DNA of 42,037 bases, from positions 1 through 42,037 of the IMG/VR virus record IMGVR_UViG_3300047443_000148, one strand, 5' to 3'. Made by a program: the position numbers and the translations under genes. The stretch comes from a virus. The notes below the pieces were generated by a model. That model did not search any database. It was not told the DNA's origin and saw only the letters and a program-made list of their open reading frames with translations. Of this stretch, positions 1 through 42,037 are shown in pieces. The number at the start of each line of letters is the position of its first letter. Within the stretch, counting starts at the first letter, position 1.

Positions 1-63
1 GGCCACGACCGCCAGACCCAGAGCCAGACCCCTGACCGCTCCCCGCCGGACAACTTCGATCAT
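1..63 (-). CDS. N-terminal part of a small protein cut by the window edge
   Basis: Leftward ATG at 63 opens a 21-codon reading frame that runs off the window start. The start overlaps the stop of the upstream 111-residue gene in an ATGA junction, and an AAGGGTGG-like ribosome site precedes it. If the molecule is circular, the frame continues exactly at 42037 into the 80-codon frame ending at 41795, giving a 101-residue protein. The joined protein has a V-D-R-H-A motif and a Q-A-V-T-W-V-x-W-R motif, resembling a short actinophage family of unknown function. The N-terminus alone looks hydrophobic, but it fits better as the first helix of that family than as a signal peptide. The joining is inference. 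Confidence 0.6.
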   Translation of the reverse strand, partial: MIEVVRRGAVRGLALGLAVVA

Positions 64-395
64 GACCGGCCACCCTTGTCCCTGGTGATCCACATAGTGT
101 CCGAGACTCGGCCACCCCACGAGGTCAGACGCTCCCACGCGTACCGGTAGGCCTCGTGGGAGCCCGTCTCCGGGTCCCGGGGACCGACGGTGGAGGTGGA
201 GACCGGGCCGGTCTGGTACTGCTGACTGAACGCCGCCCGGTCCCTCAAGACGTCGTTGAACGACGCCCGGTAGACCGTGGTGAGCGCGTAGGTCCCGGTG
301 TCGTACGGACCCATGCTCGGGTGACTTGCCGGGGGGTTGTCGCACGACGTCACCAACCGGACCGTGAACCGTTCCTGCCTGCTCCAACTGGTCAT
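60..395 (-). CDS. hypothetical protein, 111 aa
   Basis: Start ATG at 395 was chosen because a GGGAGAG ribosome site lies a few bases upstream and its first codons overlap the stop of the preceding 46-residue gene. The protein is soluble, polar and rich in Ser, Thr, Arg and Tyr, with no cysteine motif or membrane segment. I do not recognise a family. It sits in a tightly overlapped leftward operon of small genes that crosses the window junction, so it is probably translated together with them. Function unknown. Confidence 0.65.
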   Translation of the reverse strand: MTSWSRQERFTVRLVTSCDNPPASHPSMGPYDTGTYALTTVYRASFNDVLRDRAAFSQQYQTGPVSTSTVGPRDPETGSHEAYRYAWERLTSWGGRVSDTMWITRDKGGRS

Positions 396-532
396 GATCG
401 GGACTCTCCCTGGTGTCGGTGGGAAGCGTGGCCGAACGGACCGCGCTCGATGTCCTTGACGATCTCCCGGCGGTCGACCTGGTCTTGGGTCAGGACCCGA
501 CGGGCCTTCAAGATCTCTACCATCTCGTTCAT
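392..532 (-). CDS. small protein, 46 aa, paralogue of the gene at 41217-41363
   Basis: Start ATG at 532 was preferred over the in-frame ATG at 559 because a GGAG site sits about eight bases upstream of 532. The stop overlaps the next gene. The protein shares L-T-Q-[DE]-Q-V-D in its first half and a terminal H-x-Q-G-E-S-R with the 48-residue protein encoded at 41217-41363, so the two are paralogues in the same leftward operon (if the ends join). It is charged, helix-prone and has no known domain. Function unknown. Confidence 0.65.
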   Translation of the reverse strand: MNEMVEILKARRVLTQDQVDRREIVKDIERGPFGHASHRHQGESRS

Positions 533-577
533 GATCCAACTCCAATCATTGTCAACCATCTGAGAGACTGGACCCAA

Positions 578-597
578 CCCCCCGACGGACCGGGGGG
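578..597 (-). terminator. GC-rich hairpin after the 104-aa gene
   Basis: Six C (578-583) pair with six G (592-597) around a short loop. It lies just downstream of the leftward gene ending at 634 and before the next start at 532. There is no T-tract, so it may be an attenuator or RNA-stability element rather than a full terminator. Confidence 0.45.
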
Positions 598-633
598 CTC
601 GGCTCAACCGCTCCGAGGGGAGGACCTGACGTG

Positions 634-948
634 CTACCAGCCCTTGACCAGGCTCACACCCCGGACGACCCGGCTGATCGGGTAGGTCTGAGAGAAACCC
701 CCACCCAGCTCGGCACCCATCGGGAGGAGCGTCACCAGGGGCTCCGACAGCCACGACGCGGCGGTCAGGCCCAGGTCCACCAGGGTCCCCCCGTCACGCT
801 CGCACGCGAACCAGGTCGGGCCCTCGACGGAGTGGACCTTGAACTGACCGGTCGTCCACTCCACGTGGACGATCTTGCCCACCAGGGCGACGGCCTCCCA
901 GACGTCCTGACCGGCGATCATGGTGGTGGTGGAATCGGTGATCGACAT
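634..948 (-). CDS. hypothetical protein, 104 aa
   Basis: ATG at 948 follows a strong GGAGG site, whereas an ATG further upstream at 1017 has none. The protein contains W-E-A-V and V-x-V-E-W segments and a hydrophobic C-terminal half, but no membrane helix or metal motif I can name. It is the second gene of the leftward operon driven from 1459-1487 and is bracketed by hairpins at 999-1022 and 578-597, so it may be expressed at its own level. Family not recognised. Confidence 0.65.
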   Translation of the reverse strand: MSITDSTTTMIAGQDVWEAVALVGKIVHVEWTTGQFKVHSVEGPTWFACERDGGTLVDLGLTAASWLSEPLVTLLPMGAELGGGFSQTYPISRVVRGVSLVKGW

Positions 949-998
949 GACAACCTCCGGTTGACGGTGTGGGCTTCCTTGATCGGTAAACCCATGAC

Positions 999-1022
999 CC
1001 TGGGTGACGGTTGCCACCCGGG
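999..1022 (-). terminator. hairpin between two leftward genes
   Basis: Arms at 999-1006 and 1015-1022 form an eight-pair stem with one G-T wobble and an eight-base loop. It lies between the stop of the 118-residue gene (1045) and the start of the next (948). There is no T-tract; it is probably a partial terminator. Confidence 0.45.
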
Positions 1023-1044
1023 ATCATGGACCGGCCGGTCAAGA

Positions 1045-1401
1045 TCAGCAGGGGCAGTCGTCACCCGAGTGATCCATCTCGCCGCACCACTCGCAGGCCG
1101 CCAGGGTGATCGCCACGCGGAAGGCATCGGGGTCGTTGGCGCGGAGGCCGATCTCGACCGCGTACGTGATCTTCGCGGTGCCGTAGCGGTGGCGGAGGAC
1201 GTCCGGGCGGTTGCTGGACGTTGCACTCGCGAATCGCGAACGGTCACTCCGGGTGACCTCGCCGGTGGTCAGGTTGATCGAGTCGTGCTGACGGAGGGTG
1301 ATCGACTTGGACGCGATCTTCGCGGATGCAAAGTGCGAATCGAGCAGGGCAAGGTCGTCGGCGGTTGCGGGCGTGACGGTGATCGCGAGGTGCTCGTTCA
1401 T
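1045..1401 (-). CDS. hypothetical protein with C-terminal Cys cluster, 118 aa
   Basis: First gene of the leftward left-end operon. ATG at 1401 follows an AAAGG site and a leader with two small hairpins and a well-formed promoter at 1459-1487. The N-terminal two thirds are polar with many Thr, Ser and Ala. The C-terminus carries C-E-W-C then H and C-P-C, which could bind one metal ion. It is probably an early-expressed small protein, given its promoter-proximal place. Family not recognised. Confidence 0.7.
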   Translation of the reverse strand: MNEHLAITVTPATADDLALLDSHFASAKIASKSITLRQHDSINLTTGEVTRSDRSRFASATSSNRPDVLRHRYGTAKITYAVEIGLRANDPDAFRVAITLAACEWCGEMDHSGDDCPC

Positions 1402-1419
1402 GATCGGGACCTTTCGGGA

Positions 1420-1444
1420 GGGGGCTTCCCCCGGGGCTTCCCCC
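1420..1444 (-). promoter_or_regulatory. tandem hairpins in the mRNA leader
   Basis: Two nearly identical 12-13 base units lie head to tail in the 5' leader of the leftward operon, between the promoter and the ribosome site of the 118-residue gene. Each folds as G4-5, a short loop containing GAAG, and C4-5. They could stabilise the transcript or modulate translation. Confidence 0.4.
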
Positions 1445-1458
1445 GAGGTGATACCTCA

Positions 1459-1487
1459 ATACTAGACCCCCGGGACCATGATCGCAA
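1459..1487 (-). promoter_or_regulatory. leftward sigma70-type promoter
   Basis: On the minus strand TTGCGA (1487-1482) is followed after exactly 17 bases by TAGTAT (1464-1459). This is a good match to the vegetative sigma consensus in very GC-rich DNA. It is correctly placed, about 60 bases ahead of the ATG at 1401, and would drive the leftward operon of small genes. Confidence 0.6.
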
Positions 1488-1528
1488 CCCCGTGGGGTCA
1501 CGCTTCGGTAACGCCCGACCCATCCCGG

Positions 1529-1849
1529 TATGCCCCCATGCATGGGGGTGTGTGTGGGTAGGGGTAGGTATGTCCGTTATGCCCAGTACGCCCAGGTCAG
1601 GGAGGGTATGCCCCGCTCAGTACCACTATCTACCACTATGTACCACTGTGTGGTGGTATGCCATGGTGTGGGTGCATGTGGGTGGGTGCATGGTGGTATG
1701 GGTAGGTATGCCCCATATGCCCTGGTGTGTGGGGGTGTGGGTAGGTAGGTCATGGTGTGGGTGGGTATGCCATGGTGTGCCCTGCTATGTGGTGGTGTGG
1801 GTGGGTGTGCCCCGGTATGCCCCCTATGCCCCTGGGTGGGGTGTATGCC
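1529..1849. repeat. TATGCC array phased at about 50 bp; candidate pac, cos or ori
   Basis: TATGCC occurs at 1529, 1578, 1607, 1657, 1707, 1716, 1766, 1816, 1825 and 1844. The GGTATGCC members at 1607, 1657, 1707, 1766 and 1816 are spaced 50, 50, 59 and 50 bases, with satellite copies nine bases after two of them. Between them are repeated GGTGTGGGT and CCATGGTG blocks, giving strong G/T against C/A strand bias. The regular phasing on one face of the helix suggests a protein-binding array. Terminase packaging recognition is the first guess from location, and replication origin the second. Confidence 0.6.
1621..1660. repeat. three 10-bp tandem repeats plus an inverted copy
   Basis: Units of the form TACCACTATG begin at 1621, 1631 and 1641, exactly ten bases apart. 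They are followed at 1651-1658 by the inverted form TGGTGGTA. The block lies inside the larger phased array. Confidence 0.6.
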
Positions 1850-2002
1850 CCCTAGGTCCCCTATGTCCCGGGATGTCCGATTCGCCCCTTCTGCCCCGCT
1901 TCCTCCCTTTTGGCCGGGCCCCCGCGACGGTCCGATCTACCAAAGTTGCTCGAAAAGTAAAAGTGATACGTCAGGGGATACCTGGCAGATGGGTGGTGCA
2001 AA

Positions 2003-2509
2003 GTGCCTGGTAGCAAGGATGTAGTCGTCGCCAAGGGTGACGGCGACGGGACCGAGCTGGAGCGGAAGCTGACTCCGGTGCGTAGTGATGGGCGGCCTGC
2101 GACGAAGGGTCATCTGGAGCGCGGCTGGGTGAAGCACCGGCTGATCCGGGATCTGGCGATCGGCGAGAAGACCGGTCAGGCGCTGGGCGACCAGTACGGT
2201 GTGTCCCGGACCTCGATCTCCAACTTCAAGCGGAAGTACGGGATGGAGATCGAGGATGTCCGCAACAATCTGGCGGACGAGTATGCGGGGACGTGGGTGG
2301 CGCAGAAGATGAACCGGATCGCCGAGTACCAGCAGGCGGCGGAGAAGATGGCGGCGGGCACCTCCCCGCGGAACCAGGAAGTCCTGGTCAGCATCTTGAA
2401 GGCTGTCGCGGAGGAGCTGGGCCAGCTTCCGGCGCGGACGCAGGTTCAGGTCAATACCCAGCAGGTCACGTACCAGGTGGTCGGCATCGATCCTTCGGAG
2501 CTGACATGA
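2003..2509 (+). CDS. terS: terminase small subunit
   Basis: 168-residue DNA-recognition subunit of the packaging motor, identified by size, a helix-turn-helix (residues about 55-80, with Q-A-L-G-D-Q-Y-G-V-S-R-T-S-I-S) and its position overlapping the large subunit gene in an ATGA junction. The rest is helical and fits the oligomerising core of small terminases. The start is GTG at 2003; no strong ribosome site is seen, only GGTGG upstream. It lies immediately after the phased repeat region, which its N-terminal domain may bind. The family assignment comes mainly from context and the HTH, since small terminases diverge quickly. Confidence 0.8.
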   Translation: MPGSKDVVVAKGDGDGTELERKLTPVRSDGRPATKGHLERGWVKHRLIRDLAIGEKTGQALGDQYGVSRTSISNFKRKYGMEIEDVRNNLADEYAGTWVAQKMNRIAEYQQAAEKMAAGTSPRNQEVLVSILKAVAEELGQLPARTQVQVNTQQVTYQVVGIDPSELT

Positions 2510-3936
2510 GCGACCCGGACGAGCTGATCGAGGCTGCGGTAGCGCGCGGTGACGCCCAGAGGGCTGAGGCCAGGCGTCTGGCGAGGTTGAAGCCCCGGGG
2601 GCCGGTGCACCGGTACCAGCCCCATGGGACGTGTGTGGAGCTGTTCAAGTTCCGCGGGGATGAGGTGCTCTTCGCGGGGCCTGCCGGTACGGGGAAGTCG
2701 AGGGCCTGCCTGGAGAAGTTGCACATGATGGCGCTTCTCAACCCTGGGATGCGGGGGTTGATCGTGCGGAAGACCCTGGCTTCTCTGGGGTCGACGGCGC
2801 TGGTGACCTTCGAACAGCATGTGGCGGTGGATCATCTGGCGAACGGCGAGATGAAGTGGTTCGGTGGCTCCCCGAAGGAAGCTGCATGCTACAAGTACAA
2901 GAACGGGTCGACGATCACGGTCGGCGGCATGGACAAGTCGATGAAGATCATGTCATCGGAGTACGACATCATCTACGCCCAGGAGGCGACGGAGCTCACC
3001 GAGGAGGACTGGGAGGCGATGACGACCCGTCTCCGTAACGGCAAGGTGTCGTTCCAGCAGCTCATGGCCGACGCGAACCCCTGGACGCCGACTCACTGGC
3101 TGAAGATGCGCTGCGACAACGGCAAGACGCAGATGATCCGGTCGCGGCACGAGGACAACCCGACTTTGTTCGACCCGCTGACCGGGGAGATCACCGAGTC
3201 CGGGCGGGCCTACATGGGCAAGCTGGACGCCTTGTCCGGGGTCCGGTTCCAGCGGTTGCGCCGGGGCATCTGGTGTGCCGCCGAGGGCCTGATCTACGAG
3301 GAGTGGAATCCGGAGATCCACCTGCACAAGGCGATCCGGCGCCCGCCGATCTCGTGGACACGCTACGTAACCGTCGACTTCGGGTACACCAACCCGATGG
3401 TCGTGCAGTTCTGGGCGGAGGACGACCACGGGCGGCTCTACCTGTACAAGGAGCTGTACCAGACGAAGACGACGGTCGACGAGATGGCGCCGAAGATCCT
3501 GAAGGCGATGAACCTGAAGGAGGAGCCCCGCCCCCGGATGATCATCTGTGACCACGACGCGGAGGGCCGGGCCGTCCTGGAGCGCGAGCTGGGCATGTCG
3601 ACGAAGGGCGCCAAGAAGACCGTCGAGGACGGGATCCAGGCCGTGAAGAAACGCCTGAAGGTCAACGAGGCCGACGGCAAACCGAAGATCTTCCTGTGTG
3701 AGGACGCCGTCGTGGAGCGTGACCAGGCCCTGATCGACGTGAAGAAGCCGACCAGCACCCTGGAGGAGATCGTCGGGTACATCTGGGACCGCGGTACCGC
3801 CCTCGCCCAGAACAACGGGAAGCCCCCGAAGGAGCGCCCCGTCAAGGAGGATGATCACGGCATGGACGCGATGCGCTACATGATCGCCGAGGTCGACCTC
3901 CGGTCCCGTCCCCGCTTCCGCACCATCACCTACTGA
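2506..3936 (+). CDS. terL: terminase large subunit
   Basis: 476-residue packaging ATPase and nuclease. The Walker A motif G-P-A-G-T-G-K-S is at residues 58-65. A Walker B region (D154-I-I-Y-A-Q-E160) carries the catalytic acid. The C-terminal RNase H-like nuclease has candidate metal-binding acids D291 (T-V-D-F-G-Y), D349/D351 and D450/D454 (D-D-H-G-M-D). ATG at 2506 overlaps the small subunit stop; longer upstream frames are shadows of that gene. The length is normal for the family. It cuts concatemeric DNA and drives it into the prohead through the portal encoded next. Confidence 0.95.
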   Translation: MSDPDELIEAAVARGDAQRAEARRLARLKPRGPVHRYQPHGTCVELFKFRGDEVLFAGPAGTGKSRACLEKLHMMALLNPGMRGLIVRKTLASLGSTALVTFEQHVAVDHLANGEMKWFGGSPKEAACYKYKNGSTITVGGMDKSMKIMSSEYDIIYAQEATELTEEDWEAMTTRLRNGKVSFQQLMADANPWTPTHWLKMRCDNGKTQMIRSRHEDNPTLFDPLTGEITESGRAYMGKLDALSGVRFQRLRRGIWCAAEGLIYEEWNPEIHLHKAIRRPPISWTRYVTVDFGYTNPMVVQFWAEDDHGRLYLYKELYQTKTTVDEMAPKILKAMNLKEEPRPRMIICDHDAEGRAVLERELGMSTKGAKKTVEDGIQAVKKRLKVNEADGKPKIFLCEDAVVERDQALIDVKKPTSTLEEIVGYIWDRGTALAQNNGKPPKERPVKEDDHGMDAMRYMIAEVDLRSRPRFRTITY

Positions 3937-3946
3937 GGGGCACACC

Positions 3947-4201
3947 GTGAAAGACGACCTCAAGCCGCTGTCGCGTCGGGTACAGTGGTGGAGGAAGACC
4001 AGGAATCGAAGGCGGCAGGCCTACGTGACCATGGGATCAGCAGCCCGCAAGCTCTCGACTCTTGCAATCACCGTGCTAGGGGCTATGCTGATCTCCTACG
4101 GGGCGTGGCTTGTCGTACCCGCCGCTGGCTTCGTGACCGGGGGCATCCTGTGCTGGGTGCTGGTCTGGTCGCACGAACAGGACAAGAGGAGGTCTGAGTG
4201 A
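3947..4201 (+). CDS. small membrane protein, 84 aa
   Basis: GTG start at 3947 with GAGGGG a few bases upstream; the stop overlaps the portal start. It has a basic N-terminus (about residues 8-25, rich in Arg and Lys), then two hydrophobic segments at about 34-52 and 56-75, and a short charged tail. This is a two-pass inner-membrane layout. It sits between terminase and portal, where actinophages often carry a small unassigned gene. It could be holin-like, but the location is unusual for lysis. Confidence 0.7.
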   Translation: MKDDLKPLSRRVQWWRKTRNRRRQAYVTMGSAARKLSTLAITVLGAMLISYGAWLVVPAAGFVTGGILCWVLVWSHEQDKRRSE

Positions 4202-5532
4202 GCGTTCTGGGGAACATCTCCGCGACGTTCCTGAACCGCTCCCCGATCCCCCTCGCCCCCGCCACCTCAGGCGAGCGCGGGGTCTTCAACATCCTCGGCG
4301 GCCGGGGCGCGTCCACCCGCGAGAAGATGACCCGCGGTATGCAGCAGTACGGCGAGGTTTCCACCGCGTACGGCATCGTGTCCCGGCTGGCCGAGACGAC
4401 CGCCCAGGTCAACTGGCATCTGTACCGGAAGCAGACCGACGGGCGCCGGGTCTATCGCGAGATGGAAACCCGCACCGAGGTCACCCGGCATGCCGTCCTC
4501 GACCTGCTGTCCAACCCGAACTCCGTGATGGATTTCATGGAGTTCATCGAGACGTCTATCCAGCACTTCGACACCACCGGCGAGTTCTGGTGGGTGTGCG
4601 CGTTCGGGTCGATCCGTGCGGCTGGTCCGATCGAGCTGTGGCCGATGCGCCCCGACCGGGTGAAGATCATCACCGACCAGTATGAAGCCCTGACCGGCTA
4701 CATCTACGTCGGCGACGACGGCGAGATGGTGCCCCTCCGCAAGGAGATCGTCATCCAGGGCCGCCGCCCCAACCCGTTGGACATCTACCGCGGTCTCGGC
4801 CCCCTCCAGGCGCTGACGATCAAGCTCGACGCGAACCGCCTCGCCTCCGAGTACAACCGGAACTTCTTCCTCAACTCCGCCGAACCCGGCGGAATCATCG
4901 AGATCGAAGACCGGCTCGATGACGACGAGTTCCGCGAGCTGGAGCAGCGCTGGAGGGAGCAGCACCGCGGTGTGGCCAACGCCCACCGGGTCGCCATCCT
5001 GGAGCAGGGCAAGTGGGTCGACCGGAAGTACACCATGAAAGACATGGCGTTCCCCGAGCTGGCCAATCTGTCCCGCACGGACATCCTCGAAGCCTTCGGA
5101 TATCCGAAGGGCATGACGGGCGCCACCGAGGACGTCAACAAAGCGGTCGCCGACGCCAACGAACGCATGTTCGGGCGCTACCTGCTGCGGCCTCGCCTCA
5201 ACAAGCTGAAGTACGCGCTCAACAACTACCTCCTCCCGCTCTTCGGCGACACCGCCAGAGGCCTGGAGCTGGACTTCGAAGACCCGGTGCCCGAAGACCG
5301 CGAGGCGGACTCCCAGGACCGGATCACGAAGGCGCAGGCGTTCAAGCTGCTCACCGAGTCCGGTGTCGACGGCGCGGACGCCGCGAAGGTCGTGGGTCTT
5401 CCCGACATGAAGTGGGAGAAGCCCGCGCCTCCGACGCCCGCCTTTGGGCGTCCTTCCCAGGGTGATGGCCAGGTCAAGCCGAACCAGCCGCCCGCCACTC
5501 CGAGCCCCGCAAGGGAGGCGAACAACAAATGA
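4198..5532 (+). CDS. portal protein
   Basis: 444 residues, HK97-type portal that forms the dodecameric DNA gate at the capsid vertex. Evidence is the family-typical pattern: an N-terminal arm, D-L-L-x-N-P-N near residue 100, a G-L-G-P-L block near 200, E-P-G-G-I-I-E near 225, L-S-R-T-D-I-L-E-A-F-G-Y-P near 295, and a Pro-rich tail. GTG at 4198 overlaps the membrane gene stop. It lies directly after terminase and before the maturation protease, the usual order. The C-terminus is disordered and Pro/Ala-rich. Confidence 0.92.
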   Translation: MSVLGNISATFLNRSPIPLAPATSGERGVFNILGGRGASTREKMTRGMQQYGEVSTAYGIVSRLAETTAQVNWHLYRKQTDGRRVYREMETRTEVTRHAVLDLLSNPNSVMDFMEFIETSIQHFDTTGEFWWVCAFGSIRAAGPIELWPMRPDRVKIITDQYEALTGYIYVGDDGEMVPLRKEIVIQGRRPNPLDIYRGLGPLQALTIKLDANRLASEYNRNFFLNSAEPGGIIEIEDRLDDDEFRELEQRWREQHRGVANAHRVAILEQGKWVDRKYTMKDMAFPELANLSRTDILEAFGYPKGMTGATEDVNKAVADANERMFGRYLLRPRLNKLKYALNNYLLPLFGDTARGLELDFEDPVPEDREADSQDRITKAQAFKLLTESGVDGADAAKVVGLPDMKWEKPAPPTPAFGRPSQGDGQVKPNQPPATPSPAREANNK

Positions 5533-6521
5533 AGGACTACTGCGACTGGGACTTCCTGAACCGGGACTTCACCGCGGAGGAGCGTCAGCGCCTCGCCAAG
5601 TCGGGTGAGGCCATGCCGGACGGAAGTTTCCCGATCGTGACCAGGGACGACCTGGAGAACGCGATCCGGGCCATCGGTCGTGCGAGCGATCCGGCGGCAG
5701 CGAAGGCGCACATCAAGAAGCGCGCCGCAGCCCTGGGCGCCACCGACGCCCTTCCCGACGACTGGAAGTCCGGTACCAGCAACTGGACGCCGAAGCGGCC
5801 CAAGAACCTCACCAAGGTCGACTGGTACCGCATCGAGAACAAGGCTGGCGCCAACGAGGTCTACATCTACGACGAGATCGGCGGCTACGGAATGACCTCC
5901 GGGTCGTTCCTCAACGAGCTGCGCGCCCTCGACGGCGACGTGGCGATCCACCTGAACTCCCCTGGCGGGGACGTCTTCGACGGTCTGGCGATCTATCAGG
6001 CCCTGAAGAACCGCTCGGGTTCGACCACGGTGCACGTCGACGGCCTGGCCGCTTCCATCGCCTCGGTGATCGCCATGGGCGCCGACCGGGTCGTCATGGC
6101 CCCGAAGGCCCAGCTCATGATCCACGAGGGTTTCACGATGGCCGCCGGTGACGCCGCAGACATGCGGAAGCTCGCCGACCTCCTTGACCGCACCTCCGAC
6201 AACATCGCTTCCGTCTACGCCGACAAGGCCGGTAACACGACCGAGTTCTGGCGGAACCGGATGCGCGAAGAGACCTGGTACTCCGCCGATGAGGCACTGG
6301 ACGCCGGTCTGGTCGACGAGGTGGAAGGCAAGGCGAAGAAGGCCGACGCTTTCGACCTGTCGATGTACAACCACGCCGGTCGGGGCAATGCTCCCGCTCC
6401 GGTCACCGAAGACGCCCCGGCCGCGAAGCCGGTGGTCGAGAATGTCAAGAAGGACGAGAAGCCCGAGTTCACCTGGGACTTCGCAGCCTTCAAGAGCTCC
6501 CTGAAGGAGGGACTTAAGTAA
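5529..6521 (+). CDS. ClpP-like head maturation protease, with N-terminal extension
   Basis: 330 residues. Residues about 110-280 are a ClpP/S14 serine protease fold. S176 lies in G-L-A-A-S-I-A-S, H199 in M-I-H-E-G, and an acid around D220/D224 would complete the triad. The N-terminal 90 residues match a small domain (L-P-D-G-S-F-P-I then an A-A-A-K-A-H-I-K-K-R-A segment) known from other actinophage proteases and prohead proteins. The C-terminal 60 residues are charged and Pro/Ala-rich, possibly a scaffold-like tail. The ATG overlaps the portal stop. It cleaves the capsid delta domain during prohead maturation; no separate scaffold gene is seen. Confidence 0.9.
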   Translation: MKDYCDWDFLNRDFTAEERQRLAKSGEAMPDGSFPIVTRDDLENAIRAIGRASDPAAAKAHIKKRAAALGATDALPDDWKSGTSNWTPKRPKNLTKVDWYRIENKAGANEVYIYDEIGGYGMTSGSFLNELRALDGDVAIHLNSPGGDVFDGLAIYQALKNRSGSTTVHVDGLAASIASVIAMGADRVVMAPKAQLMIHEGFTMAAGDAADMRKLADLLDRTSDNIASVYADKAGNTTEFWRNRMREETWYSADEALDAGLVDEVEGKAKKADAFDLSMYNHAGRGNAPAPVTEDAPAAKPVVENVKKDEKPEFTWDFAAFKSSLKEGLK

Positions 6522-7870
6522 TGGCAAAGATCCAGATCCCCACCACCCAGGCCGAGCTCGAAGAGCTGCTCGGAGACCGGGACAAGGTCCAGAACGCGAT
6601 GGCCGAGGGCCAGTTCTCCGACGTCGTGAAGGCCTACGCCGGTCACGTCGCCAAGAACGACGCCGAGGTCGGCCGTCAGGTCAAGGAAGAGACCCAGCGG
6701 GTCCTCGCCGAGTACCTGCGCGAGAACGAGAACCACGAAGGCCTGGCCCTGCTCAAGAAGGGTGGCGTCGAGGCCGTCGTCAAGAACGGCTCCGACCGCA
6801 GCCTGTACAACCCGAAGGCCCAGGGCGCCAAGCTCAAGGCGACCGACCACGACGGTCTGTCCGGGTTCCTCCAGGACATTTGGCACAACACCGACCGCAC
6901 CGAGGCGCTCAACGCCAAGCGCACCGAGCTCCGTAACGCTGCGGCCAGCTCCGGCGAGCCCTCCGGTGGCGGTTTCCTCGTCCCCGAGGCGTTCCGTGCC
7001 GAGCTTCTGAAGCTGTCGCTGGAGCGTGGAGTCGTCCGGCCGCGTGCCCGCGTCGTGCCGATGGAGACCTCCCGGGTCCTGTACCCGACGGTCGACGACA
7101 CCTCGCACGCCACGAACGTCTACGGCGGCGTCCAGGCGTTCTGGACCCCGGAGTCGGGCACCATGACCGACGTCGCGGCCACCTTCGGGCGGATCGCGCT
7201 GGAGGCCTGGAAGCTGACGGCGTTCGCGAACGTCCCCAACGAGCTCATCACGGACTCCGCGGTGTCGTTCGAGGCGTTCATCCGCTCGACGTTCCCCGAG
7301 GCGCTGGCCTGGTTCGAGGATGACGCGTTCATCCGCGGCAACGGTGCCGGTATGCCGAAGGGCTTCCTGAACGCCGAAGCGGCCGTCACCGTGGCTGCCG
7401 AAGCCGGTCAGGCGACCGCGACGATCGTGTGGGAGAACATCGTGAAGATGTACGCCCGCATGCTCCCCCAGAGCCTCTCCTCGGCCGTCTGGGTCGTCTC
7501 TCCCGACACCTTCCCCGAGCTGGCCACCATGGCCCTCTCGGTCGGTACGGGCGGCGCCCCGGTGTGGCTGAACAACGGCGTCGAGGGCCCTGCGGCCACG
7601 ATCCTGGGCCGTCCGGTCGTCATCTCGGAGAAGGTGTCCGCTCTCGGTACTGCGGGCGACATCAACTTCGTCGACTTCAGCTACTACCTGATCGGTGACC
7701 GTCAGGCCATGACGGTCGAGTCCAGCCCGCACTTCCGCTTCCAGAACGGTGAGACGAGCTACAAGTTCGTCACCCGTGTCGACGGCCGCCCGTGGCTCCA
7801 GTCGGCGATCACCCCGCGTAACTCGGGTCCGACGCTCAGCCCGTTCGTCAAGCTGGCGACGCGCCCGTAG
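6521..7870 (+). CDS. HK97-type major capsid protein
   Basis: 449 residues. The first 110 or so are charged and helical, like a delta domain acting as internal scaffold. The rest shows the HK97 fold signatures: G-G-x-L-V-P-E-A-F near 153, an E-loop region, F-I-R-G-N-G-A-G-M-P-K-G near 275, and a C-terminal F-V-T-R-V-D-G-R-P. ATG at 6521 overlaps the protease stop. It ends with TAG and is followed by a strong hairpin at 7878-7909, as expected where capsid mRNA must exceed downstream messages. Confidence 0.93.
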   Translation: MAKIQIPTTQAELEELLGDRDKVQNAMAEGQFSDVVKAYAGHVAKNDAEVGRQVKEETQRVLAEYLRENENHEGLALLKKGGVEAVVKNGSDRSLYNPKAQGAKLKATDHDGLSGFLQDIWHNTDRTEALNAKRTELRNAAASSGEPSGGGFLVPEAFRAELLKLSLERGVVRPRARVVPMETSRVLYPTVDDTSHATNVYGGVQAFWTPESGTMTDVAATFGRIALEAWKLTAFANVPNELITDSAVSFEAFIRSTFPEALAWFEDDAFIRGNGAGMPKGFLNAEAAVTVAAEAGQATATIVWENIVKMYARMLPQSLSSAVWVVSPDTFPELATMALSVGTGGAPVWLNNGVEGPAATILGRPVVISEKVSALGTAGDINFVDFSYYLIGDRQAMTVESSPHFRFQNGETSYKFVTRVDGRPWLQSAITPRNSGPTLSPFVKLATRP

Positions 7871-7877
7871 TCTTGAC

Positions 7878-7909
7878 CCCGGGGGAGGCCTTCAACTCCC
7901 TCCCCCGGG
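7878..7909 (+). terminator. strong hairpin after the capsid gene
   Basis: A perfect ten-base stem (7878-7887 with 7900-7909) sits eight bases after the capsid stop. A second, smaller hairpin follows at 7921-7926 with 7937-7942. Neither has a T-tract, so they may act as partial terminators or protect the 3' end of the capsid mRNA. Confidence 0.6.
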
Positions 7910-7956
7910 CCCCAACCCCAGGTGGGCCTTAACCTCCCCACCGGAAAGCAGGAATC

Positions 7957-8412
7957 ATGTCTCAGTCCGGTCTCGGCCGCGTTCTCAACGTGGTCTACAC
8001 CGCCTCTGGTGTTTCCATCCCGCTGACTGCGGGTACCGCGGTGACCTTCGTCCACGCCCAGCCGGGCACGGGTACGGCCACCCTGACCTTCACCCAGACC
8101 ATCGGTGGCGCTTCCTCGCAGGCCCTGAACATCGGCACCCAGGCTGCGGGCGCGGCGAACCTCGGTTCTTCGTGGAACGTCGGTCCGGACACCGGCGGCA
8201 CCTGGACGGCCACTGCGGCCACCTCGGCCAACGTGTTCACCCTGGGTGGCGCCACCAACGACTCCGGCGTCGTCACGGTCCGCGCGGAGCAGCTCGCCGA
8301 CGGGTACGACTCTGCCGTCGCCACCGCTTCGGCTGGCACCGTGACCGCCATCATCCACGACCTTCTGGTTCAGCGGAAGCCCGCCAACCTGAAGTCCAAC
8401 ATCGTCGCGTAG
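7957..8412 (+). CDS. putative head decoration or fibre protein, 151 aa
   Basis: ATG at 7957 follows an AGGAATC site. The sequence is Ala, Gly, Thr, Ser and Val-rich with alternating hydrophobic residues, suggesting an all-beta fold, and has almost no charge in its middle. It is the first of a run of small beta-rich genes between the capsid and the connector genes, a usual place for capsid decoration proteins. It is set apart from the capsid gene by two hairpins. No family is recognised; the role is inferred from position. Confidence 0.6.
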   Translation: MSQSGLGRVLNVVYTASGVSIPLTAGTAVTFVHAQPGTGTATLTFTQTIGGASSQALNIGTQAAGAANLGSSWNVGPDTGGTWTATAATSANVFTLGGATNDSGVVTVRAEQLADGYDSAVATASAGTVTAIIHDLLVQRKPANLKSNIVA

Positions 8413-8426
8413 GGGGGTCCTGAATC

Positions 8427-8882
8427 ATGTCTGTCATCATCCAGGGCGACCAGCTTCGCGGCGTCGACCTCGGGTTCCGGGTCAAGAAGGCGGCGCTCGC
8501 GCTGTCGGCGGCCACCCTCCCGGCGTTCAACGTCCTTGGCGGCGAGGTTCTCGTCACCTCGATCCACCTCAAGGTCACTACGTCGATCACAACCAACGGT
8601 GGCACCGTCGCGGTGAACAATGTCCCCACGGCCGGTAACACCATGACCCTGGTCACGGCTACCGACCTGGGCACCACGGACACTGTCGCCGGTTCCGTGG
8701 TCGGCCTGGACCGAGCGGCCACCGTGGCGTGCTCCTTCCTGGTCGGCGGTCGGATCGACCTCGATGCCGTCGTCACCACCGGCGTTCTGAACGTCGTGGG
8801 AGCGGCTGCGGTCAACGGCGCGTGCGACATCGTCATCACGTACGTCCCGCTCACCAACGGCGCGTCCATCGTCGCCGTCTGA
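8427..8882 (+). CDS. putative head-associated protein, 151 aa
   Basis: ATG at 8427, preceded by a GGGGGGTCC site. Rich in Val, Thr, Ala and Gly with repeated beta-strand-like stretches, the same length as the preceding protein but without clear sequence identity. A stable hairpin follows at 8896-8928. It is probably a structural decoration or cement protein; the assignment rests on composition and location only. Confidence 0.55.
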   Translation: MSVIIQGDQLRGVDLGFRVKKAALALSAATLPAFNVLGGEVLVTSIHLKVTTSITTNGGTVAVNNVPTAGNTMTLVTATDLGTTDTVAGSVVGLDRAATVACSFLVGGRIDLDAVVTTGVLNVVGAAAVNGACDIVITYVPLTNGASIVAV

Positions 8883-8895
8883 TCCAACCCGCTGT

Positions 8896-8928
8896 AAGGA
8901 CCGTTGCTCGAACCGGGCGGCGGTCCTT
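8896..8928 (+). terminator. hairpin with short T-rich tail
   Basis: Eight-base perfect arms at 8896-8903 and 8921-8928 are followed by a CTTCG stretch. It lies between two structural genes and probably tunes expression of the genes downstream. Confidence 0.5.
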
Positions 8929-8950
8929 CTTCGTACCCGAAGGGGGAAAA

Positions 8951-9235
8951 ATGTCGGTAATCAGTAAGCAGGCGGCCACGCTGACCAACGTGGCCTCGTC
9001 TGCCTCCAGCGTCACCCTGTTCGCGGCGAACGCAAACGCCAAGGGCCGCACTATCTTCAACGACTCGACGGCCACTCTGTACGTCAAGTTCGGCACGACC
9101 GCGTCGGTCACGTCGTATACCGTCCAGATGCTGACCAACACGTACTTCACCTTCCCGGACAACGTCATCTACGGGGGCCGCGTGGACGGCATCTGGGCGG
9201 CGGCGAACGGGAACGCGCGACTGACGGAGTGGTGA
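8951..9235 (+). CDS. putative head protein, 94 aa
   Basis: ATG at 8951 follows an AAGGGGGAAAA site; the longer open frame upstream runs through the hairpin and is rejected. The compact beta-rich protein (T-L-F-A-A-N, Y-V-K-F-G-T, V-Y-G-G-R-V-type segments) resembles short virion proteins seen in many actinophages near the head module. No catalytic or metal motif is visible. The function, probably structural, is inferred. Confidence 0.6.
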   Translation: MSVISKQAATLTNVASSASSVTLFAANANAKGRTIFNDSTATLYVKFGTTASVTSYTVQMLTNTYFTFPDNVIYGGRVDGIWAAANGNARLTEW

Positions 9236-9236
9236 C

Positions 9237-9656
9237 ATGGCCGGGGTGATTCTGGTCAACGCGATCAAAATGAAGTCCCTGGTCACGCTGTACAAGGTGA
9301 CCTGGGTTTCCGACGCGTCCGGAGCGGTCAACACCTCGGTGTTCACGGCCAAAATGGGTACGATCATCGCGGTCGAGTTCATTCCCGGCATCAGCGTCAC
9401 CCAGCCGGATGACCTGTATGACGTCGACTGCCTGGACGCCGAGGGCGTGTCGATCTTCGACAACGGCGCCGGGGCGACCATCGGCGGGAACCTATCGAAC
9501 GTCGTCGCGACCCACGCCGTTCCGCTGGTCGGTTTGACCGGCGTGACGATCTACCGTCGGTGGCATCACGGCGGGACGCTCCAGCCGACGGTGGTCAACG
9601 CGGGGGACACGAACTCCGGAGTGATCAACATCTACATGGTGGACGGGATCCTCTGA
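9237..9656 (+). CDS. putative virion protein, 139 aa
   Basis: ATG at 9237 lies one base after the previous stop, and its own stop overlaps the next ATG. Beta-rich with a hydrophobic core, ending Y-M-V-D-G-I-L. The tight coupling with the genes on both sides suggests equal production, as for subunits of one head-associated assembly. No family is recognised. Confidence 0.6.
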   Translation: MAGVILVNAIKMKSLVTLYKVTWVSDASGAVNTSVFTAKMGTIIAVEFIPGISVTQPDDLYDVDCLDAEGVSIFDNGAGATIGGNLSNVVATHAVPLVGLTGVTIYRRWHHGGTLQPTVVNAGDTNSGVINIYMVDGIL

Positions 9657-10156
9657 TGCCTACGACGCACACAACCGCCCTCTACATCTTCTCCCGGCAG
9701 CGGGAGGACTCGACGGTCGCCGTCAAGAACTTCGTCTCTCTGTGGAATCCGGTGGACTCCGGGAAGATCATGTCGCTGGGCAGCTTCTTCGTGTCGTTCA
9801 TGGCGACAGTCGCGGCCCCGGCGTACCCGATGCGCGGCTACCGGATCACGGTGCAGCCGACGGGCGGAACCCTGGCGGCGACGTCAGAGATCTGCGCGTT
9901 CGACACGAAGGTGTTCTCTCCGGCTGCGGAGATCCGCTACAACAATCCGACGATCTCCGGTATCGATGGGGCGATCTTCAACAGCCCGCCGGGCACGGTG
10001 AAGGACACGATCGGCGAGATTCAGCAGATCGATGCCCCTCCCGGGTTCAACCCGTTCCTCATCCGGCCCGGCGAGGGTGTCGTCATGCGGCAGGATGTCG
10101 GCGCGGTCGGTCACCTGTGGAACATTTCGATCGTGTGGCGGGAGCTGAAGGGCTGA
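9656..10156 (+). CDS. putative virion protein, 166 aa
   Basis: ATG at 9656 overlaps the preceding stop (TGATG), and the stop at 10156 overlaps the next start. The protein has a Y-I-F-S-R-Q-R start, a G-F-N-P-F-L-I-R-P-G-E-G block and a final W-N-I-S-I-V-W-R. The last pattern resembles a jelly-roll strand of small structural proteins. No family is assigned. It is part of the six-gene beta-rich cassette between capsid and connectors. Confidence 0.6.
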   Translation: MPTTHTTALYIFSRQREDSTVAVKNFVSLWNPVDSGKIMSLGSFFVSFMATVAAPAYPMRGYRITVQPTGGTLAATSEICAFDTKVFSPAAEIRYNNPTISGIDGAIFNSPPGTVKDTIGEIQQIDAPPGFNPFLIRPGEGVVMRQDVGAVGHLWNISIVWRELKG

Positions 10157-10470
10157 TGGCATCTTCGACGGCGCAGGTTTCGCTGACGGGCGCCTCGACG
10201 GGCACCGGATTGAGTGTGGACTTTACGGTCGCGAAGAAAAATGTTTCGGCCGTGATCTTCACGTCCGGCGGGGTGACCGGCGGGGTTGTGCAGGTCGAGG
10301 CGTCGCAGGACAACCTCAACTGGGTGCCCATAGCTGCGTATGCCATCGATGCCACCCGGACCCGCAGCTTTGACTCTTCACGCGGAGCTTATCGGTACTG
10401 GCGAGCGACTATCCTGGACCCCATCAAGGGTGGTGGAGCGATCTCTGCCACGTTCATGGAGGCGGACTGA
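10156..10470 (+). CDS. putative virion protein, 104 aa
   Basis: ATG at 10156 overlaps the previous stop. It has V-S-L-T-G-A-S-T-G-T-G near the N-terminus and A-Y-R-Y-W-R-A-T-I-L-D near the C-terminus. This last pattern is typical of beta-sandwich domains of the discoidin-like or immunoglobulin-like kind found in phage structural proteins. It probably decorates the head or neck. The stop overlaps the next ATG. Confidence 0.6.
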   Translation: MASSTAQVSLTGASTGTGLSVDFTVAKKNVSAVIFTSGGVTGGVVQVEASQDNLNWVPIAAYAIDATRTRSFDSSRGAYRYWRATILDPIKGGGAISATFMEAD

Positions 10471-10691
10471 TGGACGAGAACCGCATCCTGGACAAGCTCG
10501 ACCGGATTGAGGCACAGAACGCCATCAGCCTGGTCGCGCTGACACGACTCCAGGAGCAGGTAAGCAGCATGCCGGACCACGAGAACCGGCTCCGTTCGCT
10601 CGAACGGTGGAAGTACGGCCTCCCCGCTACCGCGATCACCGCGGTCGTCGCGTTCGCCGCGTCGGCGTGGACCGCAACCAAAGGAGGATGA
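10470..10691 (+). CDS. coiled-coil protein with C-terminal membrane helix, 73 aa
   Basis: Residues 1-45 form heptads (I-L-D-K-L-D-R-I-E; R-L-R-S-L-E). Residues 50-68 are a single hydrophobic helix ending in a short basic tail. This layout is common in small phage proteins annotated as holin-like or as membrane-anchored structural accessories. The ATG overlaps the preceding stop. Placed among head genes it is less likely to be the main holin. Confidence 0.6.
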   Translation: MDENRILDKLDRIEAQNAISLVALTRLQEQVSSMPDHENRLRSLERWKYGLPATAITAVVAFAASAWTATKGG

Positions 10692-10692
10692 C

Positions 10693-10893
10693 ATGGGCTG
10701 GTACCAGCTCGTCGGACTGATGCGCGAAGCGAAGACCATCGAGGAGCGCGACCGCACGACCCCGCCCACCTCGTGCGCCCAGTGCTACACCGCATTGAGG
10801 GGCGGCCCCGAGGGGCAGCTCTACTGCCCGTGGGACGGTCTGATCTGGCCGGATGACGCCTCGGCGTGGGGCGAGTACCCCGGAAGCTACTAG
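10693..10893 (+). CDS. small protein with putative zinc ribbon, 66 aa
   Basis: A strong AAGGAGG site precedes ATG at 10693. C-A-Q-C in the middle and a single C-P-W-D-G after it could form part of a zinc knuckle, although only three cysteines are present. The remainder is charged and Trp/Tyr-rich. The function is unknown; it closes the small head cassette. Confidence 0.6.
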   Translation: MGWYQLVGLMREAKTIEERDRTTPPTSCAQCYTALRGGPEGQLYCPWDGLIWPDDASAWGEYPGSY

Positions 10894-10981
10894 ACCGGCT
10901 ACTATGAAGGTCAACAACTGAATATCCCCCCTGAACCGAGGGTTAGATTCCCTCACGTTCCCCGAAAGCAAGGACAGGTAG

Positions 10982-11383
10982 ATGGGTCGCAGCAGAAGTG
11001 CTGCTCACAGCCGTGCTCTCGGAGCCGCGCTGGTGGGCAACCGGAACGCCGTCCGTCACGGCGAGAGTACGCGTACCCGGCGTACCCCCGAGAATGCCGC
11101 ATGGCAGAACATGCGCGCCCGCTGTCTGCGCCCGTCTCACCCCTCGTACCGCCACTACGGCGGTCGCGGTATCACGATCTGCCCCGAATGGGATTCCTTC
11201 GAGCGCTTCCTGGCCGACGTCGGCCGTCGCCCTGACGGGCTGACTCTGGAGCGTGTCGACAACGACGGTAACTACGAGCCCAGCAACGTCCGCTGGGCGT
11301 CTCGTGCTGAGCAGGCCCAGAATCGGCGTAACCGCTGTGAGGCCGATTGTCGGTGCGGCAAGCACTCACGGAGGGAATCATGA
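10982..11383 (+). CDS. HNH-type or AP2-like phage protein, 133 aa
   Basis: The core reads W-Q-N-M-R-A-R-C, then Y-G-G-R-G-I-T-I-C-P-E-W, a D-x-x-R-P-x-G-L-T-L-E-R-V-D-N-D-G-N-Y segment and N-V-R-W-A-S. This pattern recurs in many phages in proteins linked to homing-type HNH/AP2 nucleases. The basic C-terminus holds C-R-C-G-K-H. It is inserted between head and connector genes, a typical place for such mobile genes. The ATG follows an AAGGACAGGTAG leader, and the stop overlaps the next gene. Nuclease activity is not certain, because no full H-N-H triad is obvious. Confidence 0.65.
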   Translation: MGRSRSAAHSRALGAALVGNRNAVRHGESTRTRRTPENAAWQNMRARCLRPSHPSYRHYGGRGITICPEWDSFERFLADVGRRPDGLTLERVDNDGNYEPSNVRWASRAEQAQNRRNRCEADCRCGKHSRRES

Positions 11384-12450
11384 GCAGGGTCTTCTATTGC
11401 ACCAGGGAAGAGGTGATGGACGCCTTCGATACGAGGGAGGCTTCGCACCGCTCCGCGCAGATCGACAGCGCTATCGCCAGCGCGTCCGACGACATCGATG
11501 GCTGGCTCAACCGGCACAAGCACGGCCTGGCGCCGCGCACCGCGACCCGCTACTTCGACTTCCCCGACCGTTCGTACACCGAGGCCTGGCGCCTGTGGCT
11601 GGACGAGAACGAGCTCGTGTCAGTGACTTCCCTGACGGCGGGCACCGTGGCCCTGACGGCTGGCCAGTACTTCCTGGAGCCCGTCAACTCCGGCCCCCCT
11701 TACACGTACATCGAGGTGAACCTCGGCACGACCGCCGCCTTCGGGTCGGCGGCCTCCTTCCAGCGCGCGATCGCCGTCTCCGGCGTCTGGGGCATCAACA
11801 ACGACCAGAAGCCTGCCGGGACCCTTGCGGGGGCCGTGAACAGCGCTGTGACGGCCTTGAATGTCTCCGACAGCTCCCTGGTCGGGGTCGGCTCTGTTCT
11901 GACCGTAGACAGCGAGCAGATGCTCGTCACGGGGCGTTCCGCGCTCACTACCGGAGTGAACCTGGGGACGGCGCTGACCGCCCAGAAGAACAACGTGACG
12001 ATCGCCGGTATCTCTCTCGGTTTCTCTGTGGGCGAGATTCTGCTGATCGATTCGGAGCGGATGCGGATCGTCGAGAACAACGGCACCGACCTGACCGTCG
12101 TGAGGGCCTGGGACGGCTCTGTGCTGGCCGCCCACAACATCGGGGCCACCCTGTACGCCTATCGGGCGCTGACCGTCGAGAGGGGCGCCCTGGGCACCGT
12201 GGGGGCCTCTCACAGCAACGGGGCGACCGTCACGAAGTGGGATGTGCCGCCGCTCGTCCGGGACCTGTGCCGCGGTGAGGCCATCACCCGCCTGGAGCAG
12301 GAGTTCTCTGCCTACGGGGCCCGCGTCTACTCCGACGAGGCCGAACGCGACTCTTCCGGCACCGAGGTGGTGGCCGGTCGCGGCCTGACCGACCTCCGGA
12401 AGTCCTGCGCCCGCCGGTACAAGCGGAAGTTCAGGAAGAGGGCCGTATAG
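11380..12450 (+). CDS. head-tail connector (adaptor) protein, 356 aa
   Basis: ATG at 11380 overlaps the preceding stop and has a GGAGGG site; an upstream GTG at 11347 lacks one. The N-terminus (Y-C-T-R-E-E-V, then S-A-Q-I-D-S-A-I-A-S-A-S-D-D-I-D-G-W-L-N) is the helical pattern of gp6-like head-tail adaptors. The middle third is a beta-rich insertion with duplicated I-D-S-E-[QR]-M elements, and the C-terminus is helical again. It ends in TAG that directly abuts the next ATG in the same frame. Confidence 0.75.
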   Translation: MSRVFYCTREEVMDAFDTREASHRSAQIDSAIASASDDIDGWLNRHKHGLAPRTATRYFDFPDRSYTEAWRLWLDENELVSVTSLTAGTVALTAGQYFLEPVNSGPPYTYIEVNLGTTAAFGSAASFQRAIAVSGVWGINNDQKPAGTLAGAVNSAVTALNVSDSSLVGVGSVLTVDSEQMLVTGRSALTTGVNLGTALTAQKNNVTIAGISLGFSVGEILLIDSERMRIVENNGTDLTVVRAWDGSVLAAHNIGATLYAYRALTVERGALGTVGASHSNGATVTKWDVPPLVRDLCRGEAITRLEQEFSAYGARVYSDEAERDSSGTEVVAGRGLTDLRKSCARRYKRKFRKRAV

Positions 12451-12912
12451 ATGGCGATCAAGTCGCAGGCTCTCATCGACGCCCTGGCCGACCATGCCAT
12501 GTCCTCGGGCTACTTCGACCGGGTCAACCAGCACGAGCCGAAGAACAAGCCGGGCCGGGGTCTGACGGCCGCCGTGTGGATCGACAAAATCGAACCAGCG
12601 AAGGGCCAGTCGGGCCTGGTCGCGACGACCGCCCGGGTCACGTTCAACGTCCGGGTGTACACCAACATGCTCCAGAACCCGCAGGACATGATCGACCCCT
12701 CGGTGATGATCGCGACCGACGCCCTGTTCGAGGCGTACTCCGGCGACTTCACGCTGGGCGGCCTCGTCGAGTACGTCGACCTGATGGGCATCACGCAAGG
12801 ACACCCGCTGTTCAGCCAGTCGGGTTACATCAACATCGACAACATGGTGTACCGAGTGATCACGATCACCGTGCCGTGCATCGTCGCAGACGCGTGGCCC
12901 CAGGCCGCGTGA
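12451..12912 (+). CDS. head closure or tail terminator protein, 153 aa
   Basis: The start ATG immediately follows the connector's TAG stop, in frame. The protein has an N-terminal helix, a basic G-R-G-L stretch, a V-R-V-Y-T-N-M beta segment and a helix with D-A-L-F-E-A-Y. This matches the alpha/beta layout of neck proteins that close the head or cap the tail tube. The position between the adaptor and the first tail protein agrees. It is followed by a GAGGAGGTAG ribosome site for the next gene. Confidence 0.65.
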   Translation: MAIKSQALIDALADHAMSSGYFDRVNQHEPKNKPGRGLTAAVWIDKIEPAKGQSGLVATTARVTFNVRVYTNMLQNPQDMIDPSVMIATDALFEAYSGDFTLGGLVEYVDLMGITQGHPLFSQSGYINIDNMVYRVITITVPCIVADAWPQAA

Positions 12913-12923
12913 GGAGGTAGGAC

Positions 12924-13679
12924 ATGGCCAAGGAATCCGGACTCGGAGATCAGCTTTTCATCGGTGGCTACGACATCGGTGCGAACGTCTCCCAGATCAA
13001 CAACATCTCGACGCCCAGGGCCACGCTGCCCGGAACGGCGATCACCCAGTCCGCCGAGGCCCGCATCTTCGGGCTGCGTGACGCCTCCGCCGAGTTCACG
13101 GCGTACTTCGACCCGGCGGTCGGCGCCTCCCACGAGAAGCTCCGCACCCTGCCGCTGACCGACACCCAGCTCATGTACCTGCACGGGACGACCCTCGGCA
13201 ACGAGGCGTTCTCCATGGTCGGCAAGCAGCTCAACTACGACGGCACCCGCGCCGACGACGGATCGTTCATGTTCGGCGTGTCCTGCCAGTCGAACGGTTT
13301 CGGCGGCGACTGGGGTAACCAGCTCACCGCGGGGAAGCGTTCCGACACGGTCGCGACGAACGGCACCGGCGTCAACTACGCCACCGCCGCGAACCCCACG
13401 TCGGCCGCGTTCGGCTTCGAGGCCTACCTTCAGGTGTTCTCGTTCACCGGCACGTCGGTGACGATCCAGCTCCAGGACTCGGCGGACAACGTGTCGTTCG
13501 CGAACCTGACGGACGGCGCGTTCACCGTCGTGTCGGCGGCGCCCACCTTCGAGCGGATCCAGTCCTCCTCGGCGACGGCCACCGTCCGCCAGTACGTCCG
13601 GGTCATCACGACCGGCACGTTCTCGCAGTGCTCGTTCGCCGTCACCTTCACCCGCAACGAGAACCTGAGGGTGATCTGA
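12924..13679 (+). CDS. putative tail tube-like protein, 251 aa
   Basis: Residues 1-110 have the look of a tail tube fold: G-D-Q-L-F-I-G-G-Y-D-I-G-x-x-V near the start and A-S-A-E-F-T-A-Y-F-D. Residues about 140-240 form a beta-sandwich with V-T-I-Q-L-Q-D-S-A-D-N and Y-V-R-V-I-T-T-G, reminiscent of discoidin-type domains fused to tail tube proteins. The start follows a strong GAGGAGG site. A second, shorter tube-like protein is encoded at 14138-14548, so one may be the tube and the other an accessory. Confidence 0.6.
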   Translation: MAKESGLGDQLFIGGYDIGANVSQINNISTPRATLPGTAITQSAEARIFGLRDASAEFTAYFDPAVGASHEKLRTLPLTDTQLMYLHGTTLGNEAFSMVGKQLNYDGTRADDGSFMFGVSCQSNGFGGDWGNQLTAGKRSDTVATNGTGVNYATAANPTSAAFGFEAYLQVFSFTGTSVTIQLQDSADNVSFANLTDGAFTVVSAAPTFERIQSSSATATVRQYVRVITTGTFSQCSFAVTFTRNENLRVI

Positions 13680-14134
13680 TGTTCGGCCGCAAGACAGAGC
13701 ATCCCACCCTCCACGGCCCGGCGAGGGCGTACCAGACGTTCCAGATCCGCGCCCCGAAGGGCGGCCTCGTCCCGATCTCCTGCGAGGACGTCGAGTGCGC
13801 CGCCTACGCCAATGGCTGGAAGATGGTCCTCGACCTGGCGTCGGCCCTCGGCCAGAAGCAGGCGCACTACATCAAGCACCAGTCCGGCCGGAAGTACACG
13901 ATCGAAAGCCAGACCCCCGAGGGAATGGTCACCCTGATATTCGCGCCGAATCAGGACTGCTTCGAGCAGCACAAGGTGCGCAACGATCTCCCGGAGGTCT
14001 TCTCCATTCGTGGGGGCGACAACCGGGGAAACCCTCTGAAGACACCGACGAGGGTCCATAAGCGCCCGGAGTTTTGGGTCGAGGAATTCGCCGAAAACCA
14101 GGACCGCATCGCTACGGCGAAAGAGAAGGGATAA
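13679..14134 (+). CDS. hypothetical protein in the tail module, 151 aa
   Basis: ATG at 13679 overlaps the preceding stop. The protein is moderately basic, with W-K-M-V-L-D-L-A and G-R-K-Y-T-I-E-S blocks and a C-terminal charged helix. No known domain is recognised. Sitting between two tube-like genes it may be a tail assembly factor or minor tail component. Confidence 0.6.
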   Translation: MFGRKTEHPTLHGPARAYQTFQIRAPKGGLVPISCEDVECAAYANGWKMVLDLASALGQKQAHYIKHQSGRKYTIESQTPEGMVTLIFAPNQDCFEQHKVRNDLPEVFSIRGGDNRGNPLKTPTRVHKRPEFWVEEFAENQDRIATAKEKG

Positions 14135-14137
14135 CCA

Positions 14138-14548
14138 ATGGCCAAGAGTTCTGGCCTCGCGTGGACCACGCTGTCGGTGGACGACTCCGGCGGCACCCCG
14201 CGCGACATCCGCAACGACATCACCAACTTCGAGTTCGCGACCCCGCGGGCCGTGCAGGAGATCACCGGCATCGACAAGTCCGCTTTCGAGCGGCTTCTCC
14301 TGCTGGCCGACTTCTCCATCACCCTGAACGGTGTGTACAACCCGACGGCCACCACGTCGTCGCACGCCGTCCTGAAGACGGTGTCCTCGTCCTCGGTGCT
14401 GCGTTCGATCACGATGACCGTGCTCGCCCAGTCCCTGAACAACGAGTGCATCATCACCGACTACAACGTCACCCGCGCCGACTCCGGCGAGCTCACCTGG
14501 ACGTCTCCGGCCGTGCTGGCCGACGGCGCCGTCCCGACCTGGTCGTAG
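14138..14548 (+). CDS. major tail protein (tail tube), 136 aa
   Basis: ATG at 14138 follows AAGGG. The sequence shows the common small-tube pattern: G-L-A-W-T-T-L-S-V-D-D, then D-I-T-N-F-E-F-A-T-P-R with E-I-T-G-I-D-K, a L-L-A-D-F-S-I-T-L-N-G-V-Y-N strand pair and a C-terminal W-T-S-P. This is close to siphophage tube proteins that assemble as stacked hexamers. The position before the 136-residue gene and the frameshifted chaperones is the normal one. It ends with TAG. Confidence 0.75.
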   Translation: MAKSSGLAWTTLSVDDSGGTPRDIRNDITNFEFATPRAVQEITGIDKSAFERLLLLADFSITLNGVYNPTATTSSHAVLKTVSSSSVLRSITMTVLAQSLNNECIITDYNVTRADSGELTWTSPAVLADGAVPTWS

Positions 14549-14550
14549 TC

Positions 14551-14961
14551 ATGGCTGATCTGATCCGCATCCACATCCGCGAGACGGCTCACGGGGCGCT
14601 GTTCCGTGCCCACGGGGCTGACGCCGCGCGCATCATGAACGAGATCGACGACGAGATCGAACACGATGCGGCGGACTGGGCGCAGGATCAGATCAACCGG
14701 CTGTTCCATGCTTCGTTCAAGCTGCCGACCGGCTACTACGAGTCCCGCGTCCACATCTCCAACTCCATGGGGGGGCTGGAGATCGGGGACGGCGGGCAGG
14801 CCGGTCCGGTGTACGGCCCGTGGCTGGAGGGCGTGGGTTCGCGCAACGTCACGACCCGCTTCAAGGGCTACCACACGTTCCGCAAGGTCACGACTATGCT
14901 GGAGCGGCACATCGCCGATATCGGGGAGCGCATTCTCCGTAACCGGACCCGAGACTTCTGA
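14551..14961 (+). CDS. putative head-tail joining or tail component, 136 aa
   Basis: ATG at 14551 starts two bases after the tube gene stop. It is helical at the start and end, with a central G-P-V-Y-G-P-W-L-E-G-V-G block that recurs in HK97 gp10-like and related minor components. Charged residues are abundant. It is placed between the tube gene and the chaperones. The exact role is uncertain. Confidence 0.55.
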   Translation: MADLIRIHIRETAHGALFRAHGADAARIMNEIDDEIEHDAADWAQDQINRLFHASFKLPTGYYESRVHISNSMGGLEIGDGGQAGPVYGPWLEGVGSRNVTTRFKGYHTFRKVTTMLERHIADIGERILRNRTRDF

Positions 14962-14973
14962 GAGGCACACGCA

Positions 14974-15354
14974 ATGGGTTTCCGCAAGGTTCCGACGATC
15001 TACACCCTGGAGTTCAAGAACCCGCTGTACAAGGGTCTTGAGATCCGCATGAAGTCGATCAGCTTCGGCAAGGTCCGCAAGTTGATCTCCGCCACCGAGG
15101 ACGCCTCCGACGAGAACTTCGAGGAGCTGCTGGTGTCGGTCGAGAACGGCATCGTGTCGTGGAACCTGGAGGACGAGAACGACCAGCCGGTTCCCGCGAA
15201 CGCCGAGGGGCTGGCCGACCAGGACTTCGAGTTCGTCATGGACGTCATTATGGCGTGGCTCGACTGCATGACCGGGATTTCGGACGATCTGGGAAAAGGC
15301 TCTTCGAGTGGTCCGCAGTTCCCGGGGCAACCCGTGACGATGGAAGCATTGTAA
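14974..15354 (+). CDS. tail assembly chaperone, short (0-frame) form
   Basis: 126 residues, acidic and helical, with the typical start of lambda gpG-like chaperones. ATG at 14974 follows a GAGAGGCAC site. It wraps the tape measure protein and recruits tube subunits. Ribosomes that do not shift at 15291-15297 read through to the stop at 15354. Most product should be this form. Confidence 0.85.
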   Translation: MGFRKVPTIYTLEFKNPLYKGLEIRMKSISFGKVRKLISATEDASDENFEELLVSVENGIVSWNLEDENDQPVPANAEGLADQDFEFVMDVIMAWLDCMTGISDDLGKGSSSGPQFPGQPVTMEAL

Positions 15355-15539
15355 GGATCCCGCCGGAACTGGCGGAGGCGGATCTCGTTATCGGTTTGTG
15401 CGAGAGATTCCACTGCCTTCCGTCGCAGCTTTATCAGGAGGACGCGTCGATTCTGCGGCTTCTTGCGATTCACCAGAAGGGCCATCCCGAGAGGGAGGAG
15501 CCTGAAGAGATTGAGGAGGATGGGGAATGGCCCGCGTAA
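14974..15539 (+). CDS. tail assembly chaperone, frameshifted G-T form (-1 at 15297)
   Basis: Joining 14974-15297 with 15297-15539 by a -1 shift gives 188 residues. The added C-terminal part starts G-K-R-L-F-E-W-S and contains P-P-E-L-A-E-A-D-L-V and P-S-Q-L-Y-Q-E-D, which looks like the T domain of such chaperones: a helical unit with an acidic tail. The second frame lacks its own credible start in the right place, and it ends 13 bases inside the tape measure gene. This is the standard siphophage arrangement. Confidence 0.85.
15291..15297 (+). promoter_or_regulatory. -1 ribosomal frameshift site G GGA AAA
   Basis: The heptamer GGGAAAA stands in the 0 frame as G-GGA-AAA, the canonical X-XXY-YYZ slippery form also used by lambda-type tail chaperones. 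It lies about 19 codons before the end of the short form, and both frames are open around it. Confidence 0.85.
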
Positions 15540-17560
15540 ACCTCGTTATTACCGCGCGCGACGAGACCGCTCGCGCATTCCGAGCTATCAACGCACGCGC
15601 GTCGAGGCTGGGCCGTTCGTTCGTCGTCCCCGGCGGTGAGTCCCTGGGTGAGAAGATCCTGAAGGGTCTCCGCCCTGTCGGCGCCCGCATCCGCTCTCTC
15701 TTCTCCGGCGGTATCTCCGGCCTCCCGGGGCGTGTCGGCCACGCGTTCGTCGCTGGCGTCCGCGGGGTGCCGGGGCTGCTCCGGCGTACGTTCTCCGGCG
15801 GCTTGCGAGGTGTGGCCGGAGTCGTCGGCCGGGGCCTCACGACGGGCGTCCGGGCTGCTGGGCGTGGCATCCGCAGCGTGTTCTCGACGGTGTTCTCCGC
15901 GGTCCGCGGTATCGCCTCCCGCATCGGTTCGGTCATCACCGCCTCGATCCGTGGCGGGTTCATCACGACCATGAAGTCGGTGTTCAAGGCTCTCGGGCCG
16001 CTCCTCATCTCGATCCTCGTCCCCGCCGCGTTCGTGGCCCTCTCCATGATCGGTGCTGCTCTGGCCGGTGTTCTCGTGTTCGCGTTCGGTGCCGCCTTCG
16101 TGGGTATCGCCGGGTTCATCGCGTCGAAGGCCCCGGCGGTCAAGTCGGCCTGGTCGAGGATGGTCACCGACGTCAAGGCCGAGTGGGCGTCCGCAGGCCA
16201 GGCCTTCGAGCCGGTCATCATCCACGGCATCGGCCTCCTGCGCCAGATGTCGAGCTCTTTCGTCGGCCCGTTCAAGGAGGCGATGCGCGGGGCTTCCGGC
16301 CCGGTGCAGGACTTCCTGGACCACTTCGCCCAGTCGTTGAAGGACTTCGGGAAGCGCGCGTTCGCGCCGATGATGGAAGGTTTCGACGCATTCCTGCTGG
16401 CCCTGGGCCCGGAGTGGGACCAGATGATGCAGGGTATGGGCGACGCTTTCGGTGCGCTGGGCCGGACGGTCCGCGACCACAGCGGTGAGATCGCGATGGC
16501 GTTCACCGGGATCCTCAGCCTGATCACGACGGCGATCGACATCATCAACTTCTTCGCGAACGCGTGGGTGATCTCGCTGCGGGTGATCACCGCCGGGTTC
16601 GGCTATCTCATCCTGTACGGGGTCCGGCCGCTCCTCGCCGCGATCCTCTTCCTGGCGACATCGGCCCTGGACGGGTTCACGAAGGCGTTCGGCTGGATTC
16701 CCGGTCTGGGCGGCAAGCTGAAGAAGGCCAACCAGGGCTTCAAGGACTGGGCGGCCGGGATCAACAGCAGCCTCACGGACATGGGCAACAACGCCGTCAA
16801 CTGGGGCAAGCGCATGGACGAGGCAAACAAGAAGCGGAAGCTCCAGGTCGACATCGGCCAGTACACGAAGGACCTTGAGCAGGCCCGTGCGGATCTGAAG
16901 GCGACGCTGTCGGCGAAGGCCCAGCAGAAGCTGAAGATGGAAATCCAGGAGTGGACGGCGAAGCTGGCCACGGCACGACAGCAGTTGGCGACGACCACGA
17001 AGGCGAAGGCGAAGGCCGCCCTGAAGGCCGACATCTCGGACCTGGAGCGGAAGATCGCCCGGGCGAGGCGACTGCTGGCCGACCAGAGTCACAGGAAGTC
17101 GCAGTCGGCCATCCGCGGTGACATCTCGGATCTCCAGAAGAAGATCGCTTCGGCCCGGGCTCAGTTGAACGCCCTGAACGGGAAGACCGTCGCCACGTAC
17201 ATCGTGACCACGCACGTCTCCGGTGGCGGCACGGTGGCCCACGAGGGCGGCCGGTACGCCTCCGGGGGTGTGGTCGGCATGGCCATGGGAGGCCTCTCGC
17301 GGGCTTCCCGGCAGGCCCGTGAGGTCATGGTGGGCGAGGCCGGTCCGGAGCTTGTCAGGCTGCCCCCAGGCTCCCACGTGAGGTCGGCCAACGCGACGCG
17401 CAACATGCAGAATGACCGGGGTGGCGCTGGCGGGGGAACGTCCGTGATCGAGCTCAGGTCGGACGGGGGAGCTGCCGCCGACCTGGTCGTGGAGCTCCTG
17501 CGGCGGGCCGTGAAGCGCAACGGCGGTAACGTACAGCTCGCTGTCATGGGAAGGGCTTAA
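15527..17560 (+). CDS. tape measure protein
   Basis: 677 residues, which at about 0.15 nm per residue would set a tail near 100 nm. The N-terminus is basic (A-R-V-N-L-V-I-T-A-R-D-E-T), followed by Gly/Arg/Val-rich repeats (residues 35-140), hydrophobic segments at about 150-210 and 330-380, and then a long coiled coil (430-560) with K-A-D-I-S-D-L and R-G-D-I-S-D-L heptads. Residues 575-620 are Gly-rich (G-G-x-V-A-H-E-G-G-R-Y). The start overlaps the end of the frameshifted chaperone. It measures tail length and probably helps DNA cross the membrane. Confidence 0.9.
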   Translation: MARVNLVITARDETARAFRAINARASRLGRSFVVPGGESLGEKILKGLRPVGARIRSLFSGGISGLPGRVGHAFVAGVRGVPGLLRRTFSGGLRGVAGVVGRGLTTGVRAAGRGIRSVFSTVFSAVRGIASRIGSVITASIRGGFITTMKSVFKALGPLLISILVPAAFVALSMIGAALAGVLVFAFGAAFVGIAGFIASKAPAVKSAWSRMVTDVKAEWASAGQAFEPVIIHGIGLLRQMSSSFVGPFKEAMRGASGPVQDFLDHFAQSLKDFGKRAFAPMMEGFDAFLLALGPEWDQMMQGMGDAFGALGRTVRDHSGEIAMAFTGILSLITTAIDIINFFANAWVISLRVITAGFGYLILYGVRPLLAAILFLATSALDGFTKAFGWIPGLGGKLKKANQGFKDWAAGINSSLTDMGNNAVNWGKRMDEANKKRKLQVDIGQYTKDLEQARADLKATLSAKAQQKLKMEIQEWTAKLATARQQLATTTKAKAKAALKADISDLERKIARARRLLADQSHRKSQSAIRGDISDLQKKIASARAQLNALNGKTVATYIVTTHVSGGGTVAHEGGRYASGGVVGMAMGGLSRASRQAREVMVGEAGPELVRLPPGSHVRSANATRNMQNDRGGAGGGTSVIELRSDGGAAADLVVELLRRAVKRNGGNVQLAVMGRA

Positions 17561-17565
17561 CCGAG

Positions 17566-20500
17566 ATGGCCACATTCGATGCGCGCGTCGAAGCCAAGAT
17601 GGACGGAACGAACTGGACTGACATTTCCGGCGACGTCCTGTACGAGGACAAGATCAGCCTTCAGCTGGGCGCCGGAAACCAGGGAAGCCGGGCCGACGCC
17701 GGGACGTGCTCTTTCCGCCTGCTCAACACCAACGGGGACTACACGCCGGGCAACCCGCAGGGAATCTACTACCCGAACATCGAGCGCAATACGGCGATCC
17801 GGGTATCGGTCAAGTCCGGCGAGGTCGGTCTCCTCCTCCCCGAGGACTCCACGGGGGGCGCCTCCACCCCGGACAATGCGGCCCTGGACATCGTGGGCGA
17901 CATCGACGTCCGGCTCGAGGCTTCGCTATGGAACTGGTCGGCGTCCACGTCTCCCACGGCGACGAATCCGACAGTCGAACTGATCGGGAAGTACGACGTA
18001 AGCCCCAACCGGTCCTGGTTCCTGGGCACCCGCGGCGGGAAGCTGTACTTCGAATGGTCGAACGACGGCACGACGGTCCTGTCGGCGACGGCAACCGACA
18101 CCCTGCACCTCCCCGGCTCTTCGCCCAGGATGGCCGTCCGGGTGACCCTCGACGTCGACAACGGCGCCGCCGGTAAGACTGTCACGTTCTATCGGGCGGA
18201 CTCGATCACCGGGGACTGGGAGCAGGTCGGCGCCGCTGTAACCACGGCGGGAACGACGTCCATCGCCAACTCGACGGCAGCGCTCAAGGTGGGCGACGCC
18301 ACGGTGTTCAGCTTCCTGCCCTTCGCGGTGGGCGTCATCCACAAGGCGGAGGTCCGCAGCGGGATCGGCGGTTCCGCCGTCGCGAACCCCGACTTCACCA
18401 TTCAGGCCGATGGCGCCACCTCGTTCGCCGATGCGGCTGGCCGGACGTGGACGAAGTCGGGATCGGCGGAGATCACCAACCGGAAGATCCGTTTCAGCGG
18501 GGAAGCCGCCTCGTGGAAGCCGGGAAGGCATCAGAGGTCGTTCAAGTACGTCGAAGTCGAAGCGGGCGGCATACTGCGCAGGCTCGACAAGGCCGACTCG
18601 GTGCTGAAGTCGGCGATGTACCGCGACCTGACTTCCCCGACGAGGACGAACATCATCGGGTACTGGCCGATGGAGGACGGCACCGACGCCACCCAGATCT
18701 CCACGCCCATAGACGGGGCGGAGGCGATGACGGTCGTCGGCGATGTCGACCTTTCGTCGTATTCTCTCTGGGCAGCCTCCGCGCCGATTCCCACTTTCAA
18801 CACCGGCTACACATGGGCGGAAGCGCCCGTGTATACGGTGACGGGCCAGACTTCCATCCGGTTCTTTATCGCCCCTCCCGCTACCGGGGTGGCGACCAGC
18901 CAGCAGATCGTTTCTATTCCGACGACGGGAACCGCCGGACAGTGGAGGCTCATCCTCGACACGGCGGGCAACCTGGAGTTGCGGGCGTTCGACGCGACAG
19001 GAACGCAGATCTTTACGACGGGCGTCCTGGTGTTCGCCCTCAACGGAGCCCGCCGGATGCTGATCCTGGAATTCACGCAGAGTGGCCCCGATATCACCGC
19101 TAATGTCGTCACGAAGGACGTCGCAACCCTTTCCACCCTCGTTGTCGGCAGCACGGTGGCCGGTTTCACGTTCGGGCGCGTCAACGGCATCAAGCTGGGC
19201 GGGGGTGGCGACGCCTCCGGCATGGCCATCGGGCAGCTCACGATCGCCGACAGCCTGGCCGCCTACACGAACACGGCTGGAGCTATCCAGAACTGGTACC
19301 GGGAAACCGCTACAGACCGTCTGGCCCGCCTCACCGCGGAGGAGGGCCTCCCCTTCCACCAGTCGGGCATTTCGACCACGCAGCAGGGCGGCCAGGGGGA
19401 ATCGGATATCGTCACCCTCATGCGGGATGTCGAGGCCACCGAGTATGGCATTTTCGCCGAATCCCGGGACCGCAGCGGGCTTTACTACCGGACTCCGGAT
19501 TCGCTTTCCTCGCAGAAGCCGGTCATCACACTGACGTACACCGACGGGGCTTCGGCGCCCATCGTGGAGCCTTTCGAGCCGGTGTACGACGACGACATCC
19601 TCGTGAACGATTTCACGGCGACCAGGCGCGACGGCGGCGCTATGCGCTACGAGGAAACCTCGGGCCGCCTTTCGACTTCGTCCCCTCCCGCCGGTGCGGG
19701 GCGCTACGAGACCGGCGACACGTTCAACGTGGCATACGAAGCGCAGGCCGGTGATGTGGCGGGCTGGGCTGTTCACCTGGGAACTTTCGAGGGGGCGCGG
19801 TTCGGTGAGCTGACGGTCCGGCTGGAGAAGAAGACGGCTCTCGTCAACACGTTCTGCCGCGTCTACGTGGGCGACGTCATCACGGTCACGAATGTGCCGC
19901 TCGACCTTGCCGGTACGTCCACGGTGAAGCTCCGCGTCGAGGGCTACCGCGAGATCATCGACCAGTTCACGTGGCAGATCATCTACGTCATGTCCCCGGC
20001 GGAGCCCTGGGATACCGGTTTCGCCGGATACGACAACAAAGGCTTCCAGCCCGAGCAGTTCGCGTGGGCGGACACCGACGGCTCCACGCTCACCGCGTCC
20101 CTGACGACCAGCTCGACCACCGCGGGGATCCTCACGAACCGGACGGGGCCGGTGTGGACGTCCGACCCGTACGACACTCCTTACGATCTGAAGACCGACG
20201 GGGAGATCGTGCGGGTGACGGCGCCGGGCGGGCTCGTCAACTCCAACCCGTTCTTCGACGTCGACGCCACCGGCTGGACGGGCCTCCACTCGTCGGTCGT
20301 CGGCTCGACGGCGTTCGTCAATCCGCATCCGGCGGCCGTCGGCTCGCTGAAGATCACACCCACTGGCGGGTTCACCACCGCGGAGGCTTTCTCCGCGACG
20401 ACAGCCAACGACACGGTGACGCGGGGGGCCGACTACGTCGCCTCGGCGTGGCTGTACAGCCCTACCGGCTGGGCGTCCGGCGTGACCCCGGCCATCGACT

Positions 20501-21414
20501 GGTACACGAACGCGGGGGCTTTCATCAGCACCTCGTCGACCACCTCGACGGCCCTCACCGCCCAGCAGTGGCTGTTCGTCAAGGCGACGTTCACCGCTCC
20601 GGCTACCGCGGGCAAGGCCGCCGTGCGGGTCATTCAGACGGGAACGCCCGCCACCACGGACATCTATTACGCGTGGGCGGTGCGGTTCAGCCGGCTGAAG
20701 GCGTCGGCGGTATACGACAACTTCGGGCGGACCGACACCGATACGTGGACGCTGTCCGACTCGGGCAACACCTGGTCGAACAACGGTACGGCCGCCGACT
20801 ACGACGTCCTCACCGGCTTCGGGCGTCACACCCATCCGGCCGCGTCGGTAGGTCATCATTCGACCACGACGGCCCCTCACGCCGACGGCGACCTGTATGC
20901 CGACATCACGACGGCCGCCCTGTCGACGGGGGCGTCGCAGTTCGCGGGGGCCCTCCTGCGCTACGCGGACATCGACAACCTGTACGAGGCCCGCGTCGAG
21001 TTCACCACGGCCAACGCGATCAACCTGACGGTCCGCAAGAGGGTCGCCGCCGTCGAAACCCAGCTCGGGTCGTTCGCTACGGCTTTCACGCACGTCGCCG
21101 GAACGTACATGCGGGTCCGGTTCCAGATCTCCGGCTCAACCCTGAAGGCCCGCATCTGGCCCGCCACGGCGGTCGAGCCGATGAACTGGAACATAGAGGT
21201 CACCGACTCCGCCCTGACCGCAGCCGGTAGTGTGGGCGTCAAGTCGGTACGGAACGCCGGTAACACCAACGCGAACGCCATCTTCCAGTTCGACAACTTC
21301 GATCTGGTCAATCCGCAGACGTTCGTGATAGCGCGCTCCATCAACAGCGTGGTCAAAGCGCATTCGGCTGGCGCGGCGATCGCGCTGGCAACCCCGGCCG
21401 TACCTGGAATCTGA
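17566..21414 (+). CDS. large multidomain minor tail protein with lectin-like domains, 1282 aa
   Basis: ATG at 17566 lies shortly after the tape measure stop. Residues 1-90 are a tail-hub-like N-terminus (V-E-A-K-M-D-G-T-N-W-T-D-I, D-Y-T-P-G-N-P). About 95-300 and 360-560 look like concanavalin/LamG-type sandwiches (the second starts I-I-G-Y-W-P-M-E-D). About 560-870 holds the tail-tip region. About 885-1045 is a CBM4/9-like module (N-S-N-P-F-F-D onward). About 1050-1265 is another lectin-like module (D-N-F-G-R-T-D). It is the probable tail tip and receptor-binding protein recognising cell-wall glycans. Domain limits are estimates. Confidence 0.8.
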   Translation: MATFDARVEAKMDGTNWTDISGDVLYEDKISLQLGAGNQGSRADAGTCSFRLLNTNGDYTPGNPQGIYYPNIERNTAIRVSVKSGEVGLLLPEDSTGGASTPDNAALDIVGDIDVRLEASLWNWSASTSPTATNPTVELIGKYDVSPNRSWFLGTRGGKLYFEWSNDGTTVLSATATDTLHLPGSSPRMAVRVTLDVDNGAAGKTVTFYRADSITGDWEQVGAAVTTAGTTSIANSTAALKVGDATVFSFLPFAVGVIHKAEVRSGIGGSAVANPDFTIQADGATSFADAAGRTWTKSGSAEITNRKIRFSGEAASWKPGRHQRSFKYVEVEAGGILRRLDKADSVLKSAMYRDLTSPTRTNIIGYWPMEDGTDATQISTPIDGAEAMTVVGDVDLSSYSLWAASAPIPTFNTGYTWAEAPVYTVTGQTSIRFFIAPPATGVATSQQIVSIPTTGTAGQWRLILDTAGNLELRAFDATGTQIFTTGVLVFALNGARRMLILEFTQSGPDITANVVTKDVATLSTLVVGSTVAGFTFGRVNGIKLGGGGDASGMAIGQLTIADSLAAYTNTAGAIQNWYRETATDRLARLTAEEGLPFHQSGISTTQQGGQGESDIVTLMRDVEATEYGIFAESRDRSGLYYRTPDSLSSQKPVITLTYTDGASAPIVEPFEPVYDDDILVNDFTATRRDGGAMRYEETSGRLSTSSPPAGAGRYETGDTFNVAYEAQAGDVAGWAVHLGTFEGARFGELTVRLEKKTALVNTFCRVYVGDVITVTNVPLDLAGTSTVKLRVEGYREIIDQFTWQIIYVMSPAEPWDTGFAGYDNKGFQPEQFAWADTDGSTLTASLTTSSTTAGILTNRTGPVWTSDPYDTPYDLKTDGEIVRVTAPGGLVNSNPFFDVDATGWTGLHSSVVGSTAFVNPHPAAVGSLKITPTGGFTTAEAFSATTANDTVTRGADYVASAWLYSPTGWASGVTPAIDWYTNAGAFISTSSTTSTALTAQQWLFVKATFTAPATAGKAAVRVIQTGTPATTDIYYAWAVRFSRLKASAVYDNFGRTDTDTWTLSDSGNTWSNNGTAADYDVLTGFGRHTHPAASVGHHSTTTAPHADGDLYADITTAALSTGASQFAGALLRYADIDNLYEARVEFTTANAINLTVRKRVAAVETQLGSFATAFTHVAGTYMRVRFQISGSTLKARIWPATAVEPMNWNIEVTDSALTAAGSVGVKSVRNAGNTNANAIFQFDNFDLVNPQTFVIARSINSVVKAHSAGAAIALATPAVPGI

Positions 21415-21424
21415 GGAGTGAACT

Positions 21425-21868
21425 GTGGCAATCTGGCTGGCCGGTAACCGCATTACGGCGACCAAACTGAACGAGTACTCGACCGAGCAGGAAGACACCA
21501 CCGCGGGCCGCACGACGACGTCGACGACGTTCACCGACCTGTCGGGCGGCGCTTTCTCCGCCTCGGTGACGGTGCCTTTCTCCGGGACCGTCCTGGTGAC
21601 GATCCGGTGTACGCAGCGCAACTCGACCACGAACAACAGCATCACGTCGTTCGACGCTTCCGGCTCGGTGTCCGGTTCCGTCTACTCGGCGTCGACAACG
21701 GCGGCGGTCATTGTCACCAACACGAACAACTTCAGCCTGACGCTCCAGAAGCGCCTGACAGGCCTCGTCGCCGGTGAAACTCTCACGGTGACGTCGAAGC
21801 ACCGCGTGAACGCCGCGTCCACCCTGACCGCCGACTACCGCATCATCATCCTGGAGAGCGTCCAGTGA
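21425..21868 (+). CDS. putative tail fibre or minor tail protein, 147 aa
   Basis: GTG at 21425 follows a GAGGAGTG site. It begins A-I-W-L-A-G-N-R-I-T-A-T-K-L-N, a start seen in many actinophage small tail fibre proteins. The rest is Thr/Ser/Val-rich beta structure ending I-I-L-E-S-V-Q. Its stop overlaps the start of the GH43-like gene, so both are probably made together in the late programme. Confidence 0.65.
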   Translation: MAIWLAGNRITATKLNEYSTEQEDTTAGRTTTSTTFTDLSGGAFSASVTVPFSGTVLVTIRCTQRNSTTNNSITSFDASGSVSGSVYSASTTAAVIVTNTNNFSLTLQKRLTGLVAGETLTVTSKHRVNAASTLTADYRIIILESVQ

Positions 21869-22959
21869 ACCGCTACCTGGTGGCCTTGCTGGCTTCTGTC
21901 CTGCTACTGCTGGGCGTGGGCCCCGCCTCGGGTACCGCCACCCCGTCGGCCCCGGTGACCGTCGCCGGTGTCGACCTGCACGATACGACGGTCAAGAAGT
22001 TCGGCGACACGTACTACATGTACGGCTCGATGTACGGGTGCGGCTACGAGTGGTACATCGCGAACACGCCCTGGTGCGGATTCGGTGTGTCGACGGCACC
22101 CGGCCTCGACGGCCCGTGGACGGCCCCGAAGGCCCTGTTCGCCCCGTCGTCGACGGATCCTTCGCTCAACCAGACGTGGCAGTCGACGTGTGGTGGCACC
22201 GGCCAGGGGTGTTTCAACCCGCGGATGATCCAGCGGTCGGGCTGGGGCAACGACGACGGGGTGTTCATTCTGTGGTTCAACGCGCCGCGCCAGTACACTC
22301 TGGGCGCCTCGAACGCCTACAACTCGATGGGCTGCAACGGCCCAGCAGGTCCCTGTGGGCCTACGGCGGGCGCCCCGTCGGGTTCCTACACGAAGCCCGC
22401 CCTGGACGTCTGTGCGGCCAATGGCGACTTCGGGATCATCGACTCGGGCCAGGGGGGCCGTCCGGCGATCGTCTGCACCCGGGCCAGCAACACCGGGCTT
22501 TCGATCCAGGAACTCAACTGGTCGGGAACCGGCGGCAACACCGGCGTCGGCACCACCACGGTGGCCGGTATCACGGGAGCCGAGGGGCCCGGCGGATGGT
22601 GGGATCCAGTCGCCCAGCAGTACGTCCTCACCTACTCCGACCAGGGCTGCGGCTACTGCGCGGGCACGCCCACCGGGTACGCCGTGTCGCCGTCGCTGTA
22701 CTCGGGCTGGACGGTTCCCGCCAATGTCGGCTGGGGTGCACCGGTGTGGGGCCGCCGGATCTTCAGCCCCAATTCGTGCGGGGGGCAACCGCGGACGGTC
22801 ACCGTCCTCGACGGCCAGCCGTATCAGATCGTCGACCTGTGGCTGGGTACCCGTAACGAGACGGCCGCCGACACGGTGATCTCTCCGTTGTCGTACGCCC
22901 CGGCTACGGGGGCTGTCGGCAACGTGTGGGTTCCCCCGGTGGGGTATCCCTGCCGGTAG
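21865..22959 (+). CDS. secreted GH43-like five-bladed beta-propeller protein, 364 aa
   Basis: Residues 1-23 are a signal peptide (basic start, L-A-S-V-L-L-L-L-G-V core, A-S-G cleavage region). The body shows glycoside hydrolase family 43 patterns: H39-D40 with F-G-D-T-Y-Y-M-Y-G-S as the catalytic-base blade, C-F-N-P-R-M in the next blade, candidate modulating acids D188 and D193, and E240 in G-A-E-G-P-G-G-W-W as the likely acid. Many cysteines suggest disulfides outside the cell. It probably acts on arabinose- or galactose-containing glycans of the host envelope or surroundings. Last gene of the structural operon. Substrate unknown. Confidence 0.65.
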   Translation: MNRYLVALLASVLLLLGVGPASGTATPSAPVTVAGVDLHDTTVKKFGDTYYMYGSMYGCGYEWYIANTPWCGFGVSTAPGLDGPWTAPKALFAPSSTDPSLNQTWQSTCGGTGQGCFNPRMIQRSGWGNDDGVFILWFNAPRQYTLGASNAYNSMGCNGPAGPCGPTAGAPSGSYTKPALDVCAANGDFGIIDSGQGGRPAIVCTRASNTGLSIQELNWSGTGGNTGVGTTTVAGITGAEGPGGWWDPVAQQYVLTYSDQGCGYCAGTPTGYAVSPSLYSGWTVPANVGWGAPVWGRRIFSPNSCGGQPRTVTVLDGQPYQIVDLWLGTRNETAADTVISPLSYAPATGAVGNVWVPPVGYPCR

Positions 22960-23031
22960 GTGCTATGATCGGCGGTGGGACAGAAGAGACCGGTGCCTCG
23001 GGCCCTTCGGGATGGGTAGCACAGCACAGAG

Positions 23032-23065
23032 AAGCCCCTCAGCGTTTAGGGCCGCTGAGGGGCTT
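23032..23065. terminator. bidirectional hairpin between convergent operons
   Basis: A perfect 13-base stem (23032-23044 with 23053-23065) with an eight-base loop lies midway between the GH43-like gene and the leftward papain-like gene. It can end transcription from either side. The flanks are not T-rich. Confidence 0.8.
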
Positions 23066-23076
23066 CGTTCTGTCTG

Positions 23077-23574
23077 TCAGGCGGAGGGCTGCCGCAGGTA
23101 CTCCCGGTACAGGTCGCCGGGGGTGACGTCTCCGGGCCAGCGCCCGTCCTGGAAGATCTCCCACCCTCCGGCCTCGGCGGCGTAGTCCGCCAACTGCGAG
23201 CAGATCATGTGCTTGCTCGTGGCGATATAACGCCGCAGGTGGGGGGCCGGAATGTGCAGCCGGTGGGCGGCGATCGCGGCGTAGTCGGCGAAGGAGTACG
23301 GCCTCCCGACGAGCAGCCGGGCACATCCGGCGACCTCGTCCCGATACCGGTCGGGGCAGCGGAGGTAGACGGCGTCGGGGTGCCAGTTCTCGACGCGCAC
23401 GGCCCCGCCCGGCATGGCCTCGACGATCTCGCCACCGCCGGTGTAGACGAAGGCGTGCTCGTAGTCGGCGTAGCCGTCACCGTTGAGCCACTGGGCGAAC
23501 CGGATGGCCTTACCTCCGGCGCCGGTGATCTTGCACAGTCCGATGTCTCCGGGCTGCGGCTGGTACTCGCTCAA
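23077..23574 (-). CDS. permuted papain-like (NlpC/P60, YiiX-type) hydrolase, 165 aa
   Basis: The order of motifs is that of circularly permuted NlpC/P60 enzymes. G-D-I-G-L comes first (residues 9-13), the catalytic His H40 lies in Y-E-H-A-F-V-Y-T-G, E52 sits in I-V-E-A, and the catalytic Cys C125 lies in M-I-C-S-Q-L-A-D-Y-A. Members hydrolyse amide or acyl bonds; some cut peptidoglycan peptides. No signal peptide is present. It is the last gene of the Pup/SsgA-like operon and follows a small membrane peptide, so it could be an auxiliary lysis enzyme. A role in protein or lipid de-modification is possible but speculative. Confidence 0.7.
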   Translation of the reverse strand: MSEYQPQPGDIGLCKITGAGGKAIRFAQWLNGDGYADYEHAFVYTGGGEIVEAMPGGAVRVENWHPDAVYLRCPDRYRDEVAGCARLLVGRPYSFADYAAIAAHRLHIPAPHLRRYIATSKHMICSQLADYAAEAGGWEIFQDGRWPGDVTPGDLYREYLRQPSA

Positions 23575-23696
23575 CGTCCCCGCCCCCCGCCGGACGTCCC
23601 GCCGAAGAGCAGGATGAGGGCGACGATGATGATGAGGCCGACTCCGCCGCCTCCGACGCTCGTGGACGTTTCTGCTGCCTGGTACCAGTTCATCAT
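23571..23696 (-). CDS. single-pass membrane peptide, 41 aa
   Basis: ATG at 23696 (or the adjacent ATG at 23693) follows a GGAGGG site. The N-terminus is M-M-N-W-Y-Q, then a Gly-rich stretch, one hydrophobic helix (about residues 19-33, V-G-L-I-I-I-V-A-L-I-L-L) and a Gly/Arg tail. It overlaps the genes on both sides. It could be a small holin or antiholin, or a membrane anchor for the papain-like enzyme next to it. Confidence 0.6.
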   Translation of the reverse strand: MMNWYQAAETSTSVGGGGVGLIIIVALILLFGGTSGGGRGR

Positions 23697-24007
23697 GATC
23701 CCTCCAGTTCGACGCGCGCCCTCAGGGCGGCGATCTTCGACTCCAGGTAGGCTTCCGGGTCCTCGACCCAGTCGTGCAGGGCGACCATCGCGGTGATGAC
23801 GACGTCGCACAGCTCGTTGGCCACGTCCAGCTCGGTGTGGCTGAAGCCCTTCCGCTTGTTGGCGCCTGCCTGCCCGATGAAGGCCTCCATGACCTCGCCG
23901 ACCTCCTCGGACAGTTTCATCAGGCGTAGGTCAGCGCCGTCGAGCTCGAGGTCGCACCCTTCCTGGTGGTCACGGATCTTGCGATGGATCTGGCTGTACA
24001 CGCTCAT
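23693..24007 (-). CDS. MazG-like nucleotide pyrophosphohydrolase, 104 aa
   Basis: All-alpha fold with the diagnostic acids E35-x-x-E38 (S-E-E-V-G-E-V) and E65-x-x-D68 (N-E-L-C-D-V-V-I), which bind magnesium and nucleoside triphosphates. Phage MazG-like enzymes adjust nucleotide pools or reduce alarmone-linked starvation signals. The gene overlaps the SsgA-like gene upstream and the membrane peptide downstream, so it belongs to the same operon. The length is usual for single-domain phage versions. Confidence 0.8.
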   Translation of the reverse strand: MSVYSQIHRKIRDHQEGCDLELDGADLRLMKLSEEVGEVMEAFIGQAGANKRKGFSHTELDVANELCDVVITAMVALHDWVEDPEAYLESKIAALRARVELEGS

Positions 24008-24426
24008 GCCTCTTCCTCCAGGAGTTCGCGGAGCTCGATGTCGATGAGGTCGTCGAGGTGGCTTCCCTCCGGATCGACCACGGAGTACGCGTGGGCGGCT
24101 TCGTCCATGAACCCGATGACCCGGTCGAGGGGGAGCGCCAGGTCGGCGTGCCCTTCCCTGTTGTTCAGGCAGACGAGGAGGGCGCCCGTTCCGGAGGCCT
24201 TCACCTTGACGTCGCCGTCACCCTGAGCCTCGATGCTCAGCGCCCCCCGGGCGAGGAGCTCGTAGGAGAGCATCCAGACGACGTCGTCGTCCTCCTCCTT
24301 CTCGATGATCATCTGAACGGCGAGGGGGTCGTAGTCCTCGTCGAACGACAGGGTCACGTCCAGCGGTATGTGGACCTTCCTGTCGGCTACCTTGAGCAGG
24401 ATTCCGTGCATCTTGCTACTGATCAT
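24004..24426 (-). CDS. SsgA/SsgB-like sporulation and cell-division regulator homologue, 140 aa
   Basis: SsgA-like proteins are found in morphologically complex actinomycetes, where SsgB and SsgA position FtsZ at sporulation septa. This protein has their length and succession of motifs: Y-D-P-L-A-V at residues 32-37, V-V-W-M-L-S-Y-E-L-L-A-R-G at 49-61, G-D-G-D-V-K-V at 69-75, C-L-N-N-R-E-G-H-A-D-L at 86-96, a L-P-L-D-R-V-I-G-F segment and an acidic helical C-terminus (L-D-D-L-I-D-I-E-L-R-E-L-L). ATG at 24426 overlaps the primase-polymerase stop. The family call rests on remembered SsgB sequence; the effect on the host is inference. It probably binds or competes with host division partners. 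Confidence 0.85.
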   Translation of the reverse strand: MISSKMHGILLKVADRKVHIPLDVTLSFDEDYDPLAVQMIIEKEEDDDVVWMLSYELLARGALSIEAQGDGDVKVKASGTGALLVCLNNREGHADLALPLDRVIGFMDEAAHAYSVVDPEGSHLDDLIDIELRELLEEEA

Positions 24427-25292
24427 GAGCCGTCCTTGTATCGCTGGGTGCGGAACGCCGACTGGATAGTCCGCTCGATCTCCATAGGGCCGAGACCCGC
24501 GGACTCTGCTGCCGGGCCGAGGGTGTCGATCGCCGACTCCACGGTAGCGCCCTCCTCGCACATGGTGCGCGCCGCCCACACGAGGGCGTTGTTCCTGTTG
24601 CCCTCACCGGCGTTCTGAACGGACGCGACCAGGCCCGAGTTGGAGATGGCGCCGGGCTGCATCAGGCCCTTCGGCCGTACGATCCTCGGCTGCTGGGGCT
24701 TCTCGGCGACGAGGAGGCGGATCCACTGGGGAGGCAGGGCCGGGGCCATCTCGTGACCGGCGAAGTAGGCCGCGCCTTCGACGACCGAACCGGCCGCGAG
24801 GACATAGCCCCCATACTGGCCGCCGTTCCCCCGGACATCCACGATCCCCTTGACGGGGGACGCCTGGGAGATGCGGGGCCAGTGGGCGGGCCACCGGTAG
24901 TAGAGGTGGAGACCGCCGGATCGGGTGCGGACCGAATATGTCATCAGATCGGACGGAGCGTCCCCGCCCAGCTTGTACGTCATCTCGTCGAAGACTTCCT
25001 CGCCGTTGACCCGCGGGCCGTATGCGTCGTGGAGATGCGCCCATTCGGTATCGCGGAGCTGGAAGTCCTCTTTGGCGACGTCGAGGTCGATGACGAGAAG
25101 CTGGGACGGCTTGCAGGCGACGCCGATGTTGGCGTGGGGGTCGACGTTCGTCCAGAAGTGGACGATGGCGTTGATGTCGTTGGTGGCGGTGAGCCCCCAC
25201 TGTCCGGCGGCGGGGTGAGGGACCTTCGCGTTGCGGGCGACGGGAAAGATCCCGAAGCCTCGCTGCTGGGCGGCCACCGCGTGCTTCAGCAT
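24423..25292 (-). CDS. bifunctional DNA primase/polymerase (Prim-Pol domain), 289 aa
   Basis: An archaeo-eukaryotic-type primase fold. I-F-P-V is at about residues 15-18, the metal-binding pair D69-x-D71 lies in V-I-D-L-D-V, G-G-L-H-L-Y-Y-R at 126-133 supplies the histidine, and D152 with R154 sits in V-D-V-R-G-N-G-G before G-Y-V-L-A-A-G-S. Residues 215-285 form the helical C-terminal primase domain. No helicase domain is attached; the ATPase is encoded separately at 38644-40065. It makes primers or short DNA for phage replication. It overlaps the 62-residue gene upstream and the SsgA-like gene downstream. Confidence 0.9.
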   Translation of the reverse strand: MLKHAVAAQQRGFGIFPVARNAKVPHPAAGQWGLTATNDINAIVHFWTNVDPHANIGVACKPSQLLVIDLDVAKEDFQLRDTEWAHLHDAYGPRVNGEEVFDEMTYKLGGDAPSDLMTYSVRTRSGGLHLYYRWPAHWPRISQASPVKGIVDVRGNGGQYGGYVLAAGSVVEGAAYFAGHEMAPALPPQWIRLLVAEKPQQPRIVRPKGLMQPGAISNSGLVASVQNAGEGNRNNALVWAARTMCEEGATVESAIDTLGPAAESAGLGPMEIERTIQSAFRTQRYKDGS

Positions 25293-25480
25293 CAGATGAT
25301 CACCAGCTCTCCGTACCTGCGGGCGGCCACGCAGATCCAGCAGTCACCAGACCCGTTGGTGAACTCATGGTCGACCTTCAGGGTGTACAGGCTGCCCATC
25401 AGGCCGATCGGCGCGGTGAAGTAGTTGCCGCGCTCTTCGAGGGTGAGTGCTTCGAGCCACTCGACGGCTTCGGGATTCAT
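25292..25480 (-). CDS. small protein, 62 aa, downstream of pup
   Basis: ATG at 25480 follows a GGGGAG site; longer frames upstream are shadows of the Pup-like gene. The N-terminal helix has E-W-L-E-A-L-T-L-E-E-R, then a beta-like middle (G-S-L-Y-T-L-K-V-D-H-E-F) and a single C-W-I-C pair near the end. It starts one base after the Pup-like stop, so the two are probably translated together. Not recognised. A partner of the Pup-like protein is an attractive but untested idea. Confidence 0.65.
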   Translation of the reverse strand: MNPEAVEWLEALTLEERGNYFTAPIGLMGSLYTLKVDHEFTNGSGDCWICVAARRYGELVII

Positions 25481-25481
25481 C

Positions 25482-25724
25482 TCACTCCCCGCCAGCCTGT
25501 ACGAACTGGGCGACGAAGTCCTGGGCGTTCTCTTCGAGGAGGTCGTCGATGTCGGCGAGAAGCTCTTCGTCGATCTGCTCGTCGAGGACGTCGTCGATCG
25601 AGGCGAGGGTCTGGTCGGTGGAGTCGGCGAGCTCGGTGTTGGTGACGTCCTTGACGGTTTCGGCCTGCTCCTCCTGGGCCTTGACCTGCTGCTTCTGCTT
25701 CTGGACCTGCTCCTGCTTCGCCAT
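25482..25724 (-). CDS. pup: prokaryotic ubiquitin-like protein (Pup) homologue, 80 aa
   Basis: Pup is attached through its C-terminal Glu to target lysines by PafA and delivers proteins to the actinobacterial proteasome. The C-terminal 24 residues (57-80) match the Pup core: A-D-I-D-D-L-L-E-E-N-A, then Q-D-F-V-A-Q-F-V-Q and a final G-G-E. In Mycobacterium Pup the same stretch is D-E-I-D-D-V-L-E-E-N-A, E-D-F-V-R-A-Y-V-Q-K and G-G-Q. Ending in Glu, it would not need deamidation by Dop. A77 replaces the usual Lys near the end. Residues 1-38 are a Lys/Gln/Glu-rich extension, longer than usual, with K3, K9, K11, K15 and K25. A GGAGG site precedes ATG at 25724. No PafA, Dop or proteasome gene is seen here. 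Confidence 0.88.
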   Translation of the reverse strand: MAKQEQVQKQKQQVKAQEEQAETVKDVTNTELADSTDQTLASIDDVLDEQIDEELLADIDDLLEENAQDFVAQFVQAGGE

Positions 25725-25750
25725 GTTACCTCCGGGTAATGAGATGGGGA

Positions 25751-25783
25751 AGCCCCCAGGTAATATGTAATTACCCAGGGGCT
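25751..25783 (-). promoter_or_regulatory. dyad and promoter region upstream of the Pup-like gene
   Basis: AGCCCC at 25751-25756 and GGTAAT at 25759-25764 pair with ATTACC at 2570-75 of this block (25770-25775) and GGGGCT at 25778-25783, with a CA/CA internal bulge and a five-base centre. On the minus strand TTGAAC (25794-25789) precedes an AT-rich TAATTACATATT stretch at a spacing suitable for -35 and -10. The dyad would cover the -10 region. It is also a possible terminator for the amidase operon, so its role is open. Confidence 0.5.
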
Positions 25784-25799
25784 CCGGAGTTCAAACCTG

Positions 25800-26723
25800 T
25801 CAGTCCTTGAGGCGAGCCGCCAGGAGATCGGCGACCTTCTTGGCGAGGGCGTCCAGGTCCACGCCGCCGGTCGCGAGACCGTCGACCTTCTTGGACAGAT
25901 CGGCCACGGCACCCTTGACCGCAGCCACATCCGTCCGGGCGTCACGGGCCGTCCGGTAGCCGTAGTACAGGTACGACTCCAGCGACCAGAACTTGTTGGT
26001 CTCCGCGGGGAGGTCGCTGTCCGGCGACTTGACGACGCCGTCCGTGCCGAAGATCTTCTTGATGTCGTCGGTGGTCAGAGCCACGTCTACTCCACTTCCT
26101 GTTGCGAGTTGAATGACCCGGGCGAAGTCCATGTCGCCGGGGTCGCCGTGCAGATTCTCGGTGACGTGCTCGTGGCCGAGGTGGCCGTAGTACGCATTCC
26201 ACTCGGCACCCGACAGCCGGACACCGTTGTTCGTGCCGTACGAGCCGGGATAGGCCTTCCAGGTCACCGTCGAACGGATCGCCACACCGTGATTGTCGTG
26301 CAGCCAGTTCACGAAGTCGGCGACACCTTGCAACGCCCAGTCCGGCGCGTCCGGCCAGTAGATGAACTCACCGGTCCGGCCTTCCCGGATCCAGGAGTCG
26401 CGGGTCGCCGGGTCGCAGGTGCCGACCAGCTCGATCTGGCAGGCGTTGTTGGTGTTGGTCTCGACGCCACCCGGGCTGTTGACGAGGGCGCGGGCCGACC
26501 GGTCGATGTCGTAGTGCTGGTACCACCGCAGCTTCTGGGCGGTCATGTCGGGCGCTGCGGTGAGCGTCGGGGCGACGGCGCCACCGTTGTACGAGGTGAC
26601 GGTCCGGCCTTCGGTGGTGTGCCAGACGCAGACGTTCACCTCCATCGGGGAGCCCGTATAGGTGTTCCCGAAGAACAGCGACTGGTCGGCGCCCGGGTAC
26701 TTCTGAGGTCCGGTCAGCGTCAT
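25800..26723 (-). CDS. endolysin, N-acetylmuramoyl-L-alanine amidase, 307 aa
   Basis: An Amidase_2 (PGRP-type) catalytic domain spans about residues 5-200. H35 lies in V-W-H-T-T-E-G, and the block G-H-E-H-V-T-E-N-L-H with D194 in G-D-P-G supplies the other zinc ligands. It cleaves the lactoyl-peptide bond in peptidoglycan. Residues 205-265 are a linker, and 265-307 a Lys/Ala helix with D-V-A-A-V-K-G-A-V-A-D-L, perhaps for oligomerisation or wall binding. There is no signal peptide, so it needs a holin; candidates lie at 35403-35810, 29504 and 23571. ATG at 26723 overlaps the stop of the gene upstream. Confidence 0.92.
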   Translation of the reverse strand: MTLTGPQKYPGADQSLFFGNTYTGSPMEVNVCVWHTTEGRTVTSYNGGAVAPTLTAAPDMTAQKLRWYQHYDIDRSARALVNSPGGVETNTNNACQIELVGTCDPATRDSWIREGRTGEFIYWPDAPDWALQGVADFVNWLHDNHGVAIRSTVTWKAYPGSYGTNNGVRLSGAEWNAYYGHLGHEHVTENLHGDPGDMDFARVIQLATGSGVDVALTTDDIKKIFGTDGVVKSPDSDLPAETNKFWSLESYLYYGYRTARDARTDVAAVKGAVADLSKKVDGLATGGVDLDALAKKVADLLAARLKD

Positions 26724-26950
26724 CGTGCGGCCCTCGCTGACCGGGTCGTCCGACCCTGGAAAGCCGCACGGGCCTGCCGGGCCGGAACGCCAGGACGCTC
26801 CACGCGGCCCCGTGAGACCACGCGAAGGGCGTGGCGGAGGGTTCCCGCCTGCGGGCCGCCGGAAGCCGGACCGAATCCGGCCAGGGTACGTCCGGCGCCC
26901 GACACCCCGAGCTGGCCGGGCTTCTTGGGCGTCCTGCCGAAGTAGGACAT
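26720..26950 (-). CDS. basic hypothetical protein, 76 aa
   Basis: ATG at 26950 follows a GGAGGG site. Arg-, Gly-, Pro- and Ala-rich, with S-Y-F-G-R-T-P-K-K-P-G at the start; strongly basic, no Cys, no hydrophobic helix. It may bind nucleic acid or be largely disordered. It overlaps the amidase start by four bases, so it is in the same operon. No family recognised. Confidence 0.55.
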   Translation of the reverse strand: MSYFGRTPKKPGQLGVSGAGRTLAGFGPASGGPQAGTLRHALRVVSRGRVERPGVPARQARAAFQGRTTRSARAAR

Positions 26951-27312
26951 CAGCCCTCCTTTTCTATGCACTTCTCGATGTAGTGGATAGCCTTCCGCAA
27001 GTCTTGCACGGCCGACCCCTTCTTGCCCGCACGGAGCAGGTACTTCAGTGCGTTCCCGCGGTAGTAGTCCAGGCCGTGATCGTCGATGATGTCCCACGGC
27101 TGGATCGCGGTCCCGCGGTAGTGCTCCCCGCCGACCTGCTTCTCCGACGCGGCCCCGATCTTCAGGTCGGCGCCCTTCGGCCAGATGGCGAGCCCGTCAG
27201 TCCAGTGGGTACCGCCCGCGTGGTGATACCCATTCTCGTGCGGCTTCTTCTCGCAGCGGAGCATGTCGACCCAGCCGTCTTCGATGTAGCGGGCCTCGCA
27301 GCGATCGGTCAT
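26950..27312 (-). CDS. DUF3310-type protein with N-terminal metal-binding extension, 120 aa
   Basis: The C-terminal half is the DUF3310 domain common in phages: E-H-Y at residues 63-65, Q-P-W-D-I-I-D-D-H-G-L-D-Y-Y-R-G-N at 71-87, L-K-Y-L-L-R-A-G-K-K-G, D-L-R-K-A-I-H-Y-I. Its biochemical role is not settled; it is often annotated as a nucleotide-kinase-like phage protein. The N-terminal 50 residues carry C5, C20, H25, H30, H31 and H36, which could bind zinc; such an extension is not universal. It overlaps the neighbours on both sides. Confidence 0.8.
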   Translation of the reverse strand: MTDRCEARYIEDGWVDMLRCEKKPHENGYHHAGGTHWTDGLAIWPKGADLKIGAASEKQVGGEHYRGTAIQPWDIIDDHGLDYYRGNALKYLLRAGKKGSAVQDLRKAIHYIEKCIEKEG

Positions 27313-27509
27313 CGCTCTCCCTCCGGCCGGATAACGACCATCGACGTCACCTGGTCGAGGAAGCCGATCTTGATGCCCTGTTCAACCAGGGGCTTGAAGT
27401 TCTCGTCCATCGCCTCGATGTCGTCGTCGGTGAGGTTGTGGGCGAACCCGATGAGGATGGTGTCGCCCGGGCGGGCCAGGGCCGCGAGGGCTACAGGCTG
27501 GTCGATCAC
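27309..27509 (-). CDS. hypothetical protein, 66 aa
   Basis: GTG at 27509 was chosen because GGAGGG lies eight bases upstream and it overlaps the preceding stop in a GTGA junction; a GTG at 27524 lacks a ribosome site. It reads A-L-A-R-P-G-D-T-I-L-I-G-F early, then an acidic helix D-D-D-I-E-A-M-D-E and a C-terminal V-V-I-R-P. It is a small alpha/beta protein of a type seen in actinophages, function unknown. Confidence 0.65.
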   Translation of the reverse strand: MIDQPVALAALARPGDTILIGFAHNLTDDDIEAMDENFKPLVEQGIKIGFLDQVTSMVVIRPEGER

Positions 27510-27652
27510 GCCCAGTCCCTCCACTCGAACCGCTTCTTGCCCGTCGGCCCCATCACCATGACCCGCTGCTGCGGGGTCCGCTTGTGGGTGGCCTGCTTGC
27601 CCTTCTTCGGCGCCCCGACCTTCGCGGTCTGGGAACCCTTCTTCAGCGCCAT
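27506..27652 (-). CDS. basic small protein, 48 aa
   Basis: A strong GGAGGAG site precedes ATG at 27652. The protein is Lys/Arg-rich (K-K-G-S-Q-T-A-K, P-K-K-G-K-Q, H-K-R-T-P-Q-Q-R) and ends F-E-W-R-D-W-A. It looks like a nucleic-acid-binding or ribosome-associated peptide but matches no family I know. It overlaps the next gene in the operon. Confidence 0.6.
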   Translation of the reverse strand: MALKKGSQTAKVGAPKKGKQATHKRTPQQRVMVMGPTGKKRFEWRDWA

Positions 27653-27816
27653 TACCTACTCCTCCTGACGGCGCACGCCTCGGCGCCGGACTTCGTGCGG
27701 AACCGGTCGAGCACGTTGTTGTTCTCGTCGACCACCGCGAACGGCCGGTCAGTCGTGTGAGGGGCCAGCCGCTTCTGGAGCGCGGTGAGGTGGCGGATCT
27801 CCACGTGGTATTTCAT
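27652..27816 (-). CDS. hypothetical protein, 54 aa
   Basis: ATG at 27816 has an AAAGG site upstream. It has a small alpha/beta look: K-Y-H-V-E-I-R-H-L, R-P-F-A-V-V-D-E-N-N-N-V-L-D and T-K-S-G-A-E-A-C-A-V. The D-E-N-N-N turn suggests a beta hairpin. It overlaps its neighbours. No known family. Confidence 0.6.
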   Translation of the reverse strand: MKYHVEIRHLTALQKRLAPHTTDRPFAVVDENNNVLDRFRTKSGAEACAVRRSR

Positions 27817-27983
27817 ACCCAGACCTTTCCGTCTCCGCCGCAGATCGGGCAGATGTCCGCCGTCTCCCACGTTTCGATGGTGCCGTCGTCGTGCGTGATG
27901 GCGTGAGGGATGACGACGCACCCCTTACCGGCACACGGCGGACACGGATGCTCTTTCATCCCGAAATCCTGACCGCCACTCAT
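27813..27983 (-). CDS. DnaJ-like zinc-finger peptide, 56 aa
   Basis: ATG at 27983 is preferred over 27959 because GGGAGGG is six bases upstream and it overlaps the preceding stop. It contains C-P-P-C-A-G-K-G-C and C-P-I-C-G-G-D-G, the CxxCxGxG pattern of DnaJ-type zinc fingers, separated by a polar loop. It probably binds one or two zinc ions; partner unknown. Confidence 0.7.
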   Translation of the reverse strand: MSGGQDFGMKEHPCPPCAGKGCVVIPHAITHDDGTIETWETADICPICGGDGKVWV

Positions 27984-28261
27984 GACTTCCCTCCCGCGCC
28001 CGGCACGAACGGCTGAGCCGCCCTACCAGGATGGACCGTGCACAGCCCGTCGTCCACCACGAAACGGGAAAGGCCGCCCGGCTTCCGGCGGACACCGCAC
28101 CGGCACATCGCCCCGTGAAACCGGTTCAGGGTTTCCGGGTCGTCGGTCTCGAACATCGACTTGCCCCGCCCGGCTTCGACGGAGGCCCGGACCCGGAGGA
28201 TCATCTCCTGGCGGGCCAGAGCTTCTAGTTCGGCCTTCGTCGGCCCCTTCTTGGCGGCCAC
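27980..28261 (-). CDS. hypothetical protein with C-terminal Cys/His cluster, 93 aa
   Basis: GTG at 28261 starts one base after the upstream stop, suggesting translational coupling, as no good ribosome site is present. The N-terminal 35 residues form a basic helix (K-A-E-L-E-A-L-A-R-Q-E). The second half has C-R-C-G-V-R-R and C-T-V-H, a possible zinc site. It is among a set of small zinc-binding proteins in this operon. Confidence 0.6.
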   Translation of the reverse strand: MAAKKGPTKAELEALARQEMILRVRASVEAGRGKSMFETDDPETLNRFHGAMCRCGVRRKPGGLSRFVVDDGLCTVHPGRAAQPFVPGAGGKS

Positions 28262-28262
28262 C

Positions 28263-28547
28263 TCAGGTCACCGTCGTCCAGGCAGTGGCGGCCTTCTCGA
28301 TGCGTCCGCCGACGACGCCCAGGAGGAGCCCCCCGTAGGCGTCGAGGGTTTCCCTGCTGAGAATCGCGCGGGCCGCCCCGATCGCGTTGTACGGACCGTA
28401 GGCGGACTCGAACTCCTCGCCGTCGTACAGCCAGTACGGCTTGCCGGTGTTGGCCTCACCGCGGACCAGCTCCGGGTTTTGGCGCGGGCGCCTACGGACG
28501 ATCACCACCCGGTACATCTCTTTGCCTTCGGCCGCCATGGTGCGCAT
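28263..28547 (-). CDS. hypothetical protein, 94 aa
   Basis: ATG at 28547 overlaps the stop of the GH16-like gene (ATGA), favouring it over other in-frame starts. It has a compact alpha/beta composition: Y-R-V-V-I-V-R-R-R-P-R at the start, Y-W-L-Y-D-G-E-E-F in the middle and a C-terminal amphipathic helix. No motif is recognised. Confidence 0.6.
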   Translation of the reverse strand: MRTMAAEGKEMYRVVIVRRRPRQNPELVRGEANTGKPYWLYDGEEFESAYGPYNAIGAARAILSRETLDAYGGLLLGVVGGRIEKAATAWTTVT

Positions 28548-29491
28548 CAGCCCACCCACTTGTAGCAGGCCAGCCACGTGGTGTCGATGGTGACCGACGA
28601 GCCCGCGGAAGCCCCGAGGGCGTCACCGAGCGCCGATTCGTTCTGGAGGATCCAGTCGGCGCGGTCGGGGAAGTCGGCGTTGACGGTCTTGAACAGGTGG
28701 CCGTCGAAGTAGAACCGGACCTTGCCGGGGACGATCTCCGTGGAGTACGTGTGCCACGACGTCCAGGCCGAGTTGCTGGCCGCGTCGGCGCCGGACTCCT
28801 TGAATCCGTGAGTGAACTCGGAGACCGGATCCGACTGGAACGAGCCGCCCGCTTCCGGGTAGTCGATCTCGTTGGGCGTGTACCGCAGGTGGGCCATCTT
28901 GAAGCCGGGGGTGCGGGTGCGCACGATGAGCCGCTCCGAGAACTTCCCGTAGCGCAGGTTCATGCACTTCAGGGGGACCGGGGCGGCGACCTTGTTGCTG
29001 CTGCCGTTGGAGGTCATCCTGACGCGCATCTGGCCGTCGGTGCCGGACTTGTAGACCGACATAGTGGACTCGGGCCGGTAGTAGCCAGGAACGGGCCCTG
29101 CGTTGCCGTCGGCGCCCGATGCGGCGGTGTCCGGCCACCCCGAAGGGTAGGCGCCAAGCGTGCTGTAGTAGTGGCCGTACGAGGCTTTGAGGCCCTCGCA
29201 CTTGAAGTTGCCGTCTCCGGCGCACGAGAAGAACCGGCCGGTGGGGACGTTCTGCGAGTTGAAGTCCTCGGCGTAGAGCTGGGCGAACGGGCCGCAGTTC
29301 CCGCGGGGCGTGTTGTTGTTGATGGTGTGACACGCATCTTCGGACGGTGTGACAGCGTGTGCCCGAAGCTGGCCGGTGAGGACCGCCGCAAGGGTGAGGC
29401 CGGTGATCGCGCCCCAGGTCAGGAGCGGCCGAAGCCGCCCACCGTTCGGGGAGGGCGGCTCGGGAGTGGGCGGATGCCCCTCTTGTGACAT
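28547..29491 (-). CDS. secreted GH16-like (laminarinase/agarase clan) hydrolase, 314 aa
   Basis: Residues 1-21 are Pro-rich and cytosolic, 24-46 a hydrophobic signal or anchor helix, and 48-314 a concanavalin-type jelly roll. The active-site pattern of glycoside hydrolase family 16, E-x-D-x-x-E, is present as E208-I-D-Y-P-E213, with W-H-T-Y-S-T-E-I and V-R-F-Y-F-D-G downstream as in the family. Cysteines C54, C66, C90, C98 and C176 fit an exported protein. It should cleave beta-1,3 or beta-1,4 glucan- or galactan-like polymers of the host envelope or matrix. ATG at 29491; downstream gene overlaps. Substrate unknown. Confidence 0.7.
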   Translation of the reverse strand: MSQEGHPPTPEPPSPNGGRLRPLLTWGAITGLTLAAVLTGQLRAHAVTPSEDACHTINNNTPRGNCGPFAQLYAEDFNSQNVPTGRFFSCAGDGNFKCEGLKASYGHYYSTLGAYPSGWPDTAASGADGNAGPVPGYYRPESTMSVYKSGTDGQMRVRMTSNGSSNKVAAPVPLKCMNLRYGKFSERLIVRTRTPGFKMAHLRYTPNEIDYPEAGGSFQSDPVSEFTHGFKESGADAASNSAWTSWHTYSTEIVPGKVRFYFDGHLFKTVNADFPDRADWILQNESALGDALGASAGSSVTIDTTWLACYKWVG

Positions 29492-29503
29492 GTTGTGTTT
29501 CTC

Positions 29504-29668
29504 CTACCAGGTGGAGGCGAGGATGGCGCAGATCGCGGCGTTGATCACGAGGACGGCGACCGCCTGACCGTGAGTGATCGGCTTACGGGCCTTGCCGATC
29601 GAGACGACCGTGCTCCACGCGCCGAGGCCGTAGAGGACGAACAGGGTGATGAGGAAAGAATGGGACAT
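29504..29668 (-). CDS. two-pass membrane protein, 54 aa
   Basis: ATG at 29668 follows a GGAGAG site. Hydrophobic segments at about residues 5-22 and 36-52 are joined by a basic loop (G-K-A-R-K-P). Class II holins have this size and topology, but small membrane proteins of unknown role are equally common. It lies immediately upstream of the GH16-like gene in the same direction. Confidence 0.65.
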   Translation of the reverse strand: MSHSFLITLFVLYGLGAWSTVVSIGKARKPITHGQAVAVLVINAAICAILASTW

Positions 29669-29681
29669 GCGGGGCTCTCCT

Positions 29682-29945
29682 TCAGTGGGTTTCGATCCAT
29701 ACGCGGTCGGAGTCGGCGAGGTCGTAGATCTCCTCGAACGCCGCCTCGTAGCCGTGCCGGTCCTCGACGTTCGACAGGTCCGCGAGGAGCCCGTCGAACG
29801 TGTCGGGGTACGGGGTGAAATCGCGCCAGCCGGAACGCTTGAGGCGCGAGACGACCAGCTCTGCCAGCTCGGGGATGTCGATCTGCTCGTTCTTCCACTG
29901 CTGGATGAGGTCGCCCAGGTCGATGGTCTGATTCCACTGCGCCAC
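29682..29945 (-). CDS. hypothetical acidic protein, 87 aa
   Basis: GTG at 29945 has a TAAGGAG site. The first part is helical (L-G-D-L-I-Q-Q-W-K-N-E, I-P-E-L-A-E-L-V-V-S-R-L) followed by R-D-F-T-P-Y-P-D-T-F-D and an acidic helix. The pattern is familiar from actinophage small genes near DNA metabolism genes, without known function. Confidence 0.65.
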   Translation of the reverse strand: MAQWNQTIDLGDLIQQWKNEQIDIPELAELVVSRLKRSGWRDFTPYPDTFDGLLADLSNVEDRHGYEAAFEEIYDLADSDRVWIETH

Positions 29946-29955
29946 GGGGTGCTCC

Positions 29956-30717
29956 TTAGGGCTTGTAGATGCGGCCGTCGTAGGTGAAGCGGCAGTCGGG
30001 GGTCATCATGATGAGCTGCTCGTACGTCCGGCGGCCGTCGACGACGAACAACCCGAACGCTTTCTGCCAGTTGGGCGCCGCCGACTTGATGTACGTGGCG
30101 GACGCTTCCAGCATGCCGTTGCCGACTTCCATGCCGGTAATCCGGCGCCGCCCGGAGCCGAGGCCGATGGTCGTGGATACCGATCCGGCGCGGTGGGTGT
30201 GGCCGCAGACGACCGAGGCGTCCCACCTCTTCGCGAGGCCGTAGGCGGTCTGCCCGGCGACCTGGGAGAGGCCGCCTTCGTCTCCGTGGGCGGCGATCCA
30301 TCCGGGGGCCAGCTTGAACGGCTGTCGGCGCAGCAGCTTCGGCTTGCCCTCGACCGCCAGGAGCCTTTCCAGCGTCCATTCGGAGTCTTCCCCGGCGAGC
30401 GCGGGGGCGTACTTGTCGATGTAGTCCTCGACGCGGCGGTCGTGGTTGCCGACCTTGATCCAGTCGAAGTTGAAGAACTTGATGATCTCGCGGGTTTCCT
30501 TGACGGACGACCAGAAGGTGCCGGAGTACTCACCGGCGTCACCCTTGTTCCAGCGTCCGACCTCCGGCTGGTCCATCAGGTCGCCGATCTGGCCGACCTC
30601 CACCTGGTCGAAAGCTCTGGACCGGCGCATCTCCTGCACGAAGTTCCGCATGACCAGGATGTACTTCGGGTCCTGGTAGGGGACTTGAAGATCGGCTAGC
30701 ACGATGATCAGCTTCAC
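29956..30717 (-). CDS. calcineurin-like metallophosphoesterase, 253 aa
   Basis: GTG at 30717 follows a GGAGGAACC site; the longer frame upstream crosses the tRNA gene and is rejected. Motifs are D9 in A-D-L-Q-V-P-Y-Q-D (the usual D-x-H is D-x-Q here), G-D46 in I-G-D-L-M-D, G-N-H-D at 90-93, and a late C-G-H-T-H. These bind two metal ions. The phage enzyme could act on nucleic acid ends or on nucleotides such as cyclic or dinucleotide signals. The target is not evident. Confidence 0.85.
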   Translation of the reverse strand: MKLIIVLADLQVPYQDPKYILVMRNFVQEMRRSRAFDQVEVGQIGDLMDQPEVGRWNKGDAGEYSGTFWSSVKETREIIKFFNFDWIKVGNHDRRVEDYIDKYAPALAGEDSEWTLERLLAVEGKPKLLRRQPFKLAPGWIAAHGDEGGLSQVAGQTAYGLAKRWDASVVCGHTHRAGSVSTTIGLGSGRRRITGMEVGNGMLEASATYIKSAAPNWQKAFGLFVVDGRRTYEQLIMMTPDCRFTYDGRIYKP

Positions 30718-30816
30718 GGTTCCTCCGGGATGTTTGGGGCAGGGTCCCGAGTGTCCAGCTCCCACATGGATTGCGGTAAGGACCCTGCCCCAGTCTATGG
30801 GTGCCGACCATTCGAG

Positions 30817-30888
30817 CTCTCTCGCCTGGACTCGAACCAGGAACATCCGGTTTAACAGACCGGCGCTCTGCCATTGAGCTACGAGAGA
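30817..30888 (-). tRNA. tRNA-Asn (GTT)
   Basis: The cloverleaf is complete: a seven-pair acceptor (30882-30888 with 30818-30824), D stem GCTC/GAGC, a five-pair anticodon stem CCGGT/ACCGG with loop CTGTTAA (anticodon GTT), and T stem CCTGG/CCAGG with loop TTCGAGT. The discriminator base is G, and CCA is not encoded. It sits between the metallophosphoesterase and a Pro/Ala-rich protein gene and is probably processed from the leftward transcript. Confidence 0.92.
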
Positions 30889-30894
30889 TTGGGT

Positions 30895-30928
30895 GGGCCC
30901 CTCCATCGCCTCAATGAAGGAGGGACCC
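30895..30928 (-). terminator. hairpin before tRNA-Asn
   Basis: Ten-base arms (30895-30904 with 30919-30928) with one mismatch and a 14-base loop follow the stop at 30935. It is probably a partial terminator or processing signal ahead of the tRNA. Confidence 0.55.
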
Positions 30929-30934
30929 GGTCTG

Positions 30935-31579
30935 TCAGCCCTGCGAGACCATCGCCCAGATGCCCTCAGCGGTCTGCTGAGTGGCGCCCGGCGGGAGGGT
31001 CACACCCTTCGCAGCGAGAGCCGCAACGAGCTGCGGGTCAACCGCCGGAGCGGCGACAGGAGCCGGGCTACCCCAGGCGGGAGCGGCAGGCGCGGCAGGA
31101 GCAGGGGCTCCCCACCCACCGGTAGCCGGAGCGGCGGGCGCGGCGGCAGGCGGCTGCTGGCCCCACGCGGGTGCCTGTACGGCGGGCGTAGGAGGGGCGG
31201 CCTGCTGGAACTGGTTCCGCGGGTTGGCGGCGAGCCAGGCTTCGGCCTTCGCGACGTCCTCGGCGGTGTGCGCCAGGAGCAGCCACGGGGCGTTGCCCTT
31301 GGTGTTCTCGCCCTGGCCGAGGGTGCCGAGGACCATGCCGTCCGGAACGGCCGTCTTGATCTGGGTGACGAGGGCCGTCGGGAAGACGAGTCCGTTCTCC
31401 CAGACGCGGCCGTCGTTGAGCCGGACGACCTTCGCGGCGACCGCGTCAGACTCGCCGTGCTGGGTCGGGACGGCGGTCTTCAGCTCGGTGGGGAAGAAGA
31501 GGAGCAGGGCACCCTTGCTCTCGGCCCAGACGATCTTGTCGTCGGGGTTGGCAACTGCGGGCTGGTTGAACTGGGACAC
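30935..31579 (-). CDS. Ala/Pro-rich protein with globular N-terminus, 214 aa
   Basis: GTG at 31579 with an AGAGG site. Residues 1-115 look globular, alpha/beta, with W-A-E-S-K-G-A-L-L-L-F-F and V-L-G-T-L-G-Q-G-E-N-T-K-G-N-A-P-W. Residues 120-180 are a flexible linker made of A, P, G, W and Q repeats, and the last 35 form a small helical unit ending W-A-M-V-S-Q-G. The layout, a core plus Gly/Pro linker plus short tail, resembles ssDNA-binding or recombination accessory proteins, and the nuclease gene upstream supports that idea. It is not a recognisable OB-fold SSB, so the function is left open. Confidence 0.7.
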   Translation of the reverse strand: MSQFNQPAVANPDDKIVWAESKGALLLFFPTELKTAVPTQHGESDAVAAKVVRLNDGRVWENGLVFPTALVTQIKTAVPDGMVLGTLGQGENTKGNAPWLLLAHTAEDVAKAEAWLAANPRNQFQQAAPPTPAVQAPAWGQQPPAAAPAAPATGGWGAPAPAAPAAPAWGSPAPVAAPAVDPQLVAALAAKGVTLPPGATQQTAEGIWAMVSQG

Positions 31580-31626
31580 TGTGTGAACCTCTCGGATCGG
31601 TTTACGTCTAGGGTCTGATCCTACTC

Positions 31627-31646
31627 GGCCGGTGTGACACCCGGCC
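31627..31646 (-). terminator. inverted repeat between nuclease and Ala/Pro-rich gene
   Basis: GGCCGG at 31627-31632 pairs with CCGGCC at 31641-31646. It lies in the 106-base gap after the Cas4-like gene and could be a terminator or an operator. The same gap may carry the promoter for the downstream gene. Confidence 0.45.
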
Positions 31647-31685
31647 TTGCTAGGAGTTACTTACCCGGCATCCCCGGGGTGAAAC

Positions 31686-33107
31686 CTATTTGCCGGGACA
31701 ACCTCGGACCATGTTGGTGTCCTTCTTGAGGTAGTGGTCGCAGAAACGGCAGTCATCGGCGGTCGGCTGAAGCCGGGCGGCGGCCATCTTGTCGGGGGCG
31801 TCGAACACCGTCGAGGCGACCTTCTCGACCCGGTCGAGGGCGGCCTGGGCGAGCTTCCGGTCGTACTTCTCCGTCCAGATGTGCATCTCGTCCAGGGAGC
31901 TCCCAGCGCGCGGCAGGCCGACGATCGCGACGTTCCGCACCTTCTCCCCGCCCCTCTCCGCACCGAGGCCGTAGACGTGCGCCTGGATGCGGTAGGTGGC
32001 CGACGGGCCTTCCGCCTTGAACTTCTTCAGCGACCAGGCGCCCATCACCTTCCAGTCGACGACCGTACCGTCACGGCGGTCGAGGAGGTCGGTCGTACCG
32101 CGGGGAACGGTCGGCATCCCGGTGAACACCGGAAGCTCGACGGCATACCGGCCCGTCCCGGCATCGGCGAACGTGTAGACGCTGGCCATGCCCTCGTGAG
32201 TGCACGTCCCGACGAAGGCGGCCCAGCCGTCCCCTCCGGCGTTGACCGGCGGGATCCCCATGAGGGTCATCGCGAGACGGCGGTCGCACGGGGTGCCGAT
32301 CTCACTCGGCCCCAGAGTCGTCTGCGCGGACCGGTTGTCCGAGCTCTTCCGGTTCGAATAGGCGTAGAACGTCTCCTTGATCTTCGTCGCCAGCTCCTTC
32401 GCGAGGTCGCCCATCGGCTCCCCCTTCACCGGCCCCGTATACTCCTGCGGCTGGAGGAACACCAGCGTCGGCGGGATCCACGTCTCCGGCTGGAGGAACG
32501 GGCTGAACGGCTGGAGGAACCGACTGGACAGACTCGCACCCAGCGAAAAAGGTACGGGCTCGGGCGGCAGATTCGGCAAGGGAGTCGGCGTAGTCGGCAA
32601 CGCCGGGGAGCTCGTCTTGCTCCAGTCGATTTCGGTCGCCCCACTCGCTGGCGGGAGTTCCTTCGGGGAAGAGGCCGCAGACGCAGACCCCGAGGTGGGA
32701 GCAGGCGAGGTGATCTCCTGCTGGGCGGTAACCTTCGGGATCGGACTGGCCTTTTCGTCGCCGGGCAGCAGCACGTCTTCCTGCCTCCGCGCGTGCTTCT
32801 GCCTTACGCCGCTCACCGGACACCGGTCACCTCCAAGGAGGGTTTCGTCGTGGGGCTCGAAATATCCGAGCCGGGTCAGCTTCACCTTGCGGGAGCACTG
32901 CGGGCATTGTGCGAAGTCCATACCCTCCCGGGGAACGCCCGGGTCGGAGCCGTCGGGGATCGGGCCACCTTCGATCAGGTCAGCCGGGATCTCTGCCGAC
33001 GCGTTCTCGCAGCGCTCGTTGCTGCTGTCGTAGTGCGTCCGATAGCGGAGGCTCTTGGTGGCCGCAACCTCCTTCGAACACACCCTGCACAAGTACTTGT
33101 CAGCCAT
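31686..33107 (-). CDS. Cas4/RecB-like PD-(D/E)XK nuclease with N-terminal zinc-finger pair, 473 aa
   Basis: Residues 255-473 form the nuclease. G-P-S-E-I-G-T-P-C274 is followed by D340 in G-T-T-D, then D351-W-K353 as the PD-(D/E)XK core, and C453-R-F-C456 with C470 near the end. The four cysteines are the iron-sulfur set of Cas4/AddB-type enzymes. Residues 7-33 (C-x2-C, H25, C33) and 68-96 (C-x2-C, H86, C96) are two similar zinc fingers, followed by a long Pro/Ser/Ala-rich linker (110-225). It probably resects DNA ends in phage recombination or replication. The duplicated finger is unusual for phage Cas4 proteins. ATG at 33107 overlaps the endonuclease VII stop. Confidence 0.82.
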   Translation of the reverse strand: MADKYLCRVCSKEVAATKSLRYRTHYDSSNERCENASAEIPADLIEGGPIPDGSDPGVPREGMDFAQCPQCSRKVKLTRLGYFEPHDETLLGGDRCPVSGVRQKHARRQEDVLLPGDEKASPIPKVTAQQEITSPAPTSGSASAASSPKELPPASGATEIDWSKTSSPALPTTPTPLPNLPPEPVPFSLGASLSSRFLQPFSPFLQPETWIPPTLVFLQPQEYTGPVKGEPMGDLAKELATKIKETFYAYSNRKSSDNRSAQTTLGPSEIGTPCDRRLAMTLMGIPPVNAGGDGWAAFVGTCTHEGMASVYTFADAGTGRYAVELPVFTGMPTVPRGTTDLLDRRDGTVVDWKVMGAWSLKKFKAEGPSATYRIQAHVYGLGAERGGEKVRNVAIVGLPRAGSSLDEMHIWTEKYDRKLAQAALDRVEKVASTVFDAPDKMAAARLQPTADDCRFCDHYLKKDTNMVRGCPGK

Positions 33108-33567
33108 CCTCGCGATTCTCCTCGTGTATCGCTACGATGCCAAGCCGCCTCGCGGGCGGGTTCAGCAAGTAGGTGACGATCCGGCGGGCCGCTTCCACGT
33201 CGTCCCGGAGATGCCCGAGAAGATCGTTGCACGGGCGGCAGCAAAGCCCCCTCGTGAGGCCGGTCCGGTGATCGTGGTCGACCGAAAGGTTCCGGGTCGC
33301 ACCGTTGGCCCGCTGGCAGATCGCGCACACCCCGCCCTGAGCGAGATAGATCCTGCCGTACTCACCCGGCTTCAAACCGTACACCTTCTGGACGCGCCGC
33401 TCGTGCGCACCGGACTTCTTCAACCGGCTGGCCTGCCGGTTGTGCGTGGCGCAACGGGGCCCTGGAGCGCCCTGCACGACGGGCCGGGGGAACTTCGGGT
33501 AGGGCAGACCGCGACGCTCCCGTTCGGCCCTACAGTCCTTGCACTCCGGATTGCGGACGGGGGTCAT
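33100..33567 (-). CDS. endonuclease VII-like Holliday junction resolvase, 155 aa
   Basis: ATG at 33567 with an AAGGG-like site; longer frames have none. The C-terminal half shows the HNH/endonuclease VII signature: Y-L-A-Q-G-G-V-C-A-I-C, then S-V-D-H-D-H-R-T-G and G-L-C-C-R-P-C-N-D-L-L-G-H. Four cysteines hold zinc and the D-H-D-H segment is catalytic. The N-terminus adds C-K-D-C and a basic region. It resolves branched DNA before packaging and pairs naturally with the Cas4-like nuclease downstream. Confidence 0.9.
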   Translation of the reverse strand: MTPVRNPECKDCRAERERRGLPYPKFPRPVVQGAPGPRCATHNRQASRLKKSGAHERRVQKVYGLKPGEYGRIYLAQGGVCAICQRANGATRNLSVDHDHRTGLTRGLCCRPCNDLLGHLRDDVEAARRIVTYLLNPPARRLGIVAIHEENREDG

Positions 33568-33728
33568 CGGTCGCCCTTCTTCGGGTGTACGTGGGTGGCG
33601 AGCTCGCGGCGGGAGCGGAACAGCTTCCGGCAGACGCCGCACGGGTAGTCGGACGTCCAGTCGAGATCGGACTCCTGGCTCCAGTTCGGCGGGTACGGGG
33701 TGACCGTCACCTTCGACTTATCGCTCAT
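33564..33728 (-). CDS. C2H2 zinc-finger protein, 54 aa
   Basis: ATG at 33728 overlaps the end of the regulator gene, and its stop overlaps the endonuclease VII start. The C-terminal half reads C-G-V-C-R-K-L-F-R-S-R-R, then E-L-A-T-H-V-H: a single C2H2 finger with an unusual H-x-H spacing. The N-terminus is polar with Trp residues. Probably a DNA- or protein-binding accessory. Confidence 0.65.
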   Translation of the reverse strand: MSDKSKVTVTPYPPNWSQESDLDWTSDYPCGVCRKLFRSRRELATHVHPKKGDR

Positions 33729-34641
33729 CTTCCATCACATCCTCAAAGGTAGCGTCCAGGGCCGACAGCAGCCGGGCCAGGACCTGCTTGCGGGGGGCGT
33801 ACCGGCCGCTCTCCCAGTGGTGGCAGTGACCCTTCGTCAGGCCGAGGTGGGCCTCCAGGCCGCGCTGGGAGAAACCGTGCCTCATGCGGAGAACCTTCAG
33901 CTTCCGGCCGTCGAACTTCCGGTCGGTCGGTGCGACCACGCGGCACGGCTCACACAGCGGAATGTCCTCACGCTCGTGGATCAACGCGCCGTCGGGGGTG
34001 CCGCACATCCCGGTCCACTCGGGGATGGCCTCGGGATCGTCGATGGTGTCGCCGTCCCAGCACTTTGACGGGGCGTAGCCGAGCTGGGCCGACCGCCTGA
34101 TCGAGTACGTCTTGCCGTACTTGCTGATCCCCACATCGTACGGATCGACGCCGAGCAGCTTGTCGTACAGCGCTTCGATGTCGCGAGCCGTCTTGGCGAT
34201 CAGGAAGTGCACCGGCTTGCCGGGCTCCTTCTGGCCGGTGAGGATCCGCTGCAACCACGGGGAGTTCTTCAGGTGGTCGAGCTCTACGGACAGCCAGGTG
34301 TATGTGAAGCCGTCCGCCCTCAGGGCCTGTGCCCGGCGCTGCGTACCGAGGAGCGGCACCCTCGCCGACAGGTTGCCGTCGTCGACGAACCGAAGCCTGC
34401 GAACCTGCTCGTAGGTGGTGCGGTTCATTCCGGCATCGTCGAGGCGGATCTGCCGGGACAGGGCGTCGCGGGTGACGTCGATCTGGGCGGCCATCACCTC
34501 GAACGACATGCCGCGGGCCTGGAAGCTGCGGATCTTCGACCGGGCTCGCACGGTTTCGGCGCTGTCGGCCGCCATGCGGGAAGGCCTCCCCGTCTTGCGG
34601 AGGTATTCCCACCGGCGTTCCTGTTGGATCGTGCCGCTCAT
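33718..34641 (-). CDS. HTH regulator with C-terminal XRE domain, 307 aa
   Basis: The first 75 residues hold a helix-turn-helix (M-S-F-E-V-M-A-A-Q-I-D-V-T-R-D-A-L-S). The middle contains C-W-D-G-D-T-I-D-D-P-E-A and a C-G-T, C-E-P-C set that may bind zinc. Residues 250-303 form an XRE-like HTH: L-K-V-L-R-M-R-H-G-F-S-Q-R-G-L, then H-L-G-L-T-K-G-H-C-H-H-W-E-S-G-R-Y. This two-HTH layout recurs in actinophages and points to a transcription factor. Whether it is a lysogeny repressor is unclear, since no integrase is present. Confidence 0.75.
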   Translation of the reverse strand: MSGTIQQERRWEYLRKTGRPSRMAADSAETVRARSKIRSFQARGMSFEVMAAQIDVTRDALSRQIRLDDAGMNRTTYEQVRRLRFVDDGNLSARVPLLGTQRRAQALRADGFTYTWLSVELDHLKNSPWLQRILTGQKEPGKPVHFLIAKTARDIEALYDKLLGVDPYDVGISKYGKTYSIRRSAQLGYAPSKCWDGDTIDDPEAIPEWTGMCGTPDGALIHEREDIPLCEPCRVVAPTDRKFDGRKLKVLRMRHGFSQRGLEAHLGLTKGHCHHWESGRYAPRKQVLARLLSALDATFEDVMEDER

Positions 34642-35042
34642 TCACCCTCGTCGATGTAGTTGGGGTCGTAGCCCTCGGTGTGCTCGACCTCGCGAGTGGC
34701 GTAACCCTGGGCGTACTGGCCGAGGAGGTCGACGGCCTCGTCGTCGGTGGTGCCATAGAACAGTTCGTAGGCCTCGGCGTCGGTGAGGCCGAGCAGCTCC
34801 TTGCCGACGATGAAGTACCGGGGGTCGACCCCCAGGTCCCGGGCGATGACCGCCCTCGCCACGTCCGCGCTGGGGAGGCGGGGGGCCGCGAAGTGGATGG
34901 CCCATCCGGCGACGCACCGCCTGGTGCCACACGACGGGCTGGAGGTCTCCCAGTCAGCTTGGTCGTGGGTCTCGGGGTGGGCAACGATCTGGTCGAGGAC
35001 CTTCTGGCGCAGGTCGAGGAAGACCTTGCTGTTGTCGGCCAT
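34638..35042 (-). CDS. conserved actinophage-type protein, 134 aa
   Basis: ATG at 35042 follows AGGAG. The core T-R-R-C-V-A-G-W-A-I-H-F-A and L-L-G-L-T-D-A-E-A-Y-E-L-F-Y-G-T-T-D recurs in actinophage proteins of unknown role. The C-terminus is acidic. It overlaps the regulator gene, so the two are probably made together. Confidence 0.7.
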   Translation of the reverse strand: MADNSKVFLDLRQKVLDQIVAHPETHDQADWETSSPSCGTRRCVAGWAIHFAAPRLPSADVARAVIARDLGVDPRYFIVGKELLGLTDAEAYELFYGTTDDEAVDLLGQYAQGYATREVEHTEGYDPNYIDEGE

Positions 35043-35054
35043 GGGGTAGGGCTC

Positions 35055-35147
35055 CTACTCGGCTCGTTGTTCCTGGCAGTTCAGACAGACGAGGTACCAC
35101 GCTCCGGCGATGTACTGCCGGATCCAGCAGTGGCCGGGACAGGCCAT
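35055..35147 (-). CDS. tiny zinc-ribbon peptide, 30 aa
   Basis: ATG at 35147 follows AAAGGAG at ideal spacing. C-P-G-H-C at the start and C-L-N-C near the end form a plausible four-ligand zinc site. It is too short for many gene callers, but the ribosome site and cysteine spacing argue that it is real. Confidence 0.6.
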   Translation of the reverse strand: MACPGHCWIRQYIAGAWYLVCLNCQEQRAE

Positions 35148-35164
35148 GGGCTTCTCCTTTCCGG

Positions 35165-35234
35165 TCCTCCCGGCGGGATTCGAACCCGCATCTGCCGATT
35201 AGGTCGGCGCTCTGCTCAGTTGAGCTACAGGAGG
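35165..35234 (-). tRNA. tRNA-like gene with shortened anticodon arm
   Basis: Acceptor (35228-35234 with 35166-35172), D stem GCTC/GAGC and T arm (GCGGG, TTCGAAT, CCCGC) are canonical. Only 19 bases lie between the D stem and the T stem. They fold as GCCGA/TCGGC with a five-base loop CCTAA, or as a four-pair stem with a seven-base loop whose centre is CTA. Base 26 is absent. It is a degenerate tRNA, or an amber-reading tRNA if the loop is opened. CCA is not encoded; the discriminator is A. Confidence 0.6.
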
Positions 35235-35361
35235 TGGGCCCCGGCGGACTGGGAGGGTGGTGTGCCTTCACCTTCCGGCCTGCCGGGGGTGTTTCGCTTA
35301 CAACCACAGTATGCCTCCGGGTATCCCCCAGGAAACATCTTCGTGGTCACGGAACGGTAAC

Positions 35362-35390
35362 GGCCCCCTCCCGGAGTCGAAGAGGGGGCC
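35362..35390 (-). terminator. strong hairpin after the holin-like gene
   Basis: Nine perfect pairs (35362-35370 with 35382-35390) lie 12 bases after the stop at 35403. It is the probable end of the short membrane-protein operon. Confidence 0.7.
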
Positions 35391-35402
35391 TGACCTGGGG
35401 GT

Positions 35403-35600
35403 TTACTTGACGGCGGCCGGGCGCTGGTCGTCGCCCAGCTTCTTGACGACGAGGCCGTAGCCGGTGAGGACGGCGGCGACGCCGAGACCGCGGAGGCTGG
35501 CGCCGTCGAGGTGGAAGCCGGAGGTCGAGACGTACTGGGCGGCACCGGCGACGAAACCGGCGCCAGCGAGTTCGGCGAGACGCTTGACGTATGCCTTCAT
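35403..35600 (-). CDS. holin-like two-segment membrane protein, 65 aa
   Basis: ATG at 35600 with a GGAG site. Residues 10-25 and 36-52 are hydrophobic, separated by a short polar loop (S-T-S-G-F-H-L-D-G), with a charged C-terminal tail (K-K-L-G-D-D-Q-R). The pattern matches small actinophage holins of the r1t type. It is followed by a strong hairpin. It is not next to the amidase, so the holin role is likely but unproven. Confidence 0.65.
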   Translation of the reverse strand: MKAYVKRLAELAGAGFVAGAAQYVSTSGFHLDGASLRGLGVAAVLTGYGLVVKKLGDDQRPAAVK

Positions 35601-35603
35601 GAT

Positions 35604-35810
35604 CTACTCCAGGATGTGGCGGATCCACCAGGCCGAGAACCCGACCCAGGCGGCGGTGAAGACGTACCGGCCCACGCGCGTGCGCGTATGGAAGGTGCGT
35701 CTGGTCGTCTCTGACAGGGTAGCGTTCTGCTGCTTCGCGTGCAGGGTGTAGGTCTCGTACGCCGTCCCCGCAGCGATCAGACCGGCCCACACGGCGTCCG
35801 ATTTGTCCAT
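35604..35810 (-). CDS. membrane-associated protein, 68 aa
   Basis: ATG at 35810 has no ribosome site; TAGACT (35822-35817) stands a few bases upstream and would place the transcript start at or near the ATG, suggesting a leaderless mRNA. It has an N-terminal amphipathic stretch, a basic middle (T-R-R-T-F-H-T-R-T-R) and one membrane helix at about 48-64. It is paired with the holin-like gene and may be its partner. Confidence 0.6.
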   Translation of the reverse strand: MDKSDAVWAGLIAAGTAYETYTLHAKQQNATLSETTRRTFHTRTRVGRYVFTAAWVGFSAWWIRHILE

Positions 35811-35827
35811 GGCGCAAGTCTAGAGGT

Positions 35828-35855
35828 TTGCGAGGTAGTGCCTCGGGTATACCAT
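35828..35855 (+). promoter_or_regulatory. rightward promoter with embedded palindrome
   Basis: TTGCGA at 35828-35833 and TACCAT at 35850-35855 are 16 bases apart. Between them CGAGG (35831-35835) and CCTCG (35841-35845) form an inverted repeat. The next gene encodes a ribbon-helix-helix protein, so this may be its autoregulatory operator. Confidence 0.5.
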
Positions 35856-35889
35856 GGGTGAGACCCGACAGACTACAAAGGAGTTACCG

Positions 35890-36084
35890 ATGGCGAACGA
35901 GCTCGCAGCCCTCCGCAGCGGAGGCAAGCGCATCCGCGTACACGACGCCCAGATGGTGGTGAAGCTCCCGGCCACCGTAAAGGCCCTGGTCGAGAGCATC
36001 GGCGCCAAGCGTGAAGAGTCCGGGGCCACCGTGGTCCGCGAGGCCCTCGCCGAGTACCTGGAGAAGCGCGGCTACCGGGCATAA
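35890..36084 (+). CDS. ribbon-helix-helix (CopG/Arc-type) regulator, 64 aa
   Basis: ATG at 35890 follows AAAGGAG. The strand K-R-I-R-V-H-D-A-Q-M-V-V-K-L-P, helix A-T-V-K-A-L-V-E-S-I and second helix G-A-T-V-V-R-E-A-L-A-E-Y-L match a dimeric RHH DNA-binding fold. It is the first gene of the rightward early region and faces the leftward membrane genes. It probably represses its own promoter, whose spacer contains a small palindrome. Confidence 0.75.
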   Translation: MANELAALRSGGKRIRVHDAQMVVKLPATVKALVESIGAKREESGATVVREALAEYLEKRGYRA

Positions 36085-36129
36085 CCCGACGCATACCCAT
36101 CCCATCCCCCGAGGCACACGGAAGGCATC

Positions 36130-36414
36130 ATGCAGCGCATCACCTGGGAAGGTGACCACGCCAGGCAGACCGGCTACATCCTGGGCGAGGCCAACGGCTA
36201 CAAAGCGAAGATCGAAGTCTTCGCCATCTCGCACAGCAAGAACGTCGCAGACGCCTGGAACGCCACCCCCTGGATCCTCGCCCACCGCCTCCCCTTCCGC
36301 GGTATCGAGCGCAAGTTCGGCAACCTCGCCGACGCCCAGAAGCACGCCGAACGCTACCTCGTATACGCCTTCGACCTCATGGGGTTCGCCCCGAAGGAGA
36401 CCGACAGTGAATGA
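36130..36414 (+). CDS. hypothetical protein, 94 aa
   Basis: ATG at 36130 with a GGAAGG site. It begins I-T-W-E-G-D-H-A-R-Q-T-G-Y-I-L and continues I-E-V-F-A-I-S-H-S, with a C-terminal helix (A-Q-K-H-A-E-R-Y-L). It is a small alpha/beta protein similar in style to other actinophage early proteins, function unknown. The stop overlaps the next gene. Confidence 0.65.
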   Translation: MQRITWEGDHARQTGYILGEANGYKAKIEVFAISHSKNVADAWNATPWILAHRLPFRGIERKFGNLADAQKHAERYLVYAFDLMGFAPKETDSE

Positions 36415-36604
36415 CATCCGGTACGTCGTCAAAGAGGTCGAGAAGCCGGTCGTCGTCGGCCTTCAGGATCACGGCATGATCCGCGCCTGGGAAGTCACCC
36501 GGATCGAGGGCAACTTCGGCTGGCACATCGGCAACTACACCGAGAAGATCGCCGCCGACACCGTCGCCCAGGTGCTCGCCGGGCTCGCCGAATACGAGGT
36601 GTGA
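36407..36604 (+). CDS. hypothetical protein, 65 aa
   Basis: GTG at 36407 follows AAGGAG at proper spacing and overlaps the preceding stop. It is beta-rich, with V-V-V-G-L-Q-D-H-G-M and N-F-G-W-H-I-G-N-Y, ending in a helix. No known motif. Confidence 0.6.
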   Translation: MNDIRYVVKEVEKPVVVGLQDHGMIRAWEVTRIEGNFGWHIGNYTEKIAADTVAQVLAGLAEYEV

Positions 36605-36610
36605 CCTCCG

Positions 36611-36886
36611 ATGACCATCCTCACCCGGTTCATCGTGCAGTGCGACCCCTGCGAACGCTACCTGCCGACCGACGACAACCCCTACCTCCCGGTCACCGCC
36701 GACACCGGGGGCGCCGCCCACTTCCTCGACTTCTCGTCCGCCTACAATGAGGCGGTACGGCGCGGCTGGTGCGCGTCCCCCCTCATCTGCGGCGAGTGCG
36801 CGGCGGAATGGCGAGAGAAGGTCCTCGGTGAACCAGAAGACAGCGGGACTGTACGTGACCCTGGCGAAAGCCCTCAACGCGCTTGA
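36611..36886 (+). CDS. Cys-rich small protein, 91 aa
   Basis: ATG at 36611 with a GAGGTG-like site. C-D-P-C near the N-terminus and C-G-E-C later can bind zinc, with E-R-Y-L-P-T and an acidic tail. It is another member of the phage's set of small zinc-binding proteins. The C-terminal part overlaps the next gene. Confidence 0.6.
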   Translation: MTILTRFIVQCDPCERYLPTDDNPYLPVTADTGGAAHFLDFSSAYNEAVRRGWCASPLICGECAAEWREKVLGEPEDSGTVRDPGESPQRA

Positions 36887-36992
36887 CGCCGCCGGAGAGG
36901 ACCCGGTCATCGACATAGACCGGGTCCTGGGACTGTCCGGATGGGTCGACCGAGACCCGGAAGCGGAGCGCTGGACCGTTGTCGAAGGATAA
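36828..36992 (+). CDS. hypothetical protein, 54 aa
   Basis: GTG at 36828 with an AGAAGG site. The helix G-L-Y-V-T-L-A-K-A-L-N-A-L-D-A-A-G is followed by an acidic loop with V-I-D-I-D-R-V and a C-terminal W-T-V-V. No family. It overlaps the genes on both sides, as throughout this operon. Confidence 0.55.
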   Translation: MNQKTAGLYVTLAKALNALDAAGEDPVIDIDRVLGLSGWVDRDPEAERWTVVEG

Positions 36993-37167
36993 GAAGACCG
37001 CCCGCCGGTTGCTGTCCCCCCTGGAATCCGACCAGGAAGGGATGGCCCGGCGGGCCGACGCCATCACCGCAGCCCACGCCCTCCTCGAACGCCTCGGCTT
37101 CGAGAACTACGACATCGACGAGCTCCTCAACGTCGCGGAATTCCTCACCCGAGAGGACGAACGATGA
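36979..37167 (+). CDS. hypothetical protein, 62 aa
   Basis: TTG start at 36979 is likely, as no ATG or GTG is available and GGAG lies about ten bases upstream. The N-terminus is basic (K-D-K-K-T-A-R-R-L-L), followed by a helix with A-H-A-L-L-E-R-L-G-F and an acidic end. No recognised motif. Confidence 0.5.
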   Translation: MSKDKKTARRLLSPLESDQEGMARRADAITAAHALLERLGFENYDIDELLNVAEFLTREDER

Positions 37168-37760
37168 AAACCCCCTTCCCGAAGTACGACGCCGCCCTCG
37201 TCGCCGACATCGAACACCACCTGTCGATCGACAGGGCCACCGAACCCGACGGGTTCGGGGCCGAACCCGTCCCCGGCATGCCCGGCCTGCTCTTCACCAC
37301 CCACAAGGGCCGGTGGGGGACCCCCGCCCAGGGGAGGCGCGAATGCTCCCGGCCGATGTTCCAGATCTTCGGGGACGGCATCGGCTCCGCCATGCGCCAG
37401 TCGGTCACGCCCTGCCCGGACTGCGACGACTGGGCCCGGACCTCCCGATGCGCCGAACACCACGAACTGACCTGGAACGCGAAGACCCGCAGGTGGGACG
37501 GACGCTCCCCGGAAGGGGAAGAGCCGCCGACCCCTCGCCCGCTACCCCTCGCCCGCTACAGCTCGTCCGGCACGCTCAACCAGTCAGCCGCCTCCACCCT
37601 CGCCAGCCTGTACGAGCAGATGACGCGCGCGCTGGATCAGCACATCACCGAAAGGGCCGCGACCAGTGAACCGCCCGCCGTTCAAGTGGATGGGGAAACT
37701 CTCACCGGGCCTTCTTCGTTCGTCTTCCAGTTCGAAGAAGGGACCGCGGATGGCGTCTGA
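37164..37760 (+). CDS. hypothetical protein with Cys/His cluster, 198 aa
   Basis: ATG at 37164 with GAGAGG upstream. The middle has C-P-D-C-D-D-W and C-A-E-H-H, a possible zinc site, with W-G-T-P-A-Q-G-R-R earlier. The C-terminal third is a Pro-rich linker plus a helix (S-A-A-S-T-L-A-S-L-Y-E-Q-M-T). No family. It overlaps the next gene by eleven bases. Confidence 0.6.
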   Translation: MKTPFPKYDAALVADIEHHLSIDRATEPDGFGAEPVPGMPGLLFTTHKGRWGTPAQGRRECSRPMFQIFGDGIGSAMRQSVTPCPDCDDWARTSRCAEHHELTWNAKTRRWDGRSPEGEEPPTPRPLPLARYSSSGTLNQSAASTLASLYEQMTRALDQHITERAATSEPPAVQVDGETLTGPSSFVFQFEEGTADGV

Positions 37761-38142
37761 CCCCCGGCCGCCGACGATCCTCTCCGAGTTCGGCGAAGGC
37801 TACTGCCGCTGGTGTCACTTCGTTGAGGGACTCGGCGCCGACGGAACCTTGTACAGGCACTCCCGGGGCATCGCCGATCGCTACGGGAGCGTCCCCGATG
37901 TCTGCGACGGATCCGGGAAACCCCCGGCCAAGCTGACGCCGGTCACATCGCGGCTCGCGGCGTTCTCCACCCGGGCCCGCACCGGTACCTGCCCCGCCTG
38001 CGGGCAGACGATCACCATCGACGCCTCCGGCCGGTGGGCGATGCACGGTAAGGCGCCGGGTGCCGTGTGGTGCAGGATGTCGCAGAAAGTGTGGGTCAAG
38101 GGCGGCGCGGCGCCCCCGCTCCGGCCGCACGAACGGGGCTGA
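37750..38142 (+). CDS. zinc-finger protein, 130 aa
   Basis: ATG at 37750 was chosen because GAAGGGA lies upstream and it gives a minimal overlap; a GTG at 37666 would run deep into the previous gene. C-R-W-C-H-F with Y-R-H, and C-P-A-C-G-Q-T-I with M-H-G, look like two zinc fingers. The rest is basic, ending in a Pro/Arg tail. It is the last gene before the control region at 38152-38242. Confidence 0.6.
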   Translation: MASDPRPPTILSEFGEGYCRWCHFVEGLGADGTLYRHSRGIADRYGSVPDVCDGSGKPPAKLTPVTSRLAAFSTRARTGTCPACGQTITIDASGRWAMHGKAPGAVWCRMSQKVWVKGGAAPPLRPHERG

Positions 38143-38151
38143 TCCAAATCT

Positions 38152-38176
38152 GACGAAAGACCTCGAGTCTTTCGTC
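38152..38176 (+). terminator. perfect hairpin at the end of the first early operon
   Basis: Ten-base arms (38152-38161 with 38167-38176) with a five-base loop lie ten bases after the 38142 stop. It may end the upstream operon or act as an operator together with the next dyads. Confidence 0.65.
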
Positions 38177-38197
38177 GCGTACATGGCAAGTGCAATC

Positions 38198-38242
38198 ACG
38201 GACCCTTGGTGTACACTGAGGGTCCGTACTAGTCTCTACTAG
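38198..38242 (+). promoter_or_regulatory. operator-rich promoter of the replication operon
   Basis: ACGGACCCT (38198-38206) and AGGGTCCGT (38219-38227) are perfect inverted arms, with the palindrome GTGTACAC (38209-38216) between them: 26 of 30 bases symmetric. CTAGT/ACTAG follows at 38229-38242. TTGGTG (38206-38211) and TAGTCT (38230-38235) are 18 bases apart and could be -35 and -10, so the dyads would overlap the promoter. Confidence 0.6.
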
Positions 38243-38260
38243 GTGATGAAAGGGGGCGCT

Positions 38261-38437
38261 GTGGAAGTCCTCGCCACCAGCAAAGAAGTCGCCGAGTACC
38301 TCAACATCCACCCGCAGACCATGGACCGGTGGGCGGTAACCGGCAAGGGCCCGTCGTACGCCAAGATCGAGGGCATCCGGCGCTACAGCTGGGCCGACGT
38401 GCGAGCCTGGGTCGAAGCCCAGAAGGTGAGGCACTGA
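38261..38437 (+). CDS. excisionase-like HTH_17 protein, 58 aa
   Basis: GTG at 38261 follows AAAGGGGG at good spacing; earlier starts at 38243 and 38246 overlap that site. T-S-K-E-V-A-E-Y-L-N-I-H-P-Q-T-M-D-R-W and Y-S-W-A-D-V-R-A-W-V-E-A-Q are the winged-HTH pattern of excisionase and MerR-type small regulators. No integrase is seen, so it more likely regulates the replication operon it heads, binding the palindromes just upstream. Confidence 0.8.
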   Translation: MEVLATSKEVAEYLNIHPQTMDRWAVTGKGPSYAKIEGIRRYSWADVRAWVEAQKVRH

Positions 38438-38438
38438 C

Positions 38439-38642
38439 ATGGCCGACTACTCCCCGACCGGCTACTGGGCGCACTACGGCCCCGGCTCGCCCTCGCCCGC
38501 AACCGCCCACCTGCCCGTCGTATCGCTCGAGCCCGGCGCCGACGGCTACACCTACGCCATGGTCTGCACCTCCCGTGGCTACCTGGAGCGCGCCGCGAGC
38601 CTCAAGAACTTCCTGCGGGTCACCGCCGACCCGAGGGGATGA
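38439..38642 (+). CDS. hypothetical protein, 67 aa
   Basis: ATG at 38439 starts one base after the HTH stop. Y-S-P-T-G-Y-W-A-H-Y-G-P-G-S-P at the start, then Y-A-M-V-C-T-S-R-G-Y-L. Small, polar and aromatic; no known domain. It lies between the HTH and ATPase genes and is presumably co-expressed with replication functions. Confidence 0.55.
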   Translation: MADYSPTGYWAHYGPGSPSPATAHLPVVSLEPGADGYTYAMVCTSRGYLERAASLKNFLRVTADPRG

Positions 38643-38643
38643 C

Positions 38644-40065
38644 GTGAAGCTCTTCAACCCCCTCCTCGACGACGGCGGCGAGGTGATCCCCGCCAAATGG
38701 GCCCTCGACCTCGACGTGCCAGGCTGGGAAGAGTTCCTTCCGGCCGACGTCCTTGCTGAGCAGGCGAAGGCCGCCCACGAAGCTGAGCTGCTCAAGGCCG
38801 CCGAGAACATCCTCAACTACCGGGAAGCGGGGCGCCTCGCCGACCGGCTGGAGTCCGAGCGCAACGGGCACGGTGATTCCTGGCTCGAACTCGACATCGA
38901 CGAGCTGTTCGACACCGAGCAGCAGCAGCCGGACGTGGGCGCCTTCCTCGACGGTGACATGTCCAACGGCGGCGGCGTCTTCTACGCGGGCAAGGTCAAC
39001 GAGATCCACGGGCCGTCCGAGTCAGGCAAGACCATGGTGCTGCTGGCCGTCGCAGCCCAGGAAATCCAGGCCGGAAACCACGTCGTCATGATCGACTTCG
39101 AGGACGACGGACGCTCTATCATTAACCGGCTCCGCTGGGTGTTCGCCCTCGACCGGGAAGACATCCGCAAGCGATTCCACTACTTCCGGCCCGACGTCGC
39201 ATTCAACGAAAAGGCCCTCGCCTACATTTCCGCCATCGACGGCGTCACTCTCGGAATCATCGACGCCATCACCGAGGGAATGTCGATCGCCCAGCTCGAC
39301 GGCCGCAACGAGAACGAAGTGGCCACCTGGTACAACGACTTCCCCAAGAAGCTCGCCGCAACCGGTATGGCCGTTGTTCTCGTCGACCACACCTCGCACG
39401 ACAAAGTCGACCGGCAAATCGGAAGCCAGCACAAGAAATCCGCTATCGACGGCGTCTCTTATACCGCGGAACCCATCGCGCCTTTCACGAAGGGCGGACG
39501 GGGACACCTCCGACTGAAGATAGCCAAGGACAAGATCGGTTCCGTCCGGGCCGACGCGCTCCCACAAGGGGACGGCAAGCAGTACTGGCGCGGCGACTTC
39601 AAGATCAACGGCACCATGTCGCCGGACAGCCCCGTCGTGACACTCCACGGCGTCGACCCGGCGAACTTCACGATTCAGGCCGACACCGGCAAGGCCCACG
39701 ACGTCAAGGCCGTGACCCTGCCGACGCCCGCGGAGTCCCAGGTGCTACTGATCCTCGCGGAGGACGGCGGATGGCTGTCGGCCGACGGAATCAAGAACTG
39801 GTACAACCAGGGGATGGAGCCGAAGGACCCCGGCAGGATGGACCGGACGACGCCCCGGAAGATGGCCGTGAAGCTCATCGGCAAGGGCCTCGTGGAGCGG
39901 CAGTACAGCGGGCAGAGCGTGTCCTATCGGGTGACACCGGACGGCTTGCACTCGGCAAATGTGTGGGTGAACAGGCAGGCCGAGGAGCCCCAGATGCGAC
40001 TCCCGGATGTTGGGTTCACAGAGGGCCCTGAACCCAAGGGTGAACCCAAGGGTGAACCCAAGTGA
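38644..40065 (+). CDS. RepA/RecA-fold (AAA_25) replication ATPase, 473 aa
   Basis: GTG at 38644 follows GAGGGG. Walker A G-P-S-E-S-G-K-T is at 123-130, Walker B L-G-I-I-D207, and V-V-L-V-D-H-T-S-H-D at 244-253 a third conserved element. This fold is shared by plasmid RepA hexameric helicases. Residues 370-430 form a winged-helix-like domain (W-L-S-A-D-G-I-K-N-W; M-A-V-K-L-I-G-K-G-L-V-E-R). The last twelve residues are G-E-P-K repeats encoded by the iterons. The stop codon at 40063 lies inside an iteron. It is the likely helicase or initiator, with the primase encoded at 24423. Confidence 0.82.
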   Translation: MKLFNPLLDDGGEVIPAKWALDLDVPGWEEFLPADVLAEQAKAAHEAELLKAAENILNYREAGRLADRLESERNGHGDSWLELDIDELFDTEQQQPDVGAFLDGDMSNGGGVFYAGKVNEIHGPSESGKTMVLLAVAAQEIQAGNHVVMIDFEDDGRSIINRLRWVFALDREDIRKRFHYFRPDVAFNEKALAYISAIDGVTLGIIDAITEGMSIAQLDGRNENEVATWYNDFPKKLAATGMAVVLVDHTSHDKVDRQIGSQHKKSAIDGVSYTAEPIAPFTKGGRGHLRLKIAKDKIGSVRADALPQGDGKQYWRGDFKINGTMSPDSPVVTLHGVDPANFTIQADTGKAHDVKAVTLPTPAESQVLLILAEDGGWLSADGIKNWYNQGMEPKDPGRMDRTTPRKMAVKLIGKGLVERQYSGQSVSYRVTPDGLHSANVWVNRQAEEPQMRLPDVGFTEGPEPKGEPKGEPK

Positions 40066-40146
40066 ACCCAAAAGTGAACCCTCGCTGACCTGCATGAACC
40101 CAAGTGAACCCAAGCGTGAACCCAAGTGTGAACCCATGAACCCAAA
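40029..40146 (+). repeat. iteron array TGAACCCAAG, ten units; candidate replication origin
   Basis: Full or near-full units begin at 40029, 40041, 40053, 40063, 40075, 40095, 40105, 40117, 40129 and 40137, mostly 10-12 bases apart, one helical turn. Single inverted copies lie at 40011-40018 and 40177-40183. Some units vary after TGAACCC. The array spans the end of the ATPase gene and the gap after it, the expected place for binding of a Rep protein. Confidence 0.75.
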
Positions 40147-40217
40147 CTTCCGGCACCCCTTTAGGGGGGCCGAGAAGGGTTCAGGTTCGAGTCCTCATGA
40201 AAAGTGGAAGGGGAACC

Positions 40218-40742
40218 ATGATCCAGATCGAACCCTGTCGAGGGTGTGGGCGAACCTTGTACACCGGCAAGGTGGCGAACCTGGACGTACGGTGCGAGGT
40301 CGAACCCCTCGACGCCCAGGAAGCCATCGCGGCGCTCATCGCTGGACGTGAACTCTGGAGGGCGACCCCCACCGGACTCACCCCCGCGGGATCGGCCGTC
40401 CTCGGAGCGCTGAAGCTTCGGGGGAACACCCTGGGCCCGACCGTCGTGGGAACCCATACCTGCAAAGCCCTGAACGGCCGTCTCCCGGCCTCTCAGAAGG
40501 TGGGTGGGCCCGTCCCCCCAAAAGCACCTGCGGACCGCCCTGTGGCCCCTTCAGTAGCTTCCTTGGGGCCCTCGACGGTTCACTCTGGTGTCCCCGATGC
40601 GGTGAGCCCCCCTTCTAGGGCCCCTGGGGGCACCGTGGAGCCCCTCTGCGACACCTGCCGACAGCCCTGCACCCCCGGCACCTACTGGGGCTTCCAGCAC
40701 GGCACCACGTGGGTCCACGCGGAGCACGTCACCTGCCCGTGA
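40218..40742 (+). CDS. Cys-rich protein with two zinc motifs, 174 aa
   Basis: ATG at 40218 follows GGAAGGGG; an ATG at 40197 has no site. The N-terminus has C-R-G-C-G-R-T-L-Y-T with a later C, and the C-terminus C-D-T-C-R-Q-P-C with H and C. The central part (about residues 95-145) is Pro/Val/Ser-rich with codon use unlike the rest. It is probably a zinc-binding regulator or nucleic acid accessory. No family recognised. Confidence 0.65.
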   Translation: MIQIEPCRGCGRTLYTGKVANLDVRCEVEPLDAQEAIAALIAGRELWRATPTGLTPAGSAVLGALKLRGNTLGPTVVGTHTCKALNGRLPASQKVGGPVPPKAPADRPVAPSVASLGPSTVHSGVPDAVSPPSRAPGGTVEPLCDTCRQPCTPGTYWGFQHGTTWVHAEHVTCP

Positions 40743-40751
40743 ACGCGAAGA

Positions 40752-40781
40752 GGGCCCCCACCCCGTGAAGGGTGAGGGCCC
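40752..40781. terminator. bidirectional hairpin between convergent genes
   Basis: Arms at 40752-40763 and 40770-40781 pair with one mismatch. It lies ten bases after the 40742 stop and thirteen before the leftward stop at 40794. Confidence 0.75.
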
Positions 40782-40793
40782 GAACGCAATTCC

Positions 40794-40934
40794 TCAGTTG
40801 ACCGGTGCCGCGGAATGCCTCTCCTCGTAATAGGCGTCCTCCGCCGCTGACTGCCTCTCCTCACATTCCCACGAGCAGAAACCGTTGTTGCGCTCGACCG
40901 GGTGGAATTCCTCCCGGCACCAAATGCAGTGCAT
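40794..40934 (-). CDS. zinc-finger peptide, 46 aa
   Basis: ATG at 40934 overlaps the upstream stop (TAATG). C-I-W-C-R-E-E-F near the start and F-C-S-W-E-C further on give a C4 zinc knuckle, followed by an acidic helix (A-A-E-D-A-Y-Y-E-E-R-H). Last gene of the leftward operon that crosses the window junction. Confidence 0.65.
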   Translation of the reverse strand: MHCIWCREEFHPVERNNGFCSWECEERQSAAEDAYYEERHSAAPVN

Positions 40935-41215
40935 TATCGGAGCGCTTCCGGAATATACACGTCCCGCGGGTTCCGGTCCGCCTTCGTGGCCCACTCCGCA
41001 CGATATGCCGCAGCCTGCGGGGAGTCGGCCTTGTGGACGAACGAGACGCACCGGGACGGCACCACGAAGATGCCGCCGTCGGCGTCGACGACCACCGTCC
41101 GGGGCTCCATGTCGGCGGCCGACGAGATCCCGTGAAGGCCCGGGATGATGGCCGCCGAGAAGTCGGTGAACCCGGGGGCGCCCTTTACCTCGACGTGGTT
41201 ACTGGGGTGCGACAT
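40934..41215 (-). CDS. hypothetical protein, 93 aa
   Basis: ATG at 41215 lies two bases before the upstream stop in the leftward direction; a GTG at 41257 would overlap the neighbour strongly. It is beta-rich: V-V-V-D-A-D-G-G-I-F-V-V-P, C-V-S-F-V-H-K, then a helix with A-A-Y-R-A-E-W-A. No known family. Confidence 0.6.
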   Translation of the reverse strand: MSHPSNHVEVKGAPGFTDFSAAIIPGLHGISSAADMEPRTVVVDADGGIFVVPSRCVSFVHKADSPQAAAYRAEWATKADRNPRDVYIPEALR

Positions 41216-41216
41216 G

Positions 41217-41363
41217 CTAGTGCCTGCTTTCACCTTGGGTGTGGTGGACTTCCCCACCGTGTGACACGTACCGGCCGCGCATCGACGACCGTTCCAGCTC
41301 GATCTCGTCGACCTGTTCCTGCGTGAGGGTGCGGACGAGGCGGTAGTAGTCGGCGAGGGTCAC
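41217..41363 (-). CDS. small protein, 48 aa, paralogue of the gene at 392-532
   Basis: GTG at 41363 overlaps the preceding stop in a GTGA junction. L-T-Q-E-Q-V-D in the middle and H-T-Q-G-E-S-R-H at the end match the 46-residue protein at 392-532, so this is a duplicated gene within one operon. Charged and helix-prone. Function unknown. Confidence 0.65.
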   Translation of the reverse strand: MTLADYYRLVRTLTQEQVDEIELERSSMRGRYVSHGGEVHHTQGESRH

Positions 41364-41713
41364 AGCCGGATCTCCGCCTGCGCCGCGACGTCGAAGATCG
41401 CGATCTCGCCGCGCTCGCGACCCACCCGACCGGCTTCTAGTCCGGTGGCGTGCCAGGTGGTGCCGTCGACCCACACCTTGCCGGTCTCGGAGTCCGTCCA
41501 CCAGCCCAGGAAGTCGGCGTTGATGTGCTCGGTCAGGTAGGTGGCGAACACCTCGACGTACCATTCCGCGGCCGGGGCGAAGCCAAGCTCTCCGGGGAGG
41601 ACCAGCGGGAAGACGATGCCGCCGACGAAGTAGCCGGAGGTGGGGAGTTCCGCTCCCCGAAGGCTGGCCGTTCCGCCTTCGGGGTTTTCGACGATCTGTG
41701 CGAAGTAGTCCAC
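41360..41713 (-). CDS. hypothetical protein, 117 aa
   Basis: GTG at 41713 follows AAGGAG. It reads Y-F-V-G-G-I-V-F-P-L-V-L, E-W-Y-V-E-V-F-A-T-Y-L and F-L-G-W-W-T-D-S-E-T-G-K-V-W-V-D-G-T-T-W, ending in an acidic helix-like stretch. It is a soluble alpha/beta protein without a recognised domain. The gap upstream (41714-41794) holds AT-rich bases with a small CCTAC/GTAGG dyad and may carry a promoter. Confidence 0.65.
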   Translation of the reverse strand: MDYFAQIVENPEGGTASLRGAELPTSGYFVGGIVFPLVLPGELGFAPAAEWYVEVFATYLTEHINADFLGWWTDSETGKVWVDGTTWHATGLEAGRVGRERGEIAIFDVAAQAEIRL

Positions 41714-41794
41714 GGTGACTCCTTGTGGTTGTGGTTGGGAATCTGGAGGGAACTCCTACAGGTATTACCTACCCGGTAGGCGCTCCCCTCAAAC

Positions 41795-42037
41795 TCACAC
41801 CCGCGCCTGACGCTCCCCCACACCGGCCAGCGTGTTCCTCCACGCCACCCAGGTGACCGCCTGCACGACCGAGGGGGTCTCCCCCAGACGCTGGGCAGCC
41901 TCCCAATAGCACTGAGCGACGAGCGCGTACCGGCCCTTTGCCGACAAGCCCCGGTTCCAGTCGCCCAGGGGGATCCCCACGCAGATGTCGTAGGCGTGAC
42001 GGTCGACGCACACCGCCACCGGATCCGACGGGTTCAC
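41795..42037 (-). CDS. C-terminal 80 codons of a junction-spanning gene
   Basis: The frame enters from the right edge: the first codon in the window is GTG at 42037, at the exact edge, so the real start is probably outside. V-D-R-H-A-Y-D-I-C-V-G and P-S-V-V-Q-A-V-T-W-V-A-W-R-N are family-like motifs seen in actinophage proteins of unknown role. Joined to the frame at 63-1 it makes a 101-residue protein with a proper start and ribosome site. Confidence 0.65.
   Translation of the reverse strand: MNPSDPVAVCVDRHAYDICVGIPLGDWNRGLSAKGRYALVAQCYWEAAQRLGETPSVVQAVTWVAWRNTLAGVGERQARV

Follow-up and report, generated by a model that had tools for sequence, protein, structure and literature searches.

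A phage-encoded Pup-family protein lacking a lysine that is invariant in sampled host Pups

Does a phage that carries a small gene resembling the bacterial prokaryotic ubiquitin-like protein (Pup) make a usable tag, and whose enzymes would attach it? Here, we addressed this question with the virus record IMGVR_UViG_3300047443_000148, whose entire 42,037 bases are referred to below as the window. The gene in question lies on the minus strand at 25482-25724, runs from ATG to TGA behind a strong Shine-Dalgarno sequence (CCCGGAGGTAAC-ATG) and encodes 80 amino acids, MAKQEQVQKQKQQVKAQEEQAETVKDVTNTELADSTDQTLASIDDVLDEQIDEELLADIDDLLEENAQDFVAQFVQAGGE. The initial annotation had proposed a phage-encoded Pup with a final Gly-Gly-Glu, and had suggested a profile search as a check. 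The reading frame does end in ...FVQAGGE, and the Pfam Pup family PF05639 was matched at 43.3 bits against a cut-off of 27 (E 7.3e-11), with residues 13-80 aligned to positions 6-69 of the 69-position profile and with the C-terminal Gly-Gly-Glu/Gln that defines the family (...QAGGE). In a phmmer search of the PDB the best match was Pup of Mycobacterium tuberculosis (3m91, 1.8e-6), 7px9 and other solved Pup chains being matched as well, and comparison with these chains identified the acidic helical core [LI]xDIDD[VL]LEENxxxFV. This core is the part of Pup which binds PafA/Dop and Mpa/ARC. We therefore regard membership of the Pup family as practically certain. The NCBIfam model TIGR03687 (pupylate_cterm) scored 40.9 bits (E 1.5e-10), narrowly below its equivalog cut-off of 41.45, and its canonical QKGG[E/Q] motif, with Lys at position -4 (K61), is absent, since Ala occupies this position, as the annotation had correctly read. 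Because of this near miss and the missing lysine, we file the protein as a homologue and variant within the Pup family rather than as a canonical TIGR03687 equivalog. An AlphaFold monomer model contains helices only (residues 2-50 and 54-76; pLDDT about 74, pTM 0.30). No PHROGs family matched the protein, and tblastn against GenBank phages returned nothing, probably due to low-complexity masking. The features of the locus are collected in the table.

Table. Features of the Pup gene and its surroundings in the window
Feature	Position	Strand	Evidence
Phage Pup gene, 80 aa, C-terminus GGE	25482..25724	-	PF05639 7.3e-11; PDB Pup 1.8e-6; Shine-Dalgarno CCCGGAGGTAAC
C-terminal segment ENAQDFVAQFVQAGGE, which enters the PafA/Dop active site; Ala at -4, Ala at -9	25485..25532	-	Column counts against 124 host Pups
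Extended acidic helix with imperfect repeat LASIDDVLDEQ (residues 40-50) / LADIDDLLEEN (residues 56-66)	25527..25607	-	Shuffle test
Lys/Gln-rich N-terminal region MAKQEQVQKQK..., presumed threading segment	25650..25724	-	Translation; host N-termini alike
62-aa ORF, start 1 nt past the Pup stop, no Pfam match	25292..25480	-	
Bifunctional primase-polymerase, downstream neighbour	24423..25292	-	PF09250 2.8e-27; syntenic in Dagobah, L003
Endolysin, upstream neighbour	25800..26723	-	blastn to Streptomyces phage endolysins; syntenic in Dagobah, L003
Conserved hairpin, 16-bp stem, between endolysin gene and Pup	25742..25785	-	Fold and comparison

The protein shares with bacterial Pups (M. tuberculosis, Streptomyces, Corynebacterium) the LEENxxxFVxxFVQxGG[E/Q] motif, an acidic coiled-coil helix and a Lys/Gln-rich N-terminus, while differing in length from the sampled host Pups, which mostly have 60-73 residues. 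The N-terminal region had been described as both changed and longer. The extra length is real, but it sits mostly in the acidic middle helix, where the core motif (IDDVLDEQ) recurs in imperfect form, whereas the N-terminus itself resembles those of hosts. Host Pups from a phylum-wide actinobacterial sample begin with, for example, MSEQEQVRKQ or MSEQERIQKQR, so that QEQVQKQK, at one point considered a phage-specific motif, was dropped. All five lysines of the window Pup fall within residues 3-25. The internal repeat was supported by shuffling in the window Pup (p 0.0015-0.0025) and in that of IMG/VR contig L003 (p 0.0005-0.001); it was not significant in the Pup of contig L005.

In order to see how far the C-terminal changes depart from host sequences, we compared 28 distinct phage Pups with 124 Pups from actinobacterial genomes (75 + 49; 118 distinct sequences), all hosts belonging to that phylum. 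Position -4 is Lys in every one of the 124 host Pups and some other residue in 10 of the 28 phage Pups; position -9 is Arg or Lys in 123 of the 124 hosts and not basic in 11 phage sequences. Fisher p values are about 1e-8 for each position, and since the phage Pups are related to one another these should not be read as true probabilities. The lysine at -4 (K61), the acceptor site of di-Pup, is replaced in at least three phage groups: that of the window, L003 and Streptomyces phage Dagobah (A, Q, V), T4-like phages (R), and contigs L010, L103 and L138 (R). Both basic residues are lost only in the window, L003 and Dagobah, and contig L006, a close relative of Dagobah within the same group, has retained Lys at -4. 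Invariant in all 28 phage Pups are GG[EQ], Q-5, F-11, N-15, E-17 and L-18 (L-E-x-N), the GG[EQ] end being found in all extracted host Pups too. Many phage Pups are ordinary in sequence, with QKGGQ/E and K or R at -9. Glu is the final residue in the window group, and Gln in 14 of the 28 phage sequences; thus, independence of Dop is not a general property of phage Pups.

The hosts of the sampled bacterial Pups also possess PafA and Dop. Here, in contrast, the PafA/Dop family (PF03136) was detected in none of the 41 Pup-bearing records, which comprise the window, Dagobah and 39 IMG/VR contigs, the IMG/VR records often being fragments; the Corynebacterium glutamicum control was positive. No 20S proteasome subunit (PF00227) was found in the 25 records checked, and no Mpa/ARC (TIGR03689) above the cut-off in the 11 records checked, with no match at all in the window. 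The annotated absence of a ligase, depupylase or proteasome gene from this phage thus held, and its identification as a phage Pup that would use the enzymes of the host is strongly supported. That some 40 other viral sequences from several phage groups have the tag without its enzymes suggests that phages commonly feed a tag of their own into the host degradation machinery.

The window also carries genes for a terminase, a portal, a head-maturation protease and a major head protein. The Pup gene is probably co-transcribed with the 62-aa ORF that follows it. The hairpin in front of it (fold -39.1 kcal/mol for the 101-nt stretch, z -2.4) is kept, with paired substitutions, in L003, L006 and Dagobah, and is possibly a terminator devoid of a U-tract or a 5' RNA element of the Pup operon; a scan for sigma-70 promoters and terminators near the gene found none. 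A DUF3310 gene is also among the neighbours (Pfam search), and a homologue of the SsgA-family sporulation regulators, a family member of which is present in Dagobah too, is encoded at 24004-24426 (-; PF04686, 1.3e-13). Since the related Dagobah infects Streptomyces coelicolor M600 and an SsgA gene lies nearby, the host of the window phage is probably a proteasome-bearing, Streptomyces-like actinobacterium. Streptomyces-like hosts encode the pupylation system, and Pup was detected in 320 of the 395 genomes of the sampled actinobacterial class. Elsewhere in the window, two large ORFs of 314 aa (28547-29491, -) and 364 aa (21865-22959, +) have secretion-signal-like starts and no Pfam match.

The Dagobah gene (MT711977.1, HUN42_00036), already named 'ubiquitin-like protein Pup' in GenBank, encodes a protein 49% identical to the window Pup, with the same GGE end, no Lys at -4 and the hairpin upstream. 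Its surroundings follow the order of the window as well, i.e., endolysin, Pup, small ORF, primase/polymerase and, further on, the SsgA-family regulator. It differs in having Val at -4 and Asn at -9 instead of two Ala residues, and in an internal repeat that is not significant. The genome paper of Dagobah mentions SsgA and is silent on Pup, ubiquitin and the proteasome (PMC7650747). In the open-access literature, with few subscription journals and no preprints covered, we found neither a discussion of phage Pups nor a paper on viral use of pupylation. When the Dagobah protein was used as a query against GenBank phages, it matched only itself and MT835496.1 (L092), a 159-kb 'Bacteriophage sp.' entry with an Mpa-Dop-Pup-PafA-type locus at 39645-47716. 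We rejected this entry as a phage Pup, as it has a complete Pup locus and appears to be an actinobacterial contig that was misfiled.

Contig L003 carries endolysin, Pup, primase and an SsgA-like ORF in the order seen in the window. Alignment-guided scans of IMG/VR yielded 39 further viral contigs with Pup, including T4-like ones, and the GC content of the Pup-bearing phage contigs spans 38-71%. Hallmark or replication genes lie near Pup in many of them: a T4-type major head protein and a UvsW-like helicase (L011), a major head protein (L130), terminase (L013, L106, L119, L120, L125), head-morphogenesis (L098), portal (L113) and DNA polymerase (L005, L010). For L007, L012, L102, L103, L117, L123, L124 and L138, the single-protein check gave no match or a nonspecific one, the viral label being that of IMG/VR. 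These other phage Pups (e.g., T4-like L011/L130, L005, L007, L012, L124) resemble the window Pup in that PafA and Dop are absent from the record; they differ in belonging to other phage groups, in that half of the distinct sequences end in Gln, and in that many have Lys at -4. The Pups of the T4-like contigs all combine Arg at -4 with a GGE end. In L011 (8001-8180) and L130 (4884-5060), Pup stands directly upstream of a UvsW-like helicase gene, as confirmed in L011.

The gene has been maintained by selection. L003 (72% identity), Dagobah and L006 all preserve its reading frame, at dN/dS values of about 0.33-0.38, and every phage Pup pair with usable dS shows purifying selection (dN/dS 0.06-0.38). 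In a tree of 28 phage and 118 host sequences (64 columns), the window Pup and L003 group with L007/L009. Recent capture from a Streptomyces-type host is not indicated by this tree, because most host Pups of the class-wide sample sit in one large group and the window Pup lies outside it. Parsimony gives nine changes between host and phage; a single origin is also compatible with the tree, and it does not decide between one capture and several.

What could such a protein do during infection? In the known pathway, PafA uses the terminal Glu of Pup for ligation, a Gln end has first to be deamidated by Dop, and Dop also removes Pup (PMC3511204), while the coiled coils of Mpa bind the Pup helix and the disordered N-terminus is threaded (PMC8755798). 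By its sequence features the window Pup would work like a Pup, and direct ligation by PafA through the Glu end is plausible. Since selection has preserved all the elements that serve PafA, Dop and ARC, a live tag is the simplest reading: we give about an even chance to an active, Dop-independent Pup which host PafA attaches to proteins and which resists Pup-on-Pup conjugation. Host PafA would then charge it directly during infection, with no need for deamidation, and join it to lysines of host and/or phage proteins; the conjugates would be recognised by the coiled coils of host ARC/Mpa via the lengthened acidic helix before being threaded and broken down by the host proteasome. Without Lys -4, the phage Pup would not be spent on Pup-Pup conjugation, K61 being the site at which free di-Pup forms (PMC4783102). 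The loss of this lysine is no argument against ligation, because in M. smegmatis all K-to-R mutants of PupE, the lysine-free one included, modified PanB about equally well (PMC4783102). With both C-terminal basic residues gone, the grip of Dop may weaken and the tags may come off less easily. Overall, extra pupylation would come in a burst that escapes control by the host's own Pup or Dop, and as free Pup is scarce and rarely seen in M. tuberculosis cells (PMC5358908), an extra supply could matter. The phage might gain by clearing host proteins that inhibit it, by recycling amino acids or by overloading the pathway. Counted against the active tag are the TIGR03687 near miss, the kinship among phage Pups, the Gln end of half of the distinct ones, the Lys -4 of L006 and the loss here of the basic residue that 123 of 124 hosts have at -9, which could reduce affinity for PafA.

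Other fates can be read from the same residues. The choice of substrate is made by PafA, not by Pup. The earlier suggestion that the protein re-directs degradation to new targets is therefore weakened, and a change in the amount, reversibility or fate of tagging seems likelier than re-direction by Pup alone. A tag that jams the pathway was also considered: PafA would attach the phage Pup, its C-terminus would resist Dop and/or its N-terminus or long helix would stall on ARC, and tagged proteins would be neither rescued nor degraded. This would suit the window subgroup, in which GGE is kept while both C-terminal basic residues and the helix length are altered, and since the contacts of Pup with Dop are more extensive than those with PafA (PMC8599861), the C-terminal changes could hit Dop harder. 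Yet the disordered-type, host-like N-terminal threader is retained and changes of this kind are missing from most other phage Pups, so we consider such jamming unlikely. Doubtful, though somewhat less so, is the broader idea that several unrelated phage groups employ Pup as a weapon against the host, one that escapes K61 pupylation, is hard for Dop to act on and lets PafA tag host proteins irreversibly.

The possibility that the free protein merely occupies PafA, Dop or the coiled coils of ARC, and so inhibits the host pathway unconjugated, appears quite unlikely to us. Loss of the basic residue at -9 could block the chemistry, and ARC could be bound more tightly by an acidic helix that is longer and repeats the core motif; but the invariant GG[EQ] of all 28 phage Pups would not be needed by an unconjugated ARC decoy, and in vitro free Pup loses out to pupylated substrates in competition for the proteasome (PMC6476560). 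A simple decoy for one partner, as initially raised, is likewise weakened, because what all three partners require, namely the GGE end, two C-terminal helices, and the acidic helix with its presumably disordered threader, is kept. We find it very unlikely that the gene is an ordinary host-captured Pup which only boosts proteasomal recycling of amino acids or removal of damaged or host proteins, its residue changes being drift. The many phage Pups of ordinary sequence and the scarcity of free Pup in M. tuberculosis would agree with it; nevertheless, Lys -4 has been lost in at least three phage groups and in none of the 124 hosts. Barely credible, finally, is an artefact, be it a low-complexity acidic ORF that arose by chance or a bacterial sequence contaminating a viral contig. 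The sequence is indeed of low complexity, filtered tblastn finds nothing, and the GenBank match MT835496.1 does look bacterial, but this reading is refuted by the HMM score (E 7e-11), purifying selection, the phage structural genes on the same contig, and synteny with the isolated phage Dagobah, where Pup also lies between endolysin and primase.

In eukaryotes, viruses are well known for taking over ubiquitin pathways, and the weapon described above, if real, would be the viral take-over of a bacterial ubiquitin-like pathway. A widespread phage Pup without the otherwise invariant acceptor lysine offers a direct handle on the cellular roles of Pup-on-Pup conjugation and of reversal by Dop, and with Dagobah and S. 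coelicolor the role of the actinobacterial proteasome in phage infection becomes testable.

We also looked at second Pup copies in bacterial genomes as possible prophages. All 320 positive genomes of the class-wide sample have a single PF05639 match each, and in the phylum-wide sample two genomes (G613 and G574) have two matches. In G613 these are near-identical, host-like Pup genes (L169, L170) on different contigs, which may reflect a strain mixture or a duplication.
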